Of a DNA stretch of 64,000 bases, positions 1 to 64,000 are shown in pieces. The translations under genes and the position numbers were made by a program. The notes beneath the pieces are model-generated. The model searched no databases and was not told where the DNA came from. It was given only the letters and a program-made list of their open reading frames with translations. The DNA lies in NCBI RefSeq assembly GCF_001279725.1, contig NZ_LGDE01000304.1, forward strand, positions 17,417 to 81,416, given 5' to 3'. The first letter of the stretch is position 1; the number at the start of each line of letters is the position of its first letter. Origin of the DNA: Streptomyces sp. WM4235. Lineage in GTDB: Bacteria; Actinomycetota; Actinomycetes; Streptomycetales; Streptomycetaceae.

Positions 1-241
<241 letters not shown>

Positions 242-315
242 CGGGGGTTCCTCTCGGAGGGGTGGATCGGTGCGGCCGTCGTCCGACCGCTCCACCAATA
301 AAGCACACGCTTGAG

Positions 316-340
316 TTGTGTGCAACTTGATTGTGCACAA
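316..340. promoter_or_regulatory. Probable OhrR operator: two 10-bp palindromes between ohr and ohrR
   Basis: TTGTGCACAA at 331-340 is a perfect palindrome and TTGTGTGCAA at 316-325 is a near copy, start to start 15 bp apart. They sit in an AT-richer stretch between the divergent ohr and ohrR starts. OhrR is known to bind palindromic sites between these genes, so the pair is the obvious operator candidate. The exact Streptomyces consensus was not checked. Confidence 0.65.
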
Positions 341-379
341 CTGAATCGCTGACAAGAGTTCCCGGGTACACTGGCCGAC

Positions 380-949
380 ATGACCGAGCAGCAGCCTGAG
401 ACCCTCACCGAGCCGGACTTCCTCCGCCTGGACGGGCAGATCTGCTTCGCGCTCAACGCCGCGAGCCGCGCGTTCGGCGGCCTGTACCGGGTCGTCCTGA
501 AGGACCTGGGCCTGACCTACCCGCAGTACCTCGTGATGCTCGTCCTCTGGGAACACGGCACGACGCCCGTCAAGCAGCTCGGGGAGCACCTGCGGCTCGA
601 CTCCGGCACCCTGTCGCCGCTGCTCAAGCGGCTGGAGGCGGCCGGCCTGATCCGACGCGAGCGGAGCACCGAGGACGAGCGCTCCGTGCACGCGGTACTC
701 ACCGACGAGGGCACCGCTCTGCGCGCCCGGGCGGTGGCGGTACCTCGCCGGATCGCCGCCGCCACCGGGTTCGAGCTCGGCGAGATCCGTGACCTCCAGG
801 CGCGGCTGAGCCGACTGACCGAGGCGCTCGACACGGCGGCCGCGAGCGACACGATCGCCGACGGGGCGGCGCACGTCGGGCACGGCGCGGACACCACGAA
901 CGCCGGAACCACCGGGACCACCGGCAACACGGACGCCCCGGGCGCGTGA
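380..949 (+). CDS. ohrR: MarR-family organic-peroxide sensor OhrR
   Basis: A 189-residue MarR-type winged-helix repressor. Near the N terminus it has 'DGQICFALNAASRAF', which matches the segment of OhrR carrying the single reactive cysteine oxidised by organic hydroperoxides. The middle 'KQLGEHLRLDSGTLSPLLKRLE' region is the recognition helix-turn-helix, followed by the wing 'RRERSTEDERSVHAVLT'. The last 40 or so residues are a low-complexity Ala/Thr/Gly tail, longer than usual for the family. Divergent transcription from ohr and the palindromes between them support autoregulation together with repression of ohr. Confidence is high because motif and context agree. Confidence 0.9.
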   Translation: MTEQQPETLTEPDFLRLDGQICFALNAASRAFGGLYRVVLKDLGLTYPQYLVMLVLWEHGTTPVKQLGEHLRLDSGTLSPLLKRLEAAGLIRRERSTEDERSVHAVLTDEGTALRARAVAVPRRIAAATGFELGEIRDLQARLSRLTEALDTAAASDTIADGAAHVGHGADTTNAGTTGTTGNTDAPGA

Positions 950-998
950 GCACTCGGGGCGTCGGCTCGGGCCCGGCCGTCGGGTCGGACCCGTTCGA

Positions 999-1448
999 TC
1001 AGGCGTCCTTCTCCAGCGTGGGGCGCAGGCGCTCCAGCAGCGCGTAGAGCGTCGCGCTCTCCGCCTGGTCCAGCGCGTCCAGCGCTCCGTGCGTGGCCTG
1101 CATCTCCTCGCGCACACGGCGGATGGTCTCGCGACCCGCGTCGGTCGCCACCACGTTCTTGACCCGGCGGTCCGCCGGGGACGGCTCGCGCCGCACCAGC
1201 TCCCGCGCCTCCAGCCGATCCACGATGCCGGTGACGTTGGACGCGTCGCAGGCGAGCAGGGTGGCAAGGCCGCGCATCGGCACCGGCCCCTCCAGTTGGG
1301 CCAGGACCTTGGCCTGCGTGGACGTGAGCCCGTGCCGGGCGGCGGCGGTGGCGAAGTCGCGCCATTGGGCGGTGCCGATGGCAGCCAACAGTTCCAGCAG
1401 TCGCAGTTTGGTGGGGCCCTGCGAGGTGGCCGCGGCGGTGGCGCTCAT
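999..1448 (-). CDS. MarR-family transcriptional regulator
   Basis: 149 residues from the chosen ATG at 1446-1448; an in-frame TTG at 1469 is a possible alternative. The central 'GLTSTQAKVLAQLEG' and 'LLACDASNVTGIVDRLEAR' segments form the MarR winged helix-turn-helix, with the wing 'RREPSPADRRVKNVVAT'. There is no OhrR-type N-terminal cysteine, so it probably senses a ligand rather than peroxide. It is divergent from an MFS exporter at 1586, the usual arrangement for a MarR protein that represses a drug or metabolite pump. The ligand cannot be read from sequence. Its 3' end faces ohrR with 49 bp between them. Confidence 0.85.
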   Translation of the reverse strand: MSATAAATSQGPTKLRLLELLAAIGTAQWRDFATAAARHGLTSTQAKVLAQLEGPVPMRGLATLLACDASNVTGIVDRLEARELVRREPSPADRRVKNVVATDAGRETIRRVREEMQATHGALDALDQAESATLYALLERLRPTLEKDA

Positions 1449-1479
1449 GGCGCGAGCGTACGCCCACAAGCTTCATATT

Positions 1480-1536
1480 ATCAACCTTTTACTTGACCAC
1501 CTTAACTATTGCCGTCTACCTTCATCCAAGTACTTG
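1480..1536. promoter_or_regulatory. AT-rich divergent control region with candidate MarR operators
   Basis: Between the MarR gene and the MFS gene the base composition drops sharply from the surrounding high GC. It contains TCAA-N8-TTGA at 1480-1495 and a perfect 10-bp palindrome CAAGTACTTG at 1527-1536. Either could be bound by the neighbouring MarR protein and shield the divergent promoters. This is inference from position and symmetry only. Confidence 0.45.
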
Positions 1537-1585
1537 AGGACATCAAACATCTGTGATCTGAAGCATTGAGAAGGTCCCGCCAACC

Positions 1586-3091
1586 ATGAGCACCGCCGCA
1601 TCCGCCCCCGCCGCCGCCAGGCCCCGGAACGAGACGGTCATCGTCTTCGCCCTCAGCCTCGCCGCCATGGTCGTGTCGATGATGCAGACCCTGCCCGTTC
1701 CGATCCTGGGTCTGATCCGCACCGACCTCGGCACCTCGACCGCCAACGTCAGCTGGGTCACCACCGCGACCCTGCTGTCCGCCGCCGTCTTCACCCCGCT
1801 GCTCGGCCGCTTCGGCGACCAGCACGGCAAGAAGCCCACGCTGGTGGCCGTTCTCGGCGTCATGGTCGCGGGATCCGTCATCGCCGCGCTCGCGACCTCG
1901 CTTCCGCTGCTGATCCTCGGCCGGGTCCTCCAGGGCGCGGCCACCGCGATCTTCCCGTTGGCCCTGTCCGTCCTGCGCGAAGAGGTCCGGCCCCAGAAGC
2001 TGCCGGGCGCCATGGCGCTGGTCAGCGGCACGCTCGCGTTCGGCAGCGGTCTCGCGCTCGTCGCCACCGGCCTGCTGACCTCCGGCTCCGACGCCGACTA
2101 CCGCAACGCCTTCTGGATGGCGACCGGCTTCGCGACCCTGGCCCTACTGGCCGTCGTCTTCCTGGTCCCGGCCACCCGCCACAAGACCGGCGGCCGGACG
2201 GACTTCCTCGGCGCGCTGACCCTGGGCATCGCCCTCCTGCTGCTCCTGCTGCCCATCTCGCAGGGACACGAGTGGGGTTGGGCCTCCGCTCGGACGCTGG
2301 GCAGCTTCGCCGGCGCCGCCGTCATGACGGCCGTGTGGGTCCTGGTGGAGCGCAAGGTGCGCGAACCCCTGGTGGACATGCGGATGTTCGTCCACCGCCC
2401 CGTCCTGATGGCCAACCTGGCGGGCATCCTCGTGGGCTTCGGCATGTTCGCGAACTTCCTGGGCGTCTCCTACCTGGTGCAGATGCCGAAGGCCCTCACC
2501 GGGTACGGCTTCGACGCGTCCATCCTGCGGGCCTCCGTCCAGTTCCTGCTCCCCGGTGCGATCGTCTCTCTGCTGGCCTCCCCCGTCGGCGGGCAGCTGG
2601 TGCGCCACCGCGGGCCCCGCGTCGCGCTGGGTCTGGCCGCCGTGCTCGGCGCCGTCGGCTTCGGCTGGTTGGCACTGGACCACGCGCACACCTTCTCGGT
2701 GATCGGCGCCGGTCTCGTCGTCGGCGCGGCGGTCAGCTTCGGGTACGCGGCCATGCCGGCCGTGATCATGTCGAGCGTTCCGCACCACCAGAGCGGCATC
2801 GCCAACGGCATCAACTCGATCTCCCGCTCCACCGGCAGTGCGATCGGCAGCGCCATCGTCACCACCATCCTGGCCTCGAAGACCATCGAGCACCTTCCGG
2901 CCGGCGTTCCCGCGCTGCCCGCCGAGTCCGGCTTCACCCTCACCTTCGGGATCGGGGCCGTCGCCTTCGCCCTGGTCGCGCTGATCAGTTGGCTCGGCCT
3001 GCGCTCGGGCCACGGCCCCCGGGTGGAGGAGCCCGTCCCGTCGAGCGAGGCCCCGCTGCTGAAGGCGGTGGAGACGGCCGACGCCGTCTGA
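1586..3091 (+). CDS. MFS transporter, EmrB/QacA (DHA2)-like exporter
   Basis: 501 residues with many hydrophobic segments, consistent with the 14-helix DHA2 drug:H+ antiporter group. The cytoplasmic loop 'GRFGDQHGKK' after the second helix is the MFS motif A, and 'LGRVLQGAATAIFPLALSVLREE' is the loop and helix typical of EmrB-like pumps. The ATG follows GAGAAGG. The protein would sit in the inner membrane and export small toxic compounds using the proton gradient. A divergent MarR gene upstream suggests inducible expression. A strong hairpin follows the stop. The substrate is not predictable. Confidence 0.88.
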   Translation: MSTAASAPAAARPRNETVIVFALSLAAMVVSMMQTLPVPILGLIRTDLGTSTANVSWVTTATLLSAAVFTPLLGRFGDQHGKKPTLVAVLGVMVAGSVIAALATSLPLLILGRVLQGAATAIFPLALSVLREEVRPQKLPGAMALVSGTLAFGSGLALVATGLLTSGSDADYRNAFWMATGFATLALLAVVFLVPATRHKTGGRTDFLGALTLGIALLLLLLPISQGHEWGWASARTLGSFAGAAVMTAVWVLVERKVREPLVDMRMFVHRPVLMANLAGILVGFGMFANFLGVSYLVQMPKALTGYGFDASILRASVQFLLPGAIVSLLASPVGGQLVRHRGPRVALGLAAVLGAVGFGWLALDHAHTFSVIGAGLVVGAAVSFGYAAMPAVIMSSVPHHQSGIANGINSISRSTGSAIGSAIVTTILASKTIEHLPAGVPALPAESGFTLTFGIGAVAFALVALISWLGLRSGHGPRVEEPVPSSEAPLLKAVETADAV

Positions 3092-3111
3092 CCCCTCGCC
3101 CGCCCCACCCC

Positions 3112-3145
3112 AACCGCCTCCGGTCCTTCGCGACCGGGGGCGGTT
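3112..3145 (+). terminator. Hairpin terminator after MFS gene
   Basis: An inverted repeat with AACCGCC and GGCGGTT outer arms and a CCGGTC/GACCGG core encloses a short CTTCGC loop. It lies 20 bp after the MFS stop and is followed by TCTTCG rather than a long T run, as is common in Streptomyces. Confidence 0.7.
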
Positions 3146-3382
3146 CTTCGTGTTCCCGTACGGCGCGACTGCTTTCCCGGACCGGCATCCGGCTCGCCAC
3201 AACATCGAATTCAGGCCAACTGTCTCGAATATCCGGGAGGGCCCGCTCACCCACCGGTCCTGACCGTCGCGTTGTCAGTGGGCCTCGCTAGTCTCCCGAC
3301 ATACCGCAGCTCACAGGGCGTTGGCGCCTTCCTTCGGGCTGCGCGGAATCGGGCGGGTACGACAGAGGGGCAGGCACGGCTG

Positions 3383-4240
3383 ATGGCTTGGCTGGCGGCG
3401 GGTGAGGGCTATGAGATCGCCCTCGTGGAGGGGCGGGTCGTGGCCCGGGGATCGACGAAACGGCAGTTGAAGACATTGCCGAAGGCGCTGCGCGACCACC
3501 CCGAGGTGGACCGGCTGCGCCGGCTCTCGGAGTGGCTCGATCGGCACGTGGTCGCGTGTGTCGCCCAGGTGGACGCCTGGATGGTGTCCTCGCTTCCGGT
3601 GCCGACCACGCTGCTGGCCCGGGTCTGGCCCGACGAGGCCTGGCAGGGCGCCCTGCGCGACCTGGCGATCGTCGCCGACGACGACCCCGACGAGGTGGGC
3701 TTCCTGCGCGACGCCACCGAGACGGGCGAGTTGAAGGTGGTCAACCTCGACGGCGAGACCATACGGCTCTCCCCGCGCACCGTGACCCTGCCGCACCCGG
3801 TGCTGCTGCCCGACCTGGACGACGTACGGGACTTCGCCGCCGAACTCGGCATCACCCAGCAGGTCGAGCAGATCCACCGCGCGACCTGGCAGAAGCCGGC
3901 CGGGCTCGCCGCGAACGCGACCGAGGTACGGGACTACGCGGGCGGGGTGTTCCCCTCCCGGTTCAGCCTCGCGGCACGGGCCACCGGCCTCGGCTACCGG
4001 GTCTCCGGCGGCTACGCCACCTGCAAGGTGCGCGACGCCGGCGGTGCCGTGGAGGCGGCCGTGTGGATCGGCGAACCGTACTGGGAGGACGAGTCGAGCA
4101 CCGGCGGGCTGAACTGGCACGACGCGGAGGGTCGGGCCGTGCGGCTCGCCGAGGTCGGACCGGTGGCCTGGTCCGAGGGGATGCGGATGGCCGCGGCGCT
4201 GTACGCCGGGCGCAAGATCGAGGAGGGCGGGAACGCGTGA
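3383..4240 (+). CDS. DUF4132 domain protein (stand-alone), first gene of the MoxR/VWA/SWIM locus
   Basis: 285 residues from ATG 3383; the frame is open to 3272, but residues upstream of this ATG look non-coding and an AGAGGGG site lies before it. The segment 'TLPHPVLLPDLDDVRDFAAE' followed by 'ITQQVEQIHRATW' matches the DUF4132 pattern in which an 'aHP' motif is followed by a 'QPf-Q--R' motif. DUF4132 is the C-terminal domain of E. coli YehI (formerly MolR). No enzymatic residues are evident. Its stop overlaps the next gene in a GTGA junction, so the two are translationally coupled. The role is unknown. Presence beside a MoxR ATPase, a VWA protein and a SWIM protein suggests it belongs to one complex with them (inference). 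Confidence 0.65.
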   Translation: MAWLAAGEGYEIALVEGRVVARGSTKRQLKTLPKALRDHPEVDRLRRLSEWLDRHVVACVAQVDAWMVSSLPVPTTLLARVWPDEAWQGALRDLAIVADDDPDEVGFLRDATETGELKVVNLDGETIRLSPRTVTLPHPVLLPDLDDVRDFAAELGITQQVEQIHRATWQKPAGLAANATEVRDYAGGVFPSRFSLAARATGLGYRVSGGYATCKVRDAGGAVEAAVWIGEPYWEDESSTGGLNWHDAEGRAVRLAEVGPVAWSEGMRMAAALYAGRKIEEGGNA

Positions 4241-7200
4241 ACACCAAGACCACCGACACCGGCGGGGCCCGGGCGCTGCTCGACGCGGGCGCCGTGCTGC
4301 CCGCCGACACCACCGGGGCGGGCGACGAAGCCGTCGAACTGACCGCACGGGCCTACCGCCACCCGGCCCTCGGGGACGACCGGGTCGTGATCCGGCTCGC
4401 CGCGGCCGAACTGGGCGCCGCGGAGGACCTCGCCGCCGGATTCCTGGGCCTCGAACCCGACGGCGAACCGGCCGTGGTGGGTCTCGGCCGGCGACAGGCC
4501 CTCGGCTTCCCCGAGTGGGTCCTGGTGCACCACCCCGAGGACGGGCACCACGCGCTGGCCGTCGTACCGGAGTTGGACCGGGCCGCCCGTCAGGCGAAGA
4601 CCAAGCCGAAGGCCGCCCTCGACGCCTGTATGGAACTGGCCGGCCGGCTCGCCGTGTCCGTCCCGCACTTCCTGCCGGTCTTCCACGAGCAGGCCGCACG
4701 GCTCTTCCTCGCCGTCGAGAACACCACGTACGCCGCGCAGCTGTTCGGCAAGGCCCGCGCGAGCGAGGCGGAGTTCGGCCTGCCCGTGGACGAGGACCGG
4801 CTGGACGCCGTCTTCCTCGAATTCGCCCTGGCCGGCGCCCTGCCGGTGAAGGTGCTGACCGGGTACGGCAAGGCGCTGGCGCTGCGGGTCTCCCCCGCCG
4901 AGGCCTTCGACCGGTTCCGCCGGCTGTGCGTGCGCCGCACCGCGGGCGGGCTGCCGCCGTCCGCGCAGGTCGCCGTCGAACTGCGCCGACTGGCCCGCGC
5001 CGCCGGCCTCACCGGCACCGAACCCGAGCAGGACTATCTCGCCGAGCTGTTGCCGCTGCCCGCCACCCTGCGCGCCGCCGCCGGCTGGTGGAAGGCCCAC
5101 CGCCCGGCGTTGCTCGCGCTCGCCCGGCGCGTGCCCTCCGTACGGGGCACCCTGCTCGGACTGACCCCGCCCAGCGGCGGCGACGCGGGCGCCATGGCCG
5201 CGATGTGGCTGGAGCTGCTCGTCGACTCGGGCGCCACCGTCGGGCTGTCCGCCGCCGACGCGCCGGCCGAGGAGCGCTGCTCCGACGGCGCGTCCGGCTG
5301 GCTGGAGCGCTTCCAGACCGCCCGGTACAGCGGTTGGGGCACTCCCCCCGCACTACCGAACCTGCTCGAACTCGTCGAGCGGTCCGCGGACCGGCTGCGC
5401 GCGGAGCTCGCCGCACCGGAGCGCGAGACGGGGCTGCGCCTCGGCTTCGAGGACGTGGACCTCCTCGATCTGGTGCTGTCCCTGGACCTGCCGCTCGCCG
5501 ACCCGGACCCCAAGGACAACCGGACGCTGGGACTCCAGGCCTGGGGCGACCACACCGCCCGCCGGGAACTGCGCGCGCTGTGCGCCGACGAGCGTTTCCG
5601 CCCGGTGATGTTCCGTTCCCTGAACGAGCTGGGGAGCCGGGCCACCGGACGGGGCGCCGTCCGCGCACTCGCCCTGTCCCCCGGGAGCAGCGCGCTGCTC
5701 GCCGACTGGGTCCGCGAGGTGGCCGCCTCCTCCACGGCGTCCGCACTGCCGGCGCTGCCCGCGGCGATCCGCTGGCTGACCTGGCTGCCGGCCGAGGCGC
5801 TGGCCCTGGCCCCCGAGGACGTCGCGAAGGCGGCGGCGCTCGACGTGGGCGGGATCCTCGCGCGGACGCTGCGCGGCGGACTGTTCGAGGAACTGACCTG
5901 GCCCGCCTGGGAGACGGCGGTGTCCGAGCTGCGGCCGAACGCCAAGGCGCGCGGGGGGCGGCGCGACCGCGGGCTCGTCGTCATGGACGCCTGGCCCCAC
6001 CTGATCGTGGCCAACTCCACGCAGGTCCGCGTCGTCGACGCCGACTCGACGGTGCTCACCCACGACCTGCGGGTCCCGCGCGGCGATCACTACCGCCTCG
6101 GCTTCCACCACGTGGACGGCGACCTGCTGGTGTTCTGGGTCTCGTACGGCGGCGCCGTGGAGGGCTACTGGCTGAGCGCCCCGAACGACGTCCTCACCCT
6201 CGACCACCCGGGCTCCTACTGGTCGATCCGCAACGAGCAGGTCACCCTGCCGCTGCCCGGCGGCGGCCGGTTCACCGGCCACGGTGTCCTGCACGCGGGC
6301 GACACCGAGCTCCCGACCGAGCGCCCGGTCCTGTCCGACGGCACCTCGTACTGGGTGTGGGACTCGGGGAGCGAGCCCGGCGCGGCAGGATGGTACGAGT
6401 ACGACCCCGCGAGCGGCGCCCTGGGACGGCGTTCGCAGCCCGCCTTCCTCGCCGACGCCCTGCGCGGGCACCCGGAGGGCAGCAGCCTGCCGCAGCACGC
6501 GGGCGCCAACTGGCTGCGGCCGACGCCCACCGTGGAGGGTTCGGTGTTCGGCGCGCCCGTGGACGGCCTGCTCGGCTGGCGTGTCGTGCACGTTCCCGAT
6601 CGGGGCTGGCACGGCTCGGACACCGCCGGTCGCTCGGTGACCGCGGCCGAAGGCCGCATGCCCCAGGGGGCGCTACGCCTGCCCGGTGACGACCGGCTGC
6701 GCGTGCTGTCCAGCGACTGGCGCACGCTGACGCTCAGCGACCACGACGGGGTCGTCACCTCCCAGGTCAGCTCCGACCACGACAACCCGGCCTACTCCAC
6801 GCCCGCCGTGGATCTCCCGCCGCTCCCCTACTGGTACTGCCTGCGGGCCCGGGACACCGAGGGCTCGGCCGCGCTGCGGACCGCCGACGCGGAGACCTGC
6901 GGTGCGCTGCTGAAGGCGGCCGGAGCCGCCGACCGGGACGAGCTGCCCGCCATCGTGAGCGCGGCTCTGCCCCGGATCACCTCGCCCGAGCTGATCGGGG
7001 GCGTGGTCGACAAGCTGCGGGACGCCCTGCGGCAGCGGACGGCGCTCGACAAGGTGGCCGCCGCCCTGAACCCGACCCCGGAACGCGAGCCCGCGCCGCG
7101 GGTCGAGCGGGGCCCGTCCGACAGGCTGGTCGGCGAGGCGCTGGAAGGGCTCGTCGCCGGCCGGCACCGCCGGTTCGGCGGGGACTCCGACGCCGCGTAC

Positions 7201-9192
7201 CGGTTCCTGCGGGAGCTGGTGTCCGTCTCCGCCGACACCGACGCGCGGGAGGTGCCCGGACGGCTGCACTTCGACGTGCCGGGGCTGACGCGGACGATGC
7301 CCTGGACGGAGCTGTTCCTCGACGGGGCCGCCGCCGTCGCCTACCGCGCGGTGGTCACCGGCGCCGACGACGCGCGACGTGCGGCACTGTGCACGATGCT
7401 CGAACAGGTGGTCGCGCTGGGCCTGGACTCCACCGAGACGTCCGCCGGCCGGTGGCTGCGCGTACTGGTCCACCTCGGTCGCAACCACACGACGCAGCCG
7501 GACGGCCGCGACCGCGGGAAGTGGCATTCGACCGTGTTGCCGTACGGTGGCGGCGCCCTGCTCGCGATCACCGGCGAGCACGGCGACTCCACCGACGAGG
7601 GCCGCGAGTTCACGGCCCTGCTGCACGACCCCAGCGGTCGGCTCGCGGTGCCGCAGCCGTACACCTCGCGCGGTCACGCCCCGCTCGGGGACCGGGGGCG
7701 CGGGGCCGGTTGGCTCGCCGCGTTCCTCGCCGCGGCGGCCGAGCACGGCGCGGCGCCGTGGTTCACGGAGGCCGCCGAGGAGTTCGCCCGCCTGACCGGG
7801 GTCTCCGGGCCCGCGGCCCGGCTGGTGCTCGCCGGCCTCCCGGACATCGACACCTGGGACCGCAACTTCCTGCCGGCCGAACTCCGTGCGGCCATCGGGG
7901 TCAAGGCCACGGACTCGGCGTACGCCCGCGACGACCTGCGCGACCTCGACGTCGAGGTCCGACGGGAGCTCGTGGCGGCGCTGCTGCCCGCCGAGCCGGC
8001 GCGGCTGTGGAGCGAGGGCCCGGACGTGACGGCCGCCGCCGAGGTGTGGAACCGGCGCGTGGGTCGACGCACGCCCGTACCGGACTGGCTGCTCGTGGAG
8101 GCGACCCGCGCCGTCGGCGCGGGGACGAGCCACGGCCACCGGTGGTCGGTGCACAAGGCGCTGCCCGCGCTCCTCGACCCGGCGGCGACACCGGAGCTGA
8201 ACACCGATGTGGCGTGGGAGGTGCGGGAGAACCAGATCTCGCCCCGCGAGCCCGCGGCTGCCCCGTTCACCTCCGCGGTGCTGACCCGGGCGGTCGCCCT
8301 CACGGGGTGGCTGGCGCACCGGCTGCCGGCGGGCGACCCGGTCCGGGCCGTGCTGCCCCCCGCGCTCACGGCGTTGCGCCGGCGGCTGTCCGCGCCCGAG
8401 TTGCTGCTCGGCATCGACGTCTACCACAACCCCGCGGAGTTCCGTAAGGCGGCGGGCACGCCGACCGAGACGGGCGAGGGCTACGAGCGCTACGGCGCGG
8501 TGGTGCTGCCCGGCACGAGTACGCACTGGTCGTATCCGGCGCTGCGGCCCGCGCTGCTGGACTCCACCGGTTCCGACCCGTACCTGCCGGCGCTGCGCGG
8601 CCCCGAGCAGCAGCCGTTCGCCGTGGAGACGGCGCTGCGGCTCGCGCGGGACCCGGGCTTCGCGCGGCTCCTCGCCGATCCGGGGGCGCCGGCCGCGGGA
8701 TCGGTGGACAAGGACGGGACCTGGTGGCCGCAGGACGCGGGCCGTTCGGTGCCGGACCTGGTGGCGGAGGTGAGCGACACGTACGGCCTGGGTGCGGACG
8801 CCGCCGTCCTCTACCTCGCGCTGCTCGCCATGCCGGACCCCACCGACCGCAACACGGCGCGCTGGACGGGCTGGAAGCCGGCCCGGTTGACGGCGGCCCG
8901 CGCGGAGCTGGGCGCGACCGACCTGGTGGTGACGGCGAGCCGCAGCCGCGCCGGACGCTCCCTGTTCCTGCCGGGCGGGTGGGCGGACGTCTCCTCCCCG
9001 ACGCTGCCGGTGGAGCTGTGGAAGCTGCCCATGTACGGAACGGCCGCGGGACGCAACCCGGTCCTGGGAGTGCTCGTGCCCACCGAACCGGTCGCGGATC
9101 TGTACCGGCGCGCGTGGGAACGGGTTCGCGAGGGCGACACGCCGCGCTTCGAGGAACTGAAGGTGAAGCGCACGACGCGACGCCGGAGGTGA
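4237..9192 (+). CDS. Very large unknown protein (1651 aa) of the MoxR/VWA/SWIM locus
   Basis: I do not recognise a catalytic family. The GTG start overlaps the previous stop. Residues 1 to about 550 are Ala/Leu/Arg-rich and look alpha-helical. Residues about 585-850 contain short repeated beta-like blocks such as 'HLIVANSTQVRVVDAD', 'GDLLVFWVSYGG' and 'SDGTSYWVWDSGS', suggestive of a beta-propeller-like region (inference from pattern). The remainder returns to mostly helical sequence, and the C terminus ends in a basic KVKRTTRRRR tail. No signal peptide or membrane segment is seen, so it is probably cytoplasmic. In the E. coli yeh locus the corresponding first protein, YehI, is about 1210 residues and carries DUF4132; here that function may be split over this gene and the preceding one. 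A perfect 15-bp hairpin follows the stop. Confidence 0.6.
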   Translation: MNTKTTDTGGARALLDAGAVLPADTTGAGDEAVELTARAYRHPALGDDRVVIRLAAAELGAAEDLAAGFLGLEPDGEPAVVGLGRRQALGFPEWVLVHHPEDGHHALAVVPELDRAARQAKTKPKAALDACMELAGRLAVSVPHFLPVFHEQAARLFLAVENTTYAAQLFGKARASEAEFGLPVDEDRLDAVFLEFALAGALPVKVLTGYGKALALRVSPAEAFDRFRRLCVRRTAGGLPPSAQVAVELRRLARAAGLTGTEPEQDYLAELLPLPATLRAAAGWWKAHRPALLALARRVPSVRGTLLGLTPPSGGDAGAMAAMWLELLVDSGATVGLSAADAPAEERCSDGASGWLERFQTARYSGWGTPPALPNLLELVERSADRLRAELAAPERETGLRLGFEDVDLLDLVLSLDLPLADPDPKDNRTLGLQAWGDHTARRELRALCADERFRPVMFRSLNELGSRATGRGAVRALALSPGSSALLADWVREVAASSTASALPALPAAIRWLTWLPAEALALAPEDVAKAAALDVGGILARTLRGGLFEELTWPAWETAVSELRPNAKARGGRRDRGLVVMDAWPHLIVANSTQVRVVDADSTVLTHDLRVPRGDHYRLGFHHVDGDLLVFWVSYGGAVEGYWLSAPNDVLTLDHPGSYWSIRNEQVTLPLPGGGRFTGHGVLHAGDTELPTERPVLSDGTSYWVWDSGSEPGAAGWYEYDPASGALGRRSQPAFLADALRGHPEGSSLPQHAGANWLRPTPTVEGSVFGAPVDGLLGWRVVHVPDRGWHGSDTAGRSVTAAEGRMPQGALRLPGDDRLRVLSSDWRTLTLSDHDGVVTSQVSSDHDNPAYSTPAVDLPPLPYWYCLRARDTEGSAALRTADAETCGALLKAAGAADRDELPAIVSAALPRITSPELIGGVVDKLRDALRQRTALDKVAAALNPTPEREPAPRVERGPSDRLVGEALEGLVAGRHRRFGGDSDAAYRFLRELVSVSADTDAREVPGRLHFDVPGLTRTMPWTELFLDGAAAVAYRAVVTGADDARRAALCTMLEQVVALGLDSTETSAGRWLRVLVHLGRNHTTQPDGRDRGKWHSTVLPYGGGALLAITGEHGDSTDEGREFTALLHDPSGRLAVPQPYTSRGHAPLGDRGRGAGWLAAFLAAAAEHGAAPWFTEAAEEFARLTGVSGPAARLVLAGLPDIDTWDRNFLPAELRAAIGVKATDSAYARDDLRDLDVEVRRELVAALLPAEPARLWSEGPDVTAAAEVWNRRVGRRTPVPDWLLVEATRAVGAGTSHGHRWSVHKALPALLDPAATPELNTDVAWEVRENQISPREPAAAPFTSAVLTRAVALTGWLAHRLPAGDPVRAVLPPALTALRRRLSAPELLLGIDVYHNPAEFRKAAGTPTETGEGYERYGAVVLPGTSTHWSYPALRPALLDSTGSDPYLPALRGPEQQPFAVETALRLARDPGFARLLADPGAPAAGSVDKDGTWWPQDAGRSVPDLVAEVSDTYGLGADAAVLYLALLAMPDPTDRNTARWTGWKPARLTAARAELGATDLVVTASRSRAGRSLFLPGGWADVSSPTLPVELWKLPMYGTAAGRNPVLGVLVPTEPVADLYRRAWERVREGDTPRFEELKVKRTTRRRR

Positions 9193-9205
9193 CGCCCTCC
9201 TGAAC

Positions 9206-9240
9206 GGTCCGGGCCGGGGCACTTCGCCCCGGCCCGGACC
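9206..9240 (+). terminator. Perfect 15-bp hairpin between the giant gene and moxR
   Basis: The stem GGTCCGGGCCGGGGC pairs perfectly with its inverted copy around the loop ACTTC. No T tract follows. It divides the locus into two transcription units or attenuates read-through from the first two genes into the last three. Confidence 0.75.
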
Positions 9241-9368
9241 GGCCCACCGTCGGCCGCTTGCCGGCGGACCGCCCCGGGGAGCAGCCCACCCGGCGCGCCC
9301 CGACCCGCGCGAGGTGCCGTGAGGCACCCCGCGCCCCACTTCCTTCCCGTATCACCCGGAGGACCCCG

Positions 9369-10523
9369 ATGACCGTCACCGAACCGTCCGCCCCCGCCCG
9401 GCAGGTCATGCCCGCGGAGGAACGCCACGCCGCCGAACTCGCCTTCCTGGCCGCGCACGACACCGGGCCGCGCCCGCCCGGCTGGGCCCTCACCCCGCGC
9501 GCCGTCGTCACGTTCGTCTGCGGCAGCGAGGGCGCCGAACTGACCCTGCCCAAGCGGCGCGCCGGACTGCCCACCAAGCTGGTGATCGCGTCGAAGTTCG
9601 TCGGCGAACGCGCCCTGGTCGAACGGTGCGTGGTCACCCTCGCCGGCGAACGGGGTCTGCTGCTCACCGGCGAGCCCGGCACCGCCAAGTCGATGCTGTC
9701 CGAGCTGCTCGCCGCGGCCGTGTCCGGCACCAGCGCCCTCACCGTGCAGGGCACGGCGGGCACCACCGAGGACGCCTTCCGGTACGGCTGGAACTACGCC
9801 CTGCTGCTGGCCCAGGGCCCCACCTCGCAGGCCCTGGTCGACTCCCCCGTACTCGCCGCGATGCGCACGGGCCGGGTGGTGCGGGTCGAGGAGATCACCC
9901 GCTGCCTGCCGGAGGTACAGGACGCCCTGGTGTCGATCCTGTCCGACCGTCGGGTGAGCGTGCCCGAACTGACCTCGACCGAGGACGCGGTGGTGTCCGC
10001 CGCCCCCGGCTTCACCGTCATCGCCACCGCCAACCTCCGCGACCGCGGTGTCTCCGAGATGTCGGCCGCCCTGAAGCGGCGGTTCAACTTCGAGACGGTC
10101 GCGCCGATCGCGGACGCCGACGCCGAGGCCACGTTGATCCGGCGCCAGGCCGTCGCCGCGGTGCAGCGCGCCGGAGCCGCGTTCGGTGTCGACGACGCGG
10201 TGCTGGACGCCCTCGTCACCGTCTTCCGGGACCTGCGCTCGGGGCGCAGCGCCGAGGGCTGGGACGTCGAGCGGCCCGGTACGGTCATGTCCACCGCCGA
10301 GGCCGTGCAGGTGGCGGCCTCGCTGGGGGTGGCCGCCGCCTACCTGCCGGGCGGCGACGTCCTCGATCTGCTGCCGGGGCACCTGTTGGGTGTCGTGCGC
10401 AAGGACGACCCCGCCGACCACGGCCGGTTGTTGGGGTATTGGGACGGCCCGGTCCGCCGCCGTGCCGAGGACGGTTCGGCGATGTGGCGCCGGCTGTGGG
10501 ACCTGCGCGGGAGCCTGCGGTGA
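9369..10523 (+). CDS. MoxR-type AAA+ ATPase (YehL-like)
   Basis: 384 residues. The ATG at 9369 has a GGAGGA ribosome site five bases upstream. Walker A 'GEPGTAKS' is at residues 101-108, the Walker B strand 'VVRVEEI' at about 170-176, sensor-1 'IATANLRDR' near 218-226 and an arginine-finger pair in 'LKRRFNFE' near 237. This is the MoxR branch of AAA+ proteins, hexameric ATPases that usually act as chaperones with a partner carrying a VWA domain. That partner is encoded directly downstream with a GTGA overlap. The 90 residues before the P-loop are specific to this group and may contact the partner. The family call is secure; the substrate is unknown. Confidence 0.9.
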   Translation: MTVTEPSAPARQVMPAEERHAAELAFLAAHDTGPRPPGWALTPRAVVTFVCGSEGAELTLPKRRAGLPTKLVIASKFVGERALVERCVVTLAGERGLLLTGEPGTAKSMLSELLAAAVSGTSALTVQGTAGTTEDAFRYGWNYALLLAQGPTSQALVDSPVLAAMRTGRVVRVEEITRCLPEVQDALVSILSDRRVSVPELTSTEDAVVSAAPGFTVIATANLRDRGVSEMSAALKRRFNFETVAPIADADAEATLIRRQAVAAVQRAGAAFGVDDAVLDALVTVFRDLRSGRSAEGWDVERPGTVMSTAEAVQVAASLGVAAAYLPGGDVLDLLPGHLLGVVRKDDPADHGRLLGYWDGPVRRRAEDGSAMWRRLWDLRGSLR

Positions 10524-13500
10524 CGATGGTCGATCCGAGGGACGCCGTGGAGGCGCTCGCCGCGTGCCGGGAGCCGTACCTGCTGGGGGTGCGGCATCAC
10601 AGTCCGGCCCTCGCGGCGATGGTGCCGGCGCTGCTGGACGCGGCGGGCGCGGAGGTGCTCTGCGTGGAGCTTCCCGCCGAGTTCCAATCGTGGTGGGAGT
10701 ACGTCGCGGATCCCGAGACGGTGGCCCCGGTCGCGCTGGCGGGCCAGGGGCGGGACGGGCGCCTGGCGTTCTACCCGTTCGCCGACTTCTCCCCCGAGCT
10801 GGCGGCGATCCGCTGGGCGCGGGAGCGCGGTGTGGAAGTGGTCTGCTGTGACCTGCCGTTGGCCGATGGCGGATGGTCCCTTCCGGACGCGCCGGCGGGC
10901 CTGCTGCCGGTGGGCCCGGACCGGCCGGTGCCGGCGTCGGGCACGCCCGACGGGCCTGCCCCGGACGCCGTGGTCCCGTCGGGCGACGGGCCGGTCTCGG
11001 GCCGACGTTCCTTCGCCGAGGCGCTCGCCGCGTCCGGCACGGGGCGCGAGGGCGACGACCTCTGGGACCGCGCGGTCGAGGTACAGGCCCCGGGCTGCTC
11101 CCCCGAGGCCGTGCGTCGGGCGGCGCTCGGCGTGGGCTGGGCGCTGCGCGCGGACGGCGACGTGCCCGCGCGGGACCTGGCCCGCGAGGCGCACATGCGG
11201 GCCGTCATCGCCGCCGCGTCCGCCGGGGGGCGCCGGGTCGCCGCGCTGATCGGCGCCTTCCACGCCCCGGCCCTCCTGCCGACCGACGCCGCGGTGGCCG
11301 ACGTCGCGGTGGGCGCCGGCAAGGACACCGGCGCGGCGACGCAGGACACCGGCGTGTCGAGGTCGGACGCCGCCGGCGCGCGCTTCCGCGACGATGCCGC
11401 GGTGGCTGCCGACGACGTCGTGGTGGCCTCGTTCGTGCCGTACTCCTTCGACCTCCTCGACTCCCGCTCCGGTTATCCGGCCGGCATCCGGGACCCGCTG
11501 TGGCAGCAGGCCGTGTTCGAGGCCGGCGGGGACCCGGTGCGGGTCCGGGACGCGGCCTCGGTCGCCGTGACCGGGGTCTGTCGGGAGCTGCGCCGGGCCG
11601 GGCACACGGCGGGCACCGGGGAGGCGGCGGAGACGCTGCGGCTCGCCTGCGACCTGGCGATGCTGCGCGGGCTGACCGCGCCCGGGCGCGGGGAACTGCT
11701 GGAGGCGGTCATGACCGTCCTCGGACAGGGCGAACCGCTGGGTCGGGGGCGGGCGTTGGCCCGCGCCCTGGAGGCCGTGCTGATCGGGGCGGGGCGCGGC
11801 AGGATCACCCCGCACGCCCCGCGTTCGGGGCTCGGTCCCGCCGTCGAGGAGGAGTTGACGGCGCTGCGACTGCCGTCGCCGCGTGATCCCGCTCCCCGGG
11901 AAGTCCGGCTGGATCCGTTGCGTTCCGAGCTGGACGGCCGCCGCGAGGTCATGTTGCAACGGCTGCTGGTGTGCGGCGCCGGGTACGGGGAGCCCGTCGC
12001 CGTGGCCGCCACCGGCGACGGCACCGCGCTCGGGAGCAAGTGGCGGCTGTCCTGGACCCCGTCCGTGCCCGCCCGGCTGGACCTGGTCGGCGTCCGCGGC
12101 GTGACCGCCGCCCAGGCGGCCGCCGGGACGCTGCGTGACGTCGCGCGCCGCGCGGCCGAGGAGGGGGGCCCGACCCCGGCGCAGATCCTGACCGGGCTGC
12201 GCGCGGCCGCGCGGTGTGATCTGCCCGCGCTGGTCGACGTACGGCTGGAGGAGGCCGCCGCGATCCTCCCGGAGACCGCCGGACTGCCGGAACTCCTCGA
12301 ATCGCTGGACCTGTTGGAGGGACTGGGCCGGGGCCACCTCCCCGGGACGTCGGAGGGGGCGCGGGTGCGCGCCGAGGCACTCTCGGAGGAGTTGGTGGAG
12401 GCCTCCGTACGATCCCTGCCCGGGCTCGCCGGCAGCGAGGACCCCGCCGACGCGGGCGCCCTGGTGGCCCTCGCCGACCGGGCCGCCGGCCGGCACCTGG
12501 GGCTGCGGCTGGATTCCGCCCTGGCGGAACTGGCTTCCTCCGCGTCCCCGTTGATGCAGGGCGCGGCCCTGGCCGTACGGGTCCTGCTGGACCTGGATCC
12601 GGCGCACGGGCTCGGCGAGCGCGCGGCGGGTTGGGTCGACGGCGCCGGCACGCCGGACGCCCGGCGTGCCCTGACCCGCCGGCTGACCGGTCTGCTCACG
12701 GCCGCCGGCCCGCTGCTCGGCTCCTCCCCGACCGTACTCACCCCCCTGCTGGACCGGGTGGACGACCTCGCGGACGATCGGTTCCTGGACCGGCTGCCGG
12801 CGCTGCGCGGCGGCTTCGACGCGCTCTCCCCCGCCGCCCGCGACCGGCTGCTGGACACCGTCACCGAACGGCTCGGGGACCGCCTGGACCTCTCGCTGGA
12901 CGCACCGCCCGGGCTGCTCGCCCTCTGGGCGGCGGCGGACGCGGCGGGCCTCGCCGCCCTCAAGGACCTGCCGCTGCCCGCCGCGGACACCGAAGCGCCC
13001 GACGTCCCGGAGGGCACGGCCGCCCCGCGGCCCGTCGATCCCGGGTCGCGGCGCCTGTCCCCCGCCGACCGGTGGCGGCTGCTGCTCGGGCGGCAGCGCG
13101 ACCGGCTGCCGTCCGGTGCGCGGGGCTACGCGCGGGCGCTCGACGAGCTGTACGGCGCCGGGCGCGGCGAGGGCTCCGCCGATCTGGACGACGGCCGCGG
13201 CTCGGGCGGGGGTCTGGAAGCCTCGTTCCCCACGGCCCGGGAGTGGTCCGAGGAGTTGGAGGCCCTGTTCGGCGCCGATGTGCGGGAGGAGGTGTTGGCC
13301 GACGCCGCGGACGCGGGCCGGGTCGATGTGCTGGCCCAGTTGGACCCCACCTCGGTGCGTCCCTCGATGGAGCTGTTGACCTCGGTGCTCTCGCTGGCCG
13401 GCGGGATGCCCGAACAGCAGTTGGCGCGGCTGCGACCCCTGGTGCGGCGTCTGGTCGACGAGCTGGCCCGGGAGCTGGCCACCCGACTGCGCCCGACACT

Positions 13501-14170
13501 GTCGGGGTTGGCGACGCCGCGCCCGACCCGACGCCCCGGCGGGAAGCTGGACCTGGCCAGGACGCTGCGGGCCAACCTGGCGCACACCCGGCGATCGGCG
13601 GACGGGCGGGTGGTGGTCGTCCCGGAGCGGCCCGTGTTCAGTACGCGGGCGAGCCGGGAGGCCGACTGGCGGCTGATCCTGGTGGTCGACGTCTCCGGTT
13701 CGATGGAGGCCTCGGTGGTCTGGTCGGCCCTGACGGCGGCCGTGCTGGGCGGGGTTCCCACCCTGTCCACCCACTTCCTGGCGTTCTCGACCCAGGTCGT
13801 CGACCTCACGGACCGCGTCGACGATCCGCTGTCGTTGCTGTTGGAGGTACGGGTCGGCGGCGGTACGCACATCGCCGCCGGGCTCGCGCACGCCCGGTCG
13901 CTGATCACCGTTCCGAGCCGCACCCTGGTCGTCGTGGTGAGCGACTTCGAGGAGGGGGCGCCGCTCGGCGGGCTGCTCGGCGAGGTGCGTGCGCTGGTCG
14001 CTTCCGGCGCGCACCTGTTGGGTTGCGCCGCGCTCGACGACGCGGGCGCGCCCCGGTACTCGGCGGCCATCGCACGGCAACTCGTCGCGGCCGGCATGCC
14101 GGTGGCCGCTCTCAGTCCCCTCGCTCTCGCCCGCTGGGTGGGCGAACGCCTCCGTGGAGATGTCCGTTGA
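10520..14170 (+). CDS. DUF5682 - VWA fusion protein (YehM-YehP-like)
   Basis: 1216 residues. The GTG at 10520 overlaps the moxR stop and is better spaced from GGGAG than the ATG six bases later. Residues about 20-40 contain 'YLLGVRHHSPALAAMVPALL', which I recognise as the start of DUF5682. At about residues 1049-1216 there is a VWA domain with an intact metal-ion site: DVSGS(M) near 1055, the threonine in 'GGGTHIAAG' near 1113, and 'VVVVSDFEEG' further on. In E. coli the DUF5682-like protein (YehM) and the VWA protein (YehP) are separate; here they are one chain. VWA proteins bind metal and present or hold partners of MoxR ATPases. The last bases overlap the SWIM gene. Confidence 0.85.
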   Translation: MTMVDPRDAVEALAACREPYLLGVRHHSPALAAMVPALLDAAGAEVLCVELPAEFQSWWEYVADPETVAPVALAGQGRDGRLAFYPFADFSPELAAIRWARERGVEVVCCDLPLADGGWSLPDAPAGLLPVGPDRPVPASGTPDGPAPDAVVPSGDGPVSGRRSFAEALAASGTGREGDDLWDRAVEVQAPGCSPEAVRRAALGVGWALRADGDVPARDLAREAHMRAVIAAASAGGRRVAALIGAFHAPALLPTDAAVADVAVGAGKDTGAATQDTGVSRSDAAGARFRDDAAVAADDVVVASFVPYSFDLLDSRSGYPAGIRDPLWQQAVFEAGGDPVRVRDAASVAVTGVCRELRRAGHTAGTGEAAETLRLACDLAMLRGLTAPGRGELLEAVMTVLGQGEPLGRGRALARALEAVLIGAGRGRITPHAPRSGLGPAVEEELTALRLPSPRDPAPREVRLDPLRSELDGRREVMLQRLLVCGAGYGEPVAVAATGDGTALGSKWRLSWTPSVPARLDLVGVRGVTAAQAAAGTLRDVARRAAEEGGPTPAQILTGLRAAARCDLPALVDVRLEEAAAILPETAGLPELLESLDLLEGLGRGHLPGTSEGARVRAEALSEELVEASVRSLPGLAGSEDPADAGALVALADRAAGRHLGLRLDSALAELASSASPLMQGAALAVRVLLDLDPAHGLGERAAGWVDGAGTPDARRALTRRLTGLLTAAGPLLGSSPTVLTPLLDRVDDLADDRFLDRLPALRGGFDALSPAARDRLLDTVTERLGDRLDLSLDAPPGLLALWAAADAAGLAALKDLPLPAADTEAPDVPEGTAAPRPVDPGSRRLSPADRWRLLLGRQRDRLPSGARGYARALDELYGAGRGEGSADLDDGRGSGGGLEASFPTAREWSEELEALFGADVREEVLADAADAGRVDVLAQLDPTSVRPSMELLTSVLSLAGGMPEQQLARLRPLVRRLVDELARELATRLRPTLSGLATPRPTRRPGGKLDLARTLRANLAHTRRSADGRVVVVPERPVFSTRASREADWRLILVVDVSGSMEASVVWSALTAAVLGGVPTLSTHFLAFSTQVVDLTDRVDDPLSLLLEVRVGGGTHIAAGLAHARSLITVPSRTLVVVVSDFEEGAPLGGLLGEVRALVASGAHLLGCAALDDAGAPRYSAAIARQLVAAGMPVAALSPLALARWVGERLRGDVR

Positions 14171-16080
14171 GTACCGATCTGTTGCCGCCCGTCGTCCCCG
14201 AGGTCCTCGCGGAGGCGGTGGAGAACCTCACCGCGCGGCTGCGCAAGAAGTTGGACGCGGCCATCGAGGCGTGCGCCTCGGAGGCGGTGGCCGGGCCGGA
14301 CGGGAGCGTGAGCGTCCGCTTCGGCGAGGATGCCGTGGTGACCCTGCGTCCGGGCCCTTCGGGGGTGGTCACGGCGGCCGACGAGGCCGTCTGCGGTTGC
14401 CTGCTGGCACCGCGCTGCCTGCATCGGGCCGCCGTGCTGGGGGCGGCCCCGCTCGCCGATCCCGAGCAGCTCGCCCCCGCCGGGCCGGCGGCCGACGCCG
14501 AACCGGATCCGGCCCAGGCGGGGACGCCGCCCGAGAGCGGTGTGGTGGTGGGGGCCGGTCCGCAAGCGCCTGCGGTGCCCGGGGCCACGACACCCGGGGC
14601 CTCCGCCGGGGCTCCGCCGCCGACCGCACCCGAGCCGCCGACCGCCGCGCAACTGCGGGCCTCGGCGGCGCTGTGGGAGGCGGCGGCCGCCGCTCTGGCC
14701 GCCGGGGTCGCGGCCGGCGGTGCGGTGGTGCAGGCCGAGCTGCTGCGGGCCGCGCACAGTGCCCGCCTCGCCGGGCTGCCGCGCGGCGAGGCCGCCGCCC
14801 TGCGCGTCGTACGGGGGTTGCGGGCGGCGCGGGAGCGCAGTGCCGCCCAGCGGCTCGGGGCCCTCACCGAGGCCTTCCGCGAACTGCTGCACGTCGCGGG
14901 GCTGACGGCCTCCGGAGCCGGCGGGCTCGCGCTCACGGGCACCGGCCGCCGCGCCTACGAGGCGGGCGGGAGCCTGCGGGTGCACGGGCTGTGCCGCGAG
15001 CCCGTGTTGTCCGCCACCGGCTACGGCGGTGTGGTCACCCATCTGGTGGGCGCGGACGGCTCCCGCTACTCCGTGTCGGACGTCCGCCCCGGCGGGCTCG
15101 CCCGGGCCCGGGGCGCCGGGTCCGCGTCCGTGGCCCTCGGTGGGGCCGTCCTCGACCACGCCGGGCTGGCGCGCGGGGGTCTGCGCGTCGTCGGCGCGAC
15201 GGTGTCCGCGGACGGGCGTCTGGGTGCGGGACGCGGGGTCCAGGCGACTCCGCTGCGCGGGATCGCCTGGACCGACGAGCCCGCCGCCGCGCTGTTCGCC
15301 CGTCCGGCGGCGGAGGCGGTGGCAGGCCTGCTCGCCGACCCCGAGGGCGAGCCCGAGCTGCTGGGCTGCGACGTCCGGGTCGTCGGCGGGGCCGGCGAGC
15401 ACCTGTTGGTACGGGAGCTGTCGTCCGACGGGACCGTGCGCGCGGACGCGCCCGTGCTCCGGCTGCGCCCGGCGCATCCGCATCCCGAGTTGCCGCACAC
15501 GGCCAACCTGCGCCGGTTGGCGGGGTGTCCGGGCCTGGCGATCCGGGTGCTGGGCCGTCCGGATCCGGACCGGGCGGCCACCCTGGGTGCGCTGGCCGTC
15601 GGTCCGGTGCCGGGGGCTCGGTACACGCTGCGGTTGCCCGAGGAGTGGCTCGGCCGGGCCGACCTGGGCTACGACCGCCTCCAGGGTTCCCACCTTCCGG
15701 ACGGGGCGCCCGAGCTCCCGGAGGGTGACGGCGGGCCCCTCGCCGGTCCGATCGGGGGCGAGGCGGATCCGTTGGCCGGGTCCCCGCTGTGGCGGGTGCG
15801 CAGGCTTCTGGAGACCGGGGTGGCGGGCGGTCGCCGGGCCGTGGCGGAGGCCGCCAGGGGGCCGGAGCCGCTCGGCCTGCGCGGCCCGCTGCGCCGTTCG
15901 GGCTTCGGGGCGGCGGCGGATCTGGCCACCGCCCTGGCCGTCGAGGCGGACCGGCGCCCCCGGGATGCCTTCGGCCGCCTCACCGACGCCTCGGCCGACC
16001 GCTACGCCTGGGCCTGGCTCGCCTCGGCCACCCACCTCGGTGCGGCGGAACGCTCGTTGGTGGCGGCTTCCTGGTCCTGA
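14167..16080 (+). CDS. SWIM zinc-finger protein (YehQ-like)
   Basis: 637 residues starting at a TTG that overlaps the preceding TGA. A SWIM motif CxCx5CxH is visible at residues 76-86 ('CGCLLAPRCLH'), the signature of a zinc-binding fold that contacts DNA or proteins. Residues about 95-165 are a Pro/Ala-rich linker. The remaining 470 residues are a conserved-looking region of alternating beta and helical segments without a known catalytic motif. The partner genes upstream (MoxR ATPase, VWA) match the gene set around E. coli yehQ. It is the last gene of the block; a hairpin follows at 16088. Confidence 0.82.
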   Translation: MSTDLLPPVVPEVLAEAVENLTARLRKKLDAAIEACASEAVAGPDGSVSVRFGEDAVVTLRPGPSGVVTAADEAVCGCLLAPRCLHRAAVLGAAPLADPEQLAPAGPAADAEPDPAQAGTPPESGVVVGAGPQAPAVPGATTPGASAGAPPPTAPEPPTAAQLRASAALWEAAAAALAAGVAAGGAVVQAELLRAAHSARLAGLPRGEAAALRVVRGLRAARERSAAQRLGALTEAFRELLHVAGLTASGAGGLALTGTGRRAYEAGGSLRVHGLCREPVLSATGYGGVVTHLVGADGSRYSVSDVRPGGLARARGAGSASVALGGAVLDHAGLARGGLRVVGATVSADGRLGAGRGVQATPLRGIAWTDEPAAALFARPAAEAVAGLLADPEGEPELLGCDVRVVGGAGEHLLVRELSSDGTVRADAPVLRLRPAHPHPELPHTANLRRLAGCPGLAIRVLGRPDPDRAATLGALAVGPVPGARYTLRLPEEWLGRADLGYDRLQGSHLPDGAPELPEGDGGPLAGPIGGEADPLAGSPLWRVRRLLETGVAGGRRAVAEAARGPEPLGLRGPLRRSGFGAAADLATALAVEADRRPRDAFGRLTDASADRYAWAWLASATHLGAAERSLVAASWS

Positions 16081-16087
16081 GCCGGTC

Positions 16088-16120
16088 GTCTCCCGCGTGG
16101 GCGCCGGCGGCGCGGGAGAC
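16088..16120 (+). terminator. Hairpin terminator closing the MoxR/VWA/SWIM block
   Basis: Perfect 10-bp arms GTCTCCCGCG and CGCGGGAGAC surround a GC-rich loop just after the SWIM stop. The following stretch up to 16385 holds no gene I can support; it presumably carries the promoter of the HNH lipoprotein gene. Confidence 0.7.
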
Positions 16121-16385
16121 GCCGGAGCCCGCCGATCGTGCGAGATCGGACACACCCGACGGCGGCGGACGGAGCATCACGAAGCGTGTGGAAAGCCCCG
16201 GTACCGGGGCAACCGTGCCCCGTGGGCGCGCGGTTGCCCCGGTCGCCCGCGCCCGGCCCGCCGGACCGTCCCGGGACGCCTCCCTGACGGCCCGTGACAC
16301 TCCGCGCGACACGCACGGATCGAATGTCCGGGTATGGGTAGGCTCCCCCGGGACAGCGTGCGGGAGTTCGAACCAGGGTGGATTC

Positions 16386-17126
16386 ATGGAACGTCAGACA
16401 GGGGCGCGCGGCCTCGCGGTGACCGTCGCGCTGCTGCTCGGGGTGACCGGATGCAGCCAGACCGGCGCCGGTGGGAGCACCGACGGGAAGGGCGACACGC
16501 GGGCGCCGCGCACCTCGGCCTCACCCTCCGCGCCGTCCGGGGGCGACGCGAAGCCGACCCGGGGCGACGTACTGCCCGGCATGGTCAGCGCGGCCGTCGC
16601 CCGGACACAGCTGGCCGCGTTGAAGATCGGCAAGCCCGGCACGATGGCCGGCTACAGCCGCGCCAAGTTCACGCACTGGGCCGAGCAGGGCAACAAGTGC
16701 GACACCCGCGAGGTCGTCCTCAAGCGCGACGGCAAGGACGTCGCCCAGGACTCCGAGTGCCGCGCCTCGTCCGGTGCGTGGAAGAGCCTGTACGACGGGC
16801 TGGAGTTCAGCGAGGCGTCGAAGCTGGACATCGACCACATGGTCCCGCTCGCCGAGGGCTGGCGCTCCGGCGCCGCCGACTGGGACGCGGCCCGGCGCAA
16901 GGCGTTCGCGAACGACCTGACCCGCCCCCAGCTGCTGGCGGTCTCGGCCGCGTCGAACCGTTCCAAGGGCGACCAGAGCCCGGACCTGTGGCAGCCGCCG
17001 GACAAGGCGAGCTGGTGCCAGTACGGACGCGCCTGGACCACCGTGAAGTCGCACTACGAGCTGACCGTCACCGAACCGGAGAAAGCCATGCTCACCACCA
17101 TGATCGACACCTGCGCGGGCTCATGA
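16386..17126 (+). CDS. Secreted HNH-type nuclease lipoprotein (GmrSD C-terminal/DUF1524-like)
   Basis: 246 residues. The N terminus is a lipoprotein signal: a short positive stretch, a hydrophobic core and the lipobox 'GVTGC' around residue 22. A Thr/Ser/Pro-rich linker follows to about residue 60. The C-terminal half carries an HNH pattern: 'DIDHMVPLAEGW', then 'FANDLTRPQLLAVSAASNRSKGDQ' (abridged: N and K positions typical of His-Me finger nucleases), then 'PDLWQPP'. Such proteins degrade extracellular DNA for nutrient recovery or antagonise neighbours. The ATG follows an AGGGTGG site. A small gene overlaps the stop in an ATGA junction. Confidence 0.82.
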   Translation: MERQTGARGLAVTVALLLGVTGCSQTGAGGSTDGKGDTRAPRTSASPSAPSGGDAKPTRGDVLPGMVSAAVARTQLAALKIGKPGTMAGYSRAKFTHWAEQGNKCDTREVVLKRDGKDVAQDSECRASSGAWKSLYDGLEFSEASKLDIDHMVPLAEGWRSGAADWDAARRKAFANDLTRPQLLAVSAASNRSKGDQSPDLWQPPDKASWCQYGRAWTTVKSHYELTVTEPEKAMLTTMIDTCAGS

Positions 17127-17410
17127 CCGAGGCGGACCGGCACGACGCGGCGCAAGAGTGGACGGACACGGTCGTGGCCGGCCCCGGCGGCGCCATGACC
17201 GACGAGGTCGGCGTGATCACCGGTGAGCTGACGCTCCGCACGGTCGCGGGAGCCGATGGCAAGATCCGGTTCGACATCCAGTACCTGGACGCCGACGAGT
17301 GGTACACGCTCACGGGCAGCCCCCTCCCGCACGGAGACCCGCACGCCCTGCACCGCGCGGCCCTCGCGGCCGTCCGTGTCGGCGGCGGGGCCGAGGTCCC
17401 GTCCGGCTGA
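17123..17410 (+). CDS. Small hypothetical protein coupled to the HNH nuclease gene
   Basis: 95 residues, not recognised. It begins at an ATG overlapping the stop of the nuclease gene, so it is translated with it. The protein is acidic, has no signal peptide and no cysteine, and has a central predicted beta region ('GELTLRT' through 'KIRFDIQYLDADEWYTL'). Because it is cytoplasmic and coupled to a nuclease gene, an immunity-like role is conceivable, but the nuclease appears to be exported and nothing in the sequence demonstrates inhibition. Confidence 0.65.
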   Translation: MTEADRHDAAQEWTDTVVAGPGGAMTDEVGVITGELTLRTVAGADGKIRFDIQYLDADEWYTLTGSPLPHGDPHALHRAALAAVRVGGGAEVPSG

Positions 17411-17647
17411 CCCCCCGGTCGCCCGCCGCGCCGCCCCGAGGGTCCGGGGACCGGTCACGGGGCGGTGACCTGGGCGGGGATCCCGAGGTCGCGGCGAGTC
17501 CGACGGCCCCGGCGCGTCCGATGACCCCACCCCGGGGCTCCTGGTCGACCCACCCCGCCTCCTGGGATGCCTCTCAGAGCGAACTCGCTGGTCAGGGGGA
17601 CGGCCACCTGACAGACTGAAACGGCTCGATCACCCCAGGAGGACAAG

Positions 17648-17839
17648 ATGGCAGACGAAACAGACACCCCGCAGAACGAGTCCCCGGCCGACGAGGCCAA
17701 GCGCAAGTTCCGGGAGGCCCTGGAGCGCAACGCCGCGAATGCCCAGTCCCAGCAGTCGCACCAGAGCCGGGCGAAGGTGCAGGGTTCCAGCAGCGGCCCC
17801 GGCGGCAAGAACAAGAAGGTCCGTCGCAAGACCGGCTGA
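17648..17839 (+). CDS. DUF5302 family small protein
   Basis: 63 residues, preceded by a strong AGGAGGAC ribosome site. The 'EAKRKFREALERNAA' core is the recognisable DUF5302 signature, and the C terminus is a basic 'GGKNKKVRRKTG' tail. The rest is low-complexity Gln/Ser. It is widespread in Streptomyces and of unknown function; the charge pattern suggests nucleic-acid or ribosome contact (inference). The 237 bases before it hold no gene; those up to 18039 hold only the rodlin promoter region. Confidence 0.8.
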   Translation: MADETDTPQNESPADEAKRKFREALERNAANAQSQQSHQSRAKVQGSSSGPGGKNKKVRRKTG

Positions 17840-18039
17840 CCACGGACCGACCGCTGCCCCGCCGGGAGGCTCCACCCGGCGGCGTGGGCGGCGACCGCGC
17901 CGACCGCGGGGGCGGGTCGTCGCAGGGCCCCCGGAACGGATGATTGGGCCGCATGGGTGACGGGCGATAACCACATGCCGTGAGGACAGTTGATCAGGGC
18001 GTCCCGCCGGGGACAGCTCATGCGACAGAAGGATCCTCA

Positions 18040-18450
18040 ATGCTCAAGAAGTTCATGGCCACCGCCGCAGTCACCGCCTCCGTCATCGGCGCGGGCGCCG
18101 TTGCGGCCACCCCGGCTATGGCGATCGGCAACGACAACGGCGTGAACACGGTCAACGGCAACAACGCCTCGCAGATCTACGGCAACCAGGAGACCGAAGG
18201 CGCCATGAGCCCCCAGCTCAGCGCCATCCAGGGTTCGCTGAACAAGCTCTGCGTGGGCCTGCCCGCGAAGGTCAACGCCCAGTCGATCCTCGCCGCGATC
18301 AACGTCGGCGTCCAGGACATCAACGTCCTGTCGAACCCGCAGAACCAGCAGTGCGCGGAGAACTCCACCCAGGCGAAGGGCGACGAGTCCCTGTCGCACA
18401 TCGTGGACAACATCCCGGTCCTCTCCGGGAACCTCTCCGCCGGCAGCTGA
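18040..18450 (+). CDS. Rodlin (spore-surface rodlet protein)
   Basis: 136 residues with a Sec signal peptide ('MLKKFMATAAVTASVIGAG' through 'ATPAMA'). The mature part has the rodlin features: an Asn/Gly-rich start ('GNDNGVNTVNGNN'), 'TEGAMSPQLS', 'GSLNKLC', and 'NQQCAENSTQAKGDESLSHI' with the two conserved cysteines. Rodlins RdlA/RdlB organise chaplin fibres into rodlets on aerial hyphae and spores. The ATG is preceded by AGAAGGA at a six-base spacing. Only one rodlin is present here, whereas S. coelicolor has two adjacent divergent copies. Confidence 0.9.
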   Translation: MLKKFMATAAVTASVIGAGAVAATPAMAIGNDNGVNTVNGNNASQIYGNQETEGAMSPQLSAIQGSLNKLCVGLPAKVNAQSILAAINVGVQDINVLSNPQNQQCAENSTQAKGDESLSHIVDNIPVLSGNLSAGS

Positions 18451-18460
18451 CCCGGTCGAA

Positions 18461-18499
18461 CCGAACCGGCGTGACGACTCGCTCGTCACGCCGGTTCGG
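18461..18499 (+). terminator. Perfect 17-bp terminator hairpin after rodlin
   Basis: The arms CCGAACCGGCGTGACGA and its exact inverted copy enclose the loop CTCGC. The hairpin lies 10 bases after the rodlin stop. Its size suits a highly expressed gene. Confidence 0.85.
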
Positions 18500-18553
18500 C
18501 GTTTCCGGCGCGGCCGTTCCACCCGTGACCGTTCTGCTTCGCACCGAAAGGTT

Positions 18554-18581
18554 TGGTCTAGACCTTGACAGGTCCAGACCA
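18554..18581. promoter_or_regulatory. Two DasR-type boxes (dre) in the chitinase promoter
   Basis: TGGTCTAGACCT (18554-18565) and AGGTCCAGACCA (18570-18581) both match the known dre pattern TGGTCTAGACCA, bound by the GlcNAc-responsive regulator DasR, and the repeats long known in chitinase promoters. A TTGACA hexamer (18565-18570) sits between them, so DasR binding would block the polymerase. The match is direct; the binding is inference from family knowledge. Confidence 0.8.
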
Positions 18582-18647
18582 TCTTCGGTTCAGTGGCGTC
18601 AGTTGCCGTCCCCACCCGGCAATTCCCCCCACCCTAGGAGCAGTCAC

Positions 18648-19565
18648 GTGATACGTACGCTTCGTCGCCGTGCCCTTTCGCTGGCCGCGGCCGCCGCCGT
18701 GACCCTCGGTCTCGCCGTGGCCCTGCCCGCCTCCCCCGCCGCGGCCGCCCCCGCCTGCGCCGGTTCCTGGTCCGCCTCGGCGGTGTACACGGGCGGCACG
18801 AACGCCTCGTACAACGGACACAACTGGCAGGCCAAGTGGTGGACGCAGGGCGAGACGCCCGGCACCACCGGGCAGTGGGGGGTCTGGTCCGACCAGGGCG
18901 CCTGCGGTGGCGGCGGGGGCCAGGACCCGGACCCGGGGAACGGGAGCGGATTCGTCGTCAGCGAGGCCCAGTTCAACCAGATGTTCCCGAACCGGAACCC
19001 CTTCTACACCTACAACGGGCTGGTGGCGGCGCTCTCCGCGTACCCCGCTTTCGCCAACACCGGCGACGACACGGTCAAGCGGCGCGAGGCGGCCGCCTTC
19101 CTCGCCAACGTCTCGCACGAGACGGGCGGGCTCTTCTACATCGTCGAGCAGAACACGGCCAACTACCCGCACTACTGCGACGCCACCCAGCCCTACGGAT
19201 GTCCGGCGGGGCAGGCCGCGTACTACGGGCGCGGCCCCATCCAGCTCAGCTGGAACTTCAACTACAAGGCGGCCGGTGACGCCCTGGGCATCAACCTCCT
19301 CGCCAACCCGTACCTCGTGGAGCAGGATCCGGCGGTGGCCATGAAGACGGCCCTCTGGTACTGGAACACGCAGAACGGTCCGGGCACGATGACCGCGCAC
19401 GCCGCCATGGTCAACGGCGCGGGCTTCGGCGAGACGATCCGCTCCATCAACGGGGCCCTGGAGTGCAACGGCGGCAACCCGGGGCAGGTCCAGAGCCGGG
19501 TGAGCAAGTACCAGAGCTTCACCCAGCTGCTCGGTGTGACGCCGGGGAACAACCTCAGCTGCTGA
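18648..19565 (+). CDS. Secreted family 19 chitinase with chitin-binding domain
   Basis: 305 residues from a GTG with AGGAG seven bases upstream. Residues 1-34 are a signal peptide. Residues about 37-86 form a CBM5/12 chitin-binding module ('SWSASAVYTGGTNASYNGHNW' pattern, shortened here, then 'AKWWTQGETP'). After a Gly/Asp/Pro linker the GH19 domain starts near 103; catalytic acids are E158 in 'SHETGG' and E167 in 'VEQNT', followed by 'YYGRGPIQLSWNFNY'. It hydrolyses chitin outside the cell with inversion. DasR boxes lie upstream. The 3' end overlaps the convergent LAL regulator by 11 bp. Confidence 0.95.
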   Translation: MIRTLRRRALSLAAAAAVTLGLAVALPASPAAAAPACAGSWSASAVYTGGTNASYNGHNWQAKWWTQGETPGTTGQWGVWSDQGACGGGGGQDPDPGNGSGFVVSEAQFNQMFPNRNPFYTYNGLVAALSAYPAFANTGDDTVKRREAAAFLANVSHETGGLFYIVEQNTANYPHYCDATQPYGCPAGQAAYYGRGPIQLSWNFNYKAAGDALGINLLANPYLVEQDPAVAMKTALWYWNTQNGPGTMTAHAAMVNGAGFGETIRSINGALECNGGNPGQVQSRVSKYQSFTQLLGVTPGNNLSC

Positions 19566-22329
19566 GGCGTCCCGTCCTCAGGGCGGTGGCCAGCTGCGCG
19601 CGGGAGCGCACGTCGAGCTTCTGGTAGATCCGGGTCAGCCGGGCCTCCACGGTCTTGACGCTGAGGAACAGCTTCGCTGCCGCCTCCTGGTTGCTGGCGC
19701 CCTGACCGACGAGCAGGGCCAGTCGGGTCTCGGCCTCGGTCAGGGCCGCCTGCCCCGGCTGCCCGCCGGCGGCCGGGTCGGGGGCGGCCTCTCTGGCCAG
19801 GTCCAGCCAGGGCTTCGCGCCGGCCCGGTCGAACACGTCGGCCGCCTCCCCGAGGGCGGCGCGGGCGGGAGCGCGCCGCCGACGGCGCCGTTCGACGCGG
19901 GCCAACGCGAGCAGGGTCCTGGCCCGTTCCAGCGGGAGTCCGAGGGCGCCGAACCGGCGGGCCGTGGCCTCCAGCAGGGCAACGGCGGGCTCCGCCTCGC
20001 CCCGCGCGGACAGGCACAGGCCCCGGGCCCGGTCCAGGGCGGCGAGCACACCGGTACGGCCGAGGGCGTCGGCGACCGTACGGGTCGACTCCAGCAGGGC
20101 GTCGGCCTCCTCGGGGGCGTCGGCGGCCACCAGGGCCTCGGCGAGTTCCCCGTGCCAGCGCAGGACGGAGGGGTCCACCACCTGCTGGGCCTCCTCCAGC
20201 TCGGCCACCCTGCGCAGGGTGGCCACCGCCTTCGCGGCTTCCCCGGTGGCCAGTTCGACCAGCCCGAGGGCGTACAGGCCCCGGGACAGGAAGACCTGGT
20301 CCTGTTCCTCCTCCGAGGCCTGGACACCCCGGCGGGCGTAGCCGGCGGCGCGGGCGAAGCTGCCGGCGGTGGCCTCGGCCATCGCGGCGACGTACCAGGC
20401 GGGGCCGGGTGACAGACCGGCCTCGATGGTGAGTTCCAGGGCGTGGCGGGCGTGCGCGGCGCCCGCGGCGCAGTTCCCGCGGCGCAGCTCGACCTCGGAG
20501 AGGCTGCGCAGCACCTCGAAGACGTCCTCGGCGGAGCCGGTGCGTTGGACGGCGGGCAGCAGGACGAGCAGCCGGCCACGGGCGTCGTCGAGCCGGTCGT
20601 CGAAGAGGGCGTGCCGGACGGCCAGGTACTGCGGCGCGTTGCGCATGCCGAGCGGCATCTCGGGAGCGGGCAGGGCCAGCGCCTCGGCCAGGATGTCCTC
20701 GGCGTCGCGGTCACCGAGGATGCGGCCCATGCGGGCCCGCACGGTCAGGGCCATGGCCTCGGCGACCTGGTCGCCGCCGAGGGCGGCGAGGGTGCCCGCC
20801 TCGGCGGCGGCGTCGCGGGAGCGGACGGGGTCCCCGTCGCTGAGGTTGTGCTTCCAGGCGATGCGGAGTTGGACGGCGGCGCGCAGCGAGGGGTCGCCGG
20901 CGGCGTCGTCCACGGCGTACGCGAAGGTCTCGTCGAGATCGGCGAGGGCCTGCCCGGCTGCGTCGATCACGGCGAGTCGGGCCCGTACCCGGTCGGCGGG
21001 CGAGGCGTCGCGGGCGAGCACGGCGCGGGTGGCGCGGCGGGCGAGGTCGGCGCGGCCCGCCCATCCCGCGTCCTCGGCGGCGCAGACGAGCCGGGCCAGT
21101 TCGTCCCGGGGCAGGTCCGCGGGGGTGCGTTCGGCGGCGAGCAGGCCGAGTTCCGCGGCGAGGGCGCGCTGTCCCCGGCGCCGGCAGGACGCGGCGGCCT
21201 CGGTGATCTCGGCGGCGAGGCGGGCGTCGGGGGTGTCCACGGCCAGCGCGCGGTGCCGTACGGCCTGGACGGGGTCGTCCACGGCGGTGGCGAGCGCGGC
21301 GTGCCCGGCGGCCCGCTCGGGCCAGCCCGCGTCGGCGGCGAGTGCGGTCGGGAGGGCGCCCGCGGTGAACCGCACCGCGCCGTCCTCGCCGACGGTGACC
21401 AGTGCGGCGCGTTCGGCCTCGGCGAGTTCCGCGTCCGCGTCGGGGCGGCCGGCCCGGCGGAGCAGGGCGGTGGTGGGGCGGGTCGCGAGGGCGGCGAGCA
21501 GCAGGGTGCGGCGGGCTCGGGCGGGGGCTTCGGCGAGCAGCCGGCGGGCGACCTCGCGGGCCTGCCCGGAGACGGGCAGCGTGTCGGCGTGGTGGGCGCC
21601 TCCGTCGCGGGATCCGGCGGCTTCGGCGAGGGAGTGGCCGAGGGCCAGGGCGAGGCGGGGGTTGCCGCCACTGGCCTGGTGGATGCGGCCGGCCAGCCGG
21701 GCGGGCAGGCCGTGTCGGCAGAGGAGTTCGGCGACCTGCTCCGCCCCGAGCGGGGGAACACGGATCGCGGGGGTGTCGGGGCCGCAGAGGGGCACGGCGA
21801 CGGGGGCCCCGCCCTGTACGCATTCGGCCACGAGGACCCGGACTCCGGGTGGGGTGAGGCGCAGGGCGAAGCGGAGGAGGTCGGTGCTCTCGTCGTCGAG
21901 CCACTGCGCGTTGTCGAGGACGAGCAGGACGGGTCCCGGGGCGGCCAGGGTCCGCAGCACCTCGACGACGGCGAGGCGCAGCGCGACGTGGTCGCGGCCG
22001 GCGCCGGGCTCGTCGGTCTCGCGCCGGAGCAGGGCGATGGCGGCGCGCTGGGGGCCGGCGAGCCCGTCCAGTACGGCGAGGGGCACGGAGGCGAGCAGGG
22101 CGGCGGCCGAGGCTTCGGGTATCCACTGGTCGGCGGCGTCCGGGGCGAGGTGGAGCACGCTCTCCCGTCGGCCCTCCGCCGCGGCCACGACGGCCCGGAC
22201 CACTTCCGTCTTGCCCGCGCCCGCCGGTCCGGTGAGGATGGCGCGGCCGTGCGTGGTCAGCGCGCGGTCCACCGCCTCGATGAGTTCACCGTGTCCGACG
22301 GTCGTGTCAGCGCTCCCCGTCGCCGCCAC
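19555..22329 (-). CDS. LAL-type LuxR family regulator with AAA ATPase domain
   Basis: 924 residues from the GTG at 22327-22329. The frame is open further upstream to an ATG at 22491, but that part reads as non-coding. The P-loop 'LTGPAGAGKT' is at residues 32-41, a Walker B-like 'VLLVLDNAQWLDDES' near 150, and a long helical TPR-like middle. The C terminus is a LuxR/FixJ helix-turn-helix ('EAETRLALLVGQGASNQE' to 'SVKTVEARLTRIYQKL'). LAL regulators activate pathway genes after ligand and ATP binding. It lies tail-to-tail with the chitinase gene; no specific target is evident. The start choice is uncertain because no good ribosome site precedes it. Confidence 0.85.
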   Translation of the reverse strand: MAATGSADTTVGHGELIEAVDRALTTHGRAILTGPAGAGKTEVVRAVVAAAEGRRESVLHLAPDAADQWIPEASAAALLASVPLAVLDGLAGPQRAAIALLRRETDEPGAGRDHVALRLAVVEVLRTLAAPGPVLLVLDNAQWLDDESTDLLRFALRLTPPGVRVLVAECVQGGAPVAVPLCGPDTPAIRVPPLGAEQVAELLCRHGLPARLAGRIHQASGGNPRLALALGHSLAEAAGSRDGGAHHADTLPVSGQAREVARRLLAEAPARARRTLLLAALATRPTTALLRRAGRPDADAELAEAERAALVTVGEDGAVRFTAGALPTALAADAGWPERAAGHAALATAVDDPVQAVRHRALAVDTPDARLAAEITEAAASCRRRGQRALAAELGLLAAERTPADLPRDELARLVCAAEDAGWAGRADLARRATRAVLARDASPADRVRARLAVIDAAGQALADLDETFAYAVDDAAGDPSLRAAVQLRIAWKHNLSDGDPVRSRDAAAEAGTLAALGGDQVAEAMALTVRARMGRILGDRDAEDILAEALALPAPEMPLGMRNAPQYLAVRHALFDDRLDDARGRLLVLLPAVQRTGSAEDVFEVLRSLSEVELRRGNCAAGAAHARHALELTIEAGLSPGPAWYVAAMAEATAGSFARAAGYARRGVQASEEEQDQVFLSRGLYALGLVELATGEAAKAVATLRRVAELEEAQQVVDPSVLRWHGELAEALVAADAPEEADALLESTRTVADALGRTGVLAALDRARGLCLSARGEAEPAVALLEATARRFGALGLPLERARTLLALARVERRRRRRAPARAALGEAADVFDRAGAKPWLDLAREAAPDPAAGGQPGQAALTEAETRLALLVGQGASNQEAAAKLFLSVKTVEARLTRIYQKLDVRSRAQLATALRTGRLSS

Positions 22330-22611
22330 GCCCAGCCACCAGCCTTTCGCGCCCCTGCTCCTGTGCCTTTCCTGTGAGACGCGACAATACGAGGTCAGCC
22401 GCCGGGCGGACCCCGTTTGTGACGCAGAAATCAGTGGGTGGACAGGAATGCCCGGCGGACCTGCCGGTACGAGTGGTATCGGCAGGTCCACCGGGGTGGG
22501 TTGGTCCGTACTATCGGCCCGTCAGCCGGGAGTTGGGGGGCTCCCCGCCACTTCGACGGCCGGTTCGGGGACCGGGTGGCGTCCGGCTTGGGGACCGGGT
22601 GCCGGGCGGGC

Positions 22612-24429
<1,818 letters not shown>

Positions 24430-24783
24430 GGTGTTCCCTTTCGCGGGCCGTTTCCGGGCAGGCCGGAGCGGCCGGTCTGAACTGTGTGGGAGGTGAACCG
24501 GCGGCCGCGGATCGGGGACGGGCTGGTCAGACCCGTCCCGGACACCGCAGCGCCGCGTCGCCCGGCCGCGACGGCGGGGCAGGGCGACGGCGGTGCGCCG
24601 ACGATCGGCCCGGCCTGCGGACGGCTTCGCACCATGTGGGGTGGGTGCGGGGGCTGTTCGAGGTGGGGAAGATCGCCGGTGGGCAGACAGTAGGCAACGC
24701 GGGGATGAACGCGATACGGGGAAAACCCTTGTCGGGCCCCTGCGGGGGGCCGAGGGCCCTGCCCGGGACCCCGGGGAGACGGG
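24430..24783. other. Gene-free spacer between S8 protease and DUF1838 gene
   Basis: This 354-bp spacer has no supportable gene. A GC hairpin (GGCCCC 24735-24740 with GGGGCC 24746-24751) followed on the minus strand by AAGGGTTTT is a plausible terminator for the DUF1838 gene. The protease promoter must lie in the part close to 24430-24600. Confidence 0.5.
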
Positions 24784-25515
24784 CTACGCGGGCGGGTTGA
24801 GCCGGCGGAAGTAGGTCCAGCTCGTCTCGTTCGGCTCGGTCCACTTCTCCGGGGCGTGGGCGTACTCCGGGTGGTGGGCGGCGATGTGGGCGCGGGTGCG
24901 TTCGGGGACCTCGGCGTAGGAGGAGAGCTTGCGTCCGCGGCAGTGGAAGGTGAGGCCGCCGGGGCGCTGCCCCTGTTCCATCCAGGGCAGCCACGGGGAC
25001 ATGCGGGTCCACGACATGGTGGCGGGGACACCGGGCGCGTCGGTGGTGAGGACGGACGCGGGGGCGAAGAACTGGAACAGTTCCAGCGCCCGGTAGGTGT
25101 CGTCGGCCGACTGGGTGGGGTACTGGTCGACGGGCAGCGGCGAGGGGTAGGCCAGCGGGATCTCCAGACTGAAGCAGACCTGGTCGCCGAGCTCGGTCAT
25201 GGGGACCCGGAAGGGGCGCCACTTCTGATTGGCCGGATCGTTCCACACGTGGACGACCGGTTTGCCCTGCCAGGTGTCCAGGATCTCGCGGCTCTGCGGG
25301 TCGAGGTAGAAGGCGGCCTCGCGGGTCAGGAGTCGGTAGCCCTCCTCCTCCACCACGAGGCGGGCCACGTTGACGCCCTCGAAGCCGAAGAGTCGCCGGT
25401 ACGGCTCCCCGGGCGCCCACGCGTGGACGTCGCCGGTCCACCAGAAGGTGACCTCCTCGCCGTCGAGGGAGGCGCGGGTGCGGGCGAGGGCCCGGAGGAG
25501 TTCCGTGGGAGTCAT
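24784..25515 (-). CDS. DUF1838 family protein
   Basis: 243 residues; the start is the ATG at 25513-25515. The sequence 'VTFWWTGDVHAWAPGEPYRRLFGFEGVNVAR' (abridged; residues about 22-52) and the later 'WTRMSPWLPWMEQG' look like DUF1838, a family of unknown enzymatic function whose members resemble steroid or aromatic metabolism accessory proteins. There are no signal peptide and no membrane helices. It is divergent from the DUF1996 gene with 130 bp between. Family recognition is moderate. Confidence 0.65.
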   Translation of the reverse strand: MTPTELLRALARTRASLDGEEVTFWWTGDVHAWAPGEPYRRLFGFEGVNVARLVVEEEGYRLLTREAAFYLDPQSREILDTWQGKPVVHVWNDPANQKWRPFRVPMTELGDQVCFSLEIPLAYPSPLPVDQYPTQSADDTYRALELFQFFAPASVLTTDAPGVPATMSWTRMSPWLPWMEQGQRPGGLTFHCRGRKLSSYAEVPERTRAHIAAHHPEYAHAPEKWTEPNETSWTYFRRLNPPA

Positions 25516-25645
25516 GAGGGGTACTCTGCGCGGTCCCGGTCCGGCCCGGCAAGGACCCTGGGCTCGATCCGGCCGGGCCCGGAGGACACCCGGGGAGACC
25601 ACGGTACGGATGCCAGGTTGACGGGGGTGGTGGACAGCGGCAACG

Positions 25646-26638
25646 GTGACCGCCATGGGGAACGAAAACCGCCTGCTCGTGCTGCTGGTCTGCCTGGTGT
25701 TGGGCGGCGGCCTGACCGCTGCCGCGCTCGGGGCCTCACGGGCCGCCGGGCCGCGGGGCACGGGCGTCGCCGCGGAGGACTTCGTCGACATGCGCGACGT
25801 GGCGCCCACGCCGGCGCCGCCGGCCGCGGGCCCCGGGGCCTCCACCGGATCGGTGGTGGTCGACTGCGGGCGCAACCGGGAACGCCACTACAACGAGGAC
25901 AACCTGGTCGTCTCGCCCGGCTTGCGCGCGGGCGCGCACCACACGCACGCGTACGTGGGAAACCTGTCCACGGACGCCATGTCCACCGATGCCTCGCTGG
26001 CCGCGGCCCCGACGAGTTGTACGGGCGGTGACCGGTCGACGTACTACTGGCCCGTGCTGCGCCGCACGGACCGTGCGGGCACGGACGGCCACGAGAGCTC
26101 CGCGGGGCACGGGAACAGCGGTGAGATCCTGCCGGAGACGACGGTGGGCGTGGAGTTCCGCGGCAACCCGGTGAGCGAGGTCGTGCCGATGCCCCGGTTC
26201 CTGCGCGGCGTGACCGGCGACGCCGTCGCGTACACGGCCGCCGACGACGCCGACGTCCGGGCCCGGTGGGGCTGCTCCGGTTCGCCCGACCGGTCCACGA
26301 CCCGCTATCCGCGCTGCCCGGCGGGCGAGCGGCTGACCCGGACGCTGGTCTTCCCCAGCTGCTGGAACGGCTTGGACACCGAGAGCCCCGGGCACCGTTC
26401 GCATCTGGTGTTCCCGGCCGCCAACGGGGTCTGCCCGCAGGGTGCCTTCGCGGTGCCGCAGTTGCGCGTCTCGCTGGCCTACGAGGTGCCGGCCGGTGCG
26501 CCGATCGCGTTGGACTCCTTCCCGGAACAACGGCACAGTCCGAGGACGGACCACGCGATGTTCGTGAACGTGATGACCGAGGGCCGGATGCGGGCGGTCG
26601 TCGACTGCCTGAACACGGGGCGTACGTGCCGGATGTGA
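25646..26638 (+). CDS. Secreted DUF1996 domain protein
   Basis: 330 residues from GTG 25646; ATG 25655 is an equally possible start. A membrane or signal segment occupies residues about 8-28. The 'GAHHTHAYVGN' segment, then 'YYWPVLR', 'VFPSCWNG' and 'SHLVFPA' follow the DUF1996 pattern of conserved His, Trp and Cys residues, a family common in actinobacteria and fungi and thought to act on or bind cell-surface material. No catalytic mechanism is established. A following ECF sigma operon is on the same strand 100 bp away. Confidence 0.8.
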   Translation: MTAMGNENRLLVLLVCLVLGGGLTAAALGASRAAGPRGTGVAAEDFVDMRDVAPTPAPPAAGPGASTGSVVVDCGRNRERHYNEDNLVVSPGLRAGAHHTHAYVGNLSTDAMSTDASLAAAPTSCTGGDRSTYYWPVLRRTDRAGTDGHESSAGHGNSGEILPETTVGVEFRGNPVSEVVPMPRFLRGVTGDAVAYTAADDADVRARWGCSGSPDRSTTRYPRCPAGERLTRTLVFPSCWNGLDTESPGHRSHLVFPAANGVCPQGAFAVPQLRVSLAYEVPAGAPIALDSFPEQRHSPRTDHAMFVNVMTEGRMRAVVDCLNTGRTCRM

Positions 26639-26739
26639 CCCGCGGGGCGGCCTTGGTGACGCAGGTCACATGAACCCGACCGCCCCCGGCGGCGTGTTCC
26701 GACCGCACCACGCGAAGCACGAAAGACGGAGAGGGTGAG

Positions 26740-27342
26740 ATGGCCGGACCACTGTGGCCCCGCACTCGGCGGGGCTCGACCGATGAGGCACTGATCAAGT
26801 CGGTGTACGAGGAGCACGGCCACGCCCTGCTCGCGTACGCCACCCGGCTGACCGGGGACCGGGCGGCCGCCGAGGACGTGGTCCAGGAGACCCTGATACG
26901 GGCCTGGCGGCACTCCGAGGTCCTGGTCAACGGGAAGGGCTCGGTGCGCGGCTGGCTGCTCACGGTGGCGCGCAACATCGTCACCGACCGGTTCCGGGCC
27001 AAGGCGGCGCGGCCTCCGGAGGTCTCCGGCTCGGCGGCCGCTCCCCCGGTGGAGGCGGATCACGCCGACTCGGTCGTGAACGCCATGACCGTATTGGGAG
27101 CTCTCGACCAGCTGACCCCGGAACACCGGGACGTGCTGACGGAGTTGTACTACCGACAGCTCAGCGTCGCCGAGGCGGCCGATCGCCTCGGGATTCCGGC
27201 GGGAACGGTCAAATCACGCGCGCACTACGCCCTCAAGGCGTTGCGCGAAGCCTTCATGGACGGCACCAGGGACGGCAACAGGGACAGACGATCGGGCAGG
27301 CCGCCCCAGCAGCCCGGCGGATTGCGGGAGGTGGTGGCATGA
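26740..27342 (+). CDS. ECF RNA polymerase sigma factor
   Basis: 200 residues. Region 2 spans about residues 20-85 ('VYEEHGHALLAYATRLTGD', 'AEDVVQETLIRAWRH', 'VRGWLLTVARNIVTDRFR'); region 4 about 115-165 ('LTPEHRDVLTELYYRQLSV' to 'GIPAGTVKSRAHYALKALR'). The ATG follows GGAGAGGGTGAG. The stop overlaps the anti-sigma gene (ATGA), the standard arrangement for redox or envelope-stress ECF pairs in Streptomyces, such as the SigL/SigK type. The regulon is not visible. Confidence 0.93.
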   Translation: MAGPLWPRTRRGSTDEALIKSVYEEHGHALLAYATRLTGDRAAAEDVVQETLIRAWRHSEVLVNGKGSVRGWLLTVARNIVTDRFRAKAARPPEVSGSAAAPPVEADHADSVVNAMTVLGALDQLTPEHRDVLTELYYRQLSVAEAADRLGIPAGTVKSRAHYALKALREAFMDGTRDGNRDRRSGRPPQQPGGLREVVA

Positions 27343-28070
27343 ACCGGCAGCGGCACGAGGAGGAACTGCTCGGCCCCTATGTTCTCGGAGTCCTGGACGA
27401 ACAGGACGTGCGACGCGTCGAGGAGCACATCGGCGACTGCGTGCAGTGCCGGGAGGAGGTGACCGCGTTGCGCGAGATGGAAGCCGCGCTCGGCGAGGTG
27501 CCCGAGGAGGCGTTCCTGGAGGGACCGCCCCAGGGCGGTGATCTGTTGCTGCAGCGCACGCTGCGGCAGGTGCGCAATGAGCGGGCCTCGGCGTCCCGGC
27601 GCCGTGTGGGACTGGCCGGTCTGGCCGCGGCCGCCTCGCTGGCCGCCGTGTTCTGGGCCGGGACCCAGTCGGGCCCGGGCCAGGTGGAGGCGGCGCCCCC
27701 GGTGCCGTCCCCGGCCGTGACGGCGACGCCGTCACCGCCGCCGCCCGGAACCCGGGTGGCTTCCGCGACGGATCGGCGCACGGGTGCGCGGATGACCGTA
27801 CGGGTGACGCCGGCCCCCCAGTGGGTGCGGGTGCACGCGGCCGTGGCGGACATCCCGGCGGGTGAACGGTGCCGGTTGATCGTGGTCTCCCGCAACGGCA
27901 AGCGGACCATCGCGGGCGGTTGGGTCGTGGGCTCGGCGGAGCACGGCGAGGGCAAGGGGGCCGCGTTGGACGGCTCGGCGGCCGTCGACCCGGCGGACGT
28001 GAAGGAGATCCTGGTCGAGAACGAGTCGGGCAAGGCCTACGTGTCGGTACCCGTGCCCGCGAAGGCGTAG
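27339..28070 (+). CDS. Zinc-binding membrane anti-sigma factor
   Basis: 243 residues. A ZAS motif H30-x3-C34-x2-C37 ('EEHIGDCVQC') marks the cytoplasmic anti-sigma domain that sequesters the cognate sigma factor. One transmembrane helix is at about 86-104, and a Pro/Thr-rich linker leads to a roughly 100-residue extracytoplasmic domain resembling anti-sigma-K/RskA C termini ('TGARMTVRVTPAPQWVRVHA'). It is translationally coupled to the sigma gene. The external signal is unknown. Confidence 0.92.
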   Translation: MNRQRHEEELLGPYVLGVLDEQDVRRVEEHIGDCVQCREEVTALREMEAALGEVPEEAFLEGPPQGGDLLLQRTLRQVRNERASASRRRVGLAGLAAAASLAAVFWAGTQSGPGQVEAAPPVPSPAVTATPSPPPPGTRVASATDRRTGARMTVRVTPAPQWVRVHAAVADIPAGERCRLIVVSRNGKRTIAGGWVVGSAEHGEGKGAALDGSAAVDPADVKEILVENESGKAYVSVPVPAKA

Positions 28071-28091
28071 TCGGGGCCGGGCACACGTGAC

Positions 28092-28124
28092 GGAGCCCGG
28101 GAGCATATCCAGCTCCCGGGCTCC
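28092..28124. terminator. Bidirectional terminator hairpin
   Basis: The perfect 13-bp stem GGAGCCCGGGAGC with its inverted copy surrounds a 7-base loop. It sits between the plus-strand anti-sigma gene and the minus-strand tRNA-like/DUF7873 unit and can terminate both. Confidence 0.85.
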
Positions 28125-28150
28125 TGCTTGCCACCCATTTGCGCACACCG

Positions 28151-28168
28151 GCGGCTTTTAAGGGCCGC
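28151..28168 (-). terminator. Small hairpin after the second permuted tRNA-like element
   Basis: GCGGC and GCCGC pair around an 8-base loop containing TTTTAA. It immediately follows the outer helix of element 2 and may end or process the tRNA-like transcript. Confidence 0.4.
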
Positions 28169-28169
28169 G

Positions 28170-28269
28170 GATCATTTTGAGATCGACGTGTTCTGCCTTT
28201 GAACTACAGCGCCGCGGCAGAGGCGCCGGGGGGACTTGAACCCCCATCCGTCGATGATCGCCCGCGCCC
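28170..28269 (-). tRNA. Circularly permuted tRNA-like gene, element 2
   Basis: Read on the minus strand, the 3' half comes first. Anticodon 3' stem CGACG (28253-28249), a 3-base variable loop, T stem GGGGG, T loop TTCAAGT, CCCCC, then acceptor CGGCGCC (28228-28222) and T73. Eight bases on, the 5' half starts: acceptor GGCGCTG (28213-28207), T8, A9, D arm GTTC-AAAGGCA-GAAC, anticodon 5' stem CGTCG (28188-28184). The acceptor pairs 7/7 with one G-T, and CGTCG pairs 5/5 with CGACG. Beyond an 8-base loop beginning ATCTCAA, ATGATC (28175-28170) pairs with GATCAT (28259-28254), closing the precursor. With T33 the anticodon would read CTC (uncertain). The 3-base variable loop is short. No CCA is encoded. 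Confidence 0.75.
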
Positions 28270-28296
28270 GGTCGATCCGGTGTTCGGCGGCGAATA

Positions 28297-28429
28297 CTGA
28301 GACTGGAGCGAGAATCTGAGATTCATGGGGCCGCCTCTACCGGCTTGGGCCACCCCCGCACGTGGTGCGGGGAGAGGGATTCGAACCCCCATCTGACACC
28401 CCGTGTTCAGCTTCGACATTCAGTTTCAG
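28297..28429 (-). tRNA. Circularly permuted tRNA-like gene, element 1
   Basis: On the minus strand: anticodon 3' stem GGGGT (28402-28398), 7-base variable loop, T stem GGGGG, T loop TTCGAAT, CCCTC, acceptor TCCCCGC (28373-28367), A73 and encoded CCA (28365-28363). After CGT the 5' half begins: acceptor GCGGGGG (28359-28353), T8, G9, D arm GCC...GGC with GG in its loop, anticodon 5' stem GCCCC (28331-28327) and a 7-base loop ATGAATC. The acceptor strands pair 7/7 (one G-T) and the anticodon stem 5/5 (one G-T). The outer ends pair further: TCAG (28319-28316) with CTGA (28410-28407), and CAGTCTCAG (28305-28297) with CTGAAACTG (28429-28421) with one mismatch. With T33 the anticodon would be GAA (uncertain). 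Confidence 0.78.
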
Positions 28430-28432
28430 CTT

Positions 28433-28498
28433 GCGCTCTTCAGCGCACCCCCTCGCTCGCACGGGGGGGCGTTGTGGAGGCTACCTGAAGAGGTAGCC
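28433..28498 (-). other. Three hairpins linking the DUF7873-like stop codon to permuted tRNA element 1
   Basis: GGCTACCT-CTTC-AGGTAGCC (28479-28498, minus-strand reading) is a perfect 8-bp stem that contains the stop codon. Next comes a CCCCC/GGGGG stem (28448-28467), then GCGCT-GAAG-AGCGC (28433-28446), a perfect 5-bp stem. They could be processing signals or an attenuator between the coding region and the tRNA-like RNAs. No T tract is present. Confidence 0.55.
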
Positions 28499-29212
28499 GA
28501 ACACCGCGTCGCCGACCCGCTGGTCGGTGACGTCGGCGCTGTTGGCCTCCTCGCGGGCGAACTTGACCGCCTGCTGGATCTTCTCGACCCGGTCGAGGAG
28601 CTCGTTCACGCGCCGCGCGGGCAGGGCTCCGGAGAACTTCACGGTGGTCCAGTAGCCGACCGGCACGTCCTCGTAGTACACCTCGACCTGCGCCGGGTGC
28701 TTCTCCGTGGCCTCGGCCTTCACGTGGTTGCGCGGGACCTTCTTCGTACGGATGGTGCGCACGGGGTCCGTCTTCCAGGAGTCCGTCGAGGGGTCCAGGT
28801 TCCAGGCCTCCGACGCGTCCAGCACGGGGAGCTTGCGCACGAAGGTGTGCAGGTCCGTGAGTTGCTTCTCCAGGAACAGCAGGTACGGGACGGGGACCTG
28901 GGGCAGCAGGACCTGGCCGTCGACGACGACGTCCGCCGCCGCGGTGCGGTTCGCCCAGTCCTTGGTCGCCGTCACGTCGAACAGTCGCGTGAGGGTACCG
29001 GCGGTCGCGCGCAGCACGTCCTCGGCCTTGAGCTGGACCCGGGTGGATTCCGGGGGCAGTTGCTCGCCCTCTTCGTCCTTGGGCTGGTACGTCCGCGAGA
29101 TGCCGGCCATCAAGGCGGGCTTCTGGACGTCCTGGTGGGCTTGCGTCAGTTCCTGGAGCGACTTGGACTTGACGCCCTTTTCCACGGCGATTATCTGATT
29201 CAGCTTCGGCAC
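28481..29212 (-). CDS. DUF7873-like conserved hypothetical protein, upstream of permuted tRNA-like genes
   Basis: 243 residues from a GTG at 29210-29212. It resembles proteins labelled DUF7873 in actinobacteria and their phages; recognition is moderate. The protein is soluble, rich in Lys/Glu/Asp, with helical N-terminal ('VEKGVKSKSLQELTQAHQDV') and C-terminal segments and a central part with 'VPVPYLLFLEKQLTDLHTF'. It has no cysteine, no signal peptide and no visible nuclease or ligase motif. Its codon composition is less extreme in GC than its neighbours. The stop codon lies inside a hairpin and two permuted tRNA-like genes follow within 52 bases on the same strand, suggesting co-transcription and a tRNA-related function (inference). 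Confidence 0.65.
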   Translation of the reverse strand: MPKLNQIIAVEKGVKSKSLQELTQAHQDVQKPALMAGISRTYQPKDEEGEQLPPESTRVQLKAEDVLRATAGTLTRLFDVTATKDWANRTAAADVVVDGQVLLPQVPVPYLLFLEKQLTDLHTFVRKLPVLDASEAWNLDPSTDSWKTDPVRTIRTKKVPRNHVKAEATEKHPAQVEVYYEDVPVGYWTTVKFSGALPARRVNELLDRVEKIQQAVKFAREEANSADVTDQRVGDAVFGYLFR

Positions 29213-29305
29213 GCGATCAACCTAGCAGCGGACTCGTCGTGGGCGCACGCGTGTTTCCCCGCCCCCGGGCGGTCGGGGGCGGGGCATCGGCGCGGGGCGC
29301 GTGGG

Positions 29306-30541
29306 TCAGGCCAGGCGGACCGGGAGGTCGAAGAGGTCGTTCTGGGTGAGGATCGGCTTGTTCCGGAGTTCCTCGGCCGCGACGGCGAGGCTCAGGTCGG
29401 GGAAGCGGGCGTACAGGGCCGGGAGGGCCACCAGGGCCTCCAGCCGGGAGAGCGCCGCGCCGGGGCAGACGTGCGGCCCGTGTCCGAAGGAGATGTGCCG
29501 GTTGGGGGTGCGGGTGATGTCGAACTCGCCTGCTGTCGCGCCGTGTTGGGCCTCGTCACGGCCGAGGGCGCCGAAGGAGACGATCAGGCCCTCGCCCTGC
29601 GGCAGGATCCGGTCGCCGACCTCGACGTCCTCGCTCGCGAAGCGGATCAGGACGTGTGAGGTGGGGGTGGACCAGCGCAGGGTCTCCTCGATGACGTTCT
29701 CCCACGGCACCTCGCCCTTGAGGACGAGGGCGCGCTGCTGGGGGTGGGTCTCCAGGGCGACGACCGCGTTGACGATCAGGCTGATCGTGGTCTCGTGGCC
29801 GGCGGCGACCATCAACTGGAGGGTGTTGGTGATCTCCTCGGTGCTGAGGTGGTCGCCGTCCTCCGAGGCCGCGATCAGGGCGCTGGTGAGGTCGTCGCCG
29901 GGGGTCGAGCGCTTGGACTCGACGATGCGGGAGAAGAGCGCGCCGAGGTCCGCCATCATCTGGGGGACTTCCTCGGGAAGCGTCTGGGTGGAGAAGAACT
30001 TCTCGAACAGCGCCTTGAGGCGCGGGTGTTCGGCGGCCTCGACGCCCATCAGCTCGCTGATGACGTTCATCGGGAGCGGGTAGGCGAACTCCGCCTTCAG
30101 GTCGACGCTCTCCCCCGCGGGCAGTTCCGCCAGCCGGTCGAGCATGCCGGTGGTGAGGGCCTCTATGCCGGCGCGGAGCTTCTCCACCCGGCGGACCGTG
30201 AGGGCCTGGGCGACCAGGGTGCGCAGCCGCCGGTGCTCGTCGCCGTCGACGGTGAGCATGGAACGGCCGGGGTTGGCGAGGCCGATCAGCGGCCAGTCCG
30301 GGGGGATCTCGCCGCGCTGCCAGGCCCCCCACACGTCGATGTCCTTGACCACTCTGGTGTCGGTGAGGAGTTTTCGGGCCTCGGCGTGGTGCGTGACCGC
30401 GTATACGCCGACACCGCCGGGCAGGACGACGCGTACGAGCGGGCCGGCGGCGCGCAGCGCGGCGCTCTCGGCGGCGAGGTCGGTGACGAACGGGTCGAGC
30501 GTGATGGCGGCGGGGCCGGCGTGGTCGATCGGGCACGTCAT
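29306..30541 (-). CDS. Cytochrome P450, CYP154-like (conservon)
   Basis: 411 residues. It has the I-helix 'AAGHETT' (246-252), an intact ExxR motif 'EETLR' (E286, R289) and the heme loop 'FGHGPHVCPG' with axial C359. It is therefore a complete class I bacterial P450 using ferredoxin electrons. The ATG overlaps the stop of the CYP157-like gene upstream (ATGA). In S. coelicolor, CYP154 and CYP157 genes are paired at the end of conservons, exactly as here. The substrate is unknown; characterised CYP154 members hydroxylate polyketides and steroids. It is the last gene of the conservon operon. Confidence 0.93.
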   Translation of the reverse strand: MTCPIDHAGPAAITLDPFVTDLAAESAALRAAGPLVRVVLPGGVGVYAVTHHAEARKLLTDTRVVKDIDVWGAWQRGEIPPDWPLIGLANPGRSMLTVDGDEHRRLRTLVAQALTVRRVEKLRAGIEALTTGMLDRLAELPAGESVDLKAEFAYPLPMNVISELMGVEAAEHPRLKALFEKFFSTQTLPEEVPQMMADLGALFSRIVESKRSTPGDDLTSALIAASEDGDHLSTEEITNTLQLMVAAGHETTISLIVNAVVALETHPQQRALVLKGEVPWENVIEETLRWSTPTSHVLIRFASEDVEVGDRILPQGEGLIVSFGALGRDEAQHGATAGEFDITRTPNRHISFGHGPHVCPGAALSRLEALVALPALYARFPDLSLAVAAEELRNKPILTQNDLFDLPVRLA

Positions 30542-31776
30542 CGGAGGGCTCCAAGGGCGGGGGTCGGTGTGTAGGTCACGGGGAGTGCGGACAGTCCGCG
30601 CAGCCAGGGCGACGGACGCCGGGCGAGATCGTTCGCGGGCACGGCGAGGTCCACGTCGGGGAGCCGGTCGAGGAGCACCTCGATGCCGGTCCTCGCGATG
30701 GCCTCGGCGACCTCCTGGGCCGGGAAGGGGCAGCGGTGTTCCCCGTGGCCGAAGGAGAAGAAGGCGTTGTTGCCGCCGGTGAGGGCGCCCGCGTCGGTGC
30801 GCACGTGCGGGTCGGAGTTGGCGGCGGCGAGGCCCAGCAGGAGCATGTCGCCCTCCGCGATGCGCCGGCCTCCGAGGTGGGTGTCCCTGGAGGCCCAGCG
30901 GCCGGCCACGTTCTGGGTGGGGGTGTCCTCCCAGAGGACCTCGTTCATGGCTTCGCCGACGCTGTGCCGGCCGCCCGCGAGGGAGGCGGCGAACCGGTCG
31001 TCGGTGAGCATCAGGCGCAGGGTATTGCCGATCCAGTCGGCGGTGGGCTGGTGGCCGGCGGCCATCATGACCATCAGGTCCTGGGCGATCTCGTCCACGG
31101 TGAAGCCGGCCTGGTTGGCGAGCATCCGGGAGGCCACGTCGGGGCCGGGCGCGGCGGACTTCGCGGCGAGCAGCGCGTACATGGACTCGCCGAGGTGACG
31201 CTGGCCCTCCAGGGCGCCCTCCCGCCCGTTGATCATGTCGTTCATGGCGGTGACGAGGCCGGGGCCCTGCGCGTCGGAGAATCCGTAGATGCGGGCGAGG
31301 ACGCGCAGGGGCAGCAGCATGGCGTACTCGCCGACGATGTCGCACGCCCCCTTGCCGCAGAGCTGGTCGATCAGCTCATCGGCGAACCGTTCGGCGTGAC
31401 CCTTGAGTTCGAAGGGGTCGACGGACTCCAGCGCGTCGGAGATGACGGCCGCGCGCTCGCGGTGGCGCTCGCCCACGGTGTACAGGATGGAGGGCTGCTT
31501 GCGGCCGATCATCGGAAGGAGCGGCCAGTCGGCGGGGATGCGGTCCCACTGGTTCCACAGGTCGGAGTCGCGGGAGAAGAGCTGCGGGTCACTGGTGACC
31601 TGGTGCAGTTCGCGGTAGCCGAGGACCAGCCAGGCCGGCACGTCGCCGTCGAGCACGACCGGTGCGACGGAGCCGTGGTCGCGCCGCATCTCGCGGTACA
31701 GCTCGACGGGGTCGGTCTGGAACCGGGGCCCGCCGAGGTAGACGGGCTGCGGCTCGCGGGCGTCGGGGGTGGTCAC
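30538..31776 (-). CDS. Cytochrome P450, CYP157-like with altered ExxR motif (conservon)
   Basis: 412 residues from a GTG overlapping the GTPase stop. The heme loop 'FGHGEHRCPF' with C349 is intact and the I-helix is 'MAAGHQPT' (238-245). The K-helix motif, nearly invariant as E-x-x-R, here reads E279-V-L-W282: the arginine is replaced by tryptophan. This is a known oddity of the CYP157 family and supports that assignment. How such proteins keep the heme pocket stable, and whether they are active alone, is unresolved. The protein is coupled to the CYP154-like gene downstream. Confidence 0.92.
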   Translation of the reverse strand: MTTPDAREPQPVYLGGPRFQTDPVELYREMRRDHGSVAPVVLDGDVPAWLVLGYRELHQVTSDPQLFSRDSDLWNQWDRIPADWPLLPMIGRKQPSILYTVGERHRERAAVISDALESVDPFELKGHAERFADELIDQLCGKGACDIVGEYAMLLPLRVLARIYGFSDAQGPGLVTAMNDMINGREGALEGQRHLGESMYALLAAKSAAPGPDVASRMLANQAGFTVDEIAQDLMVMMAAGHQPTADWIGNTLRLMLTDDRFAASLAGGRHSVGEAMNEVLWEDTPTQNVAGRWASRDTHLGGRRIAEGDMLLLGLAAANSDPHVRTDAGALTGGNNAFFSFGHGEHRCPFPAQEVAEAIARTGIEVLLDRLPDVDLAVPANDLARRPSPWLRGLSALPVTYTPTPALGALR

Positions 31777-32402
31777 GGGGCGGGCTCCGGGGTCTTGGCC
31801 ATGACGGCCTTCTGAAGGTGTTGTACGAGGGAGATCAGGACGTGCTTGCCGGACTCGCGGGAGCGGGCGTCGCAGAACACGAGCGGCACCTCGTCCGGCA
31901 GGTCGAGGGCCTCCCTGATGTCCTCGGGGGTGTGGACGGGTCCACCGAAGTCGTTGCAGGCCACCACGAAGGGCGTGCCGTGGTGTTCGAGTCGGTCGAT
32001 GGCGTACCAGGAGTCCGCGAGCCGTCGGGTGTCGACGAGGACGACGGCGCCGAGGGTGCCGGCGAAGAGCCGGTCCCACAGGAACCAGAACCGTTCCTGG
32101 CCGGGGGCGCCGAAGAGGTACAGCACGTTGCGCGCGTCGAGGGTGATCCGGCCGAAGTCGAAGGCGACGGTGGTGGCCGTCTTGGCGGCGACGCCGGCGG
32201 TGTCGTCGACGGACTCACCGGCCTTGGTCATCGTCTCCTCGGTGTTCAGCGGACGGATCTCGCTGACCGAGCGGACCATCGTGGTCTTGCCGACGCCGAA
32301 TCCGCCGACAATGACGATCTTCAGGCCGTTGTCGGCGGTGCTGTCGAGGGTCTGGCGAGGCTGCCGCGGTTCGGGGGACGCGTCAGAGATTGCGGAGTCC
32401 AA
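31773..32402 (-). CDS. cvnD: Conservon small GTPase (CvnD-like)
   Basis: 209 residues from a TTG at 32400-32402, overlapping the end of the DUF742 gene by 20 bases. The P-loop 'GGFGVGKTT' is at 33-41, a switch II 'FGAPGQERFWF' follows the strand 'NVLYLF', and 'ACNDF' replaces the usual NKxD. This is the MglA/Ras-like ATP/GTP-binding CvnD family. With the roadblock and DUF742 proteins it forms a membrane-linked complex controlled by the sensor kinase, comparable to eukaryotic G-protein modules. Conservons affect antibiotic production and aerial growth in S. coelicolor. Confidence 0.92.
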   Translation of the reverse strand: MDSAISDASPEPRQPRQTLDSTADNGLKIVIVGGFGVGKTTMVRSVSEIRPLNTEETMTKAGESVDDTAGVAAKTATTVAFDFGRITLDARNVLYLFGAPGQERFWFLWDRLFAGTLGAVVLVDTRRLADSWYAIDRLEHHGTPFVVACNDFGGPVHTPEDIREALDLPDEVPLVFCDARSRESGKHVLISLVQHLQKAVMAKTPEPAP

Positions 32403-32736
32403 CGAGCACCTGCTCCAGGATGTCGAGGTCGGGAAGGCGGTACGTCGAACGGGGATGGCGGGCGCTGATCCGCCCGGTGCCCAGCAGGTCGGCGAGCAGG
32501 ATCCGCACGATGGACACCGGGAGGCCCAGCTCGGCGGCGATCTCCACGACGGCCGTCGGGTACGGGCACATCCGCAGGATGGCCGCGTGCTCCGACTGCA
32601 TGCCGGGCACCGGGTCGCATTCGGCGACGATCAGGGTCACCAGGTCGAACGCGTCCGAACCGGAGCGGCTGCGGCCACCGGTGAGGGTGTAGAGCCGGTC
32701 CGGGGAGTCGTCCCGGCCCGGCCTGCCGCGGCTCAT
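32383..32736 (-). CDS. cvnC: Conservon DUF742 protein (CvnC-like)
   Basis: 117 residues with the DUF742 features: 'RLYTLTGGRSR' near the N terminus, 'DLVTLIV', 'EHAAILRMCPYPTAVVEIAAEL' (abridged winged helix-like core) and 'VSIVRILLADLLGTGRI'. It starts at an ATG overlapping the roadblock gene's stop. DUF742 proteins bridge the kinase/roadblock module and the GTPase; the helix-turn-helix-like core may allow DNA contact, though this is not proven. Confidence 0.92.
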   Translation of the reverse strand: MSRGRPGRDDSPDRLYTLTGGRSRSGSDAFDLVTLIVAECDPVPGMQSEHAAILRMCPYPTAVVEIAAELGLPVSIVRILLADLLGTGRISARHPRSTYRLPDLDILEQVLVGLRNL

Positions 32737-33134
32737 CCCCGGGGCCTGGCGATCAGATGCTCGCTCAACTGCTCCACCAGCTCGGACATGTTGTGGCCGA
32801 CGAGTCCGGCGTCCGCGTCCTCGGCGGCGACGAGCGCGAGATGGGCACCCTCGCCGGCCTCGACGATGAAGAGGATGCCGCCGTAGAACTCGGTCATGGC
32901 GGACCGGACGCCGCCGGTGCCGTCGCCGAACTCGATGGACGCGCCGTGCGAGAGGCTCTGGATGCCGGCGGAGATCGCGGCGAGCTGGTCGGCCTGGTCG
33001 ACCGACAGCTCGGGGGTGCGGCACAGCTTGAGGCCGTCGCGGGAGAGCACGAGCGCGTGTCGGGCGCCGGGAGTGCGTTCCAGGAGCCCTTCCAGGAGCC
33101 AGTTGAGCGTCTCGTCGGTGGTGGAGCCGGTCAT
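32733..33134 (-). CDS. cvnB: Conservon roadblock/LC7 protein (CvnB-like)
   Basis: 133 residues, a single roadblock/LC7 domain ('LNWLLEGLLERTPGARHALVLSRDGL' region, abridged; 'LAAISAGIQSLSHGAS'; 'LAIVAAEDADAGLVGHNM'-like end). Roadblock proteins act as GTPase-activating or scaffolding partners of MglA-type GTPases. Both ends overlap neighbouring genes by four bases, so the whole conservon is translationally coupled. Confidence 0.93.
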   Translation of the reverse strand: MTGSTTDETLNWLLEGLLERTPGARHALVLSRDGLKLCRTPELSVDQADQLAAISAGIQSLSHGASIEFGDGTGGVRSAMTEFYGGILFIVEAGEGAHLALVAAEDADAGLVGHNMSELVEQLSEHLIARPRG

Positions 33135-34681
33135 TCCGTGTTGCCTTCCGGGTGCGGGGGGTTCTCTGCGTTCGACGGCGCGGCCGACGCGCCGCGCACG
33201 GCCTGTCGGAAGCTGCCGAAGCGGGCGGCCGACCGGGAGGCACCGGTGGGCGCGGCCTTGCCGGGGGCCGGGCGGCCCTCGTCGGGTCCTTCGGGGTGGG
33301 CCGCGGCGAGCGTCTTGCCGCGTCGCCGTCGGGGCAGTGCGTTGACGCCGGGGCTCGGGTCCTGCCCGGTGGACGCGGGGTCTTCCGGGGCGGCGGTGCG
33401 CACGGTGGCCGGGGTGCCGGTCTCGTGATCCGTACGGTCCTTCGCGCGCCCGGGGTCCGCCGGTCCGGTGGCGTCGGCCGGGGGCCGGTCGTGCGCGTCG
33501 GGCCCGGTGGTGGCCGTCGTGGTGGTCGCGGCGGGTGTGGCGGCGGGCGCGGTCTCGTTCCGGGTACTGCTGATCAGGTCCTGGGGGATCATCATCAGGG
33601 CGCCGGTGCCACCGCGCGCGGAGGGCCGGAAGGACACCGTCAGTCCGTGTTTGCGGGCGAGGCGGCCGACGACGGCGAGCCCGAGACGGGTTCCGGAGAG
33701 CCCGGCCAGGTCCAGCGACTCGGCGGTCACGGCCTGTTCGGCGCGGCGCAGTTGCACCTCGCTCATGACGAGGCCGCTGTCCTCGACGGTGATGATGATC
33801 CCGGAGGGGACCTCCTCCACGTACACGTGGACCTCGGCGGTGGGCGGCGAGAAGCTCGCGGCGTTGTCGAGGAGTTCGGCGAGGGCGTGCATGACGCCCT
33901 CGGCGGCGTGTCCGGCGATGGCCGCGTCGCTGGTGGAGTGCGGGCGGACGCGCTGGTAGCCGGCGATTCGGCCCATGGCGCCGCGCAGGATCGACTCCAT
34001 GACGATCGGCTTCGCCCAACGGCGCCCGGAGCGGGCTCCGGTGAGGACGGCGATCGAGTCGGCGAGGCGGCCGGCCTGCGCGGTGCGGTGGTCGAGGTGG
34101 AGGAGGTCGCCGAGGACGTCCTCGTCGGCGTGCCGGTGCTCCATGTCCCGCAGGTCGGCCAGCATTCCGGTGGCGAGGGCCTGCATGCGGCCGGCCGCGT
34201 TGGCGGCGGCGGCCATGGCCGCGGCCCGTCCGGACTCGGCGCGCCGCAGGTCGGCGCCGAGCTTCTCGCGGGAGACGAGTTGTGCGGCGGTGAGGTCGTC
34301 GAGTTCGGTGGAGTGCGCGGTCGTCAGCCGTTCCAACTCCTCGACGTGCGCCTGGGTGACACGGCCGCGTTCGGCGGTGTGGGCGGCCGCGTCGCGGTTC
34401 GCGTCGGCGGTCAGCCGGGCGATGTGGCCGTCACGGGCGACGACTTCGGCGTTGAGGCCGGAGAGCCTGGCGCGCAGGAGTCGGGCGGTGCGGCTGTACC
34501 AGGTCACGGAGAACGCCGAAACCGACAACAGCAGCACGCCGGTGACGGAGAACCAGCCGAGTGGGACCCGGACGGCGGTGGGGGCCGCGGCCACCGCCGC
34601 CGTGCAGAGCGTCCCCGATGCCGCCGCGGTGACGAGCAGGGCGAGCAGGGAGGGGCGAAGGGGGGAAGGCGACGCCGTCAT
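33131..34681 (-). CDS. cvnA: Conservon sensor histidine kinase-like protein (CvnA-like)
   Basis: 516 residues from ATG 34681 (a TTG three bases earlier is possible). Two N-terminal membrane helices lie at about 10-30 and 40-60. A coiled-coil stretch covers about 65-170, then a phosphoacceptor-like region ('DVLGDLLHLDHRTAQAGRLADS') and a HATPase domain with N-box 'ALAELLDNAASFSPP' and G-box-like 'SGTRLGLAVVGRLARKHG'. The last 130 residues are a low-complexity Ala/Thr/Pro tail. It is the signal input of the conservon, with the extracytoplasmic part nearly absent, so sensing is probably within the membrane or cytoplasm. Confidence 0.9.
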   Translation of the reverse strand: MTASPSPLRPSLLALLVTAAASGTLCTAAVAAAPTAVRVPLGWFSVTGVLLLSVSAFSVTWYSRTARLLRARLSGLNAEVVARDGHIARLTADANRDAAAHTAERGRVTQAHVEELERLTTAHSTELDDLTAAQLVSREKLGADLRRAESGRAAAMAAAANAAGRMQALATGMLADLRDMEHRHADEDVLGDLLHLDHRTAQAGRLADSIAVLTGARSGRRWAKPIVMESILRGAMGRIAGYQRVRPHSTSDAAIAGHAAEGVMHALAELLDNAASFSPPTAEVHVYVEEVPSGIIITVEDSGLVMSEVQLRRAEQAVTAESLDLAGLSGTRLGLAVVGRLARKHGLTVSFRPSARGGTGALMMIPQDLISSTRNETAPAATPAATTTTATTGPDAHDRPPADATGPADPGRAKDRTDHETGTPATVRTAAPEDPASTGQDPSPGVNALPRRRRGKTLAAAHPEGPDEGRPAPGKAAPTGASRSAARFGSFRQAVRGASAAPSNAENPPHPEGNTE

Positions 34682-35138
34682 CAATCAAAGCCTCAAACCG
34701 GGGCGAAAATGGAAGAGAGGGTTCCTGTGGCAACGAGGCGTAACTATAGGAGAACCGTTGATCACTTTGGATAGCTCCTGACCACTATCACCCTGCGTAG
34801 TGGGCGATAGATTCCACTGTGCCCAGATTTGAACCTGATTGGGCTCGGTCACAATTCGTTTCCCCGGGCTACGACTCCCCGCGCGCCACGACCCCGTGCC
34901 GTCACGGCGGAACGCCGTCCGTCCCGCCTCGCCCGACTCCCGCCATCGGAGACTCCCGTACCGTCAGTGCACCGTGCGCCTGCGCACCGTGACGGTTCGT
35001 TCCCGAATCCGATCCGAGGAAGGCGCGAAGAATGGCACCCTGCGGGACGATCATCACATTGCGGCCATGGCATCCTGTGACGTCACAACTCGCCGGACGG
35101 GATCGGCGGCGGACGTCCGGGGAATATGGGGAAGGTCC
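34682..35138. other. Gene-free divergent promoter region, conservon / ATP-grasp operon
   Basis: This 457-bp stretch holds no supportable gene. Positions about 34730-34860 are markedly AT-rich compared with the surroundings and probably contain the conservon promoter on the minus strand. A perfect TGACGTCA palindrome is present near 35078, ahead of the ATP-grasp gene. No riboswitch or terminator was recognised. Confidence 0.5.
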
Positions 35139-36077
35139 ATGAGGCTCTGCTTCCTGGTGGAGGAGCACTACCGCCACGACGGCATGCCGAACGAGGTGAT
35201 CCGGCAACTGACGGCTTGGGGGCACCACGTGGACGTCCTGCGGCCGGGCGGCTCGCTGCTGCGCATGACGGACCTGGTGGATGCGGGTGCCCATGACGCC
35301 TGGGTGCTCAAGACCGTCTCCGGCGGCCCCGGGCTGACCCTGCTCGAAGCCGCCGCGGCGGCGGGGATGACGACGGTCAACGACGCCCGGTCCATCCGGG
35401 GCGTGCGGGACAAGGCCCTCGCCGCCGCCATCGGGCGGGTGCGGGGGCTTCCGTTGCCCCCGACGTACGCCGTGGCGCGGCCCGAGCTGCTGGCGGAGAT
35501 CCCGACCTCGGAGTACCCCCTGGTCGTCAAGCCCGCCGACGGGAGCTCCGGACGGTCGGTGCACCTGCTGTCCACCCCGGACCGGCTCGCCGCCCTGCTC
35601 CCCGAACTGGCGGGCGAGGGCATGCTCATCGCCCAGCCGTACGTGCCCAACTCGGGCACCGACATCAAGGTGTACTGCGTCGGCGGGGAACTGTTCGCCA
35701 CCGAACGCTGTTCACCGCTTCACCCCGACCGCGCGGTACACGAACGTCAGGTACCGCTGTCGGCCGAGGTGGCGGCCATCGCGGCCCAGGTCGGCGCGGT
35801 GTACGGACTGGATCTGTACGGACTGGACGTGCTGCTGGGTCCCGAGGGGCCGGTGGTGGTCGACGTGAACGACTTCCCCAGTTTCCGTCAGGTCCCGGAA
35901 GCGGCGGCCCGGGTGGCACGGGCGGTACTCGACCTGGCGCGGGTGGGCGGTGTCCGGGCGGAGGACCCCGCCGGACTCGGACCCTCCTGGCCGCAGCAGC
36001 GACCGTACGCGGCTCCGGCGCCGCTGACGGCGACCATCGGGGCACAGGTCTCGGCGCGAGCGGGAGAAGGCGTATGA
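35139..36077 (+). CDS. RimK-type ATP-grasp ligase, first of a tandem pair
   Basis: 312 residues. The frame is open from 34839, but ATG 35139 is chosen because homology-like sequence begins there and GGGGAAGG precedes it. ATP-grasp features: 'YPLVVKPADGSSGRSVHLL' (ATP-binding lysine), 'GEGMLIAQPYVPNSGTDIKVYCVG', and metal-binding 'GPVVVDVNDFPSF' (D/N). The N-terminal part ('VNDARSIRGVRDKALAAAI') matches RimK-like pre-ATP folds. Such enzymes join an amine to a carboxylate via an acyl-phosphate. A second ATP-grasp gene follows with an ATGA overlap. The substrate is unknown; no small precursor-peptide gene was seen beside it. Confidence 0.85.
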   Translation: MRLCFLVEEHYRHDGMPNEVIRQLTAWGHHVDVLRPGGSLLRMTDLVDAGAHDAWVLKTVSGGPGLTLLEAAAAAGMTTVNDARSIRGVRDKALAAAIGRVRGLPLPPTYAVARPELLAEIPTSEYPLVVKPADGSSGRSVHLLSTPDRLAALLPELAGEGMLIAQPYVPNSGTDIKVYCVGGELFATERCSPLHPDRAVHERQVPLSAEVAAIAAQVGAVYGLDLYGLDVLLGPEGPVVVDVNDFPSFRQVPEAAARVARAVLDLARVGGVRAEDPAGLGPSWPQQRPYAAPAPLTATIGAQVSARAGEGV

Positions 36078-36892
36078 GAATCGGTCTGATCACACCGGAC
36101 CCGGGGCACCCGCTGCTGGCGACGGCGGCGGAGATGCTGGGAGCCGAGCACGAGGTCCGCGTACTGGACCCGGCGGATCCCGGGGCGGCGGCGTGCGCGG
36201 CCACCGACCGGGCCGACGTGTACCTGTTGAAGGCGCGCACCCCGAGGGCGCTGGAACTGGCGCGCGAACTGGAGCGACAGGGCGCCCGGGTGGTGAACTC
36301 GGCCGAGGCCACGGAACGCTGCCAGGACCGCACCGAGATGGCGGAGTTGGCCCGACGCGCCGGGCTGCCCTTCGCCACCACGCGGACCTTCGGCTCGCTG
36401 GGTCAGCTGGCCCTGCACTCCACCGGACCGGGTCTGCCCGGAATGCCCTGGCCGGTCGTGGTCAAGAGCCGGCGAAGCCGCAAGGGCGACCTGGTGGCAC
36501 GGGTCGACGACGCGGCACGGCTGCGGAAGCTGGCCGGCGGCTGGGGCCAGGAGCCGGTCGTGGTCCAGGGCTTCGCCCCCAACAACGGCTGGGACCACAA
36601 ACTGTGGGCGATCGGCAACCGGGTCTTCACCGCGCTGCGCCGCTCCGAACTCGCCGACGGGGAAAGCTCCGCGGAGCACGCCCCGGAGGAACCCCGTCCG
36701 GAGTGGGCGGAGCTGACCCTGCGGGTCGGCGAGGTCTTCGGCCTCGACGTGTACGGGGTGGACGTCATCGACACCGGCGAGGGCACCCCCCTGATCGTGG
36801 ACGTCAACGCCTTCCCCGGCATCCGCGGCCAGGCGGGAGCCCCTGAGGCACTGGCCGCCCTGGCCGTGCGCAGGGCCCGCGGGAACGGCTGA
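36074..36892 (+). CDS. RimK-type ATP-grasp ligase, second of a tandem pair
   Basis: 272 residues, coupled to the preceding ATP-grasp gene. It shares the architecture: 'DVYLLKARTPRALELA', 'NSAEATERCQDRTEMAELA', lysine in 'WPVVVKSRRSRKGDLV', 'VVVQGFAPNNGWDHKLWAIG' and metal-binding 'PLIVDVNAFPGIRGQ'. The two proteins are clearly paralogous in layout but diverged, suggesting a heteromeric ligase or two sequential couplings (inference). The stop codon is inside the first copy of a 37-bp direct repeat. Confidence 0.85.
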   Translation: MRIGLITPDPGHPLLATAAEMLGAEHEVRVLDPADPGAAACAATDRADVYLLKARTPRALELARELERQGARVVNSAEATERCQDRTEMAELARRAGLPFATTRTFGSLGQLALHSTGPGLPGMPWPVVVKSRRSRKGDLVARVDDAARLRKLAGGWGQEPVVVQGFAPNNGWDHKLWAIGNRVFTALRRSELADGESSAEHAPEEPRPEWAELTLRVGEVFGLDVYGVDVIDTGEGTPLIVDVNAFPGIRGQAGAPEALAALAVRRARGNG

Positions 36893-36956
36893 CGCACCGC
36901 GCGGAAAGCCCGTGCGCGGCAACGGCTGACGCACCGCGCGGAAAGCCCGTGCGCGG
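36884..36956. repeat. 37-bp tandem direct repeat across the ATP-grasp stop codon
   Basis: The unit beginning AACGGCTGACGCACCGCGCG occurs at 36884-36920 and again at 36921-36956, identical except for the last base. Copy one contains the stop codon of the ATP-grasp gene. The head-to-tail arrangement points to a recent slippage or unequal-exchange duplication rather than an attachment site. Confidence 0.9.
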
Positions 36957-37022
36957 GGCCGGACGGGGGAAGGCGCCGTGTCCCGGCCGAACACGGTCGG
37001 GCATCGCGGTGAGGATCGCGGG

Positions 37023-37940
37023 ATGGGCTTCGTCCTGCCGGTCCTCTTCGCGCTCTTCGCGGCGCTCAGCAACGCCCTCGCCACCGTGCTCCAACGCCGG
37101 GCCGCGCTCACCGTGCCGCAGAGCTCCGGATTCCGGCCCGGGCTGGTCCTCGACCTGCTGAGACGACCCCTGTGGCTCGCCGGGATCCTGGCCGTGATCC
37201 TGGCCGGGGCGGGACAGGCCGCCGCGCTGGCGACGGGCCCGCTGGCCCTCGTACAACCGCTCTTCGTGCTGGAACTTCCGCTCGCGCTGCTCATCGCCAC
37301 GCTGCTGACGCGGCGACGGCTCCCCTCACCGCTCTGGATCGCCGTGGTGGCGGTGGTCGCCGGGCTGGGGCTGGCCCTCGCCGGCGCCGCACCGGCCGGG
37401 AACCGCACCCACGTGGCGCTCGACCGCTGGCTCCCCGTTCTTCTCGCGTGCGCCGTCGCCGTGGCCGGACTGGCCGCCGCCGGACTGCGCCGGCCGCCGG
37501 GACGGGCCCGGGCCGGATGCCTCGGAGCGGCCACCGCCGTCTGCTACGCGCTCACCGCCGGCCTGATGAAGTCCTCGATGCACATCCTCACCGAGGGCGG
37601 CATCGGCGCGTTCCTCACCGCGTGGCAGACGTACGCCTTCGGCGCCACCGGCATCTGCGCCCTCCTGCTCCTCGAACACGCCATGCAGGGCGGCCCACTG
37701 ATCGCCTCGCAGCCCGCGCTGACCTTGGGCGACGCCGGCATCAGCGTGGCGCTGGGCGTCCTGGTGTACGAGGAGCACCTGCGGTCCGGCTGGTGGCTGC
37801 TCCCCCAACTCGCGGGCATCGCACTGATCGCGGTCGGCATCCTGGCGCTGGCCCGGTCGGGCGAGGACGAGGAGGGGGCCGGGGTCGATGAGGCGGCCGG
37901 CGCCGGCAGTGGGGAAGGGACCGGCGACGGGACGGTCTGA
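37023..37940 (+). CDS. DMT/EamA-type integral membrane transporter
   Basis: 305 residues with about nine to ten hydrophobic helices ('[20 protein letters not shown]', '[20 protein letters not shown]', '[20 protein letters not shown]', and so on). The layout resembles actinobacterial DMT-superfamily proteins with two EamA halves. ATG 37023 follows GTGAGGATCG; the frame is open to 36978. The C terminus is a short acidic Gly/Glu/Asp tail. Substrate and direction are unknown. It follows the ATP-grasp pair by 130 bp and might export their product (inference). Confidence 0.82.
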
Positions 37941-37970
37941 GCCCCGCCGCCACGAGTCGGCCCGCCGAAG

Positions 37971-38093
37971 CTACTTGATGACCTCGACCTTCTTGTCCCC
38001 GGCGGCGGCGTGGGCCTGGGCGCTCACGCCGAGCGCGGTGACGACGAACGCGAGCAGGACGGCCACGGTGGCTGCGGCACGCTTGCGGTTCAC
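37971..38093 (-). CDS. 40-residue secreted peptide precursor
   Basis: A GTG start (38091-38093) with AGGGGG four bases upstream opens a 40-codon gene. It encodes a basic N terminus (NRKRAAA), a hydrophobic core ('[17 protein letters not shown]') and a signal-peptidase-like 'AQAHA' site, leaving a mature peptide of about 10 residues ending in GDKKVEVIK. The gene is convergent with the transporter and upstream of the alcohol dehydrogenase remnant on the opposite strand. The product is too short to classify. A signalling role or a surface peptide is possible but not shown. Confidence 0.6.
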
Positions 38094-38281
38094 GGTTCCC
38101 CCTGGTGGTTCGGACGCTCCCGCCGGATTCCCGGCGGCGCCCGCAGCCTCCCACCGGGGTCCGCGCCGGACAAGGGCTGCCCGCGCCGCGCGGGTACGGC
38201 CGGGCGGGCGCGGAACGGGGCCTCGGGTGCGGCCGGCCGGTAGCGTGCGGGACAGTCGAGCGAGGGCGGAGGGCGGATTCC

Positions 38282-39342
38282 ATGCGCGCGGTGGTGTTCG
38301 AGCGGTTCGGTCAGCCGGCCGAGGTACGCGAGGTGCCGGACCCGACCCCGGCGGCGGGCGGCGTCGTGGTCCGTGTGGAGGCCACCGGCCTGTGCCGCAG
38401 CGACTGGCACGGCTGGTGGGGCACGACCCGGACGTCGTGCTGCCCCACGTGCCCGGGCACGAACTCGCCGGGGTCGTCGAGGCGGTGGGCGCGGGGGTCA
38501 CCCGCCGCGGGGTCGGTGACCGGGTCACGGTGCCGTTCGTCTGCGCCTGCGGCAACTGCGCCGACTGCGCGGCCGGCGACCACCAGGTATGTGCTCGACA
38601 GACGCAGCCCGGTTTCACGCACTGGGGGTCGTTCGCCGAGTACGTGGCCCTGGACCATGCCGACGTGAACCTGGTGCCGCTTCCGGACGAGCTGTCGTAC
38701 GACACCGCCGCCGGGCTGGGCTGCCGGTTCGCGACGGCGTTCCGGGCGGTGGTCGCGCGGGGCAGGGTGGCGCCGGGCGAGTGGGTCGCCGTACACGGGT
38801 GCGGCGGGGTAGGGCTGTCCGCGGTGATGATCGCGGTGGCGGCCGGCGCCCGGGTCGTCGCCGTGGACACCGCTCCGGGAGCTCTGGACCTGGCGCGGCG
38901 GTTCGGGGCCGCCCACGGTGTGGACGCCCGTTCGCTCGACACGGCGGAGGCCGTCCGTGAACTGACCGGCGGCGGGGCCCACCTCTCGCTCGACGCCCTG
39001 GGGTCCCCCGCGACGGCGGCCGCGTCGGTCGCCGGGCTGCGCAGGCGCGGACGGCACGTGCAGGTCGGGCTGCTGCCGTCGGCGGCCGGACGGACGGTCC
39101 TGCCGATGGAACGGGTGATCGGCTGGGAGTTGGAGATCCTCGGCAGTCACGGCATGGCCGCCCACGCCTACCCTCCGATGATGGAACTCGTCCGCTCCGG
39201 CGCACTGCGCCCGGACCTGCTGGTGACGGCGACGATCACGCTGGACGGGGCGTCGGACGCGCTCGCCGCGATGGGCACCGCCCCGGGAAGCGGGATCACC
39301 GTCATCCGGCCCGCGGCGGTCGCCGGGCCCCGGGTGGGCTGA
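38282..39342 (+). pseudogene. Zinc-dependent alcohol dehydrogenase with a frameshift
   Basis: The N-terminal 45 residues ('[20 protein letters not shown]' to '[10 protein letters not shown]') are in one frame; from 38419 on, the protein continues in another ('[18 protein letters not shown]' to the end at 39342). One base is missing immediately after 38416: restoring any base gives W-x-G-H-D, as in related enzymes. All key residues survive: catalytic zinc C in 'LCRSD' and H in 'PGHE', the structural zinc cysteines in '[17 protein letters not shown]', and '[10 protein letters not shown]' for NAD(P). The enzyme would oxidise alcohols. This is either a very recent pseudogene or a sequence error; only resequencing can tell. 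Confidence 0.85.
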
Positions 39343-39472
39343 CCGCGGGTGCACTGACCGCGGGTACGGGCCGGCCGCGGGGTCTCGCCGGCTCGGTCGT
39401 CACACGGGCGGGAACTCTCCGTGGTCGCCGGACGTCTGACCATCTGACGACGGACCATCGGGGGGACGGGAC

Positions 39473-40132
39473 ATGACGATCACACTGGCCGAGGAGATCA
39501 TGCTGCTCTCCCTGGACGACGAGTCCGGGGCGGCGAAGCAGCGAGAGGCCGCGGGGTGGGCGGTCGCGGGCGGAATCCTGCTCGAACTGGTCATGGCGGG
39601 GCGAGTGTCGGTGACGGGCAGGCACCTGGAGCTGACCGACGCGACCCCCACCGGACAGCCGCTGCTCGACACCCGCCTCCACCTGCTCGAAACGTGGATG
39701 CGCGGCAAGAGCAGGCGTCGGGTGACGGACTGGCTGACCAAGGACCACACGAAGGCGGTCGGAGCCGCCCTGGAGAGCCTGCGCGATCGGGGTGTGGTCC
39801 TGGAGACTCACCACAAGGTGCTGGGCGTGTTCCCGACCCGTCGCCATCCCGAGGCCGACGGTTCGGTGGAGCGGGAGTTGCGGGACCGGCTCGACGCGGT
39901 CGTCCTGGGCGGTGCGGACCCGGACGAGCGGACGGCGGGTCTGATCGCGCTGATCCACTCCGCGAAGCTGGGGCGGCTGGTCTTCCCCGACGCTCCCCGG
40001 AAGGAGACCGCCGCGCGCCTGGGGGAGATAGCCGACGGGCAGTGGGCCGCCGAACACGTCCGCAAGGCCATCCGCGACATGCAGGCGGCGATGGCCGCGG
40101 CGACGGTCGCCACGGTCGTGGCGGTCACCTGA
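39473..40132 (+). CDS. GOLPH3/VPS74 (GPP34) family protein
   Basis: 219 residues starting at ATG 39473. The N-terminal 'MTITLAEEIMLLSLDDESG' (abridged), 'GWAVAGGILLELVMAGRV' and the middle 'TDWLTKDHTKAVGAALESLRDRGVV' follow the GPP34 pattern. In eukaryotes the family binds phosphatidylinositol-4-phosphate at the Golgi; in actinobacteria it is common and of unknown function, probably peripheral on the membrane. A hydrophobic Ala/Val stretch ends the protein. No operon partner is evident. Confidence 0.85.
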   Translation: MTITLAEEIMLLSLDDESGAAKQREAAGWAVAGGILLELVMAGRVSVTGRHLELTDATPTGQPLLDTRLHLLETWMRGKSRRRVTDWLTKDHTKAVGAALESLRDRGVVLETHHKVLGVFPTRRHPEADGSVERELRDRLDAVVLGGADPDERTAGLIALIHSAKLGRLVFPDAPRKETAARLGEIADGQWAAEHVRKAIRDMQAAMAAATVATVVAVT

Positions 40133-40323
40133 GGGCCGTCGCGATGGCGTCGAAGGCGTCGCCGGAGGCTCCGTGGGGGCGGGGCGGCGTCACGCCGACC
40201 GCTGAACACCTCGCGGCAGATCGGCGTCGCGGTCACGGGGCCCTGATGGACACGTCGGTGGCGTAGATTCGCGGCAGCTCCGGGACACTCCCGGGTGCGG
40301 TCGAGGTCTGGGAGCGGTGCCGC

Positions 40324-41214
40324 GTGGCGCGTGTGGGTGTGGGCGGGTCGGCGACTCGACGGGTCGTGTTGGCTACCGACGGCTTCGGCTGCGCCGAGGA
40401 CGCGGAACTGCCCGTCCTCGTGGCCGCGCTGCGCGAGCGAGGCGTCGACGCGGTCGCGGTCGACTGGGCCGAGGAGGGCTACGACTGGGCCGCGCCGGAC
40501 GTCGTCGTCATCCGCTCGACCTGGGACTACTCGGAGCGGCTGCCCGAGTTCCTCACCTGGGTCGACGGAGTGGACGCGGTGACCGCCCTGCACAGCCCTG
40601 CCGAGCTGGTGCGCTGGAACAGCGACAAGGTGTACCTCGCGGAGCTCGCGGCCCGGGGAATCCCGACGGTCCCGACCCGCTTCATCGCGCCCGGCGATCC
40701 CGTGACGCTGCCGCCGGGCGGTGAGATCGTCGTCAAGCCGTCGGTGTCGGCCGGCTCCCGTGACACGGCCCGGTACACGCCGGCCCAGCGGGAGGCGGCC
40801 TCGGCTCACGTCCGGATGTTGCACGGGACCGGGGCGACGGCGATGGTCCAGCCGTACATGGAGCGGATCGTCGACGGGGAACGGGCGCTGGTGTTCCTGG
40901 GCGGCGAGTTCAGTCACGCGGTCCGCAAGGGCCCCGTGCTCACGGACACCGGCCGCATCGACAACACCCGTGTCCCACACCCCGACCTGACCGCACACAC
41001 GCCCTCGGCGGCCGAACTCGCCCTGGCCGGCGCTGTGCTCGCCGCGACGGCCTCCCGCACGGCCGGCCCGTTGGCCTACGCCCGGGTGGACCTGGCACCG
41101 GCCGGGGACGGCACCCCCGTCCTGATGGAGCTGGAACTGATCGAGCCCAACCTGTTCCTGACGATGACCCCGGGCGGCGTGGAACGGTTCGTGGAGGTCG
41201 TCCTGGGGTTGTGA
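40324..41214 (+). CDS. ATP-grasp protein (glutathione synthetase-like fold)
   Basis: 296 residues from a GTG; several in-frame GTG codons follow, so the start may be slightly later. 'PDVVVIRSTWDYSERLPEFL', 'VRWNSDKVYLAELAARGIP', 'EIVVKPSVSAGSRDTARY' (ATP lysine), 'MVQPYMERIVDGERALVFLGGEF' and 'LMELELIEPNLFL' (metal-binding E-x2-E-x-N) define the family that includes the cycloserine ligase DcsG. It likely forms an amide or peptide bond. Its 3' part is antisense to the eroded end of the neighbouring hydrolase gene. Confidence 0.85.
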   Translation: MARVGVGGSATRRVVLATDGFGCAEDAELPVLVAALRERGVDAVAVDWAEEGYDWAAPDVVVIRSTWDYSERLPEFLTWVDGVDAVTALHSPAELVRWNSDKVYLAELAARGIPTVPTRFIAPGDPVTLPPGGEIVVKPSVSAGSRDTARYTPAQREAASAHVRMLHGTGATAMVQPYMERIVDGERALVFLGGEFSHAVRKGPVLTDTGRIDNTRVPHPDLTAHTPSAAELALAGAVLAATASRTAGPLAYARVDLAPAGDGTPVLMELELIEPNLFLTMTPGGVERFVEVVLGL

Positions 41215-42241
41215 GCGTCCGGCGGGGCGGGGGCCGGTGCTCGGTCGCCCCGGATCGGCGGGGACCGATGTGCGGAGCGGCCGGGGACCGGAACCGGAAG
41301 GGGTTCTCCGGGGTCAGCTCGTCGGCCTCCTCGATCATGAGATCCCGAAGCTCCGGCGGGATGGTCCGGTCCTCGGTGAACCGCAGGTAGGTGCGCGGGA
41401 TCCGGCCCCACGACTCGGGCAGGCCCCGGGTGTCGGCGGCGCCGATCTCCGCCGACTCGTCGGGCTCCAGGATGTTGAGCAGGGTACGGACCTCGTCGTC
41501 CGTGCGGTCGGCGGCCATTGCCTCCCGGACGACCCGCAGGAACTCGGGGTCGCCGGAGCGCCAGTTGACCCGGTTGACCCCCCGTTCCGCGGGCGTGGGC
41601 ACGACGGGCAGGCGGAAGATGGCGCTGCCGGCGGCCTCGGGGGCGGTCATCAGCTGCTGCATGGTGGCCCGCGCGGAGGGACGGAAGGCCGAGACGCGGA
41701 CGAGGTGCGAGATCAATTCGGGAACCCGGTCGACCACGGTGTTCAGCGTGAGTCCGCCCATGCTCTGACCGACCAGCACCACCGGGCCGAGCCGGTGTGC
41801 CCGCCGCACCACGTCGGCCACGTGGTCGGTGAAGTGGGCCGATGTGACCTTGGCCGTCGTCGAGGGTTCGGTGCGCAGCCCCTCGGGGTCCTGCGGTGTC
41901 CGGTAGGAGCACGGGAAGTAGGCTCCGAGCCCGTGGCCGGGCAGGTCGACCGCCACCGCCAGTGGTGTGGCCGGAAGGGTTTGCCGGGTCGCGGTGTCCG
42001 GTGCGGTGCATCGCAAGGCGGAGGACCGCCGCTTGTACTGGACGTACTCCGACAACGCGGCGAGGTGCCGTGCCGGGCGCCGCGACACGGTGAACCCTTC
42101 CGGCCACAGCACTGGGTGCCCGCGCAGGGCGAGGTCGGCCAGGACGGGGGCCCACCCGTAGGAGTTGCCGCCCGCCCCGTGCACCGACACGAAGACGGGC
42201 CTCGTCGAGGACCGGGCAGCCGGATCGGCCTTCTCGTTCAC
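40940..42241 (-). CDS. Alpha/beta hydrolase with eroded C terminus
   Basis: 433 residues from a GTG at 42239-42241. The core is a good alpha/beta hydrolase: 'VSVHGAGGNSYGW' (oxyanion loop), the nucleophile elbow 'GQSMGG' and cap region 'TPENPFRFRS' close to a candidate catalytic His in 'APHIG'. After that histidine the expected last helix is missing. The frame runs on for about 110 residues of Pro/Arg-rich, antisense-looking sequence through 275 bp of the convergent ATP-grasp gene. The original stop was probably lost by a small deletion. The substrate is unknown; activity may remain if the tail is tolerated. Confidence 0.65.
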   Translation of the reverse strand: MNEKADPAARSSTRPVFVSVHGAGGNSYGWAPVLADLALRGHPVLWPEGFTVSRRPARHLAALSEYVQYKRRSSALRCTAPDTATRQTLPATPLAVAVDLPGHGLGAYFPCSYRTPQDPEGLRTEPSTTAKVTSAHFTDHVADVVRRAHRLGPVVLVGQSMGGLTLNTVVDRVPELISHLVRVSAFRPSARATMQQLMTAPEAAGSAIFRLPVVPTPAERGVNRVNWRSGDPEFLRVVREAMAADRTDDEVRTLLNILEPDESAEIGAADTRGLPESWGRIPRTYLRFTEDRTIPPELRDLMIEEADELTPENPFRFRSPAAPHIGPRRSGATEHRPPPRRTLTTPGRPPRTVPRRPGSSSGTGWARSVPAPSGRGCRPRPVPGPPGRRPTGRPCGRPSRRAQRRPGRVRPPRACVRSGRGVGHGCCRCGRCP

Positions 42242-42535
42242 GTGCGTCGCGTCATTCGTGGGATCACACCGGCAAGTCGATCCGGTGGGACCGGTCCTTT
42301 TCGGCCGCGCCCGATCGCCGCCGAAAGAGTCCGAACGGGCGAATCGGGCCTTGGACAACCACGACCACGGTGGGGCTTGTGCTCGGCGGAAACGCGTCGC
42401 TAGAGTCCCGATTACACGTGTAACCCAGCTGCGCGCACCGGTGACCTGCGCGAGCGTTCCGGACATGCATCACCACGCCTGGCCTCGCACCGACCCCGCC
42501 GGCCCTCCGGGCCGCGCCGCACAGGAAGGGCCGCA
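42242..42535. other. Divergent promoter region between two alpha/beta hydrolase genes
   Basis: These 294 bases contain no supportable gene. ACACGTGT at about 42414-42421 is a perfect palindrome in the middle of the spacer and a candidate regulator site. Base composition is slightly lower in GC than coding sequence. Confidence 0.4.
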
Positions 42536-43507
42536 ATGACGCAATCTCCTCCCGCCGCATCCGCGCCAGTCGCCTTCGATCCGCCCGACACGACCTGGCC
42601 TCCTCCTCCATACCGGGCCCCCGAGCCCCCGGTGACGGACGAGCACGGGATACGCCACCACGACGGGATCACGTACGCCACCACGCCCGGCTACCGGCCC
42701 CGGCTGCTGGACGTTCGGGTGCCGGCGGGCGAGGGACCCTTCCCGGTGGTGGTCTGGATCCACGGCGGCGGATGGCTGGACGGCGACCGGCGCTACCCGC
42801 CGCCGACCGTGCCGGCCGCGCTGCTGCACGGTGCGGTCCTGGGGGCCGGACTCGCCCTCGTCTCCATCGACTACCGGCACAGCCTCGAAGCCCCCTTCCC
42901 CGCACAGTTGCACGATGTGAAGGCCGCCATCCGCTACGTCCGCGCGTACGCCGGGGCCCTCGGCCTCGACGCCGACCGGATCGCCGTCTGGGGGGAGTCG
43001 GCGGGTGGGCACCTGGCCGCGCTCGCGGGCCTGGTCGGCCCCGACACCGCGGACGGAGCGGCACTGGAGGGCGCGCACGGCGTGGGCTCCGGGGACACCA
43101 CCGTGCGGGCGGTGGTCGACTGGTACGGGGTCTCCGACCTGATCTCCCTCTCCGAGCACCCGATGCCGCCGATGCCCCCCGGTGTCGAGTTCCCCGACCC
43201 GTACGAGGCCCTCCTGGGTGCGGGCGTGGCCGAGCGCCCGGAACTGGCGAAGGCCGCCGGCCCGGTGACGTACGCGGCGGTTGCCTCGAACCCGCCGCCG
43301 TTCCTGCTCGTCCATGGCCGGCTGGACAGGCTGGTCCCGTACAGCCAGAGCAAGTTGCTCGCCGCCGCGCTGGAGAGCGCGGGCGGCGAGGTCGTCCTGC
43401 GGCCGGTGGAGGGCGCCGACCACATCTTCCTCGGCTCCCCCGACGTCCCGCGCATCGTCGCGGAGAGCGTCGCGTTCCTGTCCCACCACCTCCGCGCCAG
43501 GAGCTGA
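42536..43507 (+). CDS. Alpha/beta hydrolase, esterase/lipase type (BD-FAE/HSL-like)
   Basis: 323 residues. The oxyanion motif 'HGGGW' (in 'VVWIHGGGWLDGD'), the nucleophile elbow 'GESAGGHLA', and the later 'HGRLDRLVPYSQ' (acid) and 'GADHIF' (His) complete the catalytic triad of the HSL/BD-FAE esterase group. ATG 42536 follows CAGGAAGGG. No signal peptide, so cytoplasmic. It would hydrolyse short-chain esters. A degenerate, repeat-rich stretch follows it. Confidence 0.88.
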   Translation: MTQSPPAASAPVAFDPPDTTWPPPPYRAPEPPVTDEHGIRHHDGITYATTPGYRPRLLDVRVPAGEGPFPVVVWIHGGGWLDGDRRYPPPTVPAALLHGAVLGAGLALVSIDYRHSLEAPFPAQLHDVKAAIRYVRAYAGALGLDADRIAVWGESAGGHLAALAGLVGPDTADGAALEGAHGVGSGDTTVRAVVDWYGVSDLISLSEHPMPPMPPGVEFPDPYEALLGAGVAERPELAKAAGPVTYAAVASNPPPFLLVHGRLDRLVPYSQSKLLAAALESAGGEVVLRPVEGADHIFLGSPDVPRIVAESVAFLSHHLRARS

Positions 43508-43611
43508 CAAGCACCTCGCGCCCCGCAACCGGACCTCGACCCGCTCCCCCGCCACGGCTGCCGAGGCACGGGGCCGCCCTGGGCGGAGCGCGCCTGCCGG
43601 CCCGGCAAGCC

Positions 43612-43711
43612 GTACGCGGGCCGGTACGCGGGCCGGTACGCGGGCCGGTACGCGGGCCGGTACGCGGGCCGGTACGCGGGCCGGTACGCGGGCCGGTACG
43701 CGGGCCGGTAC
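43612..43711. repeat. 12-bp minisatellite, 8.3 copies of GTACGCGGGCCG
   Basis: Eight exact head-to-tail copies (43612-43707) plus GTAC. The unit is 4 codons long, so any frame through it repeats 4 residues. It has no spacers and so is not a CRISPR array. It lies about 100 bp after the esterase stop, in non-coding sequence. Confidence 0.95.
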
Positions 43712-43822
43712 GGTCTCCTCCCGTAGCGGCGCCGGGCCGAGGGCCGGGCCACACTGCCCCGGCGCTTCCCGGACCTCGAACGCGCTCGGGCGCGATGCGC
43801 TCGTGAGCGGCACCGTCGGGCT

Positions 43823-43862
43823 CTTCGTGGCAGCTTCTTCGTGGCAGCTTCTTCATGGCAGC
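43823..43862. repeat. 14-bp tandem repeat, about 2.9 copies of CTTCGTGGCAGCTT
   Basis: Two exact copies (43823-43836, 43837-43850) and a partial third (43851-43862) with one change. Like the 12-bp array just upstream it marks a slippage-prone region. A 14-bp unit shifts the reading frame with each copy gained or lost. Confidence 0.85.
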
Positions 43863-44334
43863 GGGCGACATCTCGGCGAACCGGGTGACCGGTTCCGGGA
43901 TCGGCGCCCTCGACTCCCTTCGGTGCGGCGACTTCGAGGCCGAGGAGGCGCTCGTCGAGCGGGGATTCCTCCCGACCGGAGCCGGCCGGCCGGCCACGAG
44001 AAGCTAGTCGAGGACGGGCAACCGCGCGTCGTGGCCGAGGAGACGGGCAGCGGCGGGTGGGTTTCGCCGTCTCGCCCCGCCTCCCGGCGGCACTCGACGC
44101 GACGGGCCGGGACCGCCGCCACGCGCTCGCGGCAGGCGAGTGGTTCGCGCACCGTGCAGGGGAGGGCGGGTCCATCCGTGACCGAAGTCGCCTCCGAGAC
44201 CCTCGACGGACCCTCTGCGCTCGCCCGCGGCGGCGTGCGGCAGGAAGGGGGGCCTGTACTGCCGAGCGGTGTGAACACGGGCCGTCGAGCGGCCCGCGGC
44301 GCTCGCCGGCGTGCCCCGGACAGGGGGTGTACGC

Positions 44335-44953
44335 CCCGCGCCGTCGATCGGCACTCCCGGCGAGTCGGTGGCCTTCGGACTGTCCGAGGTGTTCGAGGGT
44401 CGCGCCCCCGATCTGGTGGTGTCGGGCACCGACTTCGGCCCCAACCTTGCCGGTCTGGCCACCCTCCGGCACGGTGGGCGGTGCGGTCGCCGCGCTGGAG
44501 TCCGGTGTGCCGGCCATCGCCCTGAGCACGGGCGGTGTGACGACGCCCGATCCGGTGACCACGGTCAACGCGAGCGGGCCGACAGTGGACTTCGCGGTCG
44601 AGTTGATCGACCGGCTGCGCCTCCGGGCGCCCCGGTCCGGTCCACTCCTGCCCCCGGGGATCGGGCTGAACGTCAACCATCCGGTCGTCGGCGCCGACGG
44701 CAAGGGCACCGCGGCCGGGGTGGCCTCGACCGTCCAGGACCCGCAGACCCTGCTGAGGCCCGACCTCACCGACGCCGGCGACGGCACCTGGAGGATGGGC
44801 GTGCAGGTGGACCCGAGACCCGCCGCCCGGGGCGGCAACGTGGAGGCCGTCGGCGCGGGCAGGATCGCCGTCAGCCCGATGAGCGCGGACCGGAACACCG
44901 GGCCCGTGGACTTCATCCGCACCGCCTCCCTGATCGCCGGGCTGCGCCCGTAG
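44335..44953 (+). pseudogene. Broken SurE-like 5'/3'-nucleotidase
   Basis: Two frames carry consecutive SurE pieces. The first (about 44335-44463) reads 'GTPGESVAFGLSEVFEG' and 'PDLVVSGTDFGPNLAGLAT'; the second continues from 44465 with 'SGTVGGAVAALESGVPAIALS' (abridged) to a stop at 44953. The shift falls at 44464 within the expected 'N-x-SGTVGGA' motif. The N-terminal NDDG metal-binding motif expected at the start of SurE could not be found upstream. So the gene has lost its catalytic start and has a frameshift. SurE removes phosphate from nucleoside monophosphates; this copy cannot be active. Confidence 0.75.
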
Positions 44954-45015
44954 AACCTGCCGGGCGGTGGGCGTCTGCCGGGGAACGCACCCCGACCGGG
45001 CGCACCCCGCCCCGG

Positions 45016-46137
45016 TCAGCCCGTCGGCGGCGCCGTCGCGGCCGACGGGTGGCGGCGGCGTCGGGAACGGCGTACGGACAGCAGGGTCACCGCCGTACTC
45101 GCGAGGACCAGCAGGGCTCCCGCCACCGTCGGCAGCCAGACGGGCACGCCGCCCGCCGTGAGGAGTTCGTCCCGGTACAGGACCTGCCGGAACGGGGTGT
45201 CCTTCGCGGTGGCGCGCAGTTCGTGGTCCCCGTCGATGCGGCTGGGGTCGGGGAACCGTTGGTCGATCGCGGTCAGGAACACCGGCGCGGCGCCGCCGGT
45301 GAACTCGGCCAGGGAACCCTCCGGGGTGACCGTCCCGGCGAAGGTCACCTCCGGGGCGGCCCCGCCGATCGGGGACGCGGGTTCCATCCGGTGGTCGGCG
45401 AGTACGTACAGGCCCAGCGCCTGGGCGGACTTGGCGAGTCGGGACAGTCGCATCGGGTAGACGAGTCGGTCACTGGCGAAGCTGATGCGCAGCGGGTCGA
45501 GCTCGCCGCCCAGCGTCGCGCCCTGTTCGCGGGGGGCGAGGCGGACGGCGACGTACTCCCACTTCCGGTCGACGTACGGCTTCAGCTCCGAGGCGAGCCG
45601 GTCGGGCAGTGTGAAGTCGTTGCTCTCCAGCCAGTCGCCCAGGGCGTCCGGGTCGGTGGCGGTCAGTCGGGCGACGTCGAAGTCGCCGAGCCGTTCGCGG
45701 CCGACGACACCGACGGACGGGGCGCCGGCGCCGGGCCGTGCGGCGCCGGCTCCGTCGAGGCGGCCGGAGGAGAAGGGCCAGTCGCGGTCGCGGGGCCAGA
45801 AGTAGGTGCGGGTCTTGTGCTCGGGGCGGGTCAGCCGACCGAGTTCGGGGATCAGGTCCGGGTCGCCGAGTTCGACGCCGGCCCGCGAGGGCACGGGCAT
45901 GATCCATGCGGCGCGTTTGGCGTCACCGCCGACCGTGAACCGCATCACGATCTGTTCCGTGTGGCCGTCCCACCGCACGACCGAGGTCTCGCGGGCCACC
46001 CCGATCCGGGAGAAGCCGTCGGGGACCATCGCCCCGCAGCCGCAGGCGTAGGCGGGGTCGACAAGGCTGCCGAGTTGCGTCGCGAGCAGGGCGAGCAGGA
46101 CGGCCAGTACTCTTCGTCTCTTCGTTGCGTTCCACAC
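45016..46137 (-). CDS. DUF2330 membrane-anchored surface protein
   Basis: 373 residues from a GTG. It has a signal peptide ('RRRVLAVLLALLATQLGSLV', then 'AYACGCGAMV' with two cysteines that are typical of DUF2330 N termini). The large external domain has 'AAWIMPVPSRAGVELGD', 'RTYFWPRDRDWPF' and 'DALGDWLESNDFTLP'. A C-terminal transmembrane helix ('VWLPTVAGALLVLASTAVTL') and a basic tail anchor it. Function unknown; exposed on the outer face of the membrane. It is divergent from the small hypothetical gene at 46393. Confidence 0.85.
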   Translation of the reverse strand: MWNATKRRRVLAVLLALLATQLGSLVDPAYACGCGAMVPDGFSRIGVARETSVVRWDGHTEQIVMRFTVGGDAKRAAWIMPVPSRAGVELGDPDLIPELGRLTRPEHKTRTYFWPRDRDWPFSSGRLDGAGAARPGAGAPSVGVVGRERLGDFDVARLTATDPDALGDWLESNDFTLPDRLASELKPYVDRKWEYVAVRLAPREQGATLGGELDPLRISFASDRLVYPMRLSRLAKSAQALGLYVLADHRMEPASPIGGAAPEVTFAGTVTPEGSLAEFTGGAAPVFLTAIDQRFPDPSRIDGDHELRATAKDTPFRQVLYRDELLTAGGVPVWLPTVAGALLVLASTAVTLLSVRRSRRRRHPSAATAPPTG

Positions 46138-46392
46138 GCGGTCTGGGACGAGCGGTCACGGGATCCGGTTCCGGACACGCGTCCGCCGCCTGTCGCCATC
46201 GGTCGTCACCGGCCGTCGTCACTCGACGCCGGCCGAAACCCATCGGACGCGTGACCGAAAGTATCCTGTCGACCCCGTTCCGTGGGGCGGATCGACCGTC
46301 GCGGAGGCCGCCGGGACACGGTCGGTCAACGTTCGTAGCGCCAGCCGGATGGGCCCTGGTCGGGGGTGGTCCGCGGCTCCCATACTGGCCCC

Positions 46393-46872
46393 ATGAAACG
46401 GACGGACAATCCCCGGCGCAGCCCCCTCGTGCCGGATGCCGTGGAGGCGGAGATCGAACGGCACGACTGGGAGGCCATCGAATGCGGATGCGGGCATTCC
46501 GCAGGGCATCTCGTACCCACGCTCTGGGACGCCGCCGAGGGACACCCGGCCGCGTTCCACGCCTTGGCCGGGCATGTCTTCACGTGGTCGAGGCTCCAGG
46601 CGCCGGCTCCGGCGGCCTGCGGGGTGCTGATGGCCATCTGGTCGGCGGGGCCGCCCCGCCAGGCGACCCGCGAGGCGCTGTTGCGCACGCTGCTGGCCCT
46701 GCTGGGCACGGAGGACGACGGCTCCTCGCACGAGGCCGGGCTGTACGGGCAGTGCGCGGCCTTCGTTCGCCGGTCCCTGCCCGAGCTGCGTCGGGAGGCG
46801 GCCGGTGGCCCGGACTCGGTGACGGCCGCGTACGCGGAGGGCGTCGTGGAGATCCTGACCCTCTGCGCGTGA
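46393..46872 (+). CDS. Small hypothetical protein
   Basis: 159 residues, not recognised. It starts at ATG 46393. A conserved-looking segment is 'HDWEAIECGCGHSAGHLVPTLWDAAEGHP' (abridged; residues about 23-52) with two cysteines and two histidines that could bind metal. The rest is helical with Ala/Leu repeats reminiscent of HEAT-type helices. No signal peptide is seen. It is convergent with the DeoR regulator gene. Confidence 0.7.
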   Translation: MKRTDNPRRSPLVPDAVEAEIERHDWEAIECGCGHSAGHLVPTLWDAAEGHPAAFHALAGHVFTWSRLQAPAPAACGVLMAIWSAGPPRQATREALLRTLLALLGTEDDGSSHEAGLYGQCAAFVRRSLPELRREAAGGPDSVTAAYAEGVVEILTLCA

Positions 46873-46938
46873 CGGCGGCGGGCCCGCGCGTGACGACGGG
46901 GACAGATCCGAGCCGGGTCCCGCACGCCACTCGGCCCG

Positions 46939-47706
46939 TCACACCGCCCTTACCGTGACGCCCTCCCGGGTCAGCGCCTCGATGGCGGCCTCCGGGGCGG
47001 AGGTGTCGGTGACCACGGCGTGCAGGGTCGCGGCGGGGGCGACGAAGGCGAGCGCCGTGCGCGTCAGCTTCGCCGCCTCCGCGACCGCGATGACCCGGCG
47101 CGACGAGGCGATGGCGGCGCGTTTGACCGCGGCGTCGGCCAGGTCGTAGGCGGTCAGGCCGTCCGTCGGGACCAGACCGCAGCAGCCGATGACGGCGGTG
47201 TCGAAGCGCAGCGCGGCCAGCGAGGTCTCGGTGAGGGGCCCGGTCAGGGCCAGCTCTCCCGGGCGCGGCAGTCCACCGGGCAGCAGAAGCGTCAGGTGCG
47301 GTGCCCCGGTCAGCGCGTTGGCCGCGTGCAGGGACAGTGGCATGACGGTGATCCGCCGCTCCTTCAGTGCGCGGGCGACTTCCAGGCAGGTGGTGCCGCT
47401 GTCGACGACCACCGATTCCCCGTCCGCGATCAGGGATGCCACTTCGGCGGCGATCCTCCGTTTGACGTCCTCGCCCTCCCGGGCGCGCAGGGCGAACGGG
47501 GGCTCCTCGCCGCGCAGCAGCAGGCTGCGGGCGCCTCCCCGGAAGCGTTCCAGCACTCCCTGGTCGGCCAGTGCCTCCAGGTCGCGGCGGATGGTCATCT
47601 CCGAGGCGCCGGTGAGTTCGGCGAGTTCCGCCACGCTCAGTTGCTCGCGGTCGCGTACGGCCTCGGTGATCCGTCTCAGTCGATCTGTACTCGCTGTGCT
47701 CGCCAT
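46939..47706 (-). CDS. DeoR/GlpR-family transcriptional regulator
   Basis: 255 residues from ATG 47704-47706; another ATG nine bases earlier is possible. The N-terminal helix-turn-helix is 'RLRRITEAVRDREQLSVAEL' and 'SEMTIRRDLEALADQGVLERFRGGA' (abridged DeoR signature). The C-terminal DeoRC sugar-phosphate sensor includes 'VVVDSGTTCLEVARAL' and 'VIGCCGLVPTDGLTAYD'. It is divergent from an MFS transporter, with two GAACA-N7-TGTTC operators between. It probably represses both itself and the transporter until a sugar phosphate is present. Confidence 0.92.
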   Translation of the reverse strand: MASTASTDRLRRITEAVRDREQLSVAELAELTGASEMTIRRDLEALADQGVLERFRGGARSLLLRGEEPPFALRAREGEDVKRRIAAEVASLIADGESVVVDSGTTCLEVARALKERRITVMPLSLHAANALTGAPHLTLLLPGGLPRPGELALTGPLTETSLAALRFDTAVIGCCGLVPTDGLTAYDLADAAVKRAAIASSRRVIAVAEAAKLTRTALAFVAPAATLHAVVTDTSAPEAAIEALTREGVTVRAV

Positions 47707-47716
47707 ACCCCCCATT

Positions 47717-47765
47717 GAACATTCTCTATGTTCGAAACTCAAGCTGGTGAACATCAATTCTGTTC
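47717..47765. promoter_or_regulatory. Twin GAACA-N7-TGTTC operators for the DeoR regulator
   Basis: GAACA-N7-TGTTC occurs at 47717-47733 (arms extendable to GAACAT/ATGTTC) and again at 47749-47765 with the same 7-base spacer. Start to start is 32 bp, about three helical turns, so two dimers would bind the same face. The second site abuts the transporter start. The match is exact; the binding protein is inferred from position. Confidence 0.75.
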
Positions 47766-47780
47766 CCTATGGTGTTTTCC

Positions 47781-48983
47781 ATGAGCAGATCCCTGCGGGC
47801 CGCGCGCCTCGCCACCTTCGCCTTCTTCGCGCTCAACGGATTCCTCATGGGCATGTGGATCGTGCACATTCCCGCCGTGGAACACCGCACCGGCATCAGC
47901 CACGCCGTCCTCGGCTCGCTGCTCCTGCTGTTGGGCGCCGGGGCGTTCCTGGGCATGCAGATCGCCGGGCCGCTCACGGACCGGATCGGCAGCCGCCGCA
48001 CGGTTCCGGTCGGGGCGGCCTTGTGCAGTGCGGCCCTGGTGTTGCCCGCGGTGGCCGGTGACGTCCTGACCCTGGGCGTGGCCCTGTTCGTGCTGGGCTT
48101 CGGCAACGGCTGTCTCGACGTCGCCATGAACACCCATGCCGTACAGGTGGAACGGGCCTACGGGCGGCCGGTCATGTCCGCCTTCCACGCGGTGTTCTCG
48201 CTGGGCGGGGTGCTCGCCGCGCTCACCGGGGCGCTGACGCTCGGGCTCGGCTGGAGCACGACCCTGACGCTGACGACGGTGGCCGTGCTCGGCCTCGTCC
48301 TCACCGTGCCGGCCTCGGCGGCCCTGCTGCCGTCTCCCGCCGAGCAGGCGAAGGACCGTGCCGAGGCCGCGCCGGGGGTGAAACGGCGTACGCCCGCGCG
48401 GATCTGGGCCCTGGCCGCACTCGCCTTCGCGTTGATGCTCTGCGAGGGCGTCGCCAACGACTGGAGCGCGCTGCACCTGCGGGACGTCCTCGACGCCCCC
48501 GCGGCGACAGCCGCCCTGGCCTACGGCGCCTACTCCACCGCGATGACCGCCGGACGCCTGGTCACCGATCGAGTGGTGGCACGCACCGGTCCGGTGTTCG
48601 TGGTGCGGTACGGGGCCGTGTTGGCGGCCCTGGGGCTGACGGCCGCCGCGCTCGGCGACTCCGTCCCGATGGCGCTGGCCGGCTGGACGGCCTTCGGTCT
48701 CGGACTGTCCGGCTGCGTCCCGCAGTTCTTCAGCGCCGCCGGACACGAGGACCGGGGCGGCTCCGGCACCAACGTGTCCCGGGTCGCCGGCCTGGGTTAC
48801 CTCGGCATGCTGGCCGGGCCGGCCGTGATCGGCCCGCTCACCCACCTGGTGCCGCTCAACCTGGCGCTGCTGCTGCCCGTCGCGCTCTGCCTCGTCGCGG
48901 CGGGCGCTGCCGGGGTGCTGCGGGCCCGGCCGCCGGCCACCGAGGGCTCGCGACCGCGGCCTGCATCGGAGCCGGCCGCGTGA
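47781..48983 (+). CDS. MFS transporter (YbjJ-like, probably sugar-related)
   Basis: 400 residues, 12 hydrophobic helices. The start is taken at ATG 47781; the ATG at 47769 would leave no ribosome site because the operator ends at 47765. Motif A appears as 'GPLTDRIGSRRT', and 'GFGNGCLDVAMNTHAVQVE' matches the YbjJ/Fuc-permease-like group, where 'D-x-x-x-N-T' is typical. The divergent DeoR regulator suggests a carbohydrate or sugar-acid substrate. Direction of transport is unknown. Confidence 0.85.
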   Translation: MSRSLRAARLATFAFFALNGFLMGMWIVHIPAVEHRTGISHAVLGSLLLLLGAGAFLGMQIAGPLTDRIGSRRTVPVGAALCSAALVLPAVAGDVLTLGVALFVLGFGNGCLDVAMNTHAVQVERAYGRPVMSAFHAVFSLGGVLAALTGALTLGLGWSTTLTLTTVAVLGLVLTVPASAALLPSPAEQAKDRAEAAPGVKRRTPARIWALAALAFALMLCEGVANDWSALHLRDVLDAPAATAALAYGAYSTAMTAGRLVTDRVVARTGPVFVVRYGAVLAALGLTAAALGDSVPMALAGWTAFGLGLSGCVPQFFSAAGHEDRGGSGTNVSRVAGLGYLGMLAGPAVIGPLTHLVPLNLALLLPVALCLVAAGAAGVLRARPPATEGSRPRPASEPAA

Positions 48984-49030
48984 GGACCCTCCGCGCCGTG
49001 TGGCGTCCGGCCCGGCCCTGAGGTACGTGG

Positions 49031-49696
49031 TCAGGCCGGGAGGCGCGAGGCCAGGCACGCGCGCAGGACGTCCGGGGTGACCTCCTCCAGCGTCCGGGCG
49101 AAGCGGCGCGCCGCCGAGCCGGGCACCGGCAGCAGGGACGGCACCACCAGGACCCCGCAGCCGGCCGCCTCCGCCGAGGCCGCGCCGTCCGGGGAGTCCT
49201 CCACCGCCACGCACGCCGCCGGTTCGAGGCCCAGCCGTTGGGCGGCGGCCCGGTAGGGGTCCGGGTGGGGCTTCGTCCGCGCGGTGTCGTCGGCGGAGAG
49301 CGTGAGGGCGAAGGGGACGTGGGCGAGCGGGCCGTCGAGCACCGAGTCGACCACCACCCGCGGCGAGGCACTGACCAGGGCGAAGGGCACTCCTTCGGTG
49401 GTGAGCGCGGTCAGCAACCGCTGGGCTCCGGCGCGCATCGGCGCGCCGGCCCGCACCCGCCGCAGGAAGTCCTCGGTGAGCGCGGCGCCCACCCGTACGG
49501 GGTCTCCCCCGCCCGTGACCCGTACGAGGTGGGCGGCGGTGTCCTCCACCGCCCGGCCGACGACCTCGGGCGCGTCCGCGTCGGTCAGGGCGTGGCCCAG
49601 CGCGGCGGCGGTCTCCTCGGTGGTCCGCCACCACAGCACCTCGGTGTCGACGAGGGTGCCGTCCATGTCGAACAGGACCGCCGCGAGCCCGCTCAC
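49031..49696 (-). CDS. HAD-superfamily phosphatase
   Basis: 221 residues from a GTG that overlaps the ABC ATPase stop. Motif I is 'VLFDMDGTLVD' (nucleophile D), motif II 'LVSASPR', motif III lysine in 'ARTKPHPDPY' and motif IV 'VAVEDSPDGAASAEAAG'. The cap is the small helical type of the beta-phosphoglucomutase/phosphonatase group. It ends the ABC importer operon, so it probably dephosphorylates the imported compound or a breakdown product. A phosphonate connection is inferred from the importer type only. Confidence 0.88.
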   Translation of the reverse strand: MSGLAAVLFDMDGTLVDTEVLWWRTTEETAAALGHALTDADAPEVVGRAVEDTAAHLVRVTGGGDPVRVGAALTEDFLRRVRAGAPMRAGAQRLLTALTTEGVPFALVSASPRVVVDSVLDGPLAHVPFALTLSADDTARTKPHPDPYRAAAQRLGLEPAACVAVEDSPDGAASAEAAGCGVLVVPSLLPVPGSAARRFARTLEEVTPDVLRACLASRLPA

Positions 49697-50787
49697 GAGG
49701 CCCTCGCCACGACGAGTACGGGCCGTTCGGCCAGGCCCACGGTCGCCCGCGCGCCGGGCGGCAGGTCCCCGGCGTCCCGCGACGGCAGGTCGGCCTTGAC
49801 GCTCGCCCCGCCGGGCAGTTCGAGGTGGAGCCGGGTGACGGATCCGAAGAAGGCGGCGGAGACCACGGTGGCCGTGCCGGCGGCGTCGGCGGTCGCGGTG
49901 ACGTTCTCCGGGCGGACCAGCACCTCCACGTCCCTGCCGGTCGGGACGGGGCCGTCCACGGGCAGCCGTGCGCCCGCCACGTCCACCAGCCCGGAGTCGG
50001 TGAGCCGGCCCGGGAGCCGGTTCATGGTGCCGACGAACTCGGCGACGAAGGGGGTCGCCGGCCGCTCGTACAGCTCGGCGGGGGCCGCGCACTGCTCCAG
50101 CCGCCCGGCGTTCAGCACGGCGACGCGGTCGGCCATCGACAGGGCCTCTTCCTGGTCGTGCGTGACGAACACGGTGGTGATGCCGAGGGAGAGTTGGAGT
50201 CGACGGATCTCGTCGCGCAGGTTCGAGCGCACCTTGGCGTCGAGTGCGGAGAGCGGCTCGTCGAGGAGGAGGACGCGCGGGCGCAGGGCGAGGGCGCGGG
50301 CCAGTGCGACGCGTTGCTGCTGGCCGCCGGACATCTGGTGTGGGTAGCGGTCTCCGTGGTCGGGCAGGCCGACGAGGTCGAGGAGTTCGGCGGCGCGCTC
50401 GCGGCGCCGTGCCGCGTCCACCTTGCGCACGCGCAGGCCGAAGGCCACGTTGTCGCGGGCGTTGAGGTTCGGGAAGAGGCTGTACGACTGGAAGACCATC
50501 CCGGCGTCGCGGCGGTTGGCCGGGACGCGGGTGATGTCCTGTCCGTCGACGAGGACCTCACCGGCGTCGGGCTGTTCGAAGCCGGCGACGACGCGCAGCG
50601 CGGTGGTCTTTCCGCAGCCCGACGGTCCGAGCAGTGCCACGAGTTCGCCCGGTTCGATGGTCAGGTCGAGACCGTCCAGGGCCACGGTGGAGCCGAACGT
50701 CCGCCGCAGGCCGCGGAATTCGACGCGCGCCCCCGAGGGGGTGTCGGGATCCGCCGGCTTCCGGGTCGCGGGAAGGGTGGTGGACAT
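49693..50787 (-). CDS. ABC importer ATP-binding protein (PotA/PhnT-like)
   Basis: 364 residues. Walker A 'GPSGCGKTT', Q-loop 'VFQSYSLFPNL', signature 'MSGGQQQRVALARAL', Walker B 'VLLLDEPLSALD' and H-loop 'VFVTHDQEEA' are complete. The C-terminal 120 residues form a TOBE-type domain ('RPENVTATADAAGTATVVSAAFFGS', abridged), as in polyamine, iron and aminoethylphosphonate importers. It is five bases from the permease gene upstream and coupled to the HAD gene downstream. Confidence 0.93.
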   Translation of the reverse strand: MSTTLPATRKPADPDTPSGARVEFRGLRRTFGSTVALDGLDLTIEPGELVALLGPSGCGKTTALRVVAGFEQPDAGEVLVDGQDITRVPANRRDAGMVFQSYSLFPNLNARDNVAFGLRVRKVDAARRRERAAELLDLVGLPDHGDRYPHQMSGGQQQRVALARALALRPRVLLLDEPLSALDAKVRSNLRDEIRRLQLSLGITTVFVTHDQEEALSMADRVAVLNAGRLEQCAAPAELYERPATPFVAEFVGTMNRLPGRLTDSGLVDVAGARLPVDGPVPTGRDVEVLVRPENVTATADAAGTATVVSAAFFGSVTRLHLELPGGASVKADLPSRDAGDLPPGARATVGLAERPVLVVARAS

Positions 50788-50792
50788 GGGGG

Positions 50793-51725
50793 TCAGGACT
50801 CCTTGCGGGAGGTGGGGGCGACGCCGGTCGCGGCGGTCGGGGTGGTCCCGGCCCGCGAGAGGACGAGCAGCAGCAGCCAGGTGATCAGGAGGCTCAGGAT
50901 GGAGACGGCCACAGACATCCGGGCCTGGGCGCCGGAGATGGAGACGATCCACACCGCGAAGGGCCGGAATCCGAGGAGCGAGGCGATGGTGAACTCGCCG
51001 AGGACCAGGGCCAGGGTGAGGAAGGCGGCTCCGGCGAGCGAGGCCCGCAGGTTGGGCAGCAGGACGCGCAGGACGACGTACGGCCAGCTCGCGCCGCAGC
51101 TGCGGGCCGCCTCGACCAGGGTGGGCACGTCCACGGCGCGCAGGCCGGCGTCGAGGGAGCGGTAGACGAACGGCAGCGCCAGCACGGTGTAGGCGAGGAC
51201 CAGGACGACGGGGAACCTCTCGTCCTGGACCGCGAGGAAGGTCTGGTAGAGCGGGGTCCGCGAGAGGTGCTCGGGTCCCCACCGCAGCACGGTGGTGATG
51301 CCGGTGACCAGCGCGATGGGCGGCACCACCAGGGGCAGCATGCACATGACCTCGACGACCGGGCGCAGCCTGGGCGAGCCGATGCGCACGCCGACCAGCG
51401 CGGGCACCGCGAGGAGCAGCGACAGCGCGATGGTGGCGGCGGCGAGACCCAGGGAGAGCAGCAGGCTCTCGGTGAAGCCGTCGGCGGCGAGGAGTTCGGT
51501 GTAGGCGGTGAAGGTGACGCCTTGGCCCGGCACGTGCACGGTGAACACGAAGGAGGCGACGAGCGGTACGAGGAAGTAGGCGCCCGCCAGGAGGAGTACG
51601 GCGCCGCGCCAGACCCGGGGGCGTGGTCGGGACCTGCGCGGGGTCCGGGCCGGCGTGGCTGCCGGCTCCCCCGCGGCGGCGGCCTCCAGGGCCTCGACGG
51701 TGTTCCGGGTGGGCGTCGGGGTCAT
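50793..51725 (-). CDS. ABC importer permease, second subunit
   Basis: 310 residues from an ATG overlapping the first permease's stop (ATGA). Six or so membrane helices follow a 45-residue basic, Pro/Thr-rich cytoplasmic tail. The EAA loop 'LVEAARSCGASWPYVVLRVLLPNL' is clear. It belongs to the binding-protein-dependent permease family and pairs with the upstream permease to form the channel. The combination of two separate permeases with this ATPase fits the PhnU/PhnV-type or spermidine-type importers. Confidence 0.92.
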   Translation of the reverse strand: MTPTPTRNTVEALEAAAAGEPAATPARTPRRSRPRPRVWRGAVLLLAGAYFLVPLVASFVFTVHVPGQGVTFTAYTELLAADGFTESLLLSLGLAAATIALSLLLAVPALVGVRIGSPRLRPVVEVMCMLPLVVPPIALVTGITTVLRWGPEHLSRTPLYQTFLAVQDERFPVVLVLAYTVLALPFVYRSLDAGLRAVDVPTLVEAARSCGASWPYVVLRVLLPNLRASLAGAAFLTLALVLGEFTIASLLGFRPFAVWIVSISGAQARMSVAVSILSLLITWLLLLVLSRAGTTPTAATGVAPTSRKES

Positions 51726-52621
51726 CGCAGCCATCGGGCGCTCCGTCGCTGGAGGGGCAGGTAGACCGCCATGACCAGGCCGGCGATCAGGATCATGTCG
51801 AGGCCGAGGGCGAGTGCCACGTTCTCCTGGCCGGTGAGGACGTTCCCGGCCAGCGCGTCCGCGATCTTCAGCGTGACCAGGGGCACGGAGCCTCCGACGA
51901 GTGCGGCGGCCGTGGCGTGCGCGGCGAAGGCGGTGCCGAAGAGCAGCACGAACCCGCCGAGCAGAGAGGGCGCGAGGACCGGCAGCCCGACGTGGCGCCA
52001 GAACTGGCGGCCGGTGGCCCCGCTGTTCTCCGCGGCCTCGCGCCACTGCGGGCGCAGTCCGTCGAGCGCGGGCGCGATCACCAGGACCATCAGCGGGGTG
52101 AGGAAGTACAGGTACACGACGGAGAGGCCGGTGAAGGAGTACAGGTTCCAGCCGAGGCCGCCGAGATCGGCGAGTCGGGTGACGACTCCGGAGATGCCGG
52201 CGGTGGCGATGAACGCGAACGCCAGCGGGACGCCGCCGAAGTTGGCCAGCACGCCCGACGCGGTGAGGGTGGCGCTGCGCAGGGCCGTCGACCGTGAGGT
52301 GACCACGGCCTGGGCGATCAGCACGCCGAGCACGCCGCCGAGCAGCGCGGTCAGGGCGGAGAGCCGGACGCTGCCGACGAGGGAGTCGAGGTAGGGGCCC
52401 TGGAGCGAGCGCGCGAGGTGCTCGCCGGTCAGGGCGGTGGTGCCGCGGGCCGGGTCGGTGGTGGTGACGGCTCCGAAGGCGATGGCGCCGAGCGGGATGC
52501 CGAAGCACAGCCCGGTGAAGACGAGGAGGGGCAGGGTGGCGAGCCAGGTGCGCGGGCCGCGCCGCCGGCGGCGGGCGCCGCCGGCGGTCCCCTGGTGGGG
52601 GGTGGTGGAGGAGGCTGACAT
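51722..52621 (-). CDS. ABC importer permease, first subunit
   Basis: 299 residues. Six hydrophobic helices, the first at 'WLATLPLLVFTGLCFGIPLG'. The EAA-type loop is 'WREAAENSGATGRQFWRHVGLPVLAP'. It overlaps the binding-protein gene by one base (TGATG) and the second permease by four. This is the inner-membrane part of the importer with the partner permease. Confidence 0.92.
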   Translation of the reverse strand: MSASSTTPHQGTAGGARRRRRGPRTWLATLPLLVFTGLCFGIPLGAIAFGAVTTTDPARGTTALTGEHLARSLQGPYLDSLVGSVRLSALTALLGGVLGVLIAQAVVTSRSTALRSATLTASGVLANFGGVPLAFAFIATAGISGVVTRLADLGGLGWNLYSFTGLSVVYLYFLTPLMVLVIAPALDGLRPQWREAAENSGATGRQFWRHVGLPVLAPSLLGGFVLLFGTAFAAHATAAALVGGSVPLVTLKIADALAGNVLTGQENVALALGLDMILIAGLVMAVYLPLQRRSARWLR

Positions 52622-53790
52622 CAGGAGAGGGCCTTGTCCCACTTCTCGGCGAGGGTGGCCTTGGCCTTGTCGAGCTCGACGGAGGCCGGGAAGGACGGGG
52701 TGCCCTGGACCTTGGGCAGCTTCTCGACGGCGGCCTTGTCGGCGCTGCCGTCCTGCGTCATGACGGGGAGCAGGACCGGGCGGGCGTAACCCTTGAGCCA
52801 GAGGTTCTGGCCCTCGGCGCTGTAGAGGAACTCCATCCACAGGCGGGCGGCCGCCGGGTTGGGGGCGTCCTTGTTGATGGCCTGCGAGTAGTACTGGGCG
52901 TAGACGCCGTCGGTGGGGACGGCGACCTTCCAGTCGACGCCCTTGCCCTTGAACTGGTCGGCGTACCCGGCGTTCAGGTAGTCCCAGTCGATGGAGATGG
53001 GCGTCTCGCCCTTCTCGACGGTGGCCGGGGTGGACTCGACGGGGATGAAGTTGCCGTTCTTCTTCAGCTGCCCGAAGAAGTCGATGCCGGGCTGGATGTC
53101 CCCGAAGGAGCCCTTGTTGGCGAGGGCCGCCGCGTAGACGCCACCGAAGGCGGAACCGGACTTGGTCGGGTTGCCGTTGAGGGCGACCTTGCCCTTGTAC
53201 TCGGGCTTCAGGAGGTCCGCGAAGGTCTTCGGGCAGTTCGGGACGCGGGCGGCGTCGCAGCCGATGGAGATGTAGCCGCCGTAGTCGTTGTACCAGCGGC
53301 CGTCGGCGTCCTTCTGACCGGCGGGGATCTTGTCCCAGGCGGTGACCTTGTACGGGGCGAAGAGGTTCTCGCCGGCTCCGCTGCGTGCGAAGGCGATGCC
53401 GAGGTCGAGGACGTCGGGGGCGCGCTTCTGGCCCTTGCGGGACTTGACGGCGGCGATCTCGTCGGCGCTGGCGGCGTCCGGGTTCTCGCTGTTGATCTGG
53501 ATCTTGGGGTACTTCGCCTGGAAGGCCTTGAGGATCTCGCCGTAGTTCGCCCAGTCGGCGGGCAGCGCGATCACGTTGAGCCGGCCCTCCTTCTCGGCCG
53601 CGGCGACGAGGCCCTTCAGGTCGCCGAAGTCGGCCAGGGAGGCCGCGGCGCCCGGCTGTACGCCCTTCTTGGCGTCACCGGTCGAACCGGCGTTCTGCTG
53701 GTCGGGGGCGGCACCACACGCGCTGAGCGTGGTGAGGACGGCGACGCCGAGCAGTACGGCCGCACCACGACGGGCGGAGGAACTGAGCAC
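52621..53790 (-). CDS. ABC importer solute-binding lipoprotein
   Basis: 389 residues from a GTG. The signal ends in the lipobox 'TLSAC' (C25). The fold is a family 1 binding protein: 'KEGRLNVIALPADWANYGEI', 'ENPDAASADEIAAVKS', 'YNDYGGYISIGCD', 'YKGKVALNGNPTKSGSAFGG' and 'EFLYSAEGQNLWLKGYARP'. The group includes iron, thiamine, polyamine and 2-aminoethylphosphonate binders. With two permeases and a HAD phosphatase a phosphonate ligand is my best guess, held with low certainty. Three tandem operator-like repeats lie just upstream. Confidence 0.88.
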   Translation of the reverse strand: MLSSSARRGAAVLLGVAVLTTLSACGAAPDQQNAGSTGDAKKGVQPGAAASLADFGDLKGLVAAAEKEGRLNVIALPADWANYGEILKAFQAKYPKIQINSENPDAASADEIAAVKSRKGQKRAPDVLDLGIAFARSGAGENLFAPYKVTAWDKIPAGQKDADGRWYNDYGGYISIGCDAARVPNCPKTFADLLKPEYKGKVALNGNPTKSGSAFGGVYAAALANKGSFGDIQPGIDFFGQLKKNGNFIPVESTPATVEKGETPISIDWDYLNAGYADQFKGKGVDWKVAVPTDGVYAQYYSQAINKDAPNPAAARLWMEFLYSAEGQNLWLKGYARPVLLPVMTQDGSADKAAVEKLPKVQGTPSFPASVELDKAKATLAEKWDKALS

Positions 53791-53818
53791 GGTCTCTCCC
53801 GGAGACGAAGGGGGTTTC

Positions 53819-53856
53819 TTGTCCGACCACTTGTCAGACCACTTGTCTGAACAAGT
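53819..53856. promoter_or_regulatory. Three tandem 12-bp repeats ending in a palindrome: GntR operator candidate
   Basis: TTGTCCGACCAC (53819-53830) and TTGTCAGACCAC (53831-53842) are followed by TTGTCTGAACAA (53843-53854). The last overlaps the palindrome ACTTGT-CTGA-ACAAGT (53841-53856). The array lies between the importer operon and the divergent GntR gene, right before the importer start. This is a likely site for the GntR regulator. Confidence 0.65.
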
Positions 53857-54023
53857 TGGCTCCAGTTCGCCCGGGTCCGCTGTACGGACGGTGAACGGCG
53901 GCTGGACCGTGGAGCACGGCTTGCGGAAGAGCGGAGATTGACCGAAAGAAGCCGTGACAGGGGCGGTTCGATGATCATGAGTAACGGGAAGACGGTCGGT
54001 CGGTTCGACGAGGGGCGCACGGC

Positions 54024-54776
54024 ATGGGCACGGTCAGGTATCTGGAGATCGCCGAGGCGCTGCGACAGGCGATCCTGTCCGGCGAGTACCGGGTGGGTGC
54101 GCGGCTGCCCTCGGAGAGCGATCTGGCCGCCCGGTGGTCGGCCTCGCGCGGCACGGTCCGCCAGGCGGTGGCCACCCTCGCCGCCGAAGGGCTCGTCGGC
54201 TCCCGGCAGGGCGCGCGCAGGATCGTCCTGCCTCACGAGCGCAAGCACAGTTTCGGCGAGCTGAACAGCTTCGCGCAGTGGGCCGAGGGCGTGGGCCACG
54301 AGGCCGCCGGCCGGTTCCTCTCGCGGATCCGACGTCCCGCCGGCGCCGAGGAGGCGCGGCGGCTCGCGGTGCGGCCGGGTACGGAGATCCTGGCCGTGCT
54401 GCGGCTGCGCCTGCTGGACGGTGAGCCGACCATGGTGGAGCGCACCGCGTACGCCGACTGGGTCGCGGCGGCGGTCGAGGCGCTGCCCGAGGACTGCCGC
54501 TCCGTGATGGACAGCCTCGCGCGCGACTCGGGGATCGTCGCCCAGTACGGCGAGCACCTGATCGACGCGCTGCCGGCCGGGAGCGAGGACGCCCGATTGC
54601 TGGGGATCAGGCGCGGCGGGGCCCTGCTCCGCCAACGGCACGTGTCCGCGACCCGTACCGGCCGCCCGATCGAGTGGTCAGACGACCGTTACCGGGCGGG
54701 CAGCGTCACCTTCAGTGTGAGCAACTCGGCGGTGGCGACCCCCTTGGGAAGGCACCCGGGCGATCGTCAGACATGA
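54024..54776 (+). CDS. GntR-family (HutC/UTRA) regulator
   Basis: 250 residues. The N-terminal winged helix is 'IAEALRQAILSGEYRVGARLPSE' (abridged) with 'WSASRGTVRQAVATLAAEGLV'; the C-terminal 160 residues are a UTRA ligand domain ('EILAVLRLRLLDGEPTMVER' and 'GRPIEWSDDRYRAGSVTF'). It is divergent from the ABC importer operon, with repeats between, so it very probably controls import. PhnR/PhnF regulators of phosphonate uptake are of this class, which is consistent with, but does not prove, a phosphonate substrate. Its end overlaps the convergent epimerase gene by 10 bp. Confidence 0.92.
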   Translation: MGTVRYLEIAEALRQAILSGEYRVGARLPSESDLAARWSASRGTVRQAVATLAAEGLVGSRQGARRIVLPHERKHSFGELNSFAQWAEGVGHEAAGRFLSRIRRPAGAEEARRLAVRPGTEILAVLRLRLLDGEPTMVERTAYADWVAAAVEALPEDCRSVMDSLARDSGIVAQYGEHLIDALPAGSEDARLLGIRRGGALLRQRHVSATRTGRPIEWSDDRYRAGSVTFSVSNSAVATPLGRHPGDRQT

Positions 54777-55606
54777 TCGCGGAAGGCCGGGCGCGCGACT
54801 TCCGCGATCTCCCCCGGCAGCCAGTCCGTGGTCCGGGTGAAGCGGAAACCGAGCGCGGTGGCACGGGAGTTGTCCAGTGCGTAGCCCCGGTCGAAGGAGA
54901 ACGGCGACGCGGGCCCGCCCGCCCCGACCGTCCGGTAGCGGGGCCGTCGTCCCAGTCGTTCGCCGATCAGCTCGCAGAGTTCGGTGACGGTCAGGGCGCC
55001 GTGGGAGGCCGCGTCGACGGGGCCGGTGAAGCTCTCCTCGGCCGTCCAGCGCAGGAAGTCCGCGATCTCGTGGTGGTGGATGAAGGACGTGGGGTGCGGG
55101 GCCTCGTGGACGTCCACCGGGGCGCCGGAGCCGATCCGCTCGACGTAGTGCGCGAGCCTCCCGGTGAACTCGGCGGGCCCGCCGCCGAGGACGTGGGCGC
55201 TGCGTACGGCGACGAACGGGAACTCCGCGTCGGTCAGTTCCGCCTCGGCCTCTCGCTTGCCCCGCGCGTAGGCGGCCGCTTCGGGGGTGGGGGGCGCCGG
55301 GTCGTACACCTCCATGGTGGAGGTCATCACGTAACGCCCCGCGGTGCCCGCGAAGACACGGCGGGCGAGGGCGGCCTGCTCCGGCGTGTAGCAGACCTGG
55401 TCGAGGACGACGTCGAAGCTCCGCCGCCCCAGGGCCGTGCGCAGCCGCGCCTCGTCTTCGCGGTCGGCGACGAGGTGGCCGACACCGGGCGGCGGGGCGG
55501 CGGACCCCCGGTTGAGGACGGTGACCTGGTGGCCGGCGTCGCGGAGCGAGGTGACCAGGCGCCTGCCGAAGTACCGGCTCCCGCCGATGACCAAGAAATT
55601 TCGCAT
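54767..55606 (-). CDS. NAD-dependent epimerase/reductase (SDR family)
   Basis: 279 residues. A Rossmann start 'FLVIGGSRYFGRRLV' matches the GxxxxxG pattern of extended and atypical SDRs, similar to plant-type CSP41/UDP-sugar epimerase-like proteins in Streptomyces. The catalytic Tyr-x3-Lys appears as 'AYARGKREAE'. 'TSFIHHHEIADFL' is a typical substrate-loop segment. It is cytoplasmic and divergent from a LysR regulator 71 bp away, which may control it. Substrate unknown. Confidence 0.85.
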   Translation of the reverse strand: MRNFLVIGGSRYFGRRLVTSLRDAGHQVTVLNRGSAAPPPGVGHLVADREDEARLRTALGRRSFDVVLDQVCYTPEQAALARRVFAGTAGRYVMTSTMEVYDPAPPTPEAAAYARGKREAEAELTDAEFPFVAVRSAHVLGGGPAEFTGRLAHYVERIGSGAPVDVHEAPHPTSFIHHHEIADFLRWTAEESFTGPVDAASHGALTVTELCELIGERLGRRPRYRTVGAGGPASPFSFDRGYALDNSRATALGFRFTRTTDWLPGEIAEVARPAFRDHV

Positions 55607-55677
55607 GCCTTCGACTCTGCCGCTGTAGGGTCCCCCGCGGTACTGCTGTCTTGCTGAACCCGCCGTAAGGAAAACTG

Positions 55678-56604
55678 TTGATCGATGTGCAACGGCTGCG
55701 CGTGCTGCGCGCCGTGGCCGAACACGGCAGCTTCAACAAGGCGGCCGGCGCCCTGCGCCTGACCCCCTCCGCCGTCTCCCAACACATCGCGACACTGGAA
55801 CGAGGAGTCGGTCAGCCGGTGGTCGTGCGCGGCAGCCGCGGGATCACCCTCACCGAACCGGGACGGCTGCTGACGGAGGCCGCGGAGTCGATCTTCGCCG
55901 AACTGGACCAGGTACGGAACGCGATCGAGCGCCTCAGCGCGCCCCGCCCCCGCCTGACGGTCGCCACGTTCACCAGCGGGGGCCGGCACCTGCTGCCGGC
56001 GGCGTTGCCCCGGTTCGTGGCGGCGCACCCCGAGGTCGAACTGACGGTGCGGGAGGCCGAACCGGAGGCCGCGCTGCCGATGGTGCGCGACGGTGCGGCG
56101 GACCTCGCCCTCGGCTACCACTTCGACGAGCCCCTGCCCGTGCTGCCCGGAGTGGACTGGTCGCCGCTGATGGACGACCCCCTGTGGGTGGTACTGCCGC
56201 CCGACCACGCGCACGCGGGACGCGACTCGATCGCCCTGGCCGAACTGGCCGACGCACGCTGGGTGCTCGGCTGCCTCAGGACCGAGGCCTACCTGCGACG
56301 GTACGCGCAGCGGTCCGGCTTCGAGATCCGGATCTCGGCCTCCACCACCGACTACTTCTTCGCCCAGTCCCTGGTGGCGGCGGGCGTCGGCGTCTCGCTC
56401 GTTCCCCAGGTCGCCCTGGTCACCCCGCCCGACGCGCCCCGGCCGGGCCCCGCGGCCCCGTCCGGGGCGCCCGTCGCCGTACGGGTCGAACCTCCCCGCC
56501 CCACCCGACACCTCGGGCTGGCCACCGCGGGCCGGCGGGGCGCGCGGCCGTACCTCGACACCCTGACCGCCGCCCTGCGGGACGCGGCGAAGGAGCCCCG
56601 ATGA
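55678..56604 (+). CDS. LysR-family transcriptional regulator
   Basis: 308 residues, TTG start with TAAGGAAAA upstream. The helix-turn-helix 'LRVLRAVAEHGSFNKAAGAL' and 'LTPSAVSQHIATLERGVGQPV' is at residues 7-48. The effector domain begins near 90 ('PRLTVATFTSGGRHLLPAAL') and includes 'GADLALGYHFDE'-like contacts. It is divergent from the epimerase and coupled by ATGA to the LRV protein gene. LysR proteins normally bind between themselves and a divergent target, so the epimerase gene is the candidate target. Confidence 0.92.
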   Translation: MIDVQRLRVLRAVAEHGSFNKAAGALRLTPSAVSQHIATLERGVGQPVVVRGSRGITLTEPGRLLTEAAESIFAELDQVRNAIERLSAPRPRLTVATFTSGGRHLLPAALPRFVAAHPEVELTVREAEPEAALPMVRDGAADLALGYHFDEPLPVLPGVDWSPLMDDPLWVVLPPDHAHAGRDSIALAELADARWVLGCLRTEAYLRRYAQRSGFEIRISASTTDYFFAQSLVAAGVGVSLVPQVALVTPPDAPRPGPAAPSGAPVAVRVEPPRPTRHLGLATAGRRGARPYLDTLTAALRDAAKEPR

Positions 56605-58112
56605 ACCGTGTCCCGCACGGCCTCGCCGCCAATCCGAGCCTTCCCGCCTCCCTGGTGGACCGTCTGATCGCGCTCGCGGACGAGGACCTCGCCTCCGAAC
56701 TCGCCGAGCGCGGAGACCTCCGCCACGACCAGGTCGTGGCGCTCGCCGCCCGCGACGAGCACACCGCCCGGAGCCTCGCCTTCGCGGGCCTGCTGACCGC
56801 CGCCGACGTGGATCCCGTGGCCCGGCCGCTCACCGCGCTCGCCCTGCTCGACACGGGCGCGGGCCGACCCGAGTGGGCCCGGCTCCTCGCACGGCACCCG
56901 GTCGTGCGGCACCGGGAGGAGTTGGCCTCCTGCGCGGGTCTGCCGGACGACGTGATCGAGGCCCTGGCCGTCGACCCGGCCCTGGACGTGGTCCACGAAC
57001 TTGCCGCGTTCACGCCCGAGCCGGCGATGGCGGCCCGGCTCGCACGCCATCCGCACGCGCAGGTGCGGCGCGGGGTGGCGGTCAACGAGGCCACGCCGCC
57101 CGCCGTACTGGCCGCGCTGCTCACCGGCGAGGGCCTGCCCGCGGCGACCGCCTGCCTGGTCTGCGACAGCAAGCCGATCCCGTACGAGCACGACCCGAAC
57201 TGTCCCGATCCCGACTGCACGCTGTTCGGCGGGGCGGCGTGCGACGGCTCCCACCAGTCCACCGTGCACGACACGCTGCACGGGGTCCTGGGTAACCCCG
57301 CGACCCCACCGGACGTGGCGGCCCGATTCGTCGACCACCCCTCCCTCCTGCTGCGTTGGTCTCTCGCCGAGCGTCCCGGGCTGCCGCCCGAGGTGTACGC
57401 GCGACTGGCCCGGGATCCCGCACCGGGGGTCCGCGCGGCCGTGGCCGGCAATCCCGCGGTGGGCGACGAGACGCTCCGCACGATCGCCGCGGACCCCGAC
57501 CCGGCTGTGCGGCGCGCCCTGGCGCACCATCCCGCGCTGCCCCTGGACGTACTGACCACGCTGGCCGAGACGACCAGGCTCGGCTCCGCCACGCTGCCCC
57601 GGATCGCGGCCGCGTCGACCGACGAACTCCGCGAACTCGCCGCCGGCCGACCGTCCGTACGTGCCCTCGTGGCCGCCCGGCACGATCTGCCCCCGGATCT
57701 GCGCGATGCGCTCGCCGCCGACCCGGACGCGAAAGTGCTGAGGGCCGTCGCCCCGCACCCGGGCCTCACCGAGGAGCTGTTGCGCGCCATGGTCGCCACG
57801 CACGGCGTGGGGGTGCACGCGCGGGTGGCCGCCAACCCGGGTGCGCCCGGCGCCCTGCTGGAGGAACTGGCCCGGCAGGAACCGCCGGTACGACGGGCGC
57901 TGCGCGAGATCGCCGGACATCCGAACGCGACGGCCGGCGCACTGGCGCGCTGCCTGGGGGACCCGAGGGCCGCCGAGATCGCCGCCGCGCATCCCGCGCT
58001 GTCCCCCTCCCTCCTCGCCTCCCTGCTCACCGGACCCGACGAGGGCCTGGCCGAGGCCGCGGCCCGCAATCCCGCGCTGCCGCGCGAGGTCATGGAGGGG
58101 CTGGTCCCCTGA
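56601..58112 (+). CDS. Leucine-rich repeat variant (LRV)-type protein with a cysteine cluster
   Basis: 503 residues built of roughly 24-residue helical repeats such as 'HPAL..DVLTTLAE', 'DPDPAVRRALAHHPALPLDVL', 'GNPAVGDETLRTIAADPD' and 'HPGLTEELLRAMVATHG'. That is the LRV pattern. In the middle (about residues 183-215) the repeats are interrupted by a Cys-rich insert with 'CLVCDSK', 'DPNCPDPDC' and 'ACDGSH', which can ligate zinc or an iron-sulfur cluster. LRV proteins of Azotobacter carry an Fe-S cluster in a different position. It is coupled to the LysR gene. Function is unknown; probably protein binding. Confidence 0.8.
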   Translation: MNRVPHGLAANPSLPASLVDRLIALADEDLASELAERGDLRHDQVVALAARDEHTARSLAFAGLLTAADVDPVARPLTALALLDTGAGRPEWARLLARHPVVRHREELASCAGLPDDVIEALAVDPALDVVHELAAFTPEPAMAARLARHPHAQVRRGVAVNEATPPAVLAALLTGEGLPAATACLVCDSKPIPYEHDPNCPDPDCTLFGGAACDGSHQSTVHDTLHGVLGNPATPPDVAARFVDHPSLLLRWSLAERPGLPPEVYARLARDPAPGVRAAVAGNPAVGDETLRTIAADPDPAVRRALAHHPALPLDVLTTLAETTRLGSATLPRIAAASTDELRELAAGRPSVRALVAARHDLPPDLRDALAADPDAKVLRAVAPHPGLTEELLRAMVATHGVGVHARVAANPGAPGALLEELARQEPPVRRALREIAGHPNATAGALARCLGDPRAAEIAAAHPALSPSLLASLLTGPDEGLAEAAARNPALPREVMEGLVP

Positions 58113-58115
58113 GCC

Positions 58116-58397
58116 TCAGCCGGCGGGGACGGGGGCATCGGATCGGGTGAGCCCGCGCAGGGCCAGGACACCGCCGATCCCGGGCAGCAGGGCGAGTGCC
58201 GTGGTCGGCGGGGTACGTCTCGGGTCGCGGGCCACCGCGACCAGGGTGAACAGGTAGGCGCAGCCGTGCACGGGGCCGGCGAGCGAGGAGATCGACGCCA
58301 GGTGCACGGTGGCGAGGTTCACCAACAGGACGATGAACGAGCCCAGTTCGATGCCGGCGGCCGTGCGCAGCAGCCGTCCGGGGTGGGGCGCGCTCAC
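58116..58397 (-). CDS. Small membrane protein, DUF3817-like
   Basis: 93 residues from a GTG. Three hydrophobic segments ('GIELGSFIVLLVNLATVHLA', 'GPVHGCAYLFTLVAVA', 'ALALLPGIGGVLALRGL'). The 'GPVHG' motif resembles DUF3817 integral membrane proteins, though this one is short. It lies one base downstream of the DUF2269-like gene and is part of the same operon. Function unknown. Confidence 0.7.
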   Translation of the reverse strand: MSAPHPGRLLRTAAGIELGSFIVLLVNLATVHLASISSLAGPVHGCAYLFTLVAVARDPRRTPPTTALALLPGIGGVLALRGLTRSDAPVPAG

Positions 58398-58398
58398 C

Positions 58399-58896
58399 TC
58401 AGGCTCCCGTCGTCGAGCCGGGGCGGATGATCATGAGGATGGTCACCGTGACCCACAACAGGTTGAACGCGCCGGTGAGCATGGCCAGTCGGGCCGTATC
58501 GGTCCTCTCCACCGGCGCCGCACCCTCTTCCAGTCGGGCCACCAGGGCCTCCTGGCCCGGCAGGATCCGCAACGCGAGGATCGCGGCGGCGACGGCCGTG
58601 AGCACCATGGAGGCGATCAGCCAGGCATCGGTCAGCACCCCGAGGGAGGACGCGGTCGCGAGGCCGAACACCGGTACCGCCACGCCCATCGCGGCGTAGA
58701 CCCGACAGACGCGGTGCAACAGCCGTACCGCACCAACGCCGGACGCGGCGGACGCGCCGACCCCGGCGGCTGGTTCGCAGGACTCACCGGGTCGAACGCG
58801 CCGGGCGGCGGCCGGGAACATGCTCGCCGCGACGGTCACCGGCCCCACGGCGAGGATGGCCGCCACCACGTGCACGGCGAGCAGGAACGCGGTCAC
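58399..58896 (-). CDS. DUF2269-like integral membrane protein
   Basis: 165 residues from a GTG overlapping the stop of the DJ-1 fragment (GTGA). Four hydrophobic helices, the first at 'FLLAVHVVAAILAVGPVTVAA' (abridged pattern of DUF2269: H in the first helix). It is coupled to the following small membrane protein gene. Unknown function; both may once have been the tail of a DJ-1-family operon. Confidence 0.75.
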   Translation of the reverse strand: MTAFLLAVHVVAAILAVGPVTVAASMFPAAARRVRPGESCEPAAGVGASAASGVGAVRLLHRVCRVYAAMGVAVPVFGLATASSLGVLTDAWLIASMVLTAVAAAILALRILPGQEALVARLEEGAAPVERTDTARLAMLTGAFNLLWVTVTILMIIRPGSTTGA

Positions 58897-59000
58897 GGGG
58901 CGACGGTGGCGCCGAGCATGCCCGCCGCGTGCAAGACCTCGCAGGGGGCGATGACATCAAGGGGGTCGAATCCATCGAACAGGACGAACTGAACGTGCAT
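58893..59000 (-). pseudogene. 35-residue N-terminal fragment of a DJ-1/PfpI-family protein
   Basis: The sequence from ATG 58998-59000 reads 'MHVQFVLFDGFDPLDVIAPC' and then 'EVLHAAGMLGATVAP' before a stop. This is the first strand and helix of DJ-1/PfpI proteins, which are normally about 200 residues. The stop overlaps the DUF2269 gene start. The rest of the domain is absent, so the gene was truncated by a deletion, or a short translated leader remains that couples the membrane genes to their promoter. Confidence 0.8.
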
Positions 59001-59189
59001 GTCCGCTTGCCTCTTTCGCTTCGTGGGGTGTGCGCGACCCACGCTAGGAGGCTCGCCCGACTCCTCCCATGGGCAGAAATGACAAAGGGCAACGGGATCC
59101 CGCCAACCCTCTCCACCGGCTTCTTTCTCTTTCACAGGACCGTGACCTGCCTGTTCGAGCATGGCGGGAACCGAACTACCCTGGGTCGC

Positions 59190-60152
59190 ATGCATACCGT
59201 GGCGGTTCTCGCGCTGGACCATGTGGTGGCCTTCGACATCGCGACCCCCGTCGAGGCGTTCGGAAGGGCCCGACTGGCCGACGGACGGCTGCCCTACCGG
59301 ATCCGGGTGTGCGGAACCGGGGGCGAGGTGACCGCGAGCAACGCGTTCACGATCCGCGCCCCGTACGGATTGGACGCCCTGGCCGACGCCGACACCATCG
59401 TCGTGCCCGGCTGCGCGGAGGACGCCCCGCCGCCCGACCCGGCGGTACTGGAGGCCCTGCGCTCCGCGGCGGCGGCCGGGACCCGGATCGCCTCGATCTG
59501 CGCGGGCGCGTTCGTCCTCGCCGCGACCGGGCTGCTGGACGGACTGGCGGCGACGACCCACTGGATCGCGGCCGCGCGACTGGCCGAGGAGTTCCCGCTG
59601 GTCGACGTGCGTCCCGACGTGCTCTACGTCGACAACGGGCAGTTGCTCACCTCGGCGGGGGCGGCGGCCGGGCTGGACCTGTGCCTGCACATGATCCGGC
59701 GGGACTTCGGGTCGGCGGTCGCGGCGGACGCCGCGCGACTGTCGGTGATGCCGCTGGAACGGGAGGGCGGGCAGGCCCAGTTCATCGTTCACGCCCAACC
59801 CCCCGTGCCTCGTGGATCGCTGTTGGAGCCGGCGCTCTCCTGGATCGAGGACAACCTGGGGCGGGACCTCACCCTGGCCGCCATGGCCGCCCGGACCGGC
59901 ATGAGCGAGCGCACCTTCAGTCGCCGGTTCCGGGAGCAGACGGGGACCACTCCCTTGCAGTGGCTGCTGCGCGCCCGGGTCCGGCGGGCCCAGTTCCTGC
60001 TGGAGACCACCGAGTACGGCGTCGAGCGCATCGCCGCGCAGGCCGGGTTCGGCTCACCGACCGCGTTCCGGGAACGGTTCAAGCGGGTCGCCGGGATCAC
60101 CCCGCAGGCCTACCGCTCCTCCTTCCGCGGGACGCCCGCCGAGGTGCTGTGA
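59190..60152 (+). CDS. GlxA-family regulator (DJ-1/PfpI domain + AraC helix-turn-helix)
   Basis: 320 residues from ATG 59190. Residues 1-170 form a DJ-1/PfpI-like domain with the nucleophile-elbow region 'IASICAGAFVLAATGLLDG' (cysteine present). Residues about 215-315 form an AraC double helix-turn-helix ('LTLAAMAARTGMSERTFSRRF' abridged and 'GVERIAAQAGFGSPTAFRERF'). These regulators control diverse stress and metabolic genes. It is divergent from the DJ-1 fragment/DUF2269 operon and probably regulates it. Confidence 0.92.
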   Translation: MHTVAVLALDHVVAFDIATPVEAFGRARLADGRLPYRIRVCGTGGEVTASNAFTIRAPYGLDALADADTIVVPGCAEDAPPPDPAVLEALRSAAAAGTRIASICAGAFVLAATGLLDGLAATTHWIAAARLAEEFPLVDVRPDVLYVDNGQLLTSAGAAAGLDLCLHMIRRDFGSAVAADAARLSVMPLEREGGQAQFIVHAQPPVPRGSLLEPALSWIEDNLGRDLTLAAMAARTGMSERTFSRRFREQTGTTPLQWLLRARVRRAQFLLETTEYGVERIAAQAGFGSPTAFRERFKRVAGITPQAYRSSFRGTPAEVL

Positions 60153-60400
60153 TCCGCGCCGGCCGGATGCGCGGCTGATCGACGGCCGTCCGACGAACCC
60201 CGCGGGCCCTGCGGACCGGCGATGACGCAGGCTCGGAAATGTCCGGATTCGACGGACGTCGAAAGGCTTTGAGCCCGGCCGCCGTACCCCACGAGACTGG
60301 CGCCCGAAGCCGGGACGCACCGCGCACTCCACGGCCGCCCGTCCACCCGGACGGCGCGCCGCCCGGCGATCCGATCACCAGGTGAGGAGCACACCCGATC

Positions 60401-60946
60401 ATGCGCACCCCGCACCCCTTCGCCGTTCGTGCCGCAGTCGTCGCCGGCGCGGTCCTCTCGGCCGTCACCGTACTTGCCGCGCCTGCCCAGGCGAGGCCCG
60501 CCGAGTCGCCCGCCACCGGGGCCGCCATGACCTCGTTCAAGTCCCAGTACGTCAACATCGCCACCGGCAAGTGTCTGGACATCCGGGGTGGTTCACCTCG
60601 CGAGGACGCGCTCGTCCAGCAGTTCAACTGCAAGAACGAGGAGTACCAGAAGTTCTGGTCGGAGAGCGTCCTCGGTGACCCGGCGGTCGACATGAGGCCG
60701 GCGCACGTCTCCAACCTGTGTCTCCAACCGTCCGGCCTGGAGGCGGGGGCGACCATCATCCAGAAGGTCTGCAACTACTCCCCGGGCCAGCGCTGGGACT
60801 TCACCTGGGCGGACGGTCGCGCCACCGTCAAGAACCGGCTCACGGGCCTGTGCCTGGAGGACGCCGGCATGCCGTCCGGCAGTCGCCGCGAGGTGCGGCA
60901 GATGCCGTGCACCTCGGCGCCCGGCCAGCTCTGGACCACCCGCTGA
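60401..60946 (+). CDS. Secreted ricin-type beta-trefoil lectin domain protein
   Basis: 181 residues. Signal peptide 'RAAVVAGAVLSAVTVLAAP' ending 'AQA'. The remainder shows three ricin-B-like repeats: 'NIATGKCLDIRGGSPREDA' with 'VQQFNCKNEEYQKFW', 'SNLCLQPSGLEAGATIIQKV' with 'NYSPGQRWDF', and 'NRLTGLCLEDAGMPSGS' with 'PCTSAPGQLWTT'. The Q-x-W elements (here QKFW, QRWDF, QLW) are the fold markers. No catalytic domain is attached, so it binds sugars outside the cell. The 248-bp stretch before it carries only its promoter. Confidence 0.9.
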   Translation: MRTPHPFAVRAAVVAGAVLSAVTVLAAPAQARPAESPATGAAMTSFKSQYVNIATGKCLDIRGGSPREDALVQQFNCKNEEYQKFWSESVLGDPAVDMRPAHVSNLCLQPSGLEAGATIIQKVCNYSPGQRWDFTWADGRATVKNRLTGLCLEDAGMPSGSRREVRQMPCTSAPGQLWTTR

Positions 60947-61012
60947 TCCACCCGCTGATCCGTCCGCCGATCCACCTGGGACCCGGCCTGACCACGGCCG
61001 CCCGCCCGTCCC

Positions 61013-61744
<732 letters not shown>

Positions 61745-61968
61745 GGTGGGATCCCCCTCGGTTCGGCCGTCCGGGCGCGCCCGTGGGCGCCGCCCGCCGC
61801 ACGGCCGTTCAGCTGCTCGCGGCTGCTTCCGGCGGCCACGTTTCGACTACCTTCCGAATTTGCTCATCCGTCACATCCTTCGCGCAAGTACCTTCCGATA
61901 CGGGATCGAATCTGACAACATCGTCCGCTATCCGGGACCAGAGGTCCGGACGGGGGAGGAACAGGCAC
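61745..61968. promoter_or_regulatory. Divergent promoter region for the MacB-type ABC genes
   Basis: These 224 bases separate the divergent ATPase and permease genes. Positions about 61850-61930 are AT-richer (GTACCTTCCGATACGGGATC region) and are the likely promoter of the permease. No inverted repeat long enough to call was found. Confidence 0.45.
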
Positions 61969-64000
61969 ATGATCGGCTTCGTCGTGCGCCGGCTGCGCGG
62001 GCGACTACCGCTCGCCGCCGCCGTGCTGCTGACCGTACTCATCGCCACGACCGCGCTCAGCGCGCTGCTCGCCTTCTCCCGAGGGGTGGACGAGGCCGGG
62101 CTGCGACAGGCGATCCACGGTCCGGGGCGGGCCCGCACCACGGTGACGGTCACCGGCGAGCATCCGACGAGCAGCCGCGCCAAGGACGACGAGGCCGTAC
62201 GCGCCTTCGCCACCGGACTGTTCGGCGGGCTGCCGGTCGACGTCCGGAGCGTGGCGCGCAGCCGCGCGTACGGACTTCCCGGCCCCCGGGCCCCCGGCAA
62301 GGAAGCGGACCTGACCCTGCTCGCGGCCCTCGACCGGGATCGCGTACGACTCCTGTCCGGCGCGTGGCCCCGGCCGCTCGCGAACGCGTCCTCCCGCGTC
62401 GAGGTCGCCGTGCCCCAGGCGGCGCTGAACCGGCTCGGGTTGACCGCCGACGCGCTGCCCGCCGAGGTCGGACTCGACGACCGCTACGGCGGGACCCCGC
62501 TCACCGTCCGCGTGACCGGCGTCTACCGGGCGGCCGAACCGGACGCCCCGTACTGGCGGCTCGACCCGCTCGGCGGCCGGGAGCTCCAGGTCGGCGCGTT
62601 CACCACCTACGGCCCCCTGGTCACCGACGACTCCGCCTTCACCGCCGGCGGGCTCCCGCAGGACAGCCGCGCCGCCCTGCTGACGGCGGACTTCACCGCC
62701 GCCGGCGCCTCGGACATCGAGACGGTCCGAGCCGCCGCGACCCGTATCGACGCGCGCTCCCCGCTCGGCGCCCCGCTCACCGCCGCCGGGCTCAAGGCCA
62801 AGACCGAACTGCCCGATCTGCTGGCCGAGTTGACGTCGGCCCAGCGGGTCGCCCGCTCCACCCTGCTGGTCGGCGCCCTCCAGCTCGCGGTGCTCGCCGG
62901 CGCCGCCCTGCTGCTGGTGGCCCATCTGATGACGGGCCGCAAGGAGGTCGAGCGGATCCTGCTGACCGCCCGGGGCGCCTCCCGCCGCCGGCTCGGGCTG
63001 CTCACCGGCGTCGAGTCACTGCTGCTCGCCCTCCCCGCCGCCGTGCTCGCGCCGCTCCTCACCCCGCCACTGCTGCGCCTGGCCGGCCGGTTCGGGCCGC
63101 TGTCCCGGTTGTCCCTCGACCCCGCCGGCGCCTGGTCGCTGTGGCCGGTGGCGGTCGGCTGCGCGCTGTTCTGCGTACTGCTGACCACCCTGCCCGTCGT
63201 GCTCCGCGGGGCGGGCGCGTCCGTACTGCGCCGCAGTGGTTCCCGCCAGGCCGTCGTGGCCGGCGCCGCCCGCGCCGGCGGTGACCTCGCGCTGGTGGTC
63301 CTCGCCGTCCTGGCCTACGTCCAACTCGCCCGGTACAGCGGCGACGAGAGCCTCGCGGCGCGAGGCGACGGCCTGGGCGTCGACCCCGTGTTGGTCGCCG
63401 CGCCGACGCTCGCGCTGTGCGCGGGCACCGTGCTCGTCCTGCGGTTGCTGCCGTTCGCCGCCCGGCTGGGTGGCCGGGTCGCCGCGCGGGGCCGCGGCCT
63501 CGGCCCCGCGCTCGTCGGCTGGCAGTTGGCCCGCCGCCCCAAGCGGGCCACGGGGCCCGTGCTGTTGCTGGTCCTCGCCGTCTCCAGCGGGGTCCTCGCA
63601 CTGGGGCAGCACACCGCGTGGACCGACTCCCAGCACGACCAGGCCGATTTCATCACCGCGGGAGGGCTGCGGATCTCCGGCAGCGACCTGTCCGCGATGG
63701 GGCGGGCCGGCCGGTACTCCAGGCTGCCCGGCGGCGACAGGATGATCCCGGTCATCCGCGGCGAACACTCCCTGCCCGGTGAGCGGACCGGCACCCTGAT
63801 CGCGCTGGACGCTCCCGCCGCCGCCGAGCGGGTCCCGCTCCGGGAGGACCTGCGGGACGGGCTCGGCATGCGTGAACTGTTCGGGCCGCTCTCTCCGGCC
63901 GCCCCCGCCGCGAACGGGATCACCCTGCCCGGGCAGCCGCGACGGATCGACATCGACGTGTCCCTGGACTCCGCGGACGAGCCCGGCAGCCCCGGTATCG
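61969..64000 (+). CDS. FtsX-like ABC transporter permease (cut by right window edge)
   Basis: At least 677 residues and still open at the edge. ATG 61969 is preceded by GGGAGGA at eight bases. The first helix is 'LPLAAAVLLTVLIATTALSA'; a large external domain spans about 50-290; then helices near 'LLVGALQLAVLAGAALLLVAHL', 'LLLALPAAVLAPLLTPPLL' and onward, with a second external domain beginning near 550. This 4+4 or 8-helix layout with two external domains is that of MacB-type FtsX permeases. It probably works with the divergent ATPase at 61013. Confidence 0.85.
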   Translation, partial: MIGFVVRRLRGRLPLAAAVLLTVLIATTALSALLAFSRGVDEAGLRQAIHGPGRARTTVTVTGEHPTSSRAKDDEAVRAFATGLFGGLPVDVRSVARSRAYGLPGPRAPGKEADLTLLAALDRDRVRLLSGAWPRPLANASSRVEVAVPQAALNRLGLTADALPAEVGLDDRYGGTPLTVRVTGVYRAAEPDAPYWRLDPLGGRELQVGAFTTYGPLVTDDSAFTAGGLPQDSRAALLTADFTAAGASDIETVRAAATRIDARSPLGAPLTAAGLKAKTELPDLLAELTSAQRVARSTLLVGALQLAVLAGAALLLVAHLMTGRKEVERILLTARGASRRRLGLLTGVESLLLALPAAVLAPLLTPPLLRLAGRFGPLSRLSLDPAGAWSLWPVAVGCALFCVLLTTLPVVLRGAGASVLRRSGSRQAVVAGAARAGGDLALVVLAVLAYVQLARYSGDESLAARGDGLGVDPVLVAAPTLALCAGTVLVLRLLPFAARLGGRVAARGRGLGPALVGWQLARRPKRATGPVLLLVLAVSSGVLALGQHTAWTDSQHDQADFITAGGLRISGSDLSAMGRAGRYSRLPGGDRMIPVIRGEHSLPGERTGTLIALDAPAAAERVPLREDLRDGLGMRELFGPLSPAAPAANGITLPGQPRRIDIDVSLDSADEPGSPGI

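What the first reader, a model, noticed from the sequence alone, without database searches (positions are those of the whole stretch)
28297..28429. Circularly permuted tRNA-like gene in a bacterial chromosome (element 1)
The 3' half of a tRNA (anticodon 3' stem, T arm with TTCGAAT, acceptor TCCCCGC, A73, CCA) precedes, after only three bases, the 5' half (acceptor GCGGGGG, T8, D arm, anticodon 5' stem GCCCC). The acceptor strands pair across the linker and the anticodon stem pairs between the outer ends. Extra helices (TCAG with CTGA; CAGTCTCAG with CTGAAACTG) extend beyond the 7-base anticodon loop, as in precursors that need cutting and ligation. Permuted tRNA genes are known to me from red and green algae and archaea, not bacteria. 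A working RNA would need an endonuclease, a ligase and RNase P/Z at the linker.
Basis: partly seen in the sequence, partly recalled or inferred. Interest (0 to 1): 0.95.

Follow-up and report, generated by a model that had tools for sequence, protein, structure and literature searches.

The report
Twin tRNA-mimic RNA with protein partner
Beside a gene of unknown function (DUF7873), Streptomyces bacteria and many phages carry a pair of RNA modules predicted to fold like transfer RNAs with their halves in swapped order; they are probably not tRNA genes but the RNA half of a new, Ro-independent relative of the bacterial Y-RNA particle, which likely handles or protects cellular RNA.

Summary
Element 1 (minus strand, about 28446-28305) and a second permuted element (28284-28145) form one tandem unit directly 3' of a DUF7873 gene (29212-28481). 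A permuted-element detector found one or two elements downstream of DUF7873 in 181 of 193 loci (145 with two), against 6 of 193 upstream and 1 of 193 on the opposite strand. They occur in Streptomyces relatives, actinophages, a cyanophage and Klebsiella jumbo phages. Acceptor stems are kept by compensatory changes. In 200 Streptomycetaceae genomes DUF7873 and the full-length element-2 RNA occur in the same 116. Re-ordered, both elements of all 146 two-element loci pass a tRNA finder for some cut (30 and 21 of 146 when partly shuffled), but the would-be anticodon is not conserved. The architecture matches bacterial Y RNA (YrlA). Both elements miss Rfam's YrlA cut-off, DUF7873 shows no sequence similarity to Ro, and the window's genome has no Ro match. 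Best reading: a Ro-independent, DUF7873-associated twin Y-like RNA. Binding of DUF7873 and the function are inferred.

The parts
28481..29212 (-). DUF7873 protein gene (243 aa, GTG start), likely partner protein
   Evidence: Pfam PF25283 E 8.5e-120; no TROVE match; AlphaFold2 model pLDDT 94.5, pTM 0.70
28305..28446 (-). Element 1 domain: first permuted tRNA-like module with its extended stem (the finding)
   Evidence: Homologues aligned in A4, pair counts; partial R1 match 28414-28311, 33.6 bits
28374..28390 (-). Element 1 T arm (5 bp, loop TTCGAAT)
   Evidence: Sequence; pairs in 100% of cells of 40 homologues
28353..28373 (-). Element 1 acceptor stem: 3' strand 28373-28367, linker ACCACGT, 5' strand 28359-28353
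   Evidence: Sequence; 98.9% of cells paired, all 7 pairs with double-side changes
28333..28352 (-). Element 1 T8 and D arm
   Evidence: Sequence; 3 pairs counted, 100% of cells paired
28434..28438 (-). Element 1 distal helix, 5' strand GAGCG
   Evidence: Pairs with 28310-28306 CGCTC; 73% of cells, own-flank test
28306..28310 (-). Element 1 distal helix, 3' strand CGCTC (within conserved TCTCGCTCC)
28403..28432 (-). 5' arm of element 1: hexamer-periodic tract (AAGCTGAAACTGAA...)
   Evidence: Lag-6 self-match 0.464 (94 Streptomyces-like loci) and 0.406 (71 divergent loci) against 0.247 and 0.255 when shuffled
28145..28284 (-). Element 2 domain: second permuted tRNA-like module on a bipartite basal stem
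   Evidence: Model R1 133.2 bits, E 1.2e-32 (this locus is in the training set); structure counts
28222..28245 (-). Element 2 T arm (28245-28229) and acceptor 3' strand (28228-28222)
   Evidence: Sequence; T 100%, acceptor 99.6% of cells paired in 32 homologues
28190..28213 (-). Element 2 acceptor 5' strand (28213-28207), T8 and D arm
   Evidence: Sequence; D stem 84.4% of cells paired
28270..28282 (-). Element 2 outer basal helix 5' strand (28282-28277) and conserved internal-loop strand AUCGACC (28276-28270)
   Evidence: Outer helix 99.0% of cells, all 6 pairs with double-side changes; covariation
28146..28161 (-). Element 2 internal-loop strand UUAAAAGCCG (28161-28152) and outer basal helix 3' strand (28151-28146)
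28262..28269 (-). Element 2 inner basal helix, 5' strand (partner about 28169-28162)
   Evidence: 88.9% of cells paired, all 8 pairs with double-side changes; this locus has one bulged base on the 3' strand
28092..28124 (-). Strong hairpin just 3' of element 2, likely end of the RNA (shared with the convergent gene)
   Evidence: Fold -36.7 kcal/mol over 28085-28135, z -5.68

Best explanation
The element is one half of a tandem pair of circularly permuted tRNA-like modules encoded beside DUF7873, and it is likely a non-coding RNA that works with the DUF7873 protein as a Ro-independent, Y-RNA-type ribonucleoprotein rather than a tRNA gene. Shown here: the tandem architecture, its covariation, and its near one-to-one occurrence with DUF7873. 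Inferred: the basal stems (the AUCGA/UUAAA internal loop of element 2 and the hexamer-periodic arm of element 1) hold DUF7873, as the basal stem of bacterial Y RNA holds Ro. Inferred: the two tRNA-like heads are displayed to tRNA-recognising proteins (modification enzymes, a nuclease such as PNPase, or tRNA-cleaving defence enzymes). Inferred: the particle thereby tethers or decoys RNA-processing enzymes, in RNA quality control in the bacteria and probably in protecting tRNA or translation in the phages.
For: Downstream of DUF7873, 181 of 193 loci carry at least one permuted element (145 carry two); upstream 6 of 193, opposite strand 1 of 193 (loci not de-duplicated). Element 2: 34 of 36 pairs with double-side changes, 248 such cells against 79.8 shuffled, 87.9% paired against 39-47% in slid controls. 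Element 1. The strongest covarying column pairs are T, acceptor and D stems and two long basal helices. Model R1 full length in 80 of 80 genome-contig loci; in 26 of 26 relatives' loci, 25 full length and one cut by a contig end; at 45 bits or more in 70 of 80 viral loci. In 200 family genomes DUF7873 is found in 116 and full-length R1 in the same 116 (Fisher 1.4e-58). Genomes G547 and G026 have two DUF7873 genes and two RNAs, one beside each; G450 has a DUF7873 fragment with a weak RNA beside it. The best Rfam family for both elements is YrlA, whose consensus has the same order: outer helix, internal loop, inner helix, short stem, T arm, acceptor, D arm. No TROVE match in the window's genome or in 8 of the 25 DUF7873-bearing genomes of 41.
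Against: No binding, expression or phenotype data. DUF7873 is not basic (pI 6.5) and its model matches no known RNA-binding fold (inconclusive). Co-occurrence and position 3' of the gene also fit a cis-regulatory 3' UTR. G553 has a second, divergent DUF7873 match without an R1 match. Of 80 viral loci ten are below 45 bits: four score 30-40 (L138, L139, L140, L190), L183 scores 21, L125, L126 and L148 have nothing above 13.6, and L182 and L185 hold almost no DNA downstream. The Microcoleus phage (L006) gives only 24.8 bits 2 kb away. The most distant phages (Klebsiella L007/L194/L195, Rhizobium L196, Vibrio L197) match R1 only in part (21-32 bits), though permuted elements are visible in L007, L196 and L197.
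Confidence: 0.65

Rival explanations
1. It is a genuine circularly permuted tRNA gene whose transcript is cut and ligated to a mature decoding tRNA, as in some algae and archaea.
For: Right order of halves; re-ordered element 1 is called tRNA-Phe(gaa). In 146 of 146 two-element loci each element gives a tRNA call for at least one of 100 cuts; with the D/anticodon parts shuffled only 30 (element 1) and 21 (element 2) of 146 do. CCA follows position 73 of element 1 in 68 of 145 loci.
Against: Would-be anticodon not conserved: 22 classes in 94 close homologues at one cut, commonest 33 of 94. CCA follows in element 2 in only 17 of 145. Conserved sequence lies in the extended stems, which would be discarded. 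Tied to DUF7873.
Confidence: 0.04
2. It is an ordinary YrlA-type Y RNA that uses a Ro protein.
For: Same architecture; best Rfam family YrlA, 29.7 bits (E 1.4e-4 in a 401-base search; 7.6e-3 in a 21-kb search) and 23.2 bits (E 0.011). Ro-linked Y RNAs of Streptomyces also come as tandem permuted pairs (L222, L227) and also miss Rfam's cut-off.
Against: No TROVE match in this genome nor in 8 of 25 DUF7873-bearing genomes. Model R1 separates the two kinds: in nine loci centred on TROVE genes or on YrlA hits of relatives (L218-L225, L227) it gives at most 50.8 bits, over the tRNA-like core only, and 33.5-35.0 bits where the match is full length, against about 50-142 bits at DUF7873-linked bacterial loci.
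Confidence: 0.08
3. The RNA is a cis-acting 3' UTR of the DUF7873 mRNA, e.g. an autoregulatory site that DUF7873 binds to control its own expression or stability.
For: Usually just 3' of the gene on the same strand; strong terminator-like hairpin after it.
Against: In viral locus L168 the RNA is inverted, 1.2 kb away, and in L170 it lies upstream of the gene, so cis position is not strictly kept. Two elaborate tRNA mimics are more than a binding site needs (judgement).
Confidence: 0.12
4. A protein-RNA toxin-antitoxin or anti-defence module: DUF7873 is a toxin or effector held by the RNA, or the pair is a tRNA decoy against anticodon nucleases.
For: Scattered presence (116 of 200 family genomes), 73 phage records, not in a fixed chromosomal context (window neighbours found in 8-12 of 80 loci); 47 of 89 phage and viral loci have a tRNA gene within about 3 kb (no background computed). 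The decoy idea was raised as a possibility for YrlA in PMC7790460 (passages).
Against: No PADLOC match for three family members at E up to 0.1; no known toxin fold found; RNA lies 3' of the gene.
Confidence: 0.11

Closest known systems
YrlA, bacterial Y RNA (Rfam RF02553; structure PDB 6CU1)
   Same: Circularly permuted tRNA-like head (T arm, acceptor, D arm) on a basal stem made by the 5' and 3' ends with an internal loop (alignment; PMC8394870 and PMC11472068, passages)
   Different: Gathering score missed (29.7 and 23.2 against 69); different internal loop (AUCGA/UUAAA); two modules in one tandem of nearly fixed spacing; partner gene DUF7873 instead of Ro/Rsr; occurs in genomes without a TROVE match
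Ro-linked Y RNA pairs of Streptomyces (L222, L227)
   Same: Tandem permuted tRNA-like elements beside one protein gene
   Different: Upstream of a TROVE gene; another basal-stem sequence; low R1 scores
Circularly permuted tRNA genes of algae and archaea (recalled)
   Same: 3' half encoded before 5' half, acceptor strands pair across a short linker
   Different: Here no conserved anticodon; long conserved extensions; protein partner gene
tmRNA and permuted tmRNA (RF04321)
   Same: tRNA-like domain, permuted order in some
   Different: Below threshold (12.5 bits against 47 for RF04321); a D arm with covarying pairs; a tag reading frame was not looked for

Membership tests
Bacterial Y RNA (YrlA) | Permuted tRNA-like module (T arm, acceptor, D arm in that order) | tested here: met
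Bacterial Y RNA (YrlA) | Basal stem of 5' and 3' ends interrupted by a conserved internal loop | tested here: met
   Element 2: outer and inner helices, all 14 pairs with double-side changes; loop AUCGA/UUAAA conserved. Element 1: only moderate support
Bacterial Y RNA (YrlA) | Score above Rfam RF02553 gathering threshold (69 bits) | tested here: not met
   29.7 and 23.2 bits; none of 41 genomes reaches it, Ro-linked copies included
Bacterial Y RNA (YrlA) | Gene linked to a Ro/Rsr (TROVE) protein, which binds the RNA | tested here: not met
   No TROVE match in the genome; neighbour is DUF7873. Binding itself not testable
Bacterial Y RNA (YrlA) | Head docks PNPase or is modified by TruB/DusA | not testable with these tools
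   Reported for YrlA in PMC8394870 (passages)
Ro/TROVE protein (for DUF7873) | TROVE domain by sequence | tested here: not met
   Pfam on 8 family members lists no TROVE at E up to 1 (filters drop most matches above 0.1); hhalign with one Streptomyces Ro, probability 0.2 of 100
Ro/TROVE protein (for DUF7873) | Ro-like fold | tested here: inconclusive
Permuted tRNA gene | 3' half before 5' half, acceptor strands pairing | tested here: met
Permuted tRNA gene | Conserved anticodon and identity among homologues | tested here: not met
   22 classes in 94 homologues at one cut, commonest 33
Permuted tRNA gene | Ligated mature tRNA | not testable with these tools
   Needs RNA sequencing
Conventional tRNA gene | Found in native order by a tRNA finder | tested here: not met
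   ARAGORN 0 genes in the window and on both native elements

The most novel reading that the evidence does not exclude
A new class of ribonucleoprotein: DUF7873, a protein with no detected relative of known function, assembles on a twin tRNA-mimic RNA whose stem carries a hexamer-periodic tract. It serves as a Ro-free Y-RNA-like particle that both Streptomyces and large phages use to tether or decoy tRNA-handling enzymes.
Probability: 0.45. Interest if true: 0.88.

Novelty: new variant of a known kind. Interest (0 to 1): 0.77.

Why it matters
Bacterial Y RNAs have been described with their partner Ro. Here a protein family with no detectable sequence relation to Ro and of unknown function (DUF7873; 7,576 relatives in a search that scored only 7,999 candidates) is tied almost one-to-one to an RNA of the same architecture. 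That gives DUF7873 a testable function and suggests that permuted tRNA mimics have been adopted by more than one protein system. Its presence in phages, in about half of the loci near tRNA genes (47 of 89), makes a role in the contest over tRNA and translation directly testable. It also shows that a permuted tRNA look in a bacterial genome need not mean a permuted tRNA gene.

Tried and rejected
Artefact of tandem tRNA genes: rejected. Two adjacent tRNA-Asn genes of this genome do give a partial match (36.6 bits to model R1, 44.5 bits to YrlA), because the 3' half of one precedes the 5' half of the next. But ARAGORN finds no tRNA here, and in the 41 and 200 genomes searched high-scoring full-length matches, basal helices included, lie only beside DUF7873.

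Single-sequence folding as proof: not useful. Element 1 is not more stable than shuffles.

Global RNAalifold of the tandem was spoiled by alignment of the variable 5' arm; replaced by segment-wise covariation and pair counts (67, 105). In the Streptomyces-only set (effective number about 10) most high-ranking pairs outside T and acceptor stems look like noise.

Known fold for DUF7873: Foldseek PDB, BFVD and VIA-align gave nothing convincing (BFVD best E 8.5e-4 with TM 0.21). Sequence search of PDB: best E 1.5. PHROGs and PADLOC: no match for the members tried.

Sigma-70 promoter scan: none found. A TAnnnT box between DUF7873 and element 1 in 73 of 185 loci was not tested further; no promoter is claimed.

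DUF7873 and TROVE neither exclude nor require each other: 17 both, 8 DUF7873 only, 9 TROVE only, 7 neither of 41 (Fisher P 0.52).

Literature: full-text searches for 'DUF7873' (0 papers), YrlA with Y RNA, Streptomyces and tRNA-like, permuted tRNA in bacteria, YrlA and Y RNA, Y RNA and phage and Streptomyces small RNAs showed no description of this RNA in the listings. This is an open-licence library only. Related prior work seen in passages: TROVE with a tRNA-like partner in jumbo phages (PMC7824862) and a suggested Rsr/Y RNA pair in a Listeria phage (PMC12282133). The original YrlA papers and reviews and Burroughs 2016 are not held, so what I say of them rests on papers citing them or on recall.

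Full report
What is there. On the minus strand, just 3' of a gene for a 243-aa DUF7873 protein (29212-28481; PF25283 E 8.5e-120), lie two RNA elements of one plan. Each begins with an extended 5' arm. Then come the 3' strand of an anticodon-like stem, a T arm, the 3' acceptor strand, a linker of 7-8 nt, the 5' acceptor strand, T8, a D arm and the 5' strand of the anticodon-like stem. Element 1 is the reported finding; element 2 follows at 28284-28145. A strong hairpin (28124-28092; z -5.68 for the folded stretch) ends the unit. ARAGORN sees no tRNA in the window.

Is it more than chance? Alone, element 1 is not: its fold is no better than shuffles (z -0.50; z -0.95; element 2 z -2.24). Comparison decides. 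I gathered loci with DUF7873 homologues: phage records, whole genomes of relatives, GTDB genome contigs (best 80 of 547) and IMG/VR contigs (best 80 of 312). A detector for permuted elements (T arm, 7-nt acceptor strand, linker, complementary 7-nt strand, T8, GG in the D loop) found two elements downstream in 145 of 193 loci, one in 36 and none in 12. The upstream control gave 6 of 193 and the opposite strand 1 of 193. The loci include near-duplicates. The distance from acceptor 1 to T arm 2 is 110-121 nt in 134 of 145 loci.

Structure. For element 2, in 32 aligned homologues, 34 of 36 pairs show changes on both sides, with 248 such cells against 79.8 in shuffles. 87.9% of cells pair, against 39-47% when strands are slid. 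The weakest helix is the anticodon-like stem (53.4% of cells). Mutual-information analysis over 133 loci (effective number about 40) ranks the T, acceptor and D stems and two basal helices at the top. The basal stem is bipartite: an outer helix, an internal loop with a well-conserved AUCGA opposite UUAAA, and an inner helix. For element 1, in 40 homologues, the T, acceptor and D stems pair in 100, 98.9 and 100% of cells, and a distal helix GAGCG/CGCTC in 73%. Twenty-one loci whose distal motif departs from consensus match their own 5' flank better on average (7.86) than other flanks (6.11) or shuffled ones (5.09), though several have no good partner. The 5' arm of element 1 repeats with a 6-nt period (self-match 0.464 in Streptomyces-like and 0.406 in divergent loci, about 0.25 shuffled).

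Tie to DUF7873. A covariance model of element 2 (R1) matches full length in 80 of 80 genome-contig loci (93.9-142.5 bits). It matches in 26 of 26 relatives' loci (25 full length, one cut by a contig end). It reaches 45 bits or more in 70 of 80 viral loci. Of the other ten, four score 30-40 bits (L138, L139, L140, L190), one scores 21 (L183), three have nothing above 13.6 bits (L125, L126, L148) and two hold almost no DNA downstream (L182, L185). Some of these sequences trained the model. In 41 relatives, high-scoring full-length matches occur in 24 of the 25 genomes with DUF7873 (the 25th is cut by a contig end), beside the gene. Of the 16 genomes without DUF7873, 10 give partial matches and 6 none. 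Two low full-length matches (35.0 and 33.5 bits, in G012 and G038) lie at YrlA-type loci elsewhere in DUF7873-bearing genomes. In 200 Streptomycetaceae genomes DUF7873 occurs in 116 and the full-length RNA in the same 116 (Fisher 1.4e-58). The one further match (G476, 53.4 bits) covers only the tRNA-like core. G547 has two DUF7873 genes and two RNAs, one beside each; G450 has a DUF7873 fragment with a weak RNA beside it; G553 has a second, divergent DUF7873 match without an RNA match. In viral locus L168 the RNA is inverted and in L170 it lies upstream, so the tie is to the gene, not to one exact position.

Is it a tRNA gene? In all 146 two-element loci both elements give a tRNA call for at least one of 100 cuts. 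When the D and anticodon parts are shuffled and T arm and acceptor kept, only 30 (element 1) and 21 (element 2) of 146 do, so the tRNA-like fold is real. CCA follows position 73 in element 1 in 68 of 145 loci and in element 2 in 17 of 145. The extended stems, which a tRNA would discard, carry conserved sequence. A decoding tRNA is therefore unlikely.

What it resembles. The best Rfam family for both elements is YrlA, the bacterial Y RNA: 29.7 bits for element 2 (E 1.4e-4 in a 401-base search, 7.6e-3 in a 21-kb search) and 23.2 for element 1 (E 0.011), below the gathering score of 69 (no match at gathering scores in the window). The published Y RNA is a tRNA-like domain on a basal stem that holds Ro, with the head docking PNPase (PMC8394870, passages). 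Its crystal structure superposes on tRNA with a circular permutation (PMC11472068, passages). TROVE proteins with a tRNA-like partner have been noted in some jumbo phages (PMC7824862, passages), and a Ro/Y RNA pair was suggested in a Listeria phage (PMC12282133, passages). Streptomyces relatives also carry Ro-linked Y RNAs, again as tandem permuted pairs upstream of a TROVE gene (L222, L227). Model R1 separates these: at most 50.8 bits, over the core only, and 33.5-35.0 bits where the match is full length. The window's genome has no TROVE match, nor do 8 of the 25 DUF7873-bearing genomes, itself included. DUF7873 shows no similarity to TROVE and its confident model (pLDDT 94.5, pTM 0.70) matches no known fold convincingly. 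I therefore do not file it as YrlA: it is built like a Y RNA and likely works like one, with another protein.

Mechanism. Shown: architecture, covariation, near-strict co-occurrence. Inferred: DUF7873 binds the basal stems, and the two heads are offered to enzymes that recognise the tRNA elbow and acceptor, as tether or decoy. In the phages, 47 of 89 loci have at least one tRNA gene within about 3 kb (277 tRNAs in 565 kb; no general phage background was computed), which suits a role around tRNA. A decoy role was raised as a possibility for YrlA in Salmonella (PMC7790460, passages). Rivals are a cis-acting 3' UTR, a toxin-antitoxin or anti-defence module, a Ro-bound Y RNA, and a permuted tRNA gene.

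Limits. No expression or binding data. E-values from R1 are rough (short calibration). DUF7873 is not basic (pI 6.5). The most distant phages match R1 only in part (21-32 bits). A draw of 396 genomes from the phylum found DUF7873 in 7, all of one genus, while relatives of another family of the order have it, so the bacterial range is patchy. The literature search covers open-licence papers only.

Noticed in passing
L226 (G000:C113, two tRNA-Asn genes at 220-293 and 298-371 of the locus): Tandem identical tRNA genes imitate a permuted tRNA (3' half of one before 5' half of the next) and give partial matches to YrlA (44.5 bits) and to R1 (36.6 bits): a false-positive source and a possible evolutionary origin of permuted tRNA-like RNAs.
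   Followed up: partly
L222 1260-1603 and L227 53-377 (minus): Ro (TROVE)-linked Y RNAs of Streptomyces also come as tandem permuted pairs upstream of the Ro gene; in 41 genomes no match reaches Rfam's YrlA cut-off.
   Followed up: partly
L224 1501-1619 and L225 1501-1606: YrlA-type matches (50.4 and 50.0 bits) on contigs where no TROVE match was listed; their partner, if any, was not looked for.
   Followed up: no
L141 3001-3720: Viral DUF7873 gene with an in-frame stop near its start; recoding, error or decay. Left as it is.
   Followed up: no
L076 (AP026074.1): The DUF7873-RNA pair also lies on a 1.07 Mb plasmid (SNP1) of Streptomyces nigrescens HEK616, so it can travel between replicons.
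   Followed up: no
L002 1072-1600: Gordonia phage Phendrix carries an apparent tmRNA (Rfam 89 bits) in the same tRNA cluster as its DUF7873 pair; not among the listed annotated features.
   Followed up: no
L003 4374-5246: A band-7-like membrane protein gene lies beside the DUF7873-RNA pair in Rhodococcus phage NiceHouse.
   Followed up: no
L196 4051-4159 and L197 3961-4049: Rhizobium and Vibrio phages with distant DUF7873 seem to have one clear permuted element, and an AAACTC-type hexamer tract before it; the first element is degenerate or absent.
   Followed up: partly
control genome Deinobacterium chartae: The only one of 14 control genomes with DUF7873 is also the only one with TROVE; whether the genes are linked there was not checked.
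   Followed up: no
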